Part shown: in pieces, positions 1 to 33,749 of the stretch | Numbering within the stretch: position 1 is the stretch's first letter | How the letters are laid out: every line of letters begins with the position of its first letter | DNA from: Chloroflexota bacterium | GTDB taxonomy: Bacteria; Chloroflexota; Dehalococcoidia; GIF9; AB-539-J10 | NCBI GenBank assembly: GCA_030611015.1 | Contig: JAUWQP010000008.1 | Coordinates: 1 to 33,749, forward strand | DNA: 33,749 nucleotides | Direction: 5' to 3' | Program-made: the position numbers and the translations under genes | The notes under the pieces: model-generated | Told to the model about the DNA's origin: nothing | Databases searched by the model: none | Seen by the model: only the letters and a program-made list of their open reading frames with translations

Positions 1-141
1 CCAAGGATCGATGTATGAAGCCCAAAGTCGTGGAGCGGATCGATGGCTACGATATTGTTTGGGAGACTGAGCAAATCACGATATCCGTTACCCGGTTACA
101 CCAGCATATATCTGATGGCCGGGTAACAGGGGAAATACTAA
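1..141. repeat. Terminal redundancy, left copy (circular assembly overlap)
   Basis: These 141 bases are identical to 33609-33749. The simplest reading is a circular contig whose ends overlap by one assembly k-mer; 141 is a common largest k-mer in metagenome assemblers. The unique circle would be 33,608 bp. It shows the genome is complete and either circularly permuted or circular in the sample. It is not evidence of a biological long terminal repeat. Confidence 0.93.
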
Positions 142-1241
142 TCAAGGATAGTGAGGAACATATTATCTACCCACAGACTACTCTTAATTTCAATGCCTCC
201 CAATCCCGAAGCCGGTTAGCAAAGGCACTTACCGAGATGGACCCACAGCATGAGTGGCGTGCTATTATGAATCAATTGAGTGTGCTAGTTATAAATTTAG
301 CTCGCAAGGGCGAACCAGTACAGGAACTGTGGACAAATGACAAAGTACCGCAATTAGAATTCCTCATAGAGCCAGTGCTAATCAAAGGAGTACCCAATAT
401 CATTTTCGGGGAGAAGGGTGTTACAAAGTCAACTTTGGGATTGGTCTTCTATATCTGTTTAATCTTGCCCTGGGAGGATAACCCACTCGGGTTTACAACA
501 GCCAAGCATATTATTAAGCCGCTGATATTGGATTATGAGCTACCGGGGGACATCGCGCAACGCAATGCTAAGCGAATTCAGGAGGGTATGGGTTTGCCAT
601 CGTTCCCTCTATATCACCGGCGCTGCTCTATGCCATTGGCCAGCGAGATTGAGCAGGTAGCTAATCATATAGCTGATATTGGGGCTCAGGCTCTAATCAT
701 AGACAGTTTGGCCAGAGCAGCCGGTGGGGAACTCAATAAAACAGAACCAGCGAATAATTTCTTTGAAGCGTTGGATAAACTAAAGATAAGCGCCTTAATC
801 ATGGCACAAACTTCAAAAGATATCGAAACCAAAAGGAAGAGCATTTTTGGATCAGCTTTATTTACCTATTACGCGAGGAATATTTTTGAGCTGCGTAAGG
901 ATGATGTACTGACTGAGAACGCAGTCGATATAACACTAATCCACAGGTATAGTAATTTGACCAAGATATACAATCCTATCGGATTAAGGTTATCTTTTGA
1001 GCCATACACGACTGAGATTGAAAGGGGATCGGCTGATGTTGTTGAAATGATGGCTAAGGTCAATATCAAGTCAGCAATATTGAAATCGCTTGAAACTGGT
1101 AGCATGTCTGCCGAGGAAATCGCAGATGCCTTAGACACTAAAAAGGCGACTATCCAAGTCAGACTTTCCGACTTGCAGAAGCGACAAAAAGTGGTAAAAT
1201 TGAGCGATCATAAATGGGGGTTATGTAATGCAAACCTGTAA
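15..1241 (+). CDS. RepA-like AAA/RecA-fold replication ATPase with C-terminal winged helix
   Basis: Probable replicative helicase or initiator ATPase of the AAA_25/RepA type, 408 aa. Residues 127-145 hold the P-loop, written GEKGVTKST (132-140); the usual phage form is GEGGVGKST, so the glycine before the catalytic lysine is replaced by Thr137. Walker B is ALIIDS (226-231, Asp230), and the 'LIMAQTSKD' strand near 261-269 fits the sensor position. Residues about 346-402 form a winged-helix module (MSAEEIADAL...TIQVRLSDLQKRQKV) suited to binding DNA. The ATG overlaps the stop of the preceding zinc-ribbon gene across the circle junction. The TGTAAG repeat cluster begins inside its last codons, so it may bind its own origin or operator. 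The fold is clear; the exact role is inferred. Confidence 0.75.
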   Translation: MKPKVVERIDGYDIVWETEQITISVTRLHQHISDGRVTGEILIKDSEEHIIYPQTTLNFNASQSRSRLAKALTEMDPQHEWRAIMNQLSVLVINLARKGEPVQELWTNDKVPQLEFLIEPVLIKGVPNIIFGEKGVTKSTLGLVFYICLILPWEDNPLGFTTAKHIIKPLILDYELPGDIAQRNAKRIQEGMGLPSFPLYHRRCSMPLASEIEQVANHIADIGAQALIIDSLARAAGGELNKTEPANNFFEALDKLKISALIMAQTSKDIETKRKSIFGSALFTYYARNIFELRKDDVLTENAVDITLIHRYSNLTKIYNPIGLRLSFEPYTTEIERGSADVVEMMAKVNIKSAILKSLETGSMSAEEIADALDTKKATIQVRLSDLQKRQKVVKLSDHKWGLCNANL

Positions 1242-1449
1242 GCCGACCTGTAAGTTTGGCGAGATTTTCAGACTTACAGGGGGTGTAAGTCCGGAGGCCG
1301 ATATTGCCCTTTTTAGCTACGAAAAGGGACTTACAGGGGGGTGTAAGTCCGAGGGCGATTTTAGCTACAACTTACAACTTACAACCCTATATATAATATA
1401 GGGTTTGTGTAAGTTTTGTAATGTTACATGTAACTTACAGGGTTGTAAG
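1237..1449. repeat. Iteron-like TGTAAG/CTTACA cluster: candidate origin or operator
   Basis: Eleven copies of the hexamer TGTAAG, in both orientations, fall within about 213 bases. Direct: 1237, 1249, 1284, 1342, 1408, 1444. Inverted (CTTACA): 1273, 1330, 1371, 1378, 1434. Two form near-identical dyads around G-runs (1272-1290 and 1329-1348), two are in tandem (1370-1383), and GTTACATGTAAC (1423-1434) is a perfect palindrome. TTTTAGCTAC also recurs at 1311 and 1359. This fills the only sizeable gap (1242-1463) and sits just after the replication ATPase, as iterated origins often do. An operator array for a repressor is the alternative. Confidence 0.7.
1385..1403 (+). promoter_or_regulatory. 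AT-rich palindrome containing a perfect -10 hexamer
   Basis: CCCTATATATAATATAGGG pairs 8 bp against 8 bp around a 3-base centre. TATAAT lies at 1392-1397. The best upstream -35-like match is the repeat CTTACA at 1371-1376, spaced a short 15 bp. The site is flanked on both sides by TGTAAG repeats, so it could be a repressible promoter for the genes from 1464, or the DNA-unwinding element of an origin. Confidence 0.45.
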
Positions 1450-1463
1450 AGATAAAGGGTAAA

Positions 1464-1997
1464 ATGGGAGAAAAGGTAGATATAGATACTCTAAAGGCAT
1501 CTCTTGAGGCGCAGAGAGCGAAGTTAGATAATCTCGAAAAGGCGGCGCCCTGGGAAATCGAGAGGCTGCAGGAAGTAATTGCTAATCTTGAGCTGTCATT
1601 TAAAGAACATGGACAGCCTATACCAGAAAGAATTCAAATCAAGGAGGAGGATAATATGACAATCAACGCTAGAGCGAGGCATAGATATTATGAGGAGCAC
1701 AAGGACGAGATAATATCCGACCTGCTAAGCACTGGCAAAGCCGACACTATGAGGAAATGGAATATCCCCGGGGGTGCTACCATATACCAACTAATGAAAC
1801 GGTGGCTGACGCCAGAACAAATAGGGCTAATCCCTGGGGCACGACGCGCTAAGTCAAGTTTTTCCATAGCTACTATGCCAAATATCATGCCCAAATTTCC
1901 CGAGTTCAAAGACACATGGGAGCGTGAGGTGCAAATTAGATGGCTTGAGCTATATGTCGAACTCAAAGGACAGTCAAATGGCGGAGATAAAAGTTAG
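1464..1997 (+). CDS. Hypothetical protein with N-terminal coiled coil and an internal start
   Basis: A 177-aa reading frame that I do not recognise. Residues 5-55 are heptad-rich (LKASLEAQRAKLDNLEKA, ERLQEVIANLELSF) and look like a coiled coil. Residues 65-140 are basic and look like a small helix-turn-helix ('SDLLSTGKADTMRKWNIP..TIYQLMKRW'). An AAGGAGG site at 1641-1647 stands 8 bases before an in-frame ATG at 1656, much stronger than any site before 1464. A 113-aa product starting at Met65 may therefore be the main or a second product. It overlaps the nuclease gene downstream by 20 bases. Confidence 0.6.
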   Translation: MGEKVDIDTLKASLEAQRAKLDNLEKAAPWEIERLQEVIANLELSFKEHGQPIPERIQIKEEDNMTINARARHRYYEEHKDEIISDLLSTGKADTMRKWNIPGGATIYQLMKRWLTPEQIGLIPGARRAKSSFSIATMPNIMPKFPEFKDTWEREVQIRWLELYVELKGQSNGGDKS

Positions 1998-2298
1998 CGA
2001 AACAGAATTTTTAGGGCAGATTATCCAGCTCGCTCGATTGTGTGGGTGGCGCTGCGCACATTTCCGCCCTGCTAAAACAGAAAAAGGATGGCGGACTGCA
2101 GTGCAAGCTGATGGTGCTGGATTCCCGGATTTAGTGCTGGTCAGGCATAGTAGGGTAATATTTGCAGAACTGAAGTCAGAGAAAGGGAAGGTATCCCCGG
2201 AGCAAAAGGAATGGATAGAAGCCTTGAAGATAACCGGCAATATGATGGAGATTTGGAGACCGTCAGATTGGGATAGAATAGAGGAGGCATTGAAATGA
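1978..2298 (+). CDS. VRR-NUC domain nuclease
   Basis: A 106-aa stand-alone VRR-NUC protein, the small PD-(D/E)XK-type nuclease common in phage replication regions. The core motifs are GFPDL (48-52, with the metal-binding Asp51) and the strand 'VIFAELKSEKG' with Glu64 and Lys66, then 'SPEQKEWIEAL' with the conserved Gln76. I chose the ATG at 1978 because AAAGGA lies about 7 bases upstream and the upstream in-frame methionines have no such site. Stand-alone members cut branched DNA, so a role in resolving replication or packaging intermediates is likely. Confidence 0.85.
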   Translation: MAEIKVSETEFLGQIIQLARLCGWRCAHFRPAKTEKGWRTAVQADGAGFPDLVLVRHSRVIFAELKSEKGKVSPEQKEWIEALKITGNMMEIWRPSDWDRIEEALK

Positions 2299-2305
2299 TA
2301 GCATC

Positions 2306-2405
2306 GGGCCCGGGCAGGGGAAATCAGGGTGGGTCTTACCAGCCTAAAGCTTTATTCTCCTCCGAGTTGGGTTCCCTGAACCATAATCGGCTAGTGTCCG
2401 GGCCC
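2306..2405 (+). ncRNA. Candidate structured RNA closed by an 11-bp stem
   Basis: 2306-2316 pairs with 2395-2405 (11 bp, one G-U). Inside are two further arms. The first pairs GGGGAA (2317-2322) with TTCTCC (2355-2360) and is capped by AGGGTGG (2326-2332) with CCAGCCT (2339-2345). The second pairs CCGA (2362-2365) with TCGG (2387-2390) and is capped by GGTTC-cct-GAACC (2370-2382). The result is a compact three-way junction. It lies between the nuclease stop and the strong ribosome site at 2418-2426. It could be a 5' regulatory leader or an independent RNA. I match it to no known class. A reading frame from ATG 2295 stays open through it. Confidence 0.5.
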
Positions 2406-2432
2406 AGAGTAATTAGAAAGGAGGTGATGCCA

Positions 2433-3125
2433 ATGACAATAGAAGAAGCCACTGAAAGGAACACAGACCTTAGTAGAAGTCCACACATGAAGGGTATGGA
2501 TAAGTCAATTGAAGCCATCAAGTTGGGCATCGAAGCCCTGAAAGCCACTCCCCGGGCTAACATAATTGAGAGGCTACGAAAAGATGCGCCACAGGCTGCT
2601 CTTACTTCCCCTAAAGGCGATGTGCTATTATGCTTTACCTGTGACCCTTATCAGCCCATAGACACAATACACCGTCTCACACGCCAGGCTATAGAGATAC
2701 TACACGATAACAATTTTACCGTTGCCATACTAACCAAAGGTGGTAAGAGGGCAGAGCGGGACTTTGATTTGCTATCACCAAAAGACAGTTTCGCAGTAAC
2801 CCTAACCTTCTTGGACGAACAGAACTCTATAAAGTGGGAACCTAAAGCTGCTATCCCGGAAGAGAGAATAGAATCATTGAAAAAGGCCCATGATCTAGGC
2901 ATTAAAACTTGGGTGAGCCTTGAACCAGTCATTAATCCTGATGCAACAATGGAGGTCATCAGACAGACCCATACCTTTGTTGACCTTTACAAAGTAGGTA
3001 AAATCAATTACCATAAGATCGAGGAGAGTATTGACTGGAGCATGTTTCTTAGAAATGTCAAGACTATACTTGAAGCCTATGGTAGCCAATACTACATTAA
3101 AAAGGACTTGAGAGTATATGGATAA
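2433..3125 (+). CDS. Chimeric radical-SAM-like (SPL/photolyase-like) protein lacking the Fe-S motif
   Basis: A 230-aa protein in two parts. Residues 42-230 match the C-terminal barrel half of phage radical SAM proteins of the spore-photoproduct-lyase-like group: 'FTCDPYQP', 'RLTRQAIEIL', 'VAILTKGG..AERDFDLL', 'TLTF', 'WEPKAA', 'GIKTWVSLEPV', 'KVGKINY', 'YYIKKDL'. The expected N-terminal CxxxCxxC cluster is absent. In its place, residues 1-38 are a short module ending KLGIEALK that is also found alone at 33095-33277. ATG 2433 follows AAGGAGGTGA. ATG 2295 in the same frame also has GAGGAGG and an ATGA overlap with the nuclease, which would add 46 residues across the structured element. Without the cluster it should not do radical chemistry. 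Confidence 0.7.
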   Translation: MTIEEATERNTDLSRSPHMKGMDKSIEAIKLGIEALKATPRANIIERLRKDAPQAALTSPKGDVLLCFTCDPYQPIDTIHRLTRQAIEILHDNNFTVAILTKGGKRAERDFDLLSPKDSFAVTLTFLDEQNSIKWEPKAAIPEERIESLKKAHDLGIKTWVSLEPVINPDATMEVIRQTHTFVDLYKVGKINYHKIEESIDWSMFLRNVKTILEAYGSQYYIKKDLRVYG

Positions 3126-3276
3126 GAAACAGCTAACCACAATACAGGTATCCAGGGACACCAAGGCCAGGCTGGCCAAAGTAGGCTTTAAGGGTATGAC
3201 TTATGATGCAATCATCCGTGGCCTTATAGAGAAGGCTGAAAAGCACTGGCTTTGCGAACCTGATACCGCAAGGTAA
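3118..3276 (+). CDS. Small ribbon-helix-helix-like protein
   Basis: A 52-aa protein beginning MDKKQLTTIQVSRDTKARL, with '..FKGMTYDAIIRGLIEKAEK' following. A short beta strand (TTIQVS) followed by two helices is the layout of Arc/MetJ-type or related antitoxin-like DNA-binding proteins. It starts inside the end of the previous gene and stops one base before the TTG of the small terminase, so it is translationally coupled to the packaging genes. A regulatory role is inferred only from the fold and position. Confidence 0.65.
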   Translation: MDKKQLTTIQVSRDTKARLAKVGFKGMTYDAIIRGLIEKAEKHWLCEPDTAR

Positions 3277-3684
3277 TTGGCCAGACCTAACAAGATCAAC
3301 GGTGGCAGACCTAAAATCCCCATCGACTTCAGAGAGGTGGAGAAGCTCTGCCGTCTTCAGTGTACTGAGCAGGAAATCGCGGGTTGGTTTCATTGTTCAG
3401 TTGACACAATTGAGAGACGCTGCCGGGAAGAAACTGGTGTTACTTTTGCGGAGTATTTCACGAAGCACAGGGTTACTGGTAAAATAGCCCTTCGGCGCAA
3501 TCTATTCAGACTATCTGAGAAACATCCATCAATGGCTATCTTCTTGGCCAAGAACTGGCTAGGCATGAGCGAGAGACAGGAGCTTACTGGTGCCGGCGGC
3601 GGTCCGATTCAGACTAAGATAATTGTGGCCACACCGGAAGACAAGGCAAACATGGAGCGTACCATCAGTGGAGAGCGAACGTGA
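3277..3684 (+). CDS. terS: Terminase small subunit (probable)
   Basis: A 135-aa protein with an N-terminal helix-turn-helix ('REVEKLCRLQCTEQEIAGWFHCSVDTIERRCREETG', about residues 17-51), then 'LRRNLFRLSEKHPSMAIFLAKNWLGMSE', typical of small terminase subunits that bind the packaging site. It starts with TTG directly after the stop of the previous gene, with AAGG just upstream, and ends in a GTGA overlap with the next small gene. TerL is only one small gene away, which supports the call. Confidence 0.8.
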   Translation: MARPNKINGGRPKIPIDFREVEKLCRLQCTEQEIAGWFHCSVDTIERRCREETGVTFAEYFTKHRVTGKIALRRNLFRLSEKHPSMAIFLAKNWLGMSERQELTGAGGGPIQTKIIVATPEDKANMERTISGERT

Positions 3685-3812
3685 ATGGTAGAATAGCTAA
3701 GAAGATACGGAAGTATAGCAGGCGTGATTGGCTTGAGTACCAAAATGCTGTGAAGGATTGGCCACTCTCTAACCGTTTGCGCTTCGCCTGGGATATTATA
3801 TGGAAGAGGTAG
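3681..3812 (+). CDS. Small basic hypothetical protein between terS and terL
   Basis: A 43-aa protein beginning with GTG (GTGA overlap with terS): KKIRKYSRRDWLEYQ...SNRLRFAWDIIWKR. It overlaps the terL start by 13 bases. The fully coupled arrangement and protein-like composition (basic start, amphipathic helix) suggest a real gene. Function unknown; a packaging accessory is possible. Confidence 0.6.
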   Translation: MNGRIAKKIRKYSRRDWLEYQNAVKDWPLSNRLRFAWDIIWKR

Positions 3813-4963
3813 ATAGATACACTCATATCTTCGGCCTTAATAACAAGGCATGGCTGGACGGCAAGCGCCGGGCACTTAACGAGGGCGGGACCGCGTCAAG
3901 TAAAACTTGGTCAGCACTTCAATTGTTTGCTGTGATCGCTCGCTACACCAAGAGCCCGCTACTACTTTCGATTGTCAGTGAATCACTACCTCACCTCAAG
4001 CGCGGTGCCATGCGGGACTTTTTCAGGTTACTGGGCGAGAGCCAAGATAATAATCCACGCTACAATAAGACAGAACACACATATATTTTCGATAAAGGGA
4101 TGATAGAATTCTTTGGTGCCGATGATCAGGCGAAGGTGCGCGGTCCGCGGCGGGACCTCTTATTTATTAACGAGGGAAACAACATACCCTGGGAAACAGC
4201 CCGGGGATTAGATATCCGAACACGTCTTTTTACATTGGTGGACTGGAACCCGGTCAGTGAGTTCTGGGCGCATGAGCATTGGATAGGCAGCCCAGAGAAT
4301 GAGTATATCCATTCGACATATCTGGACGCCATTGACGTCTTGCCCCCTGAGGTAGTGGCCAATATCGAGTCTAACAGGGACAAAGACCCTAACTGGTTTT
4401 CTATTTATGGCCTGGGCAAGATAGGCAAGGTGGAGGGATTAGTCTATCCGTTCTTTAGCCAAGTAGACGGCTTGCCCAATCATGGGGAAATTATATATGG
4501 CCTTGACTTTGGATTCTCTAATGACTTCACGGTATTAACCAGAAATGCCATATTCGAGAATGAGGTATATAGCGAAGAGCTAATATACGAAGTCGGATTA
4601 ACGAACCCTGACATCTCTAGGTTGATGGAAGAGAAGGGAGTGGCTAAGCACAACGATCTAATCATAGCGGATTCTGCCGAGCCCAAGTCTATCCAGGAGA
4701 TATTCGATCACGGGTTTAATATAAAAGCCTGCGTGAAAGGCCCTGATAGCGTGGAGTTTGGTCATCAGAAGCTTCGCCAATATAAGCAGTTCTGGACCAA
4801 GGACAGCCTGAGTTGTATTAAAGAGCAAAGAAACTTCCGGTATATACAGGATAAAGATGGCAAGTTTACAGACAAGACCACGCATAGGTGGTCACATGGC
4901 ATGGATTCGAGACGCTATGCCGTGGTGGAATTAGTGAAAGGTAAGCCATTTATGGTAGGATAG
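3800..4963 (+). CDS. terL: Terminase large subunit
   Basis: The packaging motor and headful nuclease, 387 aa, of the Terminase_3 type. The ATPase domain has Walker A GGTASSKT (29-36; the Ser-Lys-Thr variant is usual here) and Walker B LLFINEG (120-126, catalytic Glu125). The RNase-H-like nuclease domain has its three acidic positions at YGLDFGFSND (Asp236), IADSAEPKSI (Asp291) and HGMDSRRYAV (Asp369). The length is slightly short but all motifs are present. The first ATG overlaps the small gene upstream. Confidence 0.95.
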   Translation: MEEVDRYTHIFGLNNKAWLDGKRRALNEGGTASSKTWSALQLFAVIARYTKSPLLLSIVSESLPHLKRGAMRDFFRLLGESQDNNPRYNKTEHTYIFDKGMIEFFGADDQAKVRGPRRDLLFINEGNNIPWETARGLDIRTRLFTLVDWNPVSEFWAHEHWIGSPENEYIHSTYLDAIDVLPPEVVANIESNRDKDPNWFSIYGLGKIGKVEGLVYPFFSQVDGLPNHGEIIYGLDFGFSNDFTVLTRNAIFENEVYSEELIYEVGLTNPDISRLMEEKGVAKHNDLIIADSAEPKSIQEIFDHGFNIKACVKGPDSVEFGHQKLRQYKQFWTKDSLSCIKEQRNFRYIQDKDGKFTDKTTHRWSHGMDSRRYAVVELVKGKPFMVG

Positions 4964-4971
4964 GAGGATAT

Positions 4972-5091
4972 ATGCCTGACAGAAATAAAGTTATTAGAAC
5001 ATGGGAATATATTTTAGAGAAAGAGAAGATGGGAGGGGGGATGCGGGAGTTAATTGAAGAGACCTTGAAGTGCCTGAAGGAGTCGAAATGA
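4972..5091 (+). CDS. Small hypothetical protein
   Basis: A 39-aa reading frame (MPDRNKVIRTWEYILEKEKM..) with TAGGAGG 5-11 bases before its ATG and an ATGA overlap with the next gene. It is mostly helical and charged. Short pieces like this between terminase and portal are common in phages. No function can be assigned. Confidence 0.5.
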   Translation: MPDRNKVIRTWEYILEKEKMGGGMRELIEETLKCLKESK

Positions 5092-5297
5092 AAGTGACAT
5101 CTGAGGGAATAGTCTATCTTGTCAAAGGGATTACACCTTCTGTAGTGTTTATCTTGATAACCTTCTGTATAGTGTTTTGCGTTATGCGAGGTATTGAGAT
5201 TCCCGACTGGTTTAAGGTGATGCTGGGGACGGGAGCCGGCGGAGGCGCTACAGGATATGTGATACTAAGGAAGAGTGATAAAGGGAGGCAATCATGA
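5088..5297 (+). CDS. Small membrane protein
   Basis: A 69-aa protein with one clear membrane segment at about residues 15-36 (SVVFILITFCIVFCVM) and a second, glycine-rich hydrophobic stretch near 48-61 (GTGAGGGATGYVIL). The ATG at 5088 follows AAGGAG by a normal gap, so the longer frame from 5070 is not needed. It overlaps both neighbours. Position before the portal does not fit a lysis gene, so I give no role. Confidence 0.55.
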   Translation: MKVTSEGIVYLVKGITPSVVFILITFCIVFCVMRGIEIPDWFKVMLGTGAGGGATGYVILRKSDKGRQS

Positions 5298-7303
5298 GTT
5301 TATTAAATGAATTACGCGCCAGAATAGCTCTGGCTGTGCTACCAAAAGCTACTAACAGAGACAAAATCAACCCATTCAGCATCATATCAACCCATCCTGC
5401 GAACATACCAATATACACGGATATGACCGTTCGCAAGGCTACCCGGGAAGGATATAAAGTCAGCGTTTATGTATTTCGAGCAGTGAGGACGATCGTGCAG
5501 GCTGCCTCAGCTATTCCCTGGGTTGTGCTGGATAAAGAAGGAGAGCCTATAGAGAATCATCCGTTTACTAAGGTGATGCGGAATCCAAATCCGGAGTTCT
5601 CAGGCCAGGACATGATGGAGCTCCTGATCGCTCATTCTGAGCTGGTAGGTAATGCCCTCTGGATGCCTATAATCGTTGGTAAGCAGGTTAAGGAATTCTG
5701 GCCGGTAATGCCTGACCTGGTGAAACCTATCCCGTCTAATACGCCCGGGGAATGGTTGAAAGGCTGGCAAGTAGTTGACCAGAGCGGATCTCACAAGATA
5801 TTGCCACCTGACCAGTTTATCCATTTTATGCAGATGAATCCTGGCGACCTTTATTGGGGGATAGGCCCTCTTATGGCAGCTGCCAGAACCGTAGATACTG
5901 ATAATGAGGCTCAGGACACACAGAAGATTGCCATGCAGAATCGAGCTACTCCTGATGGAGTGTTTACCCATGATACCGTGCTAACGCCACAACAATTTGA
6001 AGAGGCGCGCAGACAGATTCGGGAGAACTTTTTGGCTAAATCTAAGAAACGTGAGCCGTGGGTATTAGGCGCCGGAGCTAAATGGAATCAAATGAGCATG
6101 ACTCCAGTTGAGATGGACTTTATAGCATCCAGGCTTCACAATAAGCGAGATATAGCTGGGGCTTTCGGTATCAGTCCTATATTCCTAGGAGACCTTGAGC
6201 AGTCCAGTTATAACAACATGATGGAGGCGCGGAAGGCTCTATATGAAGATGTGGTGATTCCTCTACTGGACGATGTAAAATCCACGCTTAACCTGAAGAT
6301 AGCCCCTCTGTATGGGGATATTATCATCTCCTATGATACCTCTAAGGTGGCCGCGCTCCGGGAAGACTTCACTAAGAAGGTAGAACAGGCCAAGAATTTA
6401 TGGGCCATGGGAGTGCCTTTCGACCAGATAAATGATAGATTGGAGATGGGATTTGATGAGTTCACCGGCTGGGATGTTGGATATCTACCCTTGACTCTGC
6501 TACCGACTGGGACATCTTCGGAACTAGGTGAAGAGTCAGGGAAGATGACTAAAGCTCTTAATCTTCAGACCGAGGAGCAGAAGACGGCTTACTGGAAACG
6601 CGTGGATCGCAGACAGGTGGCTTGGTGGGCAGTAGTAAACAACAAAGTAAAACCGCTTTATGATGCGGAAGCTGATGCTGTGGGGAAGGCCGTCAAAGGT
6701 AAGGAACTCAGTCAAATGCTGAAGGCTGCAACCTCGGCTATAAGTAAAGGAAGGCCTGAATGGGAGAAGGTGATGACCGCTGTCCTGACCGCCATTATTG
6801 AAGATTTCGGTAATGATATAGCTGAGGACTTAGGCGGCAAGCCAAAATCAGATGGGCAGCTTCAGGTTAAGTGGGAATTCGATCCCACGACTGAGGCTAT
6901 CCGGGCTTGGATTGTCAAGCATGGCGCTGAGGATATTACAAGCATATTAGCCACTAACCTTGATGATGTAAAGAAGATTATCCTGATGGGGATAGAGGAA
7001 AACTTAAGCAATCTTCAGATAGCCGAAGGACTCAGGCAGTTCTATATAGACAAGTCTGTATTTAAGGCTATGAGAGTGGCCAGAACGGAAGTCTGCAAAG
7101 CCAGCAACTTCGCTAATCTGGAGGCCGCTAAACAATCTGGGGTGGCGAAGACAAAGACTTGGCTCACCAGCAGGGATGATCGAGTTCGCGACGAACATGA
7201 GGCCATGGACGGGGAGACGGTAAAACTCAATGCTACATTCAGCAATGGATTACAGCATCCGAGCGAACCGATGTGCAGATGCGTGTTAATATTCCAAACA
7301 TAA
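5294..7303 (+). CDS. Portal protein fused to a MuF-type head morphogenesis domain
   Basis: A 669-aa protein. Residues about 1-410 are an HK97-type portal ('SVYVFRAVRTIVQAASAIPW', 'ENHPFTKVMRNPNPEFSGQD', 'LYWGIGPLMAAARTV', 'KRDIAGAFGISPIFLGD', 'YNNMMEARKALYEDVV'), which forms the dodecameric DNA gate and docks the terminase. Residues about 570-669 are a Mu F/SPP1 gp7-type minor head domain: 'RVARTEVCKASNFANLEAAK', 'WLTSRDDRVRDEHEAMDGE', ending PSEPMCRCVL. The middle (430-560) is helical. The two functions are normally separate neighbouring genes. ATG overlaps the upstream stop by four bases. Confidence 0.9.
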   Translation: MSLLNELRARIALAVLPKATNRDKINPFSIISTHPANIPIYTDMTVRKATREGYKVSVYVFRAVRTIVQAASAIPWVVLDKEGEPIENHPFTKVMRNPNPEFSGQDMMELLIAHSELVGNALWMPIIVGKQVKEFWPVMPDLVKPIPSNTPGEWLKGWQVVDQSGSHKILPPDQFIHFMQMNPGDLYWGIGPLMAAARTVDTDNEAQDTQKIAMQNRATPDGVFTHDTVLTPQQFEEARRQIRENFLAKSKKREPWVLGAGAKWNQMSMTPVEMDFIASRLHNKRDIAGAFGISPIFLGDLEQSSYNNMMEARKALYEDVVIPLLDDVKSTLNLKIAPLYGDIIISYDTSKVAALREDFTKKVEQAKNLWAMGVPFDQINDRLEMGFDEFTGWDVGYLPLTLLPTGTSSELGEESGKMTKALNLQTEEQKTAYWKRVDRRQVAWWAVVNNKVKPLYDAEADAVGKAVKGKELSQMLKAATSAISKGRPEWEKVMTAVLTAIIEDFGNDIAEDLGGKPKSDGQLQVKWEFDPTTEAIRAWIVKHGAEDITSILATNLDDVKKIILMGIEENLSNLQIAEGLRQFYIDKSVFKAMRVARTEVCKASNFANLEAAKQSGVAKTKTWLTSRDDRVRDEHEAMDGETVKLNATFSNGLQHPSEPMCRCVLIFQT

Positions 7304-7313
7304 AAATGAAAGT

Positions 7314-7342
7314 TTGACAATCAACTAAAGTGGTAATACAAT
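7314..7342 (+). promoter_or_regulatory. Sigma70-type promoter before the head genes
   Basis: TTGACA (7314-7319) and TACAAT (7337-7342) are separated by exactly 17 bp. The site lies in the 62-bp gap between the portal and the prohead protease. The expected start is near 7349, giving a short leader with the ribosome site CGGAGGTGA before ATG 7366. It would boost the protease and capsid genes separately from packaging. Confidence 0.65.
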
Positions 7343-7365
7343 GAATGATAGCTCGGAGGTGAATT

Positions 7366-8349
7366 ATGTTAGAGCGTAAAACAGTCAAGTTCGAAGTCAA
7401 AGATGTTGATGAAGAGGAAGGTACTTTCACAGGGTATGCAGCGACCTTCTCTAAGCATCCTGATAGCTATGGGGACATTATTGACCCTGGAGCCTTTAAG
7501 AAGACTATCAAGGAGATGAAGGGGCGCATAAAAATCCTCTGGAATCACGTAACCTATGAGCCTATAGGCAAACCTTTAGAACTAATAGAGGATGAGCATG
7601 GGCTGTTAGTCAAGGGTAAGCTCAGTCTGGGAGTTCAGAGAGCTAAAGAAATTCTCGCCTTGATGAAGGATGGAGTTATCACAGAAATGTCTATTGGCTA
7701 TAATACCATGAAGGAGAGCTTTGTAGAGGGTATCCGCCATCTGCAAGAGGTTAAGCTTTGGGATGTATCTCCAGTGGCCTTCGCGGCTAATCCTGAGGCT
7801 GTCATTATCGGGGTTAAAGAGGTAGAGCTGAAGCCATACCCCAACGAACATGCTTGCCGCTTGCGTGACCCTGATGACTTTCAGGATGGTAGCTTTAGAA
7901 GAATGAGCAGAATATCGGGAGGCAAGAAGTATTTTATTATTATGGGCAGGCTGGAGGGAGAAGATACCCTGACCGAACAAGCATATCGATACAATAAAGA
8001 GGTTTGGGAAGCAAGTGAAGCCAAGGCCCATTGCAAAGACCATGATGGAACATTCGAGGCTGCTGAGAAGCAGTCTAAGGCTGGACGTGTCTTGAGTGGT
8101 GCTAACCTGGAGAAAGTCCGGAAAGGCCTTGAGTCTCTCCAAGCGGGAGTTGAAGCTCTCCAAGCACTTCTCGCAGCTGCTGAAGTTGAATCTGAGCCGA
8201 GTAAGTTCACTCAGATCACCGATGAGGCTGCCAAAGAAGCCGCAAGATTGGAGGCTACCATAGCAGAACTCAAAGCGGAAAATGATGGATTCGATGTAAG
8301 AGAGGCTGAGAAGCGTATTGAATCTATACTTGGGCAATTGAGGAAATAA
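7366..8349 (+). CDS. Prohead protease (HK97 S78 family) with C-terminal extensions
   Basis: A 327-aa capsid maturation protease. The S78 core occupies residues 1-150: 'GYAATFSKHPDSYGDII', 'ILWNH' (catalytic His61), 'ITEMSIGY' (catalytic Ser109) and 'LWDVSPVAFAANPEA' (Asp133 region). Residues 158-235 form a second domain, 'PYPNEHACRLRDPDDF..RRM...QAYRYNKEVWEASEAKAHCKDHDGTFE', seen in other phage proteases. Residues 240-327 are heptad-rich coiled coil that probably serves as a scaffold and is removed on maturation. It sits just before the capsid gene and has its own promoter. Confidence 0.9.
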   Translation: MLERKTVKFEVKDVDEEEGTFTGYAATFSKHPDSYGDIIDPGAFKKTIKEMKGRIKILWNHVTYEPIGKPLELIEDEHGLLVKGKLSLGVQRAKEILALMKDGVITEMSIGYNTMKESFVEGIRHLQEVKLWDVSPVAFAANPEAVIIGVKEVELKPYPNEHACRLRDPDDFQDGSFRRMSRISGGKKYFIIMGRLEGEDTLTEQAYRYNKEVWEASEAKAHCKDHDGTFEAAEKQSKAGRVLSGANLEKVRKGLESLQAGVEALQALLAAAEVESEPSKFTQITDEAAKEAARLEATIAELKAENDGFDVREAEKRIESILGQLRK

Positions 8350-8369
8350 AACACGGAGGTGAACTAACA

Positions 8370-9551
8370 ATGGATGTCAAAGAAATAGCAGACATGATTC
8401 AAAGTGCAGTGGATGAGATGCACAAAGCTGTGGAGCGGCAGGATGATGAGATAAAGAAGTTCGGTGAGCCTATGGCTGAGACCAAGGCGACCATTGACAA
8501 GCTTAATGAGCGCATCGATGAGCTGGAAGTCAAACTCCAGCGCCAGACTATCCCCGGCGCCGGCGACCAGCCAACGAAGACCGATGAAGACAAGGCTCGT
8601 TCCAGCGCCTTCTATAAATGGGTAAGGGGTGGCATTACGGCTCTCGATCCCACTGAGCGGAAGGCTCTGGTCGAGGACACCACTGGGCAATACCTGATAA
8701 CCCCCGAGCTGGATACCGAGATTGTCCGGTCCCTTCCCAAGATAACCGTGATACGCCCTCTGGCAACGGTTAGGCCGGTCAGCAAGGATACCTTGAAGAT
8801 TCGAGCTATTGGCGAAGTCAGCGTTGGATGGGGACGGCTAGAGACTGGAGCCGAGATCACCGAATCTGACCTGACTCCGACCGCGCCGACCTATCAATAT
8901 GTGGAAGACCTTTACGGGTTGACCAAGATTGGTGAGGACGAACTGATGGACAGCGACTTCAACCTTCAGGCTATATTGGCCGATTCATTCAGTAGGGCTA
9001 TAGCCGAGGCTGAAGACTTGGCGTTTGTCAGGGGTGTCGGTCACTCTTCAGAGGAGCCAGAGGGTATCTGCATCAACACTACCCTGGTAGCTGCGAAGCT
9101 CACTGGTGCGGCTAGTGATACTGTCACTGTAGAGAAATTTATGGAGATGATATACACCTGCCCGGCACAGTATCGCAAGAACGGCGTCTTTATCGTGAAC
9201 TCCACGGTTGAGTTGGCAATAAGGCAGCTGCGGTCTCAGACCTCTGCTACCTATCAAGGCCCGTTCCTGTGGCAACCGAGCCTGATAGCCGGAACTCCAA
9301 ACACCTTCATAGGCCATCCTATCTATAACCAGGATGACATGAAAGACCTTAGTGATACCGCTCAGATAATCGCCATCTTCGGCGACATTAGGGCTGGATA
9401 CCGCATCATCGACAGGGCTGGGATCACCCTCCAGAGGCTGACTGAGCTTTATGCCGAGGCTGGCCTGGTGGGGTTCAAGGTTCACAAGAGGGTTGGCGGA
9501 AGCGTTATGAGAGCTTCCCAGAAACCGATAGTCCTTCTACCGGAAGGATAA
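8370..9551 (+). CDS. Major capsid protein, HK97 fold
   Basis: A 393-aa protein. Residues 1-70 are coiled coil (delta/scaffold domain, 'IDKLNERIDELEVKLQRQ') that the upstream protease should remove. The HK97 fold follows: 'TGQYLITPELDTEIVRSL', 'VRPLATVRPVSKDTLKI', 'AEITESDLTPTAPTYQYVEDLYGLTKIGEDELMDS', 'DLAFVRGVGH..EPEGI', 'GTPNTFIGHPIYNQDDM', 'IFGDIRAGYRIIDR'. Good ribosome site (GGAGGTGA) before ATG 8370. GC at third positions looks higher than in neighbours, as expected for a highly expressed gene. Confidence 0.96.
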   Translation: MDVKEIADMIQSAVDEMHKAVERQDDEIKKFGEPMAETKATIDKLNERIDELEVKLQRQTIPGAGDQPTKTDEDKARSSAFYKWVRGGITALDPTERKALVEDTTGQYLITPELDTEIVRSLPKITVIRPLATVRPVSKDTLKIRAIGEVSVGWGRLETGAEITESDLTPTAPTYQYVEDLYGLTKIGEDELMDSDFNLQAILADSFSRAIAEAEDLAFVRGVGHSSEEPEGICINTTLVAAKLTGAASDTVTVEKFMEMIYTCPAQYRKNGVFIVNSTVELAIRQLRSQTSATYQGPFLWQPSLIAGTPNTFIGHPIYNQDDMKDLSDTAQIIAIFGDIRAGYRIIDRAGITLQRLTELYAEAGLVGFKVHKRVGGSVMRASQKPIVLLPEG

Positions 9552-9574
9552 GCGAATAGACTAAAATAAAAATA

Positions 9575-9599
9575 GGGGAGTTGAAATTGATTACTCCCC
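9575..9599 (+). promoter_or_regulatory. Hairpin just upstream of the decoration-protein ribosome site
   Basis: GGGGAGT (9575-9581) pairs with ACTCCCC (9593-9599) around an 11-base loop. It ends four bases before the AAGGAG site of the gene at 9613. No T-run follows, so it is more likely an mRNA-stabilising or translation-affecting hairpin than a terminator. Confidence 0.5.
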
Positions 9600-9612
9600 G
9601 AAGGAGAAGTAA

Positions 9613-10374
9613 ATGACTGCAAAAATGCACAGAATGAACTTACCAAAGGTGGGAGAGGGCGTGGTTTACGTCCCAGGTGGGACACCATACGCGGTTGATA
9701 CCGTCAAGCAGTTCGAGCTTGGCTCATATATGAGGCTCGGCAACAAGGGATTCGTTTACGCTAGGGCAGGCGGCTCTCTTGTACCTGACGTCGGAGCTAA
9801 GCAAGCAAACAGCCAGAAAATCGGCAATAGAGCCATTGCTGCTAATGCGGATATTGGGGCGATAGCAATTTCCTTTAGCTGCAATGTCAGCCTCGATGCG
9901 GACGAATTGAAAGGTGGCGAGATAGTCGTCTTCCCTACTGGTAACAAGGCGTTTACCCGCAGAATACTTAGCCATCCAGCGGTGACTGCTACTGCTGATC
10001 TAGAGGTGACTCTAGAATCCCCTATCCCCGTAGCTCTTACTGATGAGGCAGGTAGCGTTGAGGTTATACTCGACCCCTATTACGGCGTGACCCAAGATAG
10101 CAATGAGTGGACTCCAGTATTGGGTATGCCGGTGATAGAAGCCAGTGACGGAGAGTTCCTATGGCTTCAGGTAGAAGGTATATCCTGGTGTGCTCCTGAG
10201 TCGGCAGTTGGAGCAGCGGCTAATGCTATTGAGGTTTGCTTCGGTGGCGATGCTGCCCTTCAGTTGCGTGATAGCAACAATCTCGGCAATCAGAGAGCAG
10301 GTATGGTAATCGCTCCTAACACTACTGGTAATGGCCAGGGCGCTCCGTTTATCATGCTAAACATAGATCACTAA
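9613..10374 (+). CDS. Probable capsid decoration / head structural protein
   Basis: A 253-aa, glycine/valine-rich beta protein directly after the major capsid gene, where decoration or head-fibre proteins lie. Features: 'YVPGGTPYAVDTVKQF', 'RLGNKGFVYARAGGSL', 'GDAALQLRDSNNLGNQRAGMVIAPNTTGNGQGAPF'. No signal peptide or membrane segment. No named fold is recognised. Role inferred from place and composition. Confidence 0.6.
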   Translation: MTAKMHRMNLPKVGEGVVYVPGGTPYAVDTVKQFELGSYMRLGNKGFVYARAGGSLVPDVGAKQANSQKIGNRAIAANADIGAIAISFSCNVSLDADELKGGEIVVFPTGNKAFTRRILSHPAVTATADLEVTLESPIPVALTDEAGSVEVILDPYYGVTQDSNEWTPVLGMPVIEASDGEFLWLQVEGISWCAPESAVGAAANAIEVCFGGDAALQLRDSNNLGNQRAGMVIAPNTTGNGQGAPFIMLNIDH

Positions 10375-10375
10375 T

Positions 10376-10443
10376 GAGGCAGCCTTGCCGGCAGGGCTAC
10401 CTCATTTGTGCTGGGGGGAGTGGCTAACATCTGCTCCCCCCAG
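10376..10443 (+). terminator. Two consecutive hairpins after the capsid block
   Basis: Hairpin 1 pairs 10376-10384 with 10395-10403 (9 positions, one mismatch), with TGCCGGCA in its loop. Hairpin 2 pairs CTGGGGGGAG (10411-10420) perfectly with CTCCCCCCAG (10434-10443) around 13 bases. There is no T-run, so termination would be partial or need Rho. The tandem may set a high capsid-to-connector mRNA ratio. Confidence 0.55.
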
Positions 10444-10469
10444 AGTGTAGAAAAATAAGGAGGGTAAAG

Positions 10470-10625
10470 GTGAGGATAAGGATAATTAAAGGCGTGGCTT
10501 CAACGCATGGCACCTTCAACGTTGGTGATGTGGTTGATGTTCCTGATAAGATAGGCAAGGAATGGTGCCAAGCAGAGATAGCCATGCAGGACAAGAGTGT
10601 AGATGGGGCTAAAGAGACAAAATAA
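10470..10625 (+). CDS. Small hypothetical protein (probable head region)
   Basis: A 51-aa protein starting with GTG after AGGAGGG: RIRIIKGVASTHGTFNVGDVVDVPDKIGKEWCQAEIAMQ. The pattern of short strands with 'FNVGDVVDVP...WC..G/EIA' is that of small phage beta-barrel proteins encoded near head-completion genes. Function not established. Confidence 0.6.
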   Translation: MRIRIIKGVASTHGTFNVGDVVDVPDKIGKEWCQAEIAMQDKSVDGAKETK

Positions 10626-10627
10626 CA

Positions 10628-10644
10628 TCGGGAGAAATACCCGA
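10628..10644 (+). promoter_or_regulatory. Small hairpin abutting a ribosome site
   Basis: TCGGG (10628-10632) pairs with CCCGA (10640-10644) around a 7-base loop, immediately before GGAGG (10645-10649) of the gene at 10656. It has the same layout as the hairpin at 9575-9599. Confidence 0.4.
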
Positions 10645-10655
10645 GGAGGTAGAAT

Positions 10656-11357
10656 ATGACTGTCAAACAAATCATCCCTACCCATTACGAAATGTCACAT
10701 GGCGATACTAAGCCCACTACTGGAATCCCTCCCATCACAACAATCCGAGAGATAGACACCAATATGATGTGGATAACCTATGATGGTGGGACTAATTGGA
10801 TAGTGGCCGATAAGCGGGTAAGGCTGGTGGGAGAAGATGGCTCTTTTTTAGCATTGGATGAGCAGCTAGACGACCTGCTTGCGAATATAGCTGCTATTGA
10901 GCACTATGCCCATTCTCGGACCCGTGTATATCCTCAGGATGTGAGGCTTGTAGCAGATTTGGTTGCGGCTGCGGCTAATGTATTTGGTGATTGGATAGAA
11001 ATAATCCCAATAGATACCGTTGATTTTGACTATGAAGTAATGGGTCTTATAATAGAAGAAACTGACGCTGCTACAACCTATCTCATTCAGCTAGGGTTTA
11101 GCCTTGTTGATGGGACTGAACCCACTGAAGCTCAGATTGCAGGTGAGCGACGGACATTGTTACCTACTCCAGCGGTTCGGGCAACAGAATTGCTTGAAAT
11201 CAAGAGCCAGAATATCCCGGCAGATGCTAAATTATGGGGTAGAATAAAGAGCAAGGCTGGAGGTTCTGAGACGTTAGGGGTCAGTGTAGCCATAGCAAGA
11301 CATATAGAGATAACCAATCCAGTAACGAAGTTAGCCACTTGGCCATGGTCAACATAA
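10656..11357 (+). CDS. Hypothetical structural protein
   Basis: A 233-aa protein, mostly beta strands with no membrane segment: 'DTNMMWITYDGGTNWIVADKRVRLVGEDGSFLALDEQLDDLLANIAAIEHY' then 'FGDWIEIIPIDTVDFDYEVMGLIIEETDAATTYLIQL' and 'AKLWGRIKSKAGGSETLGVSVAIARHIEI'. The C-terminal 120 residues look like a jelly-roll type surface domain. It lies in the head-completion block and is probably part of the virion; the family is not recognised. Confidence 0.6.
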   Translation: MTVKQIIPTHYEMSHGDTKPTTGIPPITTIREIDTNMMWITYDGGTNWIVADKRVRLVGEDGSFLALDEQLDDLLANIAAIEHYAHSRTRVYPQDVRLVADLVAAAANVFGDWIEIIPIDTVDFDYEVMGLIIEETDAATTYLIQLGFSLVDGTEPTEAQIAGERRTLLPTPAVRATELLEIKSQNIPADAKLWGRIKSKAGGSETLGVSVAIARHIEITNPVTKLATWPWST

Positions 11358-11395
11358 GGATATAAACGGGAATAGACGATTAAAGGAGGTGATAT

Positions 11396-11557
11396 ATGAA
11401 AATTGTATTGACGACAGCCCAATGGCAGGCACTAAAGAAAATCGTTACTCAGGGTAAGAGAGCAGAGAACTCACTAACGAGGCCTATTGAAATTACTAAC
11501 GAAATCGTTGGTATTGAGATCGAAACCGATGCAGTAACTATTACTCTGCCGGATTAA
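11396..11557 (+). CDS. Small hypothetical protein
   Basis: A 53-aa protein (MKIVLTTAQWQALKKIVTQG...ITNEIVGIEIETDAVTITLPD) with a strong AAAGGAGGTGA site 5 bases before its ATG. One helix and then two strands. It lies between structural genes. Unknown function. Confidence 0.6.
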   Translation: MKIVLTTAQWQALKKIVTQGKRAENSLTRPIEITNEIVGIEIETDAVTITLPD

Positions 11558-11571
11558 CAAGGAGGGAATAG

Positions 11572-12573
11572 ATGTCTTTAAGTGATGCAGCTCTGGTAAC
11601 ACTGGCTCAGGCTAAGGCACATCTGCGAATAGATGCTGTGACCAACCTTCATATAGACGCTGAATATGTTGGCGCCGGAGATGTTGGCGAGACTTTAGTG
11701 TTCCCCCTTGACTACACTCCTGTAGAGGGTAGCTTGAAGCTATACCTTGAGGGCATCTTGCAGGTTGAGACCACTCACTTTAGTATCACTGATGCCGTCA
11801 TTACCTTTATTACGGCTCCCCCAGACAGTGATATAATCACTGCCAGTTATGATAGGCTTTGGGAGGTTGGTGATGACCTCTTTGAGAGCTACAACGACCT
11901 TTTGCTGGAGAACCTAATTGAGGCAGCTACCGAGAAGGCTGAAAGTTATACCGGCAGAGCCTTTGTTCAGCGATCTGTTACTGAATCACATTTCGGAGAT
12001 GGCTCTAAGGTACTAAGGCTTTATAAGCAGCCGGTAGACTCAATTACCAGCGTGGTTAGGGAAATCTCTGAGGCAGTTGGTACGGGAGATGGCTCGACAG
12101 TAGAATTCACTCTGGACGAAACACCCACGGCACTTAGCGTGAAGGTTTATGTAGATGGAACACTTAAGACTCTGACCATGGATTATACCATTAGTGGTGC
12201 TGTAATAACATTCGAATCTACCTCTATCCCTGCGGATGGAGCTAAGGTCACAGCTAAATATACCCACACGATCTTGGCTATTAACGAATATACCGAATGG
12301 CTTTCGGTAGGCCGATTGCAAAGCGTGGATGCCTGGACTGCTAACAGGATATTCACTGTAGTATATACTGCCGGGTATGCTGCAACGAGGCCAGCTACGC
12401 AGGCGTTGGTCCCTGACGCAGTGGCGGCAGTGTTGCTGATACTAGCTAACTTATTTGAAAACAGGACTGACCAGGTAAAGACGGAGAGAGTCGCCGATCT
12501 TGGATCGGTCACTTATGACATACCTAGTCAAGCAAAGGTGCTATTAAATCCTCTGAAGGTGAACCTATTATAA
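11572..12573 (+). CDS. Head-tail connector (gp6-like) with two inserted beta domains
   Basis: A 333-aa protein. The helical connector core is recognisable in pieces: 'LVTLAQAKAHLRID' at the start, 'LFESYNDLLLENLIEAATEKAESYTGRAFVQRSVTE' in the middle and 'VPDAVAAVLLILANLFENRTDQ...SVTYDIPSQAKVLLNPL' at the end. The core is interrupted by two similar beta repeats, about residues 46-98 (SLKLYLEGILQVETTHFSIT) and 169-227 (ALSVKVYVDGTLKTLTMDYT, then ISGAVITFESTSIPADGAKV). Ordinary gp6-like connectors are about 100-200 aa; the excess is the two inserts. Confidence 0.75.
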   Translation: MSLSDAALVTLAQAKAHLRIDAVTNLHIDAEYVGAGDVGETLVFPLDYTPVEGSLKLYLEGILQVETTHFSITDAVITFITAPPDSDIITASYDRLWEVGDDLFESYNDLLLENLIEAATEKAESYTGRAFVQRSVTESHFGDGSKVLRLYKQPVDSITSVVREISEAVGTGDGSTVEFTLDETPTALSVKVYVDGTLKTLTMDYTISGAVITFESTSIPADGAKVTAKYTHTILAINEYTEWLSVGRLQSVDAWTANRIFTVVYTAGYAATRPATQALVPDAVAAVLLILANLFENRTDQVKTERVADLGSVTYDIPSQAKVLLNPLKVNLL

Positions 12574-12574
12574 A

Positions 12575-12883
12575 ATGAAAGCAAACATGCTGAAGGATAG
12601 AGTGTCGATACAGCTCAGGACGACTGTGCAGACGTCCACGGGTGATACTGTGATTTGGACTCCAGTAGAAACACGGTGCGCATGTGTGATCCCCCTGGAT
12701 GTCCAAGCACGCGCGGTTTATCAGCAACTCCACAGCGAAGTTACCCACAAGGTCATATTCGGGGGGAGCGTCAGCCTGAGTTTAAGCGATAATCGCCTAG
12801 TCTGGAAGGATAAGACACTGGTGCCGGCAGGCCCTACTCAGGAGGTAGATAATACTACTATAGTCGTGGCGAGGGAAGTCTAA
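12575..12883 (+). CDS. Head closure / head-tail adaptor protein
   Basis: A 102-aa protein matching the SPP1 gp16 / phage head-tail joining family: 'MLKDRVSIQLRTTVQTSTGDTVIWTPVETRCACVIPLD', 'SEVTHKVIFGG', 'LVWKDKTLVPAGPTQEVDN'. It would seal the portal channel after packaging. It begins two bases after the connector gene and ends with a one-base overlap of the next gene. Confidence 0.82.
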   Translation: MKANMLKDRVSIQLRTTVQTSTGDTVIWTPVETRCACVIPLDVQARAVYQQLHSEVTHKVIFGGSVSLSLSDNRLVWKDKTLVPAGPTQEVDNTTIVVAREV

Positions 12884-13299
12884 TGGCTGGTGAGCATGTT
12901 ACTCTCATAGATAACACTGACAAGGTGATAAAGGCCATAGAAGAAAACGCTGCTAAGCGTATGGCTAAAGCTGTGGATGCGGTCAGAAATACCACCTTAG
13001 AGACTCTTAGTGGGAGTCGTACCGGCAGGAAGTACAAGGTGCCAGGGACGCAAAAGATTTATACGGCAAGCGCTCCAGGCGAGCCTCCAGCCCAAGCCAC
13101 AGGTAGACTGAGGCAGTCTGTAAAGACGTCTGTTAGAAGTGAGGGCAAGAAGATTATAGGCGAGGTCGGAACTGACCTTGATTATGGTAAGGAGTTGGAG
13201 CACGGCACCAGTAAGGTAGCTCCGAGGCCGTGGTTACATCCCAGTTTTGAGAAGGCTAGAAATAAAATACAGGAGATTTTGGGCGGAAAATGGTTCTGA
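12883..13299 (+). CDS. HK97 gp10-like head-tail/tail completion protein
   Basis: A 138-aa protein with the HK97-gp10 signature: an N-terminal helix, 'ASAPGEPPAQATGRLRQSVK' in the middle and 'IGEVGTDLDYGKELEHGTSKVAPRPWLHPSFEKARNKI' near the end. This family acts at the neck or tail end. It keeps the usual order after head closure and before the tail terminator, except that an HNH gene separates it from the latter. Confidence 0.88.
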   Translation: MAGEHVTLIDNTDKVIKAIEENAAKRMAKAVDAVRNTTLETLSGSRTGRKYKVPGTQKIYTASAPGEPPAQATGRLRQSVKTSVRSEGKKIIGEVGTDLDYGKELEHGTSKVAPRPWLHPSFEKARNKIQEILGGKWF

Positions 13300-13727
13300 T
13301 GACTAGAAAATTGACTGAAGAACAAATAGCATCAATACCTTCATTGAAAGCATCCAAGATGAGTGAAAGGAAAATAGCTATCCTTTTTGGGGTATCGAGG
13401 AATTGCATCCGATATCATGTTGACCCGAAAAGGGACATAGATCATAGAGCAAGGACAATCAAGTTAAAGATAAAACAGAGGCTAGACATTATCGCTTTCT
13501 TCGGAGGAAAGTGTATTAGGTGCGGTTATACTGACTGGCGAGCTCTCCAAATTAACCACATAAATGGAGGCGGCCACGCTGACCGAAAAAGATACTCTAC
13601 ATTCTACGCTTTCTATCGGGCTATTTTAACTGGAGAACGTTCCAAGGATGATTTAGAGCTTCTATGTGCTAATTGTAACACGATTCATGGTTTTGAATTA
13701 AGAGAAAAGAAGAAGGCGGGAATATGA
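13299..13727 (+). CDS. HNH endonuclease with N-terminal HTH, inserted in the neck module
   Basis: A 142-aa protein. Residues 6-41 are a helix-turn-helix ('SERKIAILFGVSRNCIRYHVD'). Residues 70-131 are an HNH fold with two zinc knuckles, CIRC (72-75) and CANC (123-126), the HNH-type 'LQINHINGGG' (His87, Asn89) and 'NTIH' (His130). It shares TGATG with the upstream stop and overlaps the next gene. Free-standing HNH genes between structural genes usually behave as homing endonucleases; an unrelated packaging role cannot be excluded. GTG/ATG choice: ATG 13290 would add three residues. Confidence 0.82.
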   Translation: MTRKLTEEQIASIPSLKASKMSERKIAILFGVSRNCIRYHVDPKRDIDHRARTIKLKIKQRLDIIAFFGGKCIRCGYTDWRALQINHINGGGHADRKRYSTFYAFYRAILTGERSKDDLELLCANCNTIHGFELREKKKAGI

Positions 13728-14167
13728 CTTTAGATGTGCAAAAGAGCCTTTTGACATATTTCTGGAATCTGCTAACTACAGACCCCACACTCAAATCTCT
13801 CATGGATGATGACGTTAGATGCTATCTAGTATGGGCCACACCTGATGCTGAGTTCCCGTATTTAGTTCATAGGATAGATGTTCGGAGAGAGCCGGGGACT
13901 TATGTTATCCAGAAGGCGACTTATTACCTCGATATTTGGAGTCATAGCCCTAGTGCTGATGAGGTCTTGTTAATTAGGAAGCAGATCATTGAGTTGCTGG
14001 ATGAGTTGGTCTTCAGCACGCAAAATGATGACGTGGGCATGGCTCACATAGAGACTTTATCCAATGGGTTTGTGCCGGAGACTGAGCAAGGGATTTGGCA
14101 TTATGCTACCATGTGGGATATGATATTTAGAAGGGACGCTGAAGCAGCTGCCATTGAGGGGAGATAA
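13724..14167 (+). CDS. Tail terminator / tail completion protein (gp11/DUF3168-like)
   Basis: A 147-aa protein: 'DVQKSLLTYFWNLLTTDPTL', 'CYLVWATPDAEFPYLVHRI', 'QKATYYLDIWSHSPSADEVLLIRKQIIELLDE', 'IWHYATMWDMIFRR'. The pattern of an initial helix, edge strands and a final strand fits the tail terminator family that caps the tube at the neck. It lies directly before the tube gene cluster. Confidence 0.75.
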   Translation: MTLDVQKSLLTYFWNLLTTDPTLKSLMDDDVRCYLVWATPDAEFPYLVHRIDVRREPGTYVIQKATYYLDIWSHSPSADEVLLIRKQIIELLDELVFSTQNDDVGMAHIETLSNGFVPETEQGIWHYATMWDMIFRRDAEAAAIEGR

Positions 14168-14200
14168 GGTAAGAAAATAAAATAACCGGAGGTGAACGAC

Positions 14201-14401
14201 ATGAACGGAGACAACAAGAAAGTACCAGAAGAGCAGGCCGAATCGGCATCAAATATCCTTAAGGAGGGAATCATGAAAAAAGATACGAAGAAAGTCGAAC
14301 ACGGAAAGGCAACCGCGGAAATCGAGGCGGAGCGAATTGCATCTCGCCAGCGGGCGCACAAAGCCAAAGTAGCCAAATTTCTTGCAGGAGGTGAATTCTA
14401 A
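14201..14401 (+). CDS. Small charged hypothetical protein with nested start
   Basis: 66 aa from ATG 14201 (CGGAGGTGA just upstream) or 42 aa from the in-frame ATG 14273, which has its own AAGGAGG site. The 42-residue part is highly basic and helical (KKDTKKVEHGKATAEIEAER). It ends one base into the tail tube gene. Two good ribosome sites suggest two products or a recent N-terminal extension. Function unknown. Confidence 0.5.
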   Translation: MNGDNKKVPEEQAESASNILKEGIMKKDTKKVEHGKATAEIEAERIASRQRAHKAKVAKFLAGGEF

Positions 14402-15507
14402 TGGGTAAAACAATAGCGAATGTACTAACAGGGGTGGCAACCCTGGAAGTCAAAGAACCCCATGGCCACCGGGCAGAGTGGTCAGATATAGACCCGGTAA
14501 CAGGCAACCATTCGGTGAAGCTATCCAAGCCCGGGGTCGAGGGCGGCTATGCTAGTACTCATATCGAAATTACCCCATTACTGGCAGCGGCAGCAAAAGA
14601 TATCGGAGACCTTAAGGCTGCGGCTGGGACTGAATGGGGTTGGTCTCATAGGAGATCGGCGGTAGCGGCTTATTGGGAGCAGATGGAACTCCGTTTTGAA
14701 GACCCAGTTGGGAACGGCTGGGTTGATATAACACTCCAGGTAGATGTCATGGAAACGGGTGGCGACGAGTGGGTTGATGAGACTATTGCTCATGCAACTG
14801 TCTGCGCTATGTTCGGCGGTTGGCATGAGAGTTGCGGTAGCTTCTCTCGATGGAGTTTGACAGCTCTTACTAGCATTGACACTGAGATAGAGGCTGTTAT
14901 GGAAACAGCTGGCACCCCAGGGGATAGCGTACAAAATCAAGCCGATTGGGAGCTAACCCGTTGCAGGATTGAACTCTGGGAGACCGTTTGGGGACGCCAT
15001 GTCTATATCGACAATATCAGATTGGGAGACGTTCTTCATACCCTGGAGCCAGGTGGCTCAACCCCTGGGATGCGCTTATCATCCGATTTCACTGAGATAG
15101 GTTATACCGAGGACGGCGTTAGCATGGAATATACGGTGGATGAGGAAGATATTGAAGTCGACGAAGAGACCTTCCCCATAGATAGGGTGATAACCAAAGA
15201 AGGGCTTGCCATTACCTGTAACATGGCCGAGAGTTCGCTTTACAACATAGACAAAGCCATGGCTGGTAGCTTACTATCTGGCAGCATCCTGAAGCTGGGG
15301 GCTGGAGCTAATAAGAAGATCACCCTTCAAGTCAGGGGACTTAACCCTGCTGGTTTCATTAGAGCGATCCAGATACCATCTTGCACTGCTACCGGCGCTG
15401 TGGGAATGAGCTATAAGAAAGACACAAAGACCATTGTACCCGTGACTTTCCAGGCTCTAAAGACCACTAATCACCCAGCTTGCACGATAGTTGATAATGC
15501 GGCTTAA
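14401..15507 (+). CDS. Major tail tube protein with an inserted jelly-roll-like domain
   Basis: A 368-aa protein. The tube-like parts are the first ~20 residues (MGKTIANVLTGVATLEVKEP) and residues 225-368 ('MRLSSDFTEIGYTEDGVSMEYTVDEEDIEVDEETFPIDRVITKEGLAITCNMAESSLYNIDKAMAG...'). Between them lies about 200 residues of a beta-sandwich type ('HRAEWSDIDPVTGNHSVKL', 'WEQMELRFEDPV..WVDITLQVD', 'WELTRCRIELWETVWGRHVYIDNIRLGDV') that resembles carbohydrate-binding jelly rolls. Typical tube proteins are 140-250 aa. The insert would decorate the outside of the tail. It precedes the chaperone frames, as usual. Confidence 0.75.
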   Translation: MGKTIANVLTGVATLEVKEPHGHRAEWSDIDPVTGNHSVKLSKPGVEGGYASTHIEITPLLAAAAKDIGDLKAAAGTEWGWSHRRSAVAAYWEQMELRFEDPVGNGWVDITLQVDVMETGGDEWVDETIAHATVCAMFGGWHESCGSFSRWSLTALTSIDTEIEAVMETAGTPGDSVQNQADWELTRCRIELWETVWGRHVYIDNIRLGDVLHTLEPGGSTPGMRLSSDFTEIGYTEDGVSMEYTVDEEDIEVDEETFPIDRVITKEGLAITCNMAESSLYNIDKAMAGSLLSGSILKLGAGANKKITLQVRGLNPAGFIRAIQIPSCTATGAVGMSYKKDTKTIVPVTFQALKTTNHPACTIVDNAA

Positions 15508-15522
15508 GGAAGGTGAGAATCG

Positions 15523-15873
15523 ATGGATGATACTGAAATTGAAGTCAGAGACCTCAAGGCCAAGGATTTGAGGATGATGCTCAAGTTGTTCTCGAAACTT
15601 AGCCCTCAGGCTAAGAATGGACTGGCTACCTTATTAGAGGGTGCCTCTAAGAGCGGTGAGCCTGATTTATTGGCACTCGGAACTAGCATGTTCCAGATAC
15701 TCTCAGAGCTAACCGACGATCTCTATTCCTGGTTGTCGGAGATGTCCGGTATAAACGTGGGTGATCTGGACGAAATGCCCATAGGGACCCCGATCCAAAT
15801 ACTGAAGCAAATCCTCTCTAAGCCTGAGGTAAAGGATTTTTTCGAGTCGGCAGCTCTAAAAGATACGTCTTAA
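15523..15873 (+). CDS. Tail assembly chaperone, short form (gpG-like)
   Basis: A 116-aa helical protein ('KDLRMMLKLFSKLSPQAKNGLATLLEGA', 'ALGTSMFQILSELTDDLYSWLSEMSGINVGDLDEMP', 'ILKQILSKPEVKDFF'). It lies between tube and tape measure, where lambda gpG-type chaperones are encoded. The slippery site at 15837 lies ten codons before its stop, so most ribosomes would make this form and a few the longer fusion. Confidence 0.85.
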   Translation: MDDTEIEVRDLKAKDLRMMLKLFSKLSPQAKNGLATLLEGASKSGEPDLLALGTSMFQILSELTDDLYSWLSEMSGINVGDLDEMPIGTPIQILKQILSKPEVKDFFESAALKDTS

Positions 15874-16181
15874 CTATTTATGACGATATATCCGCTAGGT
15901 ATGGCTGGAGTAATAGCGAGATAGACGACTTGAGTTTTATCCGCTTGATGGGAATCAAGGAGATAATAGATGAATGTGAGAGAGATAGAACTAAGGAGCA
16001 GTTTATTCAGTCAGCGTTTATCGCCTTTCAATTGGGGGCTGCTGATAAGATGACATTCGGAGAATATCTAAAGCATCTGGGGTTGTCTGATGATCTATCC
16101 ACGGGTAAGGGGACACAGGATACCGCGAACAGTGCTGCGTTGTTTGCACGTATGGGTATTGAGTTTAAGGTAGAGAAGTAA
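15523..16181 (+). CDS. Tail assembly chaperone, frameshifted long form (gpGT-like)
   Basis: Reading shifts by -1 at 15837-15843. The new frame is open from 15828 to the stop at 16179-16181 and continues with protein-like sequence, 'VLTIYDDISARYGWSNSEIDD' then 'LSFIRLMGIKEIIDECERD' and 'FIAFQLGAADKMTFGEYLKHLGL'. The fusion is about 219 aa (107 before and 112 after the shift). A separate start for the second part would be the TTG at 15930, which lacks a good ribosome site. The 'YDDISARYGW' segment lies before that TTG, which shows that the join is used. The long form links the tube to the tape measure during assembly. Confidence 0.82.
15837..15843 (+). promoter_or_regulatory. Programmed -1 frameshift site T TTT TTC
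   Basis: In the zero frame the codons are TTT (15838-15840) and TTC (15841-15843), preceded by T: a canonical X XXY YYZ heptamer. After slipping by -1 both tRNAs re-pair as TTT TTT. The site lies in the 15828-15873 overlap of the two open frames, as required for G/GT chaperone pairs of siphoviruses. Confidence 0.82.
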
Positions 16182-16182
16182 T

Positions 16183-18204
16183 ATGGATATATTTTCACTT
16201 GTAGGTAAAATTACCATTGATGGAATGGGGAAGGCCAATACCCAGCTAACAGGTCTACAGGGTAAATTCCAGAAGGTTAGCAAAGGGTTTAAGATAGCAG
16301 GAGCCACCATGGTTGGGACTGCCGTCGGAATAGGTGTCGCATCATTGAAGATGGCTGGCGATTTCGATGGAGCTATGCGAGAAGCCAACACCATGATGCT
16401 CCTGAACGAAGAGGAATTCAAGCTATTCTCCAAAGATGTACAGAATTTAGCTAAGGATATGGGAGTAGACGCCACAGAATCCGCTAAAGCTCTCTATCAG
16501 GCTATATCTGCTGGTGTGCCGAAGGAGAATGCCGTAGAGTTCCTTGCCATAGCCTCTAAAGCTGCTATAGGAGGCGTGACCGACACTGTGACGGCTGTGG
16601 ACGGATTAACCACAATCATCAACGCCTTCAAGTTACCGATGGAGGATGCGCAGCACGTATCTGACGTCATGTTCGCCACTGTAAAAGGTGGTAAGACCAC
16701 GATGGAAGAGTTATCTGCATCCATGTTCCAAGTAGCCCCGATGGCTGCCGCTTCCGGGGTGAGCTTTGAGACGGTATCGGCTGCACTGGCAACAATGACC
16801 AAACAGGGTGTGCCGACATCCGTAGCTACCACTCAGTTGAGGCAGGCCATCCAGGCCATGATTAAGCCCACGGCTGATATGAAGACGGCTCTAGGAGGTC
16901 TTGGATATGCCTCAGGAGATGCTTTAATCGCTGAGAAGGGATTGGCCGGCGCTTTAGATTTGCTGACTGAAGCCTCTGGTGGCTCAAATGAAGTGCTGGG
17001 TAAGATGTTCGGATCCGTTGAGGGACTCCAGGCTGTTCTGGCATTGACGGGAGAGAATGCCCAAGTGTTCGCGGCTGATATTGAGGCCATAGATAACGCT
17101 GCGGGTGCCGCTACAGATGCTTTTGACCAGATGGAGAAGAGCACGGCCAGGCAAATGGAGAAGATGCAGGTTCAAATGAAAGACATGGCCATTACAATAG
17201 GGATGGCTCTCATGCCAGCATTGACTAAGATATTAGAGATCATAATGCCAATTGTCGCAAAAATAGGTGATTGGATATCAGAGCATCCCAAACTGACGGC
17301 TTTGATATTAGCAGGTGTAGCTGTGTTAGGAGGGTTGTTGCTAGTAGCAGGCCCGATACTATCAGTCATAACTATGCTAACCGCCGCTTTACCTTTCCTT
17401 GGCATGGCTTTCACAGCTATGTTAGGGCCAGTCGGCCTTATCATCCTGGCGATAGCAGCAGTTATCGCAATCGGAGTCCTGGTCTATAAGAATTGGGATA
17501 AGATCAAGGCAAAGGCCGGGCAACTGGGGGATGGGCTTAGGAGGACTTTTACCAGGATAAAGAACTTCTTTGTTAACATATGGGGTAATATAATAAATAT
17601 CTTCAAGAAGCATTGGGGTAAGATTCTAGCTATTATATTCCCGGCTGTAGGACTGCCGATCTTGATAGCTAGGAATTGGGGTCCTATTACAAAAGTAGCT
17701 GGGCAGATATGGGATAAAGTAAAGAGCGTTTTCTCTAAGGCATGGAAGACAGCAAAAGAGTGGGGTATAAACCTAGTCAAGGGTTTATGGGAAGGCATGA
17801 AATCACTGGATAACTGGATTTGGGATAAGGTAACTAAATTCGCCAAAAACATTTGGAAGAGCATAAGAGATGGACTTGGAGATTTATGGCCTTTTAGCCC
17901 ATCTGAAGCAGGTGTTGATATCGGGAGAGGATTGACAGAAGGTATACAAGTTGGAATTGAAAGGACTCTTAAAAATATCCGCTCAGCCATGCAGGACATG
18001 AGAGCCGAAGTTAGCCCTGGAGTTATAGCGCCTGGGTTGACCTCAACCCCCGCGCAGATACCTTCAGTCGGAGGAGCTGGAGTAGGCATAACCAACATCT
18101 TCAACATTGCAGAAATGGTAGTGAGAGAAGAAGCTGACATTGGCCGAATAGCAAGAAAGCTTTATCAATTACAGCAATCTAAAGCGAGGTTAGTGGGCGT
18201 ATGA
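16183..18204 (+). CDS. Tail tape measure protein
   Basis: A 673-aa protein of the TP901 type. Residues about 75-290 show the core ('FKLFSKDVQNLAKDMGVDATESAKALYQAISAGVP', 'TAVDGLTTIINAFKL', 'VSDVMFATVKGGKTTMEELSASM', 'TSVATTQLRQAI'). Residues 372-395 and 405-435 are strongly hydrophobic and could enter the host membrane. The C-terminal part has 'PFSPSEAGVDIGRGLTEGI', as in many tape measures. At about 0.15 nm per residue, the tail should be near 100 nm. It starts two bases after the chaperone stop. Confidence 0.93.
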   Translation: MDIFSLVGKITIDGMGKANTQLTGLQGKFQKVSKGFKIAGATMVGTAVGIGVASLKMAGDFDGAMREANTMMLLNEEEFKLFSKDVQNLAKDMGVDATESAKALYQAISAGVPKENAVEFLAIASKAAIGGVTDTVTAVDGLTTIINAFKLPMEDAQHVSDVMFATVKGGKTTMEELSASMFQVAPMAAASGVSFETVSAALATMTKQGVPTSVATTQLRQAIQAMIKPTADMKTALGGLGYASGDALIAEKGLAGALDLLTEASGGSNEVLGKMFGSVEGLQAVLALTGENAQVFAADIEAIDNAAGAATDAFDQMEKSTARQMEKMQVQMKDMAITIGMALMPALTKILEIIMPIVAKIGDWISEHPKLTALILAGVAVLGGLLLVAGPILSVITMLTAALPFLGMAFTAMLGPVGLIILAIAAVIAIGVLVYKNWDKIKAKAGQLGDGLRRTFTRIKNFFVNIWGNIINIFKKHWGKILAIIFPAVGLPILIARNWGPITKVAGQIWDKVKSVFSKAWKTAKEWGINLVKGLWEGMKSLDNWIWDKVTKFAKNIWKSIRDGLGDLWPFSPSEAGVDIGRGLTEGIQVGIERTLKNIRSAMQDMRAEVSPGVIAPGLTSTPAQIPSVGGAGVGITNIFNIAEMVVREEADIGRIARKLYQLQQSKARLVGV

Positions 18205-18950
18205 GTAACAGTTTGAGTTTTAATGGGTTTGACTTAGGGGTTTATGGATTGATCGTGACAGGGCACGATATTTCTACTGAGCATCGCGCGTTGTCTACGC
18301 AGCTATTGGACAAGTCTCACGCTGGATATAGCTTCCGAACTCCAAAGTCAATCTCGTTAGATGTGGTTGTTGTTGGGACTTCGCTTACGAACTTAAAGAG
18401 CCAGCTCGATAATATCAGAAATATCCTAAACGAGAAGGCGAGTGCAAACCTTATCTTGGATATCCAGAACGATCGCTATTGGTTAGCTAGATTTGAGTCA
18501 TTTAACGGCAAATACCACTCACCGTTAATGTTTTCGGGCAACTTGATCTTCACCTGTTACGATCCGCTTGCTTACAGCGTGTCCGAACTTTCTCATGGCC
18601 ATACTTTGGACGTTGAAGACCCTAAAACTATCGAGGAAACAACTGGTGGCACGGCTCTTATTGAACCAGTTTATACATTTACGGCAGGGGATGATATTAC
18701 TCCTGCTACTCTCAAAGTTAAGAACCTAAATCTTGACGAAGAATTAACATGGGTGGGCAACATAACTACTGCTCAAACGTTAGTCGTTGATGTGCCGCGA
18801 TGGATTGTTGAGTTGGTAGGTAGTGCCTCAATGTCAGGAGTAAGTGGGCAGTTTCCTAGACTTCTCCCTGGTCAAGTTAATAACGTTAAGATTACGGGTT
18901 TTGGCCTATTAGGTACATTAAACATCAAGTATAGAAATAAATTCATGTAA
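18201..18950 (+). CDS. Distal tail protein (Dit)
   Basis: A 249-aa protein in the expected position after the tape measure. The N-terminal half has the siphovirus Dit pattern ('LSFNGFDLGVYGLIVTGHDIS', 'PKSISLDVVVVGTSLTNLKSQLDNIRNIL', 'DRYWLARFESFNGKYHSPLMFSGNLIFTCYDPLAY'), which forms the hub at the tail tip. The C-terminal half is a galectin-like beta domain ('TLKVKNLNLDEELTWVGNI...LVVDVPRW'). ATGA overlap with the tape measure gene. Confidence 0.87.
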   Translation: MSNSLSFNGFDLGVYGLIVTGHDISTEHRALSTQLLDKSHAGYSFRTPKSISLDVVVVGTSLTNLKSQLDNIRNILNEKASANLILDIQNDRYWLARFESFNGKYHSPLMFSGNLIFTCYDPLAYSVSELSHGHTLDVEDPKTIEETTGGTALIEPVYTFTAGDDITPATLKVKNLNLDEELTWVGNITTAQTLVVDVPRWIVELVGSASMSGVSGQFPRLLPGQVNNVKITGFGLLGTLNIKYRNKFM

Positions 18951-18960
18951 GGAGGTAAAA

Positions 18961-19548
18961 ATGGCAGTCGCAGATTTAGCAGTTCAACAGTATTCAGGAG
19001 CCACTCCAGACAAGGACACAGTTACCACACCGAGAATGTCCACATCGGACGACGACAACCCAGGAACAAGTAATCCTCTCCCTATACCTGGAGCAGGTAT
19101 AACGTTCTCATATTGGATGACATTGCATCTGACTATCACCAATATACAGGACGCTACGTTACTCAATAACCATCAATTCTATTCAGATGGTGCTTGTGGT
19201 TGGGCGTTAGGCACGTTAGGGGATTTGTTCATTGCTCAAAAGACTGGCACTGATATGGGCGTTCCAGTTGTCAGTTATGACCAGGCTACAGGCACACCAG
19301 GCACTACGGGTGACGATATGAATGACGTAACTGATGGCCACGCTTATTATAAGACTGATGAGGGAACTTACGCAGCTCCAGTAGCAGTTGACAGCCTTAC
19401 CAGTGTGGCAACGATGGATGTAGATGTTGGCGATCACACTATTGCTGAAGCGTTCAAAGGCGTTGTTCTACAGGCAGAAGTGGACACAAATGCTGTAAGA
19501 GGTGCTCAGGGTGCAGAGACGTTAACATTCCAATACGACGAGATTTAA
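18961..19548 (+). CDS. Hypothetical tail structural protein
   Basis: A 195-aa, acidic, beta-rich protein with many Asp, Thr and Gly residues ('PKDTVTTPRMS...FSYWMTLHLTITNIQDATLLNNHQFYSDG', 'TGDDMNDVTDGHAYYKTDEGTYAAP', 'LQAEVDTNAVRGAQGAETLTFQYDEI'). Good AAGGAGG site before ATG 18961. It lies in the tail-tip operon between Dit and the fibre, so it is likely a virion protein. I know no function. Confidence 0.6.
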   Translation: MAVADLAVQQYSGATPDKDTVTTPRMSTSDDDNPGTSNPLPIPGAGITFSYWMTLHLTITNIQDATLLNNHQFYSDGACGWALGTLGDLFIAQKTGTDMGVPVVSYDQATGTPGTTGDDMNDVTDGHAYYKTDEGTYAAPVAVDSLTSVATMDVDVGDHTIAEAFKGVVLQAEVDTNAVRGAQGAETLTFQYDEI

Positions 19549-19557
19549 GAAGGCGTT

Positions 19558-19998
19558 ATGGTAATGCAAGTTAAGTTACCTACGCTAAATAAACCTATCG
19601 TCGAGATGTTCTGGGTGGCAGAATACAATAATGGTCAGGCTCTGTCTCAGTTCGACCCATTTACGAGGACGGAGAATAGCTATTCTAGGGTTGACCATAA
19701 GAATGTTCTGCGGTTCTGGTGGTTACCTATAACGCCTAAACTGACTAGCCTGTTCCCTGGGACTCGTTATAATCCTGTACTTAAACGGCACGCCGCAGAT
19801 ACGAATGGTTCAAAGGGTTTTGTAGCCAGAAGAACGACTGTAGCCTTGTCTACTGGCGGACAGAAAGTAGTCCACAAGGTTAAGTGCTACGTACTTGGTA
19901 TTGAAGGCGGGCCGAGACGTGAGATATACCCTGACGGGTCGATAATCAACAAGGCTAACCCTAGCGTCGGGGAGACACAGGACTTGTTACATGGGTAA
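19558..19998 (+). CDS. Hypothetical tail-region protein
   Basis: A 146-aa protein ('IVEMFWVAEYNNGQALSQFDPFT', 'VLRFWWLPITPKLTSLFPGTRYNP', 'RRTTVALSTGGQKVVHKVKCYVLGIEGGPRREIYPDGSI'). It is basic with a beta-rich C-terminal part. It is not recognised. Short gaps and strong ribosome sites on both sides place it in the tail transcript. Confidence 0.58.
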   Translation: MVMQVKLPTLNKPIVEMFWVAEYNNGQALSQFDPFTRTENSYSRVDHKNVLRFWWLPITPKLTSLFPGTRYNPVLKRHAADTNGSKGFVARRTTVALSTGGQKVVHKVKCYVLGIEGGPRREIYPDGSIINKANPSVGETQDLLHG

Positions 19999-20012
19999 AT
20001 AAAGGAGGCTAA

Positions 20013-20051
20013 ATGAAAGTCAAGATGCAGAGGAGATTTTATGCTAGGTAA
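20013..20051 (+). CDS. Possible 12-residue leader peptide
   Basis: ATG 20013 follows AAAGGAGG closely and encodes MKVKMQRRFYAR before a stop at 20049-20051, which overlaps the start region of the next gene (ATG 20041). The next gene has its own AGAGGAG inside this leader. Ribosomes ending here could re-start downstream (coupling). It may equally be non-coding. Confidence 0.3.
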   Translation: MKVKMQRRFYAR

Positions 20052-20523
20052 ACAAAAGATATTGGCAGGTAGGAAGGCAGTTCATCGCTATAGGACTGCT
20101 CATACCAAACTCCATGATAAGGGCTGGCATAAGGGTATCTCCGAAGAGCATACACCGTTACTCAAAGCTATGGTCAATGCTTTAGAAGGGCTGGGCTTTA
20201 TTTCTGCTGAGACTGACTTTGAACCAAAGAAAACCGAGGTACTAGCTAAGTTCTGGGTTGCCAATGATGCCCTGATAGATAACCAGCTTATTGAGACTTA
20301 CGATAGAGTTGGAGAATGTAACGATTGTGGGAAGTGCTGTTTGCAATGTGAATACTATGATGTTGGTCTATTTCATAACTGTAAGATATATGAGAATCGC
20401 CCAGAGGTATGTCGAAATTACCCTACAATAAAGCAACTCCTATCTGGAACAGTTCCTACTGAATGTTCTTACAAGCTGGTTAAAAAAGACCCTAAAAGTC
20501 CAGAGGTTGAATTATGGCGTTAG
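20041..20523 (+). CDS. CxxCxxCC (YkgJ-like) putative metal-binding protein
   Basis: A 160-aa protein. Residues 93-100 are CNDCGKCC, followed by Cys103, 'LFHNCKIYENRPEVCRNYPT' (Cys114, Cys124) and Cys142. This cysteine spacing with 'C..Y..RP..C..YP' is the YkgJ/UPF0153 type, thought to hold Zn or an Fe-S cluster. The N-terminal 85 residues are basic and helical. It lies inside the tail-tip operon, an odd place for such a protein. It might modify or mature a tail protein; this is inference. Confidence 0.72.
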   Translation: MLGKQKILAGRKAVHRYRTAHTKLHDKGWHKGISEEHTPLLKAMVNALEGLGFISAETDFEPKKTEVLAKFWVANDALIDNQLIETYDRVGECNDCGKCCLQCEYYDVGLFHNCKIYENRPEVCRNYPTIKQLLSGTVPTECSYKLVKKDPKSPEVELWR

Positions 20524-21218
20524 TTAAACACGAAACTTGCCAGCAATACTTTGATAGAAGAATAGTTGAAGGTTGGAAGTGTATTAGCCTTGTTGGATAT
20601 AACGCTGTCCTTTTATCTCCTGATGGCATAAAGAAAGAACTTGACCTAAACAACGATATTGAAACATTAAGACCAAGCGTTGGCGGGGATGAAACTACTC
20701 TTAACTATTTTGATGGTAGTTCCCATCCTCCTGATGTTTTGCATAACTTTGAGCAAGTAGATGAAACAGAAGGAGATGGTAGCAGCACCTTTGTTGCCAA
20801 TGACGACTCAGAATCTTATTACCGAGACCTTTATAACCTCCCTGCTTCCTCGGGCTCAGGGACTATAAACAAGATAACAGTCTATTTCTCCTGCTATGGG
20901 GAGATAAGTGGCACATTTGGAAAAGCATCTATCAAATCAAATAGCACTATTACAGATGGTACAGAACACGCTCTAACCACAGCCTTTTACACATTTTCTC
21001 AAGAATGGGAACTTAATCCTGCTCCCCCAGGGACTAATGCCTGGACTTGGGATGATATAGATGCCCTGCAAATCGGAGTTGCGCTTCAAGCTACCTTGGC
21101 CAAAACAACATGGTATTCGGCGCTTTGCACCCAAGTCTATGTTGAGGTTGATTCATCTCCAGCCATTGACCCTCCTACAGTTACCACTCAAGAAGTAGAT
21201 GGGATAGGAACAGAGTAA
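20514..21218 (+). CDS. Tail protein with jelly-roll domain and the first strand of a split FN3
   Basis: A 234-aa protein. Residues about 75-215 form a beta-sandwich ('VANDDSESYYRDLYNLP', 'TINKITVYFSCYGEI', 'WELNPAPPGTNAWTWDDIDALQIGVALQ', 'TQVYVEVD'), a type common in phage surface proteins. The last residues (IDPPTVTTQEVDGIGTE) are the first strand of a fibronectin III domain whose rest is encoded in another frame from 21220. The stop TAA and the next ATG are only one base apart (TAAAATG). See the finding on the split domain. Confidence 0.65.
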   Translation: MALVKHETCQQYFDRRIVEGWKCISLVGYNAVLLSPDGIKKELDLNNDIETLRPSVGGDETTLNYFDGSSHPPDVLHNFEQVDETEGDGSSTFVANDDSESYYRDLYNLPASSGSGTINKITVYFSCYGEISGTFGKASIKSNSTITDGTEHALTTAFYTFSQEWELNPAPPGTNAWTWDDIDALQIGVALQATLAKTTWYSALCTQVYVEVDSSPAIDPPTVTTQEVDGIGTE

Positions 21219-21219
21219 A

Positions 21220-23010
21220 ATGAGTGCGCACGGAACGTTACATGGAACTATCACTGAAACTGGCGGAGAGAATGCTGACTTCCGAGGCTTCGTTTGGGAT
21301 ACCACTTCTAGAGGAGACCCAGGAGACACAGCGCCAGCGGCTTCGGACTATGCTAGTAACTGGACAGAAGGTAACTCCTATGAGGCAGAATCTTTCAACC
21401 ATCAAGTAACTGGACTTGCAGAAGGCGATATCTTTTATGTCAGAGCTTGTGCTCATAACTCTGCTGGATGGAGCTATGGTGGAGAAGTAAGTTTTAATAC
21501 ACCTACGGCTTATACTAAAACCGTGTCTATGGATGCTTTGTTGAAGGCTCTAGATACCAAAACCGCCGATATTGATGCCATAGTAGTAGCTAGAAGTAAG
21601 GAGGAAATAGCGGTTGACTTGCTACTCAAGGCACTGGATTCTAAGGAAATCAATCTCGATGCCTTGATTGCTCAGTTGGGTGTGACGAAAGAGGCGATTA
21701 TTGACGCTATTATAGTCCTTAGAGACTCCCAAATGGTCGATGTTGATGCTCTGATACGAGATACAGACACAAAAGAAGTTAATCTAGACACTCTGATAAA
21801 TATTATTGGCACAGAGGAAGTTAGCCTTGATGCTTTGGTTAAGGCGCTTGGCGTTGATAAGACTGTACTTTTAGATACGCTGTTAAGAGATACTGCTACC
21901 AAAACCGTTAATCTCAATACTTTGGTCAGAGTCCTAGGCATAACTAAAACAGTCGCCCTAGATATTATCCTAGGGATATTTCGTCAGCAAATCAATCTTG
22001 ATATTTTATTAAGGGCTGTAGATGTTAAAACTGTTGACATTGACTTGCTGCTCAGGGTATTAGATTCTAAGGAGATTAATCTTGATACCTTAATTGCCCA
22101 ATTAGGTATAACAAAAGAGGTGGCTATTGACATCATCACAGTCCTTAGAGATGCTCAAACAGTTAACCTCGATAGTTTAATACGAGATACGGATACCAAA
22201 ACTGTTGACGTTGACACCCTAATAGCAGCGTTAAAAGAAGTCAAGACTGTATCGATTGATACACTAATCAAAACCATCGGGAAATCTGAGCCTCAAATTG
22301 ATATGCTTATTCAAGCTATCGATGAGAAGACATTATCACTCGATGTTCTATTGAAATATGCGGATACAAAGCAAGTTGCTCTTGATATCTTGATAGCAGC
22401 GCTTGGAATAGCGAAGACTGTTGACCTTGATACACTATTGCGAGAGACAGATACTAAAACTGCCGACCTTGACGTTTGGTTAAAGGCACTGAGTGTAGTG
22501 GAAACTGTTAATCTTGATACCTTAATCACTCAATTGGGTGTGACGAAAGAAGTAGCCGTAGATGCTATTATAGTTAAAAGGGATACACAAACGGTTAGTC
22601 TTGATGCCTTAGTTAAGGCTTTAGGTATAGCTAAGACGGTGGCTCTCGACATAATCATCGAGGCTGCGGGCGATATAAGGCAGGTCACCCTTGACGTTTT
22701 GCTTAGCGGTAGGGCTTCAGTCGCTGTTTCGCTTGATGTGATAATATATGCCTATCCTAGTCCTGCAGTTCATTATATAATCGAGTTACGAAATAGTGAC
22801 GGTGATTTGGTAGCTATATTGGAGAATGCTCATAATATATCGTACGCCCAGATGGTAAATAGCCCATTCGCTTTGAGTTTTGCATTGCCGGCGGACGACA
22901 CTAAAGGGAGCGACATATTACTCGCGAACGAAATATGGCTTAGAGACTATGACGCCGGCACCATAATTAAGAAGTTTCGCTTGAGTAAGAAGAGGGATAT
23001 ACGGCATTGA
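21220..23010 (+). CDS. Tail protein: partial FN3, 29-copy repeat rod, start of tail-tip (Tal-like) domain
   Basis: A 596-aa protein. Residues 1-97 are most of an FN3 domain ('GTITETGGENADFRGFVWDT..', 'YVRACAHNSAGWSYGGEVSFNTP'). Residues 100-512 are about 29 tandem units of 13-15 residues with the pattern K-T/E-V-x-L/I-D-x-L-I/L. Residues 515-596 ('VHYIIELRNSDGDLVAILENAHNISYAQMVNSPFALSFALPADD...LANEIWLRDYDAGTIIKKFRL') are the beginning of a tail-tip baseplate domain that appears to continue in the next gene. It ends in TTGA overlap with 23007. Receptor-binding region. Confidence 0.72.
   Translation: MSAHGTLHGTITETGGENADFRGFVWDTTSRGDPGDTAPAASDYASNWTEGNSYEAESFNHQVTGLAEGDIFYVRACAHNSAGWSYGGEVSFNTPTAYTKTVSMDALLKALDTKTADIDAIVVARSKEEIAVDLLLKALDSKEINLDALIAQLGVTKEAIIDAIIVLRDSQMVDVDALIRDTDTKEVNLDTLINIIGTEEVSLDALVKALGVDKTVLLDTLLRDTATKTVNLNTLVRVLGITKTVALDIILGIFRQQINLDILLRAVDVKTVDIDLLLRVLDSKEINLDTLIAQLGITKEVAIDIITVLRDAQTVNLDSLIRDTDTKTVDVDTLIAALKEVKTVSIDTLIKTIGKSEPQIDMLIQAIDEKTLSLDVLLKYADTKQVALDILIAALGIAKTVDLDTLLRETDTKTADLDVWLKALSVVETVNLDTLITQLGVTKEVAVDAIIVKRDTQTVSLDALVKALGIAKTVALDIIIEAAGDIRQVTLDVLLSGRASVAVSLDVIIYAYPSPAVHYIIELRNSDGDLVAILENAHNISYAQMVNSPFALSFALPADDTKGSDILLANEIWLRDYDAGTIIKKFRLSKKRDIRH
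21517..22755 (+). repeat. About 29 tandem 14-residue coding repeats
   Basis: Units such as KTVNLDTLIRDTDT, KEINLDALIAQLGVT and KTVALDIIIEAAGDI follow each other with no gaps, 13-15 residues each. The DNA is only loosely repeated (many synonymous changes), so the array is old or under protein-level selection. Super-units recur, for instance KEINLD.LIAQLG.TKE at units 4-5 and 14-15. Confidence 0.85.
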
Positions 23011-26000
23011 GCAAAATAATCACTGAAGTAGAAGCTCTGGACATAATGTCACAACTCGGCAAGGAGCTTGTCACGGCATACGAGGCTGAGGACGCGACTA
23101 TAGCTAACATTGTGGACGCATTGCTAGCCTTTCAGGTTCTCCCTGAAGCATCTCGGATTATTGTAGGCACTATATCAGGTGATTACTCTGCTCTTACTCG
23201 TTCTATCAAAGTAGATGGCGATACTGTATTGAGAGCTCTGTTTAGACTGAGAGATACAGTTGGTGGTTACCTCTATGTAGATAATGATAGGCAGCTACAG
23301 TGGGCCAGTTCGTTAGGGGAAGACAAAGGGCAGCAAATCCGTTACCGCAAGAACCTTAAAGGCATCGAGCGGGACATAGACTACGATAGTTTGGCAAACA
23401 GGCTATACTGTTATGGCGCAGGTGAGGGGACTGCTAGAATTAAACTTAGTGATGTCGAATCGTTGCTGACTGGCAATGCTGCCAGCGGTCAGAAAGTTGT
23501 TGCAGTAATTGACGGCACAAAATTTGAAGAAGGTATCGCTGTTACCATATCAGATGACGATGCGACTGAAGATAACACAATAGCCACTATAGCTGGCAAC
23601 AACCTCACTATGACCACCAACCTCGCTAATACATACACTACAGCAGCAAACGCTAAGGTTAATAGGGGTGAGGACTTTATTGAAGACACCACATCTCAGG
23701 GTGCTCCGCCTGGCGGATGGGGTGGCGTTTATGTGGGTGTCAAGATTGATAAGTCTATTACCCATCCTGATACACTACTTGCGTGGGCTCTTTTGAGACT
23801 TGCAGAGACTAAGAACCCTTCTATAACCTATTCTGTAGATACTGTAGATCTTAGCAAGTTCGATCCTGGCTTTGATTTTGATGCCCTACTGTTAGGTAGC
23901 ACCGTAAAAGTTATAGACGAGGATTTAGGCATTGATGTCTCCGTAAAGGTAGTGAAAATCGAGCACCCCAATCTTTCTCATCCCGAGCAAATGGTCTTGG
24001 AGCTAGCTACTAGAATAAAGGACATCGCTGACTCCCTATTGGAAGTTTACGATCGCCAGCAATTTGACCATCACGTGGCTACTACCATCGGCGCCGGAAA
24101 TGTGATAGTCAAGGGAACATTCACTGTCTTGGATTGGGCCACTGGCGGAGAAACAACGATTGATGGCTCTAACATAGAAACAGGAACAGTAACGTTATCT
24201 ATGCTCAATTTTGTAGCGTTGACCTCTTCTGGTGGGACTGGAGAGGTCATAGCCACAATCAATGCCACAGCAGAAGGAATCAAGATCAGCGCTGATAAGA
24301 TTGAAATTGGGGCTGGGGTGACTATATTCAAGCAAGACGGCATCCCTACGTCAACTCGCGTAGGTGATTTATGGTTTGATACCAACGATGCTAATAAGTT
24401 ATATAGAGCGGCTTCTGTCGATGCAGATGAGATCACTGAGGGTGAATGGGAGCTAGTGCGAGATACTCTGATGAGCACTAACGCAGCCAGCATAGTAGTT
24501 ACCGAAGAAGACATTGCCTTGAATGTGACGGCTATCTCAAACAATGCTGGAGACATAGTTACTAACACGGGAAATATAACTATCAACGCTGATGCCATTA
24601 CGTTAGAAGTTACCAACCGAACGAATGCTGATTCTACTCTTTCAGGACTGATAACTGTTAATGCTGATGCTATCACATTAGAGGTTACTAATCGGACTAA
24701 TGCTGACAGTACTCTTCAGGGTAACATAACTGTCAATGCTGACGCTATCACGACGGAAGTGACTGATAGGACAAATGCTGATTCGACTCTTCAAGGCAGC
24801 ATAACCGTCAATGCTGATAACATCGCTCTAAAGGTGTCGAAGGATGATGTTATCAATAGTATCAACATTAGTATTGAGGGTATTAAAATAGATGCCGATA
24901 ACATAACGCTGGATGGTGTAGTAGATGTTACGGACGACTTAAAATCTAGCAATTATTCTGTAGGAGTATCTGGTTGGATTATCGATGGGGATGGTAGCGC
25001 TGAATTTAATAATGTTACAGTGCGAGGGAACATTCAAGCGGGTGAATATAGTTCTATCTCGGCAGGTTATCTTACTGGCGGAACTATAACTGGAGAGACT
25101 ATTATCCTTAGTGGTGTTTCCTCCATTTTGAAGTCCTCTAATTTTGCTTGGGGCAGCGCAGGCTGGCAGATTAGAGGGGATGGTGATGCAGAATTTAATG
25201 ACGTGACAGTTAGAGGTAAACTTATTGCACAAGCTGACAGTGAAATTAGCGGAGTCTATATCTCTGAAGGCACTATAACTGCTGATAGGATTGTCAGCGT
25301 GACGTATGCTCAGATAACCAGTGTAGAGATAGATAACGCTGATATTGTCGATGTAAGCGCCGATAAAATCACTGCGGGAACTATAACCAGTGAAATCATC
25401 GTCATATCTGGAGAATATGGCACCATCGAATCTAGCAATTACGACTACGGAGTTAGTGGTTGGCAAATCATTGGGGATGGTAGCGCTGAATTTAATAATG
25501 TGACAGTCAGAGGCAGGCTTATTGCCCAGGCTGATAGCGAGATTAGTGGGGTCTATATAGAGGAAGGAACGATAACCGCCGATAGAATTGTCAGCGTTAC
25601 TTACGCTCAAATAACTAGCGTGGAAATAGAAAATGCTGACATCGTTAGTGTTAGTGCTGATAAAATTACTGCGGGAACCATTACGGCTGAGACTATTATT
25701 CTCAGTGGAGCTTTTGCTATCTTGGAATCTAGCGATTATGATGCTGGAGTAGCAGGTTGGCAAATTAAAGGTGATGGTGATGCGGAGTTTAACGAAGTTA
25801 CTGTTAGAGGAGCAGTTTACGCTAGTAGTGGAGAGTTTACAGGGACACTCAAAGCTTCTAATATTGAAGCGGGCAAGACTCTAACAGTTAATGGAGCGAT
25901 TAGCGCTGGTGCTGGAGCTTTATTATTAGATACAGATGGGATTACTGCGTTCAACGCTCATTACATGGTCAAGGATTCTGGGGGCACTGTAGTTTTGGCC

Positions 26001-26699
26001 CTGGGATTCGGGGGATTCTTAGGCGTTAATGCTGGTTTAGCTACAGACCAAGGTGAAGACCTTTTTATAAGAACTTTCAAGGGCGCTGGGTCAATTGCGG
26101 GCGACATTGAAATTAAAGCAGGTACGGGGTCTGTAGGCTGCACTGCCAAAGTAACAATTGCAGCAGGTGAGGATATATATATAGACCCCGACCTGACAGG
26201 TTCCCATGGAGTAGTTTATCCTGTAAATTCAGGCTACCCAAGTCTTGGCACTAACGACCAGTATTGGAATAACATTTACTGTTGTTACCTTAAGGATACT
26301 TGTTCTCCTGTGAGACAATCAGCTAACCCCCTAGAAGCATTGCGTAAGATGAACACCAGGAGAGTGAGGTTAAGTTTAGAAGATGCTGATAAGAAAGCTA
26401 TGGGTGGACAATTAAGAGAGAAAATAATAGATGCAGGAGGAGTATTAGAATTAGACGATACGGACAAATCCACATTCCCTGATGAGATTCTAGAATATCC
26501 TTCACAAAAAGATATAGACCATTATATTCCTCTCTATGAAAAACAGATGGAGGATTTCAGGCAGGGGAAGAGAAGCATAAGACCTGCCGAGCCAAGAACC
26601 GAGCCATCTACGGATGTCTTTGCTGAAATCTGGTTCATGATTAGAGCTATTCAAAGATTAGCTGACAAGGTGGATATTTTAGATGCTAAAATTCATTAA
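23007..26699 (+). CDS. Large tail-tip / host-specificity fibre protein
   Basis: A 1230-aa protein starting at a TTG that overlaps the previous stop. Residues 1-340 continue a tail-associated baseplate domain ('EVEALDIMSQLGKELVTAYEA', 'SIKVDGDTVLRALFRLRDTVGGYLYVDNDRQLQW', 'LANRLYCYGAGEGTARIKLSD'). Residues about 510-620 have four copies of 'ITVNADAITLEVTNRTNADSTL'. Residues 647-935 have four 28-residue units (SSNYDxGVSGWQIxGDGxAEFNN). After 1060 comes 'YPSLGTNDQYWNNIYCCYL' and a charged helical tail ('AEIWFMIRAIQRLADKVDILDAKI'), reminiscent of fibre C-terminal assembly domains. It binds the host and is not seen to hold an enzyme motif. Confidence 0.82.
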   Translation: MSKIITEVEALDIMSQLGKELVTAYEAEDATIANIVDALLAFQVLPEASRIIVGTISGDYSALTRSIKVDGDTVLRALFRLRDTVGGYLYVDNDRQLQWASSLGEDKGQQIRYRKNLKGIERDIDYDSLANRLYCYGAGEGTARIKLSDVESLLTGNAASGQKVVAVIDGTKFEEGIAVTISDDDATEDNTIATIAGNNLTMTTNLANTYTTAANAKVNRGEDFIEDTTSQGAPPGGWGGVYVGVKIDKSITHPDTLLAWALLRLAETKNPSITYSVDTVDLSKFDPGFDFDALLLGSTVKVIDEDLGIDVSVKVVKIEHPNLSHPEQMVLELATRIKDIADSLLEVYDRQQFDHHVATTIGAGNVIVKGTFTVLDWATGGETTIDGSNIETGTVTLSMLNFVALTSSGGTGEVIATINATAEGIKISADKIEIGAGVTIFKQDGIPTSTRVGDLWFDTNDANKLYRAASVDADEITEGEWELVRDTLMSTNAASIVVTEEDIALNVTAISNNAGDIVTNTGNITINADAITLEVTNRTNADSTLSGLITVNADAITLEVTNRTNADSTLQGNITVNADAITTEVTDRTNADSTLQGSITVNADNIALKVSKDDVINSINISIEGIKIDADNITLDGVVDVTDDLKSSNYSVGVSGWIIDGDGSAEFNNVTVRGNIQAGEYSSISAGYLTGGTITGETIILSGVSSILKSSNFAWGSAGWQIRGDGDAEFNDVTVRGKLIAQADSEISGVYISEGTITADRIVSVTYAQITSVEIDNADIVDVSADKITAGTITSEIIVISGEYGTIESSNYDYGVSGWQIIGDGSAEFNNVTVRGRLIAQADSEISGVYIEEGTITADRIVSVTYAQITSVEIENADIVSVSADKITAGTITAETIILSGAFAILESSDYDAGVAGWQIKGDGDAEFNEVTVRGAVYASSGEFTGTLKASNIEAGKTLTVNGAISAGAGALLLDTDGITAFNAHYMVKDSGGTVVLALGFGGFLGVNAGLATDQGEDLFIRTFKGAGSIAGDIEIKAGTGSVGCTAKVTIAAGEDIYIDPDLTGSHGVVYPVNSGYPSLGTNDQYWNNIYCCYLKDTCSPVRQSANPLEALRKMNTRRVRLSLEDADKKAMGGQLREKIIDAGGVLELDDTDKSTFPDEILEYPSQKDIDHYIPLYEKQMEDFRQGKRSIRPAEPRTEPSTDVFAEIWFMIRAIQRLADKVDILDAKIH
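24945..25811 (+). repeat. Four-copy 28-residue fibre repeat
   Basis: Within the fibre gene, four 28-residue units share 'SS(N/D)(Y/F)...G..GW.I.GDG.AEFN.VTVRG'. Between them, 'ADSEISGVYI.EGTITADRI' then 'VSVTYAQITSVEI.NADIV' appears twice almost unchanged. Some nucleotide stretches are identical between copies (for example around 24991 and 25473). This is a trimeric fibre shaft type; no reverse transcriptase or template repeat is present, so it is not a DGR. Confidence 0.75.
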
Positions 26700-26913
26700 G
26701 TTTTATTTTAAGAATTTCTCTATGGAGGTGCTACTTCTAGGCTTCGCTGTCACGATGCTGTTAATATTTACGCTTATTGTGTTATCTCCTGACAATACCC
26801 TTTGGGTGGGAGAACCTAGCAATTCAATACTTTACTTCGAGGTATGTTTCTGCCTATTCAGTATTTGCTGGGCGGGCCATAGCATCATCAAGAAAATCAA
26901 AATAAGGAGGTGA
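26683..26913 (+). CDS. Small two-span membrane protein
   Basis: A 76-aa protein: basic start (MLKFIKFYFKNF), membrane span about 15-34 (VLLLGFAVTMLLIFTLIVL), second span about 49-66 (LYFEVCFCLFSICWAGHSII), basic end (KKIKIRR). It overlaps the fibre gene by 17 bases. Holin-like topology and place, but small two-span proteins are diverse. Confidence 0.55.
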   Translation: MLKFIKFYFKNFSMEVLLLGFAVTMLLIFTLIVLSPDNTLWVGEPSNSILYFEVCFCLFSICWAGHSIIKKIKIRR

Positions 26914-26915
26914 AC

Positions 26916-27107
26916 ATGCAGATATTTACTATCGTAAAAAGTGTCATTGGGGAGGGTAAAGACCTCAAAACGGAGTATCAAATTGCTGGAAATGTGAGTT
27001 TGGTACAGGCACAGCAAATGCTGACCGAGGTCACTATCGCTAGTGCTAAAGCAGAGGCAAGGAAACAGGCGGAAACTGAGACAACCGTAACAAAGAAGCA
27101 GGACTAA
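26916..27107 (+). CDS. Small hypothetical protein
   Basis: A 63-aa protein starting after AAGGAGGTGA: 'MQIFTIVKSVIGEGKDLKTEYQIAGNVSLVQAQQMLTEVTIASAK' then a charged tail rich in Glu, Thr and Lys. Beta start and helical end, no membrane span. It sits between membrane protein genes; no function is known. Confidence 0.6.
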   Translation: MQIFTIVKSVIGEGKDLKTEYQIAGNVSLVQAQQMLTEVTIASAKAEARKQAETETTVTKKQD

Positions 27108-27134
27108 ACTTACCTCAGGATTAAAGGAGGCATC

Positions 27135-27440
27135 ATGGGCGGAATTGATCTCACACCTAAGACAGACCGGGAACTGCTATTGCTAGTGGCCGAACAGGGT
27201 AATGAGACCAAGGGGAATGTTGCCGAAATTAAAAAGCAACTAACCCTCTTGAACGGCACCGTCAGACACCACGACCGAGTAATCGCTCGGTTCGAAGGCC
27301 TGATTAGTGGAGCCATCAACGGCGATTTCCTGCCGCGTTCAAGGGCCAAGAAGATAGGTGTCATAACTGGCATGTTCTTTGTAGTTAGCCTGATAGCCTG
27401 TGCGACTCAGGCTTTCGGCCGGGCTATGGGTTGGTGGTAA
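27135..27440 (+). CDS. XhlA-like membrane-associated protein (lysis or tail accessory)
   Basis: A 101-aa protein. Residues 9-60 are helical and coiled-coil-like ('DRELLLLVAEQGNETKGNVAEIKKQLTLLNGTVRHHDRVIARFEGLI'), and residues 75-94 are one membrane span ('IGVITGMFFVVSLIACATQAF'). This layout matches XhlA-type proteins that work with a holin. It overlaps the next membrane protein gene. The pair is the best lysis candidate here. Confidence 0.6.
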   Translation: MGGIDLTPKTDRELLLLVAEQGNETKGNVAEIKKQLTLLNGTVRHHDRVIARFEGLISGAINGDFLPRSRAKKIGVITGMFFVVSLIACATQAFGRAMGWW

Positions 27441-27664
27441 GTCTGCGCAAGCCCACCACCATAGCCCACATAGCCGGCGGGGTTCTTGCTGGCTATTCTC
27501 TTTGGCTAAACAGCGCGGTCGGCTTGGCTCTAATAGCTTCCTTTGCCATCTTCGAGCTATGGCAAGAGCGCAAAGTATCAGACACCGGTGCCCTGGACTT
27601 CATGGAATTCGTTATTGGCTTATTTATTGGCGCCGGAATGGGCTTAATTGCTCATTTTCTCTAA
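27434..27664 (+). CDS. Small two-span membrane protein, probable holin
   Basis: A 76-aa protein starting at GTG (or TTG 27431) inside the end of the previous gene, without its own clear ribosome site, so translation is probably coupled. Spans at about 10-37 (TIAHIAGGVLAGYSLWLNSAVGLALIASFAIFEL) and 58-76 (EFVIGLFIGAGMGLIAHFL). Size, two spans and pairing with an XhlA-like gene fit a holin. No endolysin follows. Confidence 0.6.
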   Translation: MVSLRKPTTIAHIAGGVLAGYSLWLNSAVGLALIASFAIFELWQERKVSDTGALDFMEFVIGLFIGAGMGLIAHFL

Positions 27665-27702
27665 ACCACTCATATTTCCCTCAATTTAGCTATGGATTAG
27701 AC

Positions 27703-27731
27703 TTGACAACCATATCGCCCCCTGCTATACT
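27703..27731 (+). promoter_or_regulatory. Near-consensus sigma70 promoter with almost no leader
   Basis: TTGACA (27703-27708) and TATACT (27726-27731) are 17 bp apart. Transcription would start near 27738, and the next ATG is at 27741 with no Shine-Dalgarno sequence, so the first gene would be read from a leaderless or near-leaderless mRNA. It separates the late lysis block from the rightward early block. Confidence 0.7.
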
Positions 27732-27740
27732 TCTCACGCT

Positions 27741-27860
27741 ATGATATATGTACACAAATGCAAACGGTGTGGTCATGAATGGCCAAGTAATCAACAGCAT
27801 CCTGTTACCTGTTCCAGATGTCGCAGCCCTTATTGGGACAGGGATAAAGTAAGCAAATAA
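27741..27860 (+). CDS. Zinc-ribbon small protein
   Basis: A 39-aa protein: Cys7-x2-Cys10 (CKRCGHEW) and Cys24-x2-Cys27 (CSRC), followed by SPYWD. This is the classical short zinc ribbon ('C..CG..W......P..C..C.S.YW') found as a single domain in phages and archaea. It directly follows a strong promoter without a ribosome site. Possible role in transcription or DNA binding. Confidence 0.7.
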   Translation: MIYVHKCKRCGHEWPSNQQHPVTCSRCRSPYWDRDKVSK

Positions 27861-27880
27861 TTTGTAACTAGGAGTAGCTA

Positions 27881-28645
27881 GTGAGTAATAAAGACCAATA
27901 TAGTAAATATTTCAGCGTGATGGTAAAGGCTCGTTATGATTGGGCTTGTGCTAGATGCGGCTCTAAAAGTAATATCCAAGCTCATGACCCAACACGCCAA
28001 CACACAGATTGGAGAAAGGGCATTGCTTTATGTGGCGAATGTCATGCAGACGAGCATCCAGATGTGCCTAGAGGGTTATTCCTAGCATCAAGTCATCAAC
28101 CATACTGGCCTAATGTTTCAGCACAAACAATGGCGGAAGCGATAAATTGCTCCAATAGGACAATTATACGAAGAGCTAAATATCTTAATATCCCAATGGG
28201 ACAAATATTAACGGATACAGATAAACAACGCATTTTTGACAATGCCTTAAATGAAGCAGACAAAAGCAGGATGCTAGATTGTTTGACAGTCGCGGAAGCT
28301 GCAAATAGACTTAATGTGACCATTGGAACAATATATAGCTGGCGCAAGTCCAGGGAACTCAAGATACACAAAGTCCATCATTCATGGGCAGTACCAATAA
28401 CAGAAGTAGAAAGGTTAGAGCATGAAGGATTAAGAAGAATAAGGCAAGTAAAGCAACTGCCTATTTATAGAAATATACTGAACAAAATAATATTTTTATT
28501 TCGGCCTGGATATGTAACTGTAGAAGAAGCGGCAAAGAGGTTAAATATAACTCAGGCAGGTGCCTATTATCGAATTGCACAAAACAAGCTTCCTGCTACC
28601 CGAGTTGGGAATCAATTTTTTATTAAGACTACTGACTTGAGATAA
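27881..28645 (+). CDS. HNH-type nuclease fused to three helix-turn-helix units
   Basis: A 254-aa protein starting with GTG (TAGGAG upstream). Residues 20-60 are a zinc-HNH unit: Cys23/Cys26, 'IQAHDPTRQHTDWRKGIALCGECHADEH' with Cys51/Cys54 and His55/59. Three DNA-binding helix-turn-helix units follow at about 80-104 (SAQTMAEAINCSNRTIIRRA), 134-165 (LTVAEAANRLNVTIGTIYSW) and 212-250 (VTVEEAAKRLNITQAGAYYR). The last two are of the excisionase/MerR type. It looks like a homing-type endonuclease with its own site recognition; a regulator is the alternative. Confidence 0.72.
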   Translation: MSNKDQYSKYFSVMVKARYDWACARCGSKSNIQAHDPTRQHTDWRKGIALCGECHADEHPDVPRGLFLASSHQPYWPNVSAQTMAEAINCSNRTIIRRAKYLNIPMGQILTDTDKQRIFDNALNEADKSRMLDCLTVAEAANRLNVTIGTIYSWRKSRELKIHKVHHSWAVPITEVERLEHEGLRRIRQVKQLPIYRNILNKIIFLFRPGYVTVEEAAKRLNITQAGAYYRIAQNKLPATRVGNQFFIKTTDLR

Positions 28646-28661
28646 TTAAAGGTCGACAAAA

Positions 28662-28691
28662 GAGTGAGGGAGAATCAGTACTCCCTCACTC
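28662..28691 (+). terminator. Perfect 11-bp hairpin after the HNH-HTH gene
   Basis: GAGTGAGGGAG (28662-28672) pairs with CTCCCTCACTC (28681-28691) around an 8-base loop. It lies 16 bases after the stop. A T-run is missing, so it may be Rho-assisted, or protect the mRNA end. Confidence 0.6.
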
Positions 28692-28744
28692 GCCCCCTCG
28701 GTAGAAGAGGAGATTACTATTAAGGGTATCAAAAGGAGGAAGGC

Positions 28745-28981
28745 ATGTCAAGCGGACAATCAGGATTCAAAATAGGCGGGATTGTGTTCAACAAGGATAC
28801 TTTATTGAAGGATGTCCTTGAGGCAGTCTACCAGGCTGGCAAGGCAGAAGGCCACAGTATCGGCTTTAATGATGGATACAAGCAACGCAAGTCTGATGAA
28901 GCTGATGAGGTGAAAATAGCCAATAAGAGGACTGTGTGGAATGGCGAAGAGTATCAAGTAATTGTGCAGGGGGAAGGATGA
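28745..28981 (+). CDS. Hypothetical protein
   Basis: A 78-aa protein with AAAGGAGGAAGG before its ATG. 'LLKDVLEAVYQAGKAEGHSIGFNDGYKQRK' is helical, and the end has two strands ('TVWNGEEYQVIVQ'). First gene of a chain of overlapping early genes (ATGA overlap with the next). Function unknown. Confidence 0.6.
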   Translation: MSSGQSGFKIGGIVFNKDTLLKDVLEAVYQAGKAEGHSIGFNDGYKQRKSDEADEVKIANKRTVWNGEEYQVIVQGEG

Positions 28982-29169
28982 AAGCATTTAGAGCAACATA
29001 CACACCAAGAGAGGATGGGATGCCTCTCCCTAGTAAATCAAGAACTGTACTCGTTATAGAAGTTGCTGTGATGGGTTGCCAGTTCAATGTCATCTTTATT
29101 GATGCTAATGGCGACTTAGCTACGGGTGGGATAGATCGCTTTTCTGCTTGCCAATGGGAGGAACATTGA
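28978..29169 (+). CDS. Small hypothetical protein
   Basis: A 63-aa protein from the overlapping ATG 28978 ('MKAFRATYTPREDGMPLPSK', 'VLVIEVAVMGCQFNVIFIDANGDL'). It is a short beta protein. The ribosome site GGGGGAAGG precedes it, and TTGA overlap links it to the next gene. No family recognised. Confidence 0.6.
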   Translation: MKAFRATYTPREDGMPLPSKSRTVLVIEVAVMGCQFNVIFIDANGDLATGGIDRFSACQWEEH

Positions 29170-29330
29170 AAGTAACAATCCCATCAAGGACTCTACAACG
29201 TGTCCGCCAAGTGGCGAAGGACAGCCATTCCCAGAATGTTAATGTGTCGGTGGCCAAGGGGGTAGCGCAGTTCGAGATATGCGAAACAAAGGAAATTATC
29301 AAGGTCAAGGATATTAAGGAGGAAAAGTGA
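29166..29330 (+). CDS. Small hypothetical protein
   Basis: A 54-aa protein starting at TTG 29166 (GGGAGG just upstream, TTGA overlap). 'KVTIPSRTLQRVRQVAKDSH' and 'VNVSVAKGVAQFEICETKEIIKVKDI' give strand-helix-strand order. Basic; could bind nucleic acid, but nothing shows this. GTGA overlap with the next gene. Confidence 0.55.
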   Translation: MKVTIPSRTLQRVRQVAKDSHSQNVNVSVAKGVAQFEICETKEIIKVKDIKEEK

Positions 29331-29965
29331 CAGAAACATTACCTGATATAAAACACATGCGCGGCGAGATCAAGGACTTTCTTACCGCTAAAGAAGCCCT
29401 AGTAGCCGCTACCATGGCTATTAAGGTGGTGGACGAAGAGACGGACGTGCAAGTCAGTAAATTCCTATCATCGGCACTAGTGCCGTTACGCAAGCAGATT
29501 GAAGCAAAGCGCCAGCAATACTCGACCTCACTACGGCGCCTGGCTACAGAATGGGACAAAGAGTTTAATCCAGCATTACAGGCGATTGACGGCTTGATCG
29601 GGTATCTCAAGCAAGCGAGGCTAGACTATAATCAAATCAAGCAAGAGGAAACCCGGTTGCTGCAAGCGGAGCTCGACCGCAAGGCCGAGGAAGACCGCAA
29701 GGCAGCCGAAGCACGCGGGGAGTTATCACAAATCCCTGAAGACGTGGCGGCCCTGGCCCCTGCTGTCCAAACCACAATCAAGACCGCAAACGGTAGTACC
29801 TCTATCGCGAAGCATCCGTACCTGGACATATACGATGAAGCCAAGCTACCGCGTCAATACCTAATCCCAGACAAGGGCAAAATATGGGAAGACGTCAAGG
29901 CAGGGATAGAAGTCCCTGGTGCTAAACTGGCCTATCGGGAACAGGTTAGTGTAAGGGCAAAATGA
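29327..29965 (+). CDS. Coiled-coil phage protein of the recombination region
   Basis: A 212-aa protein starting with GTG. Residues 40-130 are long helices ('PLRKQIEAKRQQYSTSLRRLATEWDKEFNPALQ', 'LLQAELDRKAEEDRKAAEARGEL'). The C-terminal part ('LPRQYLIPDKGKIWEDVKAGIEVPGAKLAYREQVSV') is a pattern seen in phage proteins coded near recombination genes. It is not an enzyme I can name; an accessory in replication or recombination is inferred from its neighbours. Confidence 0.6.
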   Translation: MTETLPDIKHMRGEIKDFLTAKEALVAATMAIKVVDEETDVQVSKFLSSALVPLRKQIEAKRQQYSTSLRRLATEWDKEFNPALQAIDGLIGYLKQARLDYNQIKQEETRLLQAELDRKAEEDRKAAEARGELSQIPEDVAALAPAVQTTIKTANGSTSIAKHPYLDIYDEAKLPRQYLIPDKGKIWEDVKAGIEVPGAKLAYREQVSVRAK

Positions 29966-30720
29966 AGCCATACTATCAAGATAAGTGGGTAACAATCTAT
30001 CACGGTGATTGCAGGGAGATATTGCCAATGCTGGGAGTGTCGGAACTGAAAGACGACACCCTTTGGGGTGGGCTATGCCATGAGGGTTTGAATCCCTCCT
30101 CCCAGCACCCGCAAATAGATTTGGTATTGACTGACCCGCCGTATTCCTTGCCAGCAAGAATTTCAGGCACAAGGCAGTTGTTTTACCGTTCCCTAACAGA
30201 ATTGAGTATATTGGAATATTTCTTTAGGGATTTCTTTTCGTGGTGTAATAAAGTTGTTAAAGATTCTTCGGTTTATTATATCTTTTGTGATGGGCAGAGC
30301 TACCCCGTATTTTACTCATTGCTCTATGGCTATGTTAAGTCAGTGCGTCCTTTAATATGGGACAAGAAGACTTCAATAAATAGGTATAGTTGGCGACACC
30401 AACACGAACTAATTATTTTTGCAGAGATGGCGAATGCTCCATTGGTGAAAACTGGTGATGGAGATATATTGAGATTTAGTGCTGTCCCTGTGATGGAGAG
30501 AAGGCATCCAGCAGAGAAGCCAGTAGATTTACTGTGTAACTTGATAGCCAAAAGTGCAAAAGCGAATAGTATAATTCTTGACCCATTTATGGGCGTTGGT
30601 TCATCAATAGTAGCTACTAAGAAGCTCAATCGCAAGTCCATCGGCATAGAGATAGAGGAGAAATACTGTGAGATAGCGGCGAACAGATGTCGACAGGAAG
30701 TTATGGAGTTTACCAAATGA
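29962..30720 (+). CDS. DNA N-methyltransferase (beta-type) with an in-frame tRNA-like insert
   Basis: A 252-aa DNA methyltransferase of the N6-adenine/N4-cytosine class. Motif IV is TDPPYS (57-62), preceding motif I at ILDPFMGVGSS (205-215), then 'GIEIEEKYCEIAANR': the beta order. 'HPAEKPVDLLCNLI' is also typical. The start 'YYQDKWVTIYHGDCREILP' is normally followed within a few residues by the strand 'QIDLVLTDPPY'. Here residues 23-49 are extra, and their DNA is a tRNA-like fold (30030-30107). The insert is in frame and stop-free, so a full protein is likely. The role is protection of phage DNA or regulation. ATGA overlaps on both sides. Confidence 0.88.
   Translation: MKPYYQDKWVTIYHGDCREILPMLGVSELKDDTLWGGLCHEGLNPSSQHPQIDLVLTDPPYSLPARISGTRQLFYRSLTELSILEYFFRDFFSWCNKVVKDSSVYYIFCDGQSYPVFYSLLYGYVKSVRPLIWDKKTSINRYSWRHQHELIIFAEMANAPLVKTGDGDILRFSAVPVMERRHPAEKPVDLLCNLIAKSAKANSIILDPFMGVGSSIVATKKLNRKSIGIEIEEKYCEIAANRCRQEVMEFTK
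30030..30107 (+). ncRNA. Class II (Leu-type) tRNA-like element without an anticodon, inside a methyltransferase gene
   Basis: Acceptor: 30030-30037 pairs with 30099-30106 (8 bp). U8 and G9 at 30038-30039. D arm: 30040-30042 with 30054-30056, loop GAACTGAAAGA. Anticodon-type arm: CACCC (30057-30061) with GGGTG (30066-30070), but only a 4-base loop, TTTG. Variable arm: GGC-TAT-GCC (30071-30079). T arm: GAGGG (30082-30086) with CCCTC (30094-30098), loop TTTGAAT. Discriminator A107 followed by CCC. Tertiary pairs are all possible: 8-14, 15-48, 18-55, 54-58, and A19-U56 replacing the usual G19-C56. It cannot decode. A73 and the long variable arm fit leucine identity. Confidence 0.78.
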
Positions 30721-31340
30721 AACTTACTCTGATAGAACGAGACGGCCAACACTTCTATGAAGATGGCAAGGGCCTTTCCCTGTTGTCGGTGTCAACGATC
30801 CTGAGAGTCCTAAATCCCTACGCGGGTATTCCTAAGAGTATCCTAGAGGACTCTGCCGATATAGGGAAACAGGTACACAGTATCATCAGACGGCTAATCG
30901 AGGGCGATTATATCCATGAATGGTATTGCCTCGATATACGTGTCCGCAACGCCGTATCGGCTTATGATAGATGGCGCCAAGAGGCCGATTATAAGCCACG
31001 CCGGGCAGAAACTATCGTAGCGAACCTGGACGATGGTTATGCCGGCACAGAAGACAACAATGGCGATATCCCCGATGGTCAGATTATAGTCGAATGCAAG
31101 ACTGGGGAAATGATGCAGTTGCACGTCTTTCAACTCGCCGCATACTACGTGGCCCATTGCAAAACGTTTCCTCAAGAGAAACTCGTTGGGGGCTGCCTTG
31201 TCTACCTTAACAAAGCGACAGGCAGGCCCCATCCATACCTATTAAGCACCAGTGCCCTAGAATTATATTTCAAGGGCTTCCTGGCACTTATGATATTAAA
31301 TGACCAAATAGACGTAATGAAAAAGGAGGAATTGCTATGA
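30717..31340 (+). CDS. PD-(D/E)XK exonuclease (RecB/Cas4/YqaJ-like)
   Basis: A 207-aa nuclease from ATG 30717 (ATGA overlap with the methyltransferase). 'DIGKQVHSIIRRLIEG' (helix with His54), 'GYAGTEDNNGDIPDGQIIVECKTG' with the metal ligands at Asp113-Asp117 area and Glu126-x-Lys128, and 'MQLHVFQLAAY' with Gln139. This is the PDDEXK_1 layout. It is followed by a probable annealing protein, the usual partner in phage two-component recombination. Confidence 0.78.
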   Translation: MKLTLIERDGQHFYEDGKGLSLLSVSTILRVLNPYAGIPKSILEDSADIGKQVHSIIRRLIEGDYIHEWYCLDIRVRNAVSAYDRWRQEADYKPRRAETIVANLDDGYAGTEDNNGDIPDGQIIVECKTGEMMQLHVFQLAAYYVAHCKTFPQEKLVGGCLVYLNKATGRPHPYLLSTSALELYFKGFLALMILNDQIDVMKKEELL

Positions 31341-32323
31341 ATGGAGAAGAAACCGGAATGACGAGAGCACCTTTGGAAATAGCCAGTTTCGAAGAACTGA
31401 AGCTACAGACACAAAAGTTAGACCAATTCTACAAGTCTCTTATGGTACCAGGCACAGATTATGGAGTAATACCGGGGACAAAGAAACCCACGCTACTAAA
31501 ACCCGGGGCTGAATTGCTGCGTATATGGACTGGCTTGACTCCCGAATTCGAGGTAGATAGTACAGGCACAGACCTAGAGCGCGGCATCTTTGCTTACCAA
31601 GTCAAGTGTTCCCTTTATAATAAAGAGGGCCGATTGATAGGGCAGGGCGTGGGCTATTGCAGCTCGCTGGAGAGCAAATATCGGTATCGCTGGGTGAATG
31701 GACGTGACTTACCGCCCGGGACTGATAAGGCAAGCCTAGTAGTCCAGGAACGCACAAGCCGACAGACAGGCGGCAAGTGGCAAGTGTACCGGGTCGAAAA
31801 CGACAATCCACAGGATCAGGCGAACACCGTCTTGAAGATAGCAAAAAAGCGGTCATTCGTTGATGGCATATTGACTGTCACCGGCGCCGGTCGCATCTTT
31901 ACGCAAGACCTTGAAGATATGGTAGATGATGCCGGCCTAACACAAGGCCCGCCGGACCCACAGGGTAAAACCACGTCGAAGACACAAGGCAAGGTTAAAG
32001 ACCAAGCCGTAGGTAAGAAGACTTCAAGTAAGGCAGAAGACCAGCCACCAGCGGAAAACAAGGAAACCGCTATAACCACTGGTGAGATAGAGGGTAATGT
32101 AGTGCCAACTGAAAGTGATGATGAGCAGAAAAAGAAATTAGCCCAGAAGCAGGCGGCGATAAAGAACCTGGCCGATATGTATTCAGCCTGTTTTAATGAC
32201 TTCCAGATGCAGCCAGCCCAGGTCATGGCGGAGCTCAATGTCAAATCGAATATTGAAATCAAAGAGACACCGGCGGAATGCTATGCCAGGATCGCCAGCG
32301 TGATGAAAGTAAGTGACCAATAG
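31337..32323 (+). CDS. Probable recombination/annealing protein of unnamed phage family
   Basis: A 328-aa protein. Residues 20-190 are conserved-looking: 'KLDQFYKSLMVPGTDYGVIPGTKKPTLLKPGAELLRIWTGL', 'GQGVGYCSSLESKYRYRWV', 'ANTVLKIAKKRSFVDGILTVTGAGRIFTQDLED'. I have seen this pattern next to exonuclease genes in phages, and annealing (RecT/Rad52-like) activity is inferred from that. Residues 195-255 are a low-complexity linker (Lys, Thr, Gln, Glu). The C-terminal 70 residues form a small helical domain. AAAAGGAGG precedes its ATG. Confidence 0.6.
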   Translation: MNGEETGMTRAPLEIASFEELKLQTQKLDQFYKSLMVPGTDYGVIPGTKKPTLLKPGAELLRIWTGLTPEFEVDSTGTDLERGIFAYQVKCSLYNKEGRLIGQGVGYCSSLESKYRYRWVNGRDLPPGTDKASLVVQERTSRQTGGKWQVYRVENDNPQDQANTVLKIAKKRSFVDGILTVTGAGRIFTQDLEDMVDDAGLTQGPPDPQGKTTSKTQGKVKDQAVGKKTSSKAEDQPPAENKETAITTGEIEGNVVPTESDDEQKKKLAQKQAAIKNLADMYSACFNDFQMQPAQVMAELNVKSNIEIKETPAECYARIASVMKVSDQ

Positions 32324-32346
32324 CGGGGATAAACCCCGCTTTATTA
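32322..32346 (+). terminator. Intrinsic terminator after the annealing-protein gene
   Basis: AGCGGGG (32322-32328) pairs with CCCCGCT (32334-32340) around ATAAA, followed by TTATTA. It starts within the stop codon of the gene. It is the clearest rho-independent terminator in the window and isolates the methyltransferase remnant and the genes to its right. Confidence 0.75.
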
Positions 32347-32355
32347 GGATATGAG

Positions 32356-32499
32356 ATGGGCTGGTATCAAATAATTCAAGGCGATGCTAGGGATTTGCAA
32401 GCTTGCTGGGGTGGCGAGATAAAAACGTCTGTAGGCTCTGCCCGCTTGGGTTGTAATAAAACCCTGCCCCAGCAGGTTGACACAATAAGGAGGAGTTAA
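32356..32499 (+). pseudogene. DNA methyltransferase N-terminal remnant carrying a second tRNA-like element
   Basis: A 47-codon frame. Its start, WYQIIQGDARDL, is the typical beginning of phage beta-type DNA methyltransferases. After 'QAC' comes an element with the TGCTGGG/CCCAGCA ends, then 'QQVDTI', which lines up with 'QIDLVL' after the element in the intact gene at 29962. The sequence then stops before the DPPY motif, so the catalytic part is missing. It may be a relic of a paralogue whose RNA element has been kept, or it may still give a small peptide. Confidence 0.5.
32404..32474 (+). ncRNA. Second, degraded tRNA-like element
   Basis: TGCTGGGG (32404-32411) pairs with CCCCAGCA (32467-32474), 8 bp. 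TG follows (U8, G9). A weak D arm pairs 32413-32416 with 32426-32429 (one G-U). GGC-TCT-GCC (32434-32442) copies the variable arm of the first element. GGGTT (32448-32452) pairs with AACCC (32460-32464) around 7 bases, as a T arm, though the loop GTAATAA is not T-loop-like. The anticodon arm is missing entirely. It sits between a terminator and the ribosome site of 32499. Confidence 0.45.
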
Positions 32500-32684
32500 T
32501 GAATCAGAGCTTGTTTGAATTAAAAGAAGTGCATCCTAAATGTGGCTCTCATTATGAGATGCAGTTTGGCCATGCCTTTATTGTCTGTTGCCCTAAATGT
32601 GACAAATATTGGAACCCTTGTGAGAGTGCTTTAAAGCAATATCGGCAATGGTGCGAAATACCCTTGCAGGAGATACCAAAATGA
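32499..32684 (+). CDS. Small cysteine-rich (zinc-ribbon-like) protein
   Basis: A 61-aa protein with AAGGAGGAG before its ATG, which shares TAATG with the methyltransferase remnant. 'HPKCGSHYEMQ..HAFIVCCPKCDKYW..CESAL' gives CxxH and CCxxC knuckles like a zinc ribbon. ATGA overlap with the next gene. Function unknown. Confidence 0.6.
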   Translation: MNQSLFELKEVHPKCGSHYEMQFGHAFIVCCPKCDKYWNPCESALKQYRQWCEIPLQEIPK

Positions 32685-32908
32685 TATTAATTATATTCAA
32701 CCCAAAAACCTTGCCCGAACTTCCAAGAGATAGAGAGGATTTCAATCGCAAGATAATTATTAAGGGTGGTTTTCGGCATACACATGTTGAACCAGTCAAA
32801 GGACAAAAGATGTTTGAGATTGAGAATGATACTGAAGTTGGCAAAGTGAGTTTGTATCTGAATGAATATGAACTGCAACGGTTAAGGCAGGAGATGCCAA
32901 TGCCCTAA
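32681..32908 (+). CDS. Small hypothetical protein
   Basis: A 75-aa protein from the overlapping ATG 32681 ('MILIIFNPKTLPELPRDRED', 'FNRKIIIKGGFRHTHVEP', 'VGKVSLYLNEYELQRLRQEM'). Beta strands then a final helix. It is coupled to the cysteine-rich protein. No family recognised. Confidence 0.55.
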   Translation: MILIIFNPKTLPELPRDREDFNRKIIIKGGFRHTHVEPVKGQKMFEIENDTEVGKVSLYLNEYELQRLRQEMPMP

Positions 32909-32924
32909 GAAATAAAAAGGAGAA

Positions 32925-33071
32925 ATGATGCAAAACAGATACGAAATGACGATGGGATTAAAACCCCACAAAGAGAGGCAAAACACTGAGCGGTGTATCC
33001 GGAACCCATGGAAGCGGAACTGCTCAGACTCACACAAGGGCTATATTCTGGGTAGAAAAGACATTTCGTGA
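32925..33071 (+). CDS. Small basic hypothetical protein
   Basis: A 48-aa protein with AAAAGGAGAA before ATG ATG (32925/32928): 'QNRYEMTMGLKPHKERQNTE' and 'CIRNPWKRNCSDSHKGYILG'. It ends in GTGA overlap with a possible start of the next gene. Many Arg, Lys, Asn and His residues; could be a nucleic-acid-binding peptide or chance reading frame. Confidence 0.4.
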   Translation: MMQNRYEMTMGLKPHKERQNTERCIRNPWKRNCSDSHKGYILGRKDIS

Positions 33072-33094
33072 AGAATGTGAAAAGGAGGCCAAAA

Positions 33095-33277
33095 ATGACA
33101 CTCACAAAAGCAATCGAAATCCTAGAGACGGAACAAAGGTGTTTAGAATTCAAGGGAGCAACTGACCGCAGAGATGCCAACAAGCTAGGCATCGAAGCCC
33201 TGAAACGCATCTATAATAACCGAGCTTCGCTTCCTGGCTCAAACTTCATACCCCTACTGGGCGAGTCAAAGGAATAA
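33095..33277 (+). CDS. Small 'KLGIEALK' module protein
   Basis: A 60-aa protein starting after AAAGGAGG: 'MTLTKAIEILETEQRCLEFK' then 'DANKLGIEALKRIYNNR'. This short helical type is widespread in phages without known function. It matches the first 38 residues of the chimeric radical-SAM-like protein at 2433, including 18 identical bases (2526-2543 and 33188-33205). A GTG start at 33068 is possible but lacks a good ribosome site. Confidence 0.65.
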   Translation: MTLTKAIEILETEQRCLEFKGATDRRDANKLGIEALKRIYNNRASLPGSNFIPLLGESKE

Positions 33278-33308
33278 ACATTCTACGAAGAATATAAAAG
33301 GAGGGGAC

Positions 33309-33626
33309 ATGAATAAATGCCCAAAATGCGGTAGCACAAGGGTCAGGATAGACTATCCGGAGATTACTTGCATGGCGTGTGGCTGGAGTGAGCCATTGAT
33401 AGACTATCCTATTTCCTATCAGGAACACAGGGTATACTCTAAGACCTTCAATAATATTGATTTAGTGCCTGAAGAACCACCCAAACCTGCTGAACGGGAA
33501 TTTCGATGGGATTATTATGATGTAGATGACAGAATAGGTAAACTTCGGCGCCAGGTAAACATGCTAATGGGTCAATCGGTATACCGACAGCAGAAGCAAT
33601 CCGGACTTCCAAGGATCGATGTATGA
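33309..33626 (+). CDS. Zinc-ribbon protein upstream of the replication ATPase
   Basis: A 105-aa protein. Residues 4-26 are a zinc ribbon (CPKC at 4-7, CMAC at 21-24 followed by GW). The rest is charged and helical ('AEREFRWDYYDVDDRIGKLRRQVNMLMGQSVYRQQKQ'). Its stop overlaps the ATG of the ATPase (position 15 on the circle), so the two are co-translated. It may load or regulate the ATPase; this is inferred from coupling only. Confidence 0.65.
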   Translation: MNKCPKCGSTRVRIDYPEITCMACGWSEPLIDYPISYQEHRVYSKTFNNIDLVPEEPPKPAEREFRWDYYDVDDRIGKLRRQVNMLMGQSVYRQQKQSGLPRIDV

Positions 33627-33749
33627 AGCCCAAAGTCGTGGAGCGGATCGATGGCTACGATATTGTTTGGGAGACTGAGCAAATCACGATATCCGTTACC
33701 CGGTTACACCAGCATATATCTGATGGCCGGGTAACAGGGGAAATACTAA
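33609..33749. repeat. Terminal redundancy, right copy
   Basis: Identical to 1-141. It contains the start of the ATPase gene a second time and should be trimmed when the genome is circularised. Confidence 0.93.
33623..33749 (+). CDS. Replication ATPase, duplicated 5' fragment (assembly overlap)
   Basis: The first 42 codons of the gene at 15-1241, repeated because the window closes a circle. It is not a second gene. Its presence shows that the ATPase is co-transcribed with the zinc-ribbon gene at 33309. Confidence 0.9.
   Translation, partial: MKPKVVERIDGYDIVWETEQITISVTRLHQHISDGRVTGEIL

Follow-up and report, generated by a model that had tools for sequence, protein, structure and literature searches.

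A tRNA-Leu-derived element without an anticodon was found in frame within the DNA methyltransferase gene of a tailed phage, in the 33,749-nt stretch of DNA analysed here (hereafter the window, to which all positions refer). In our preferred reading, which we regard as probable, the element is an insertion whose donor was probably a tRNA-Leu of viral type; its anticodon is gone, and the protein accommodates the element as a disordered loop.

Phage contig and putative host

The window is one whole contig. It encodes terminase, portal, and tape-measure proteins and was thus attributed to a tailed phage. Its two ends (1-141 and 33609-33749) are identical over 141 bp, so the contig is a closed circle and, at about 33.6 kb, probably represents the entire phage genome. 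The contig lies in a 1.79-Mb bin, which represents a putative host only. The tRNA-Leu genes of this bin have the anticodons TAA, CAA, CAG, and GAG, and none with TAG was found, which is possibly a gap given that the bin is 88.6% complete. On a related phage contig (L036:6541-6629), we observed a DUF3800-VII RNA motif (Rfam RF02967, 49.2 bits).

Origin of the element from tRNA-Leu

A tRNA-Leu covariance model was built in this analysis from 14 tRNA-Leu genes. The element matched this class II profile over its full length (model positions 1-84) with 54.0 bits and an E-value of 8.7e-12, as a member of the tRNA-Leu sequence family does, and all 23 pairs of the model were formed with no non-standard pair. 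When the bin was scanned with the model, the element ranked directly behind four genuine tRNA-Leu genes, Ser/Tyr tRNAs ranked just below it, and the best non-tRNA match reached 18.9 bits. Furthermore, its 5' part (30033-30056) is identical at 22 of 24 bases to tRNA-Leu(UAG) genes that occur in many relatives and were confirmed by ARAGORN. The model score, the ranking in the bin, and this identity together point to tRNA-Leu as the origin of the element at 30031-30106, which we consider established by sequence comparison.

General-purpose searches were less decisive. The generic Rfam tRNA model gave 25.4 bits at 30031-30106 (E 0.003 on 341 nt), below its gathering score of 29; nothing was reported at the gathering cut-off, and ARAGORN called no tRNA at the element. 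As approximately 25 bits is a level that other spurious matches in the bin also reached, the generic score would by itself be compatible with a coding stretch that resembles a tRNA by chance. However, with 54 bits to tRNA-Leu and a ceiling of 19 bits for the next non-tRNA sequence in 1.79 Mb, a chance look-alike is effectively refuted, and we assign almost no probability to it.

Anatomy and folding

The original prediction that 78 bases (30030-30107, forward strand), open as 26 in-frame codons, fold as a class II tRNA was borne out by the sequence itself and by the full-length match to the tRNA-Leu model. The features are listed in Table 1.

Table 1 Features of the element and its host gene in the window
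Feature	Position	Strand	Basis
N6/N4 DNA methyltransferase ORF, 252 aa, complete, insert at residues ~24-48	29962..30720	+	PF01555 E 5.2e-28; phrog_67 E 3.2e-46
tRNA-Leu-like element without anticodon loop	30031..30106	+	tRNA-Leu covariance model 54.0 bits; Rfam tRNA 25.4 bits
Probable extent of the insert, 24 codons (25 with CAC 30106-30108)	30034..30105	+	Comparison with the empty site of L052-type genes
Gene-flank bases stretching the acceptor to 9 bp with 30106-30107	30029..30030	+	Folding
Acceptor arm, 5' strand CTGGGAG, partner of 30099-30105	30031..30037	+	tRNA-Leu model; pairing probability at least 0.90 in mRNA context
D arm TCG(GAACTGAAAGA)CGA	30040..30056	+	Similarity to tRNA-Leu(UAG) of relatives
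Arm at the anticodon position, CACCC-TTTG-GGGTG	30057..30070	+	tRNA-Leu model, 5-nt gap in loop
Variable arm GGC-TAT-GCC plus AT, Leu type	30071..30081	+	tRNA-Leu model; probability ~0.8
T arm GAGGG-TTTGAAT-CCCTC	30082..30098	+	tRNA-Leu model and in-context folding
Acceptor arm, 3' strand CTCCCAG	30099..30105	+	tRNA-Leu model and in-context folding

In the tRNA register the acceptor comprises 7 bp, and the pairs G30030-C30106 and T30029-A30107 make it 9 bp. These outermost pairs are formed by the methyltransferase gene's own bases (TGCTG/CAGCA), and the first three bases of the 5' strand (30031-30033) double as a conserved Leu codon of the enzyme. The discriminator A73 of the first description depends on taking the acceptor as 8 bp long; read in register, C30106 occupies position 73 and pairs with G30030. 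The element thus departs from a functional tRNA-Leu gene, which has A73 on a 7-bp acceptor. It also lacks a Leu anticodon and the 7-nt loop with U33 that would hold it. The arm at this position has 14 nt versus 19 in tRNA-Leu (positions 26-44), and its four-base loop TTTG had been predicted to be unable to decode, in agreement with the 5-nt gap in the model alignment and the negative ARAGORN result. The element shares with bacterial and phage tRNA-Leu genes (class II, UAG type) the D arm and loop, the variable arm, the T arm, and the acceptor register, whereas it differs from them in the missing anticodon loop and the arm shortened by 5 nt, in C1-G72 and the 9-bp acceptor, and in its location inside a protein gene.

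The element has a minimum free energy of -37.7 kcal/mol (z -3.95), which 1 of 200 shuffles equalled. In the mRNA context, pairing probabilities were at least 0.9 for the acceptor and T arms and approximately 0.7-0.8 for the anticodon-position and variable arms. The D arm was divided between two registers: the canonical Leu register of the original prediction exists, but its probability is 0.35, compared with 0.6 for an alternative. Seven pairs, with 13 changed stem bases between them, differed from the closest tRNA-Leu(UAG) of host type, and all 20 pairs compared remained intact. Judged from this comparison, the unbroken pairs show that the lineage was at some time under tRNA selection, either before or after the insertion.

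An insertion-tolerant loop of the methyltransferase

The ORF matches the PF01555 profile and carries the DPPY and DPFxGxG motifs of N6/N4 DNA methyltransferases, with the invariant DPPY, HPxxKP, and DPFxG columns retained. We compared it with 80 viral and 22 genomic relatives, plus others from related genomes, about 75 of which were readable over the spacer between GDC and DPPY. This spacer has 47 residues here and 21-24 in almost all of the readable relatives, which confirms that the element sits where related enzymes have almost no spacer. The alignment also revealed an empty site in L052, which is 88% identical over the upstream flank (63/72 nt) and has no insert. The exact borders of the insert given in Table 1 are estimates from aligning the gene with empty sites, that of L052 among them, which have 22-23 residues from GDC to DPPY.

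Longer spacers of other kinds occur in four relatives, namely L092 (33 residues), L084 and L090 (43 residues each), and L229 (51 residues). The inserts of L084, L090, and L229, approximately 20-30 residues in the same loop, are not tRNA-like; that of L229 folded no better than shuffles and that of L084 formed a plain hairpin rather than a tRNA. Relatives carrying a segment of similar size that cannot fold this way had been named as evidence against the prediction, and these three inserts touch on that point in part. Given that the inserts of the four relatives are unrelated to the element, the loop between GDC and DPPY is, on this sequence comparison, insertion-tolerant. AlphaFold gave a mean pLDDT of 83 and a pTM of 0.82 for the enzyme with a pLDDT below 50 at residues 28-45, and the insert is accordingly predicted to form a disordered loop.

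Two observations concern these relatives in their own right. The inserts in L084:5001-5732, L090, and L229:3001-3714 are cysteine-rich (CxxC). The contig L092, whose methyltransferase has an 11-residue insert, also contains a tRNA-like fold at 3592-3669 (28.7 bits, ARAGORN negative), with additional pairs closing its anticodon-position arm.

Only one frame of the element is stop-free, and it is the one used by the methyltransferase; the same frame is also open in several intact tRNA-Leu(UAG) genes. As the contig is metagenomic, a tRNA sequence could conceivably have been misjoined into the gene during assembly. We consider such an artefact highly unlikely, given the in-frame and stop-free position, the self-closing of the contig via its 141-bp repeat, and the lack of any identical sequence elsewhere in the bin as a source of the misjoin.

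The A19-U56 pair and the donor

The elbow pair 19-56 of tRNA is nearly universally G19-C56. The element has A19 (A30049) facing T56 (T30089), and this change on both sides had been taken as a compensatory change arguing for selection on the fold. The change itself is real, but its interpretation did not stand. A search for A19 with a TTTGA T loop matched six viral contigs (L243-L248). In five of them (L244-L248, of which L245 and L246 are near-identical) ARAGORN called a tRNA-Leu (anticodon taa or tag) at the site, and the T loop starts with TTTGA as in the element; the gene in the sixth (L243) was called tRNA-His(gtg). Over 393 genomes of the class, the only match was the window, with none in the other 392. 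A control pattern with G19-U56 was found in two viral contigs only (L249 and L250), in a Ser/Leu-like tRNA with a long acceptor, and was thus of little use as a control. In view of the anticodon-bearing viral tRNA-Leu genes, A19-U56 is not a change peculiar to this element and no longer argues for selection on its fold; the apparent compensation is explained by the A19-U56 of viral tRNA-Leu genes and not by the in-gene setting. Since the pair occurs in ordinary viral tRNA-Leu genes whereas the tRNA-Leu genes of the bin have G19-C56, A19-U56 was probably inherited from the donor, and the donor was probably a viral-type tRNA-Leu.

A19-U56 in L243-L248 seems to be a variant of the elbow pair that recurs among viruses. 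The two contigs with the control pattern carry Ser/Leu-like tRNAs missed by ARAGORN (L249:747-835 and L250:1528-1616), with GGA in the loop, G19 facing U56, a 9-10-bp acceptor, and two additional bases before the 3' strand.

According to our preferred reading, tRNA-Leu-derived DNA, probably from the A19-U56 viral lineage, would have been inserted into a surface loop of the phage methyltransferase, the one joining the helix GDCREILPML to the motif IV strand. About 5 nt around the anticodon would have been lost from the element; removal of 5 nt in one step from a stem-loop ACCCT-TTnnnnn-GGGGT could have produced the present arm. The outcome would be an in-frame, stop-free spacer of 24-25 codons forming a disordered loop in the protein, and the tRNA shape would persist in the mRNA by inheritance from the donor as a structural relic, presumably without a function as RNA. 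Of the four possibilities raised at the outset, the tolerance of the site, the predicted disorder, and the empty site in L052 most favour the last, an insertion of tRNA origin that the protein tolerates as a loop. Three points speak against this reading. The helices are perfect despite 13 stem differences, and inheritance would require the true donor to be an unsampled tRNA. The outer pairs come from gene bases, and a plain relic would form them only by luck. No donor with more than about 75% identity to the element was found from which its history could be traced.

Search for further copies

No second copy of the element was detected in its own bin, in 198 relatives (which gave partial matches, a good number of these within genuine tRNA-Leu genes), in the 392 other genomes of the class, in phage and plasmid records, or in viral contigs, and a pattern for a shortened tRNA-Leu found no other copy across 84,980 genomes. 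These searches are bounded by DNA similarity of about 70% and by the patterns used, and lower similarity or copies outside the patterns would be missed. The closest viral pattern matches were ordinary tRNAs.

The precise in-frame insertion, the stable fold, and the open frame might suggest one copy of a small mobile palindromic element of tRNA origin. Rickettsia palindromic elements (RPEs), which are structured DNA lying in frame in protein genes and tolerated as an added peptide (PMC10969869), offer a precedent, and the element is likewise a structured in-frame insert in a protein gene. However, RPEs form repeated families of approximately 150 bp with a conserved peptide, whereas the element is a single copy of 72-78 nt that derives from tRNA-Leu. 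With neither several copies in one genome or its relatives nor a target-site duplication seen, it does not belong to a visible mobile family, and we judge such an origin very improbable.

The element also resembles tRNA pseudogenes or remnants of phages and islands, being tRNA-derived with decoding lost, but its helices are all intact and it is translated in frame in a conserved gene. No integrase was identified among the proteins tested, no att site was seen beside the element, and a near-identical tRNA 3' half, as expected of a phage attachment site, was not found in the bin. Elsewhere, a 54-nt tRNA-like piece with only the acceptor and T arm (L104:96-149) is possibly a tRNA remnant.

A possible role as RNA and implications

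The fold might instead be a working RNA element in the mRNA, subject to cleavage by RNase P or tRNase Z, bound by LeuRS, or acting as a decoy for tRNA-targeting defences. Every pair is retained although the anticodon is gone, the acceptor reaches 9 bp with the help of flanking gene bases, the pairing probability in context is high, and A107-C108-C109 could, from the sequence, replace the RCC of a tRNA 3' end. On the other hand, no result of the analysis favours processing, charging, or a decoy function, viral tRNA-Leu genes account for the argument from A19-U56, the 3' end is concealed in a 9-bp acceptor, the case is single with no conservation and no second copy, and cleavage would destroy the phage's own mRNA. 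We therefore regard a working RNA as unlikely, and doubtful too is a mimic of tRNA-Leu without anticodon that is retained for enzyme control or as a decoy while its DNA also encodes a protein loop. Interferon alfa 5 mRNA is a comparable case: it is reported to have tRNA-like features and to be cut in vitro by RNase P (PMC4565877). Both have a tRNA-like fold inside an mRNA, but the element is a true tRNA derivative rather than mimicry.

The literature covered, which was partial, yielded no account of a tRNA without an anticodon as an in-frame insert of a phage gene. Under the preferred reading of a tolerated tRNA-Leu-derived insertion, the element clearly exemplifies how part of a tRNA gene can become protein-coding sequence in a conserved phage gene, with the tRNA shape minus the anticodon still foldable. 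It thereby offers a clean natural substrate with which to ask whether a tRNA shape lying within a message is acted on by RNase P, tRNase Z, the CCA-adding enzyme, or LeuRS.

Follow-up and report, generated by a model that had tools for sequence, protein, structure and literature searches.

Several described systems come close to parts of the locus analysed here. In E. coli, the leucine identity of tRNA-Leu is specified by A73 and the elbow contacts and not by the anticodon, and charging can do without the anticodon arm (PMC9976931). Bacteria are also known to take up small palindromic repeats in frame, as with the Rickettsia palindromic elements (RPE), and an enzyme bearing an RPE stays active (PMC2229807). 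In Edaphobacter, an allo-tRNA pseudogene, degenerate but still tRNA-like, overlaps a transposon-related ORF (reviewed in PMC7609411). Phages, in turn, answer tRNA-cutting defences by supplying tRNAs (PMC11555353).

The two elements described below, E1 and E2, resemble each of these systems only in part. E1 shares with a bacterial class II tRNA-Leu (UAG) the order of acceptor, D, variable and T arms and the elbow contacts, but it has neither the 7-base anticodon loop nor CCA, is closed by a 9-bp stem and lies inside a protein gene; E2 differs further, as the elbow signals are gone too. The likeness to RPE and in-frame bacterial MITEs consists in the small palindromic in-frame insertion, whereas E1 and E2 are apparently tRNA-derived, exist in two copies, have no target-site duplication and occupy one type of site. 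The Edaphobacter pseudogene has an anticodon (UAU) and disrupted pairs, whereas E1 forms all of its pairs and has no anticodon. With the phage rescue tRNAs, which are complete and decoding, E1 has in common only that it is a tRNA-related RNA on a phage, and it cannot decode.

The window, i.e., the whole stretch of DNA that was analysed, is a contig of 33,749 nt within the searched assembly of 1.79 Mb. Its end repeats its start exactly over 141 nt (1-141 = 33609-33749) and, because of this direct repeat, positions 1-33749 are probably the complete genome of a small phage, circular or terminally redundant. The features discussed in the text are collected in Table 1; E1 and E2 are 2.4 kb apart.

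Table 1. Positions of the two elements, the genes that carry them and adjoining signals in the window.
Feature	Position	Strand	Basis or remark
E1, tRNA-Leu(UAG)-derived class II cloverleaf without usable anticodon loop, in-frame, +25 aa	30029-30107	+	Covariance model; fold z -3.9; relatives without it
Intact beta-class DNA methyltransferase, 252 aa, carries E1	29962-30720	+	Pfam PF01555, E 5e-28; predicted fold
Terminator-like hairpin AGCGGGGATAAACCCCGC, then T-rich stretch	32322-32344	+	Sequence; just 5' of the remnant
N-terminal remnant of a DNA methyltransferase, 47-codon ORF	32356-32499	+	Rank 2 with methyltransferase-start profile
E2	32404-32474	+	Fold; second-best match of E1 covariance model; ends unique together with E1
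Ribosome-binding site AAGGAGG of the next gene (32499-32684)	32484-32498	+	Sequence; abuts the truncated methyltransferase

E1, an in-frame insertion descended from tRNA-Leu(UAG)

E1 adds exactly 25 codons, in frame, to the intact methyltransferase gene. Related methyltransferases are without the insertion and read unbroken through ILPxL-PxVDLVLTDPPY, including one encoded in the same host family (L312). Structure prediction for the enzyme (mean pLDDT 84, lower in a few loops) gave a fold matching those of CcrM, M.BceJIV and MboIIA. Its longest low-confidence loop was the insert itself (residues ~26-49, pLDDT ~50), and the E1-encoded loop is predicted to be disordered. Other short inserts are present in the same loop of a few relatives, which argues that the loop is permissive. 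Zinc-knuckle-like inserts (YKECGICAGGGCENCGKGYFGE; GWCSTCGCELADEMIVAIHLASKHE) were seen at this loop in L053 and L059 (3001-3732) and in L357 (5001-5714), which are unrelated contigs.

In BLAST searches with E1, the genomes of the order repeatedly gave tRNA-Leu(UAG) as the match. The identity to the tRNA-Leu(UAG) of the host order was 92% over 24 nt, with 16 nt of E1 identical to the tRNA-Leu of that order, and among the best 16 matches elsewhere that were checked all 16 were UAG isoacceptors. A covariance model built from six tRNA-Leu(UAG) of the host order recognized E1 over its full length with 49.7 bits (E 2.5e-10), while the host's other Leu tRNAs scored 60-70 bits with the same model. 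E1 therefore descends from a bacterial leucine tRNA of the UAG isoacceptor type, a key that the preliminary description of the two elements had lacked. The second-best match of the tRNA-Leu model (12323-12401; 18.9 bits, E 0.009) fell in a structural gene, had several broken pairs and is probably due to chance.

All 23 pairs of the model are formed in E1, in an alignment that is biased towards the model because it was fitted to it. Double changes private to E1 were found in acceptor pairs 1 and 2 and in variable-arm pair 2, and these could predate the insertion. The anticodon stem has been replaced yet is still paired; the T stem GAGGG/CCCTC is not private, being present in a tRNA-Leu of the same class. 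Besides the acceptor, D, variable and T arms, E1 retains the elbow between the D and T loops: U8, A14, G18, U55, U54 and A58 are kept (contacts G18-U55 and U54-A58). At the outer corner, G19 is changed to A and C56 to U, which would give an A19-U56 pair instead of G19-C56.

The anticodon arm of E1 (CACCC-TTTG-GGGTG) has a 4-base loop in place of a 7-base loop with U33, and E1 thus cannot decode. In line with its being no decoding tRNA gene, ARAGORN reported 0 genes for E1 and nothing reached the Rfam gathering threshold. A tRNA-Sec match of E1 reached only 22 bits, below the threshold, and was rejected. The closing stem extends to 9 bp, pairing the would-be discriminator A (position 73, ambiguous), and it is followed by CCC and not CCA.

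E2 in a truncated methyltransferase frame

The ORF at 32356-32499 reads MGWYQIIQGDARDL...QVDTIRRS*, with the stop preceding DPPY/SPPY and the VDTI-RRS-stop end placed directly 5' of the ribosome-binding site of the next gene. E2 is located between GDAR and VDTI of this methyltransferase start. The earlier claim that the ORF is a remnant ending before the catalytic motif, with homologues among methyltransferase starts, agreed with a profile made of 93 such starts from other loci, the window being excluded. The profile ranked the intact methyltransferase first in the window and the E2 frame second (E=0.0048, or 0.0041 with the element excised), matching the N-terminal GDxR region; as good a match was given by 0 of 2000 shuffles, and the next genuine frame had E=1.5. 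These matches identify the ORF as an N-terminal methyltransferase remnant, truncated before the catalytic motif. A further match on E2, obtained with an order-wide methyltransferase probe, was dismissed because the probe itself contained E2 residues.

The position and parts first described for E2 were all found again in the sequence and in its predicted fold. The closing stem of 8-9 bp, in which TGCTGGGG (32404-32411) pairs with CCCCAGCA (32467-32474), encloses a weak 4-bp D-like arm (GGCG/CGTC), then GGC-TCT-GCC and a 5-bp arm with a 7-base loop (GGGTT GTAATAA AACCC), and the anticodon arm is absent. The interior folded no better than shuffled sequences (p 0.15-0.23; p 0.06 for the three hairpins). 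With the tRNA-Leu covariance model a score of 8.7 bits (E 2.8) was obtained at the E2 coordinates, the closing stem alone being aligned, and a promoter scan 5' of E2 detected no promoter-like site. Since the elbow signals, the D-loop GG and the T-loop TTC, are missing, E2 is probably a relic; its inner fold and tertiary signals have decayed.

Two copies with the same ends had been taken to make chance much less likely, and this held. E1 and E2 are the sole occurrences of TGCTGGG-N40-70-CCCAGCA in the 1.79-Mb assembly, where ~0.1 would be expected, the expectation for the same pattern of 7+7 end bases in the window being 0.002. A covariance model made from E1 only gave E2, with its borders exactly at 32404-32474, as the second-best match in the window (18.8 bits, E=0.005); as background, other methyltransferase loci totalling 612 kb gave no score above 13.1 bits. 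The E2 interior folded no better than shuffled controls, as described above, and with the ends removed it was only weakly similar to that of E1 (p 0.04). MAFFT gave no useful alignment of the two elements. The evidence for kinship lies mainly in the ends, and the homology of E2 to E1 is supported, but less strongly.

The ends were identical at 14/14 positions versus 63/94 in flank and interior (Fisher p 0.009, a value carrying an ascertainment bias, since E2 was noticed by its ends). This speaks for the suggestion that an RNA was kept in E2, whereas the decay of the inner fold and the tertiary signals speaks against it. The insertion sites, previously said to lie at the same place in the methyltransferase, differ by no more than 1 nt, the distance from the GD codon being 24 nt in one and 25 nt in the other. 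Measured against the codons of the methyltransferase, the starting phase is 1 for E1 and 0 for E2; neither element is open in any frame but its own, and the inserted peptides are unrelated. Due to these different reading frames, a shared constraint, if any, would act on the nucleic acid and not on the peptide.

Further copies in genomes, phages and plasmids

A third copy was found neither in 84 genomes of the order or 400 genomes of the phylum nor in 94 methyltransferase loci, phages or plasmids. The search for the element in methyltransferases of other phages, as proposed earlier, gave no copy: tblastn matches of phage sequences to an E2-based probe, some of them across annotated gene boundaries, contained no insertion, and the pattern scans found none either. 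In viral sequences these scans covered the ends together with GGCTNTGCC, the ends before a PPY motif, T-arm-like sequences before DPPY and long gaps between GDCRE and DPPY, and none yielded a further copy. Exact patterns were used throughout, with one codon form in the longest-gap scan, and the collections may omit records near the window. The long-gap scans reached <=132 nt for GAT-type codons and only <=102 nt for GAC-type codons, so that a GAC-type gene with a 25-aa insert would escape. The matches returned by the viral pattern scans were chance hits, ordinary tRNAs and one zinc-knuckle insert.

In other genomes the E1 model also gave short matches of 71-80 nt, which proved to be noise or ordinary tRNA-Ser/Leu. 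A 34-nt stretch in a genome of the same family (L342, 1501-1534) was 86% identical to the 5' half of E2 (E 0.002) and was judged a chance match; it falls in what reads like a clpP-like sequence on the reverse strand. Several copies at unrelated sites, as in a MITE- or RPE-like mobile element, were not observed, as there were two copies only, and no direct repeat indicating a target-site duplication flanks E1 or E2.

Origin and possible function of the elements

The explanation we favour, and hold to be rather probable, is that of one tRNA-Leu-derived element that was duplicated or reinserted into a second methyltransferase gene, which then decayed. The homology of E1 to tRNA-Leu, the in-frame insertion, the empty sites in relatives, the shared ends and the methyltransferase remnant are established. 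A leucine tRNA gene of the UAG isoacceptor type would have entered a phage DNA methyltransferase gene in frame, at a permissive surface loop between the GDxR and the catalytic DPPY motifs. E1 has lost its anticodon loop and kept its elbow contacts together with the acceptor, D, variable and T arms, and the methyltransferase is read straight through it. The second methyltransferase gene, 2.4 kb away, may have acquired its copy of the element at the matching site either through duplication or through another insertion event, and may later have been truncated, its element being E2. Mobility and a lost paralogue with its RNA kept were the alternatives offered at the outset; a shared origin and a remnant are supported, and each alternative survives, neither being proved. 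Our confidence in the routes weighed below overlaps with that in the favoured explanation because duplication and mobility are each compatible with it.

Duplication, in which an element-bearing methyltransferase gene was copied once and the second gene decayed together with its element, would need no mobility, and we give it a probability slightly short of even. It is consistent with the left flanks, which are 27/42 identical (p 0.02), about the level of the elements, with the E2 flank peptide GWYQIIQGDARDL, which matched best with members of the E1 methyltransferase family and has a W in common with them, and with the lack of other copies in any collection searched. However, relative to the methyltransferase frame the element has moved by 1 nt, and its translation uses another frame, so that at least two indels would be needed. 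Moreover, the right flanks are dissimilar, and GDA-type starts go mostly with SPPY-type methyltransferases (9/12), whereas the E1 enzyme is of the TDPPY type.

Separate insertions would better explain the shift of 1 nt, the GDAR motif and the lack of similarity in the right flank, and they would be expected if TGCTGGG...CCCAGCA were a small non-autonomous, tRNA-derived mobile unit that, like an RPE, inserts in frame at a methyltransferase site. The same ends at the same site, within 1 nt, in two methyltransferases of possibly different subfamilies also fit such a unit, for which the in-frame palindromic repeats of other bacteria offer a precedent (PMC2229807). Nevertheless, with two copies only, no visible target-site duplication and no other insertion in the scanned collections, we consider this route unlikely, and the outer stem bases may be partly methyltransferase sequence. 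A recurrent mobile family is also opposed by the lack of a further copy in the genomes, loci, viral and plasmid sets searched.

If E1 alone were real, E2 would be an inverted repeat formed by chance in a short, unrelated ORF or a leader. Perfect 8-bp inverted repeats with a comparable span are no rarity in the window (25 arms), so that the E2 hairpin by itself proves nothing, and its interior fold is ordinary. The identical ends, the methyltransferase start at the matching position and the E value of the covariance model make this explanation improbable. Part of a tRNA gene is frequently duplicated in phage attachment sites, and the 16 nt of E1 shared with the host-order tRNA-Leu would fit a former attP for integration into a host tRNA-Leu gene, but this is very improbable, as no tyrosine integrase was found on the contig or among the scanned ORFs, the identity lies in the 5' half of E1 while the 3' half differs, and two copies within methyltransferase genes would be unexpected.

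In the favoured explanation, E2 is best classed, on its sequence, as the decayed relative of an in-frame insertion that stems from tRNA-Leu, an unusual one with putative function and mobility. Since E1 has given up only what is needed for decoding and has retained the elbow, the most concrete hypothesis, and our best guess, is a putative non-decoding tRNA-Leu mimic within the mRNA. Such a mimic may interact with host factors that bind tRNA (RNase P, LeuRS) or be excised to give a stable RNA. Among the candidate features of a LeuRS substrate, the elbow contacts are present in the E1 sequence and A73 is ambiguous; charging is uncertain because the discriminator A is paired in the 9-bp stem and CCC stands in place of CCA. 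That a tRNA-Leu-derived anticodon-less RNA, translated yet kept as a folded mimic, hit the same methyltransferase site at least twice in one phage appears doubtful to us.

If the fold is functional, one gene region would carry two messages, a methyltransferase loop and a non-decoding tRNA mimic, and would provide a concrete test of tRNA look-alikes in mRNA that engage tRNA enzymes or tRNA-cutting defences. If it is not, E1 would still show clearly how an enzyme can take up a tRNA gene in frame, and E2 would illustrate the decay of such an insertion once the host gene is lost.

Other parts of the window also contained repeats. The 17-18-mer core of AGCGGGGATAAACCCCGC (32322-32340) recurs many times, in several genomes of the same genus and family, a link between the phage and these hosts. 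Between two genes, at 1248-1449, lies a cluster of inverted repeats that overlap one another (CTTACAAC and its neighbours), a possible replication or control site. The region 21220-23010, adjoining the tail region, encodes a protein of ~600 aa that consists mostly of short degenerate repeats (LLKALDTKT-like).
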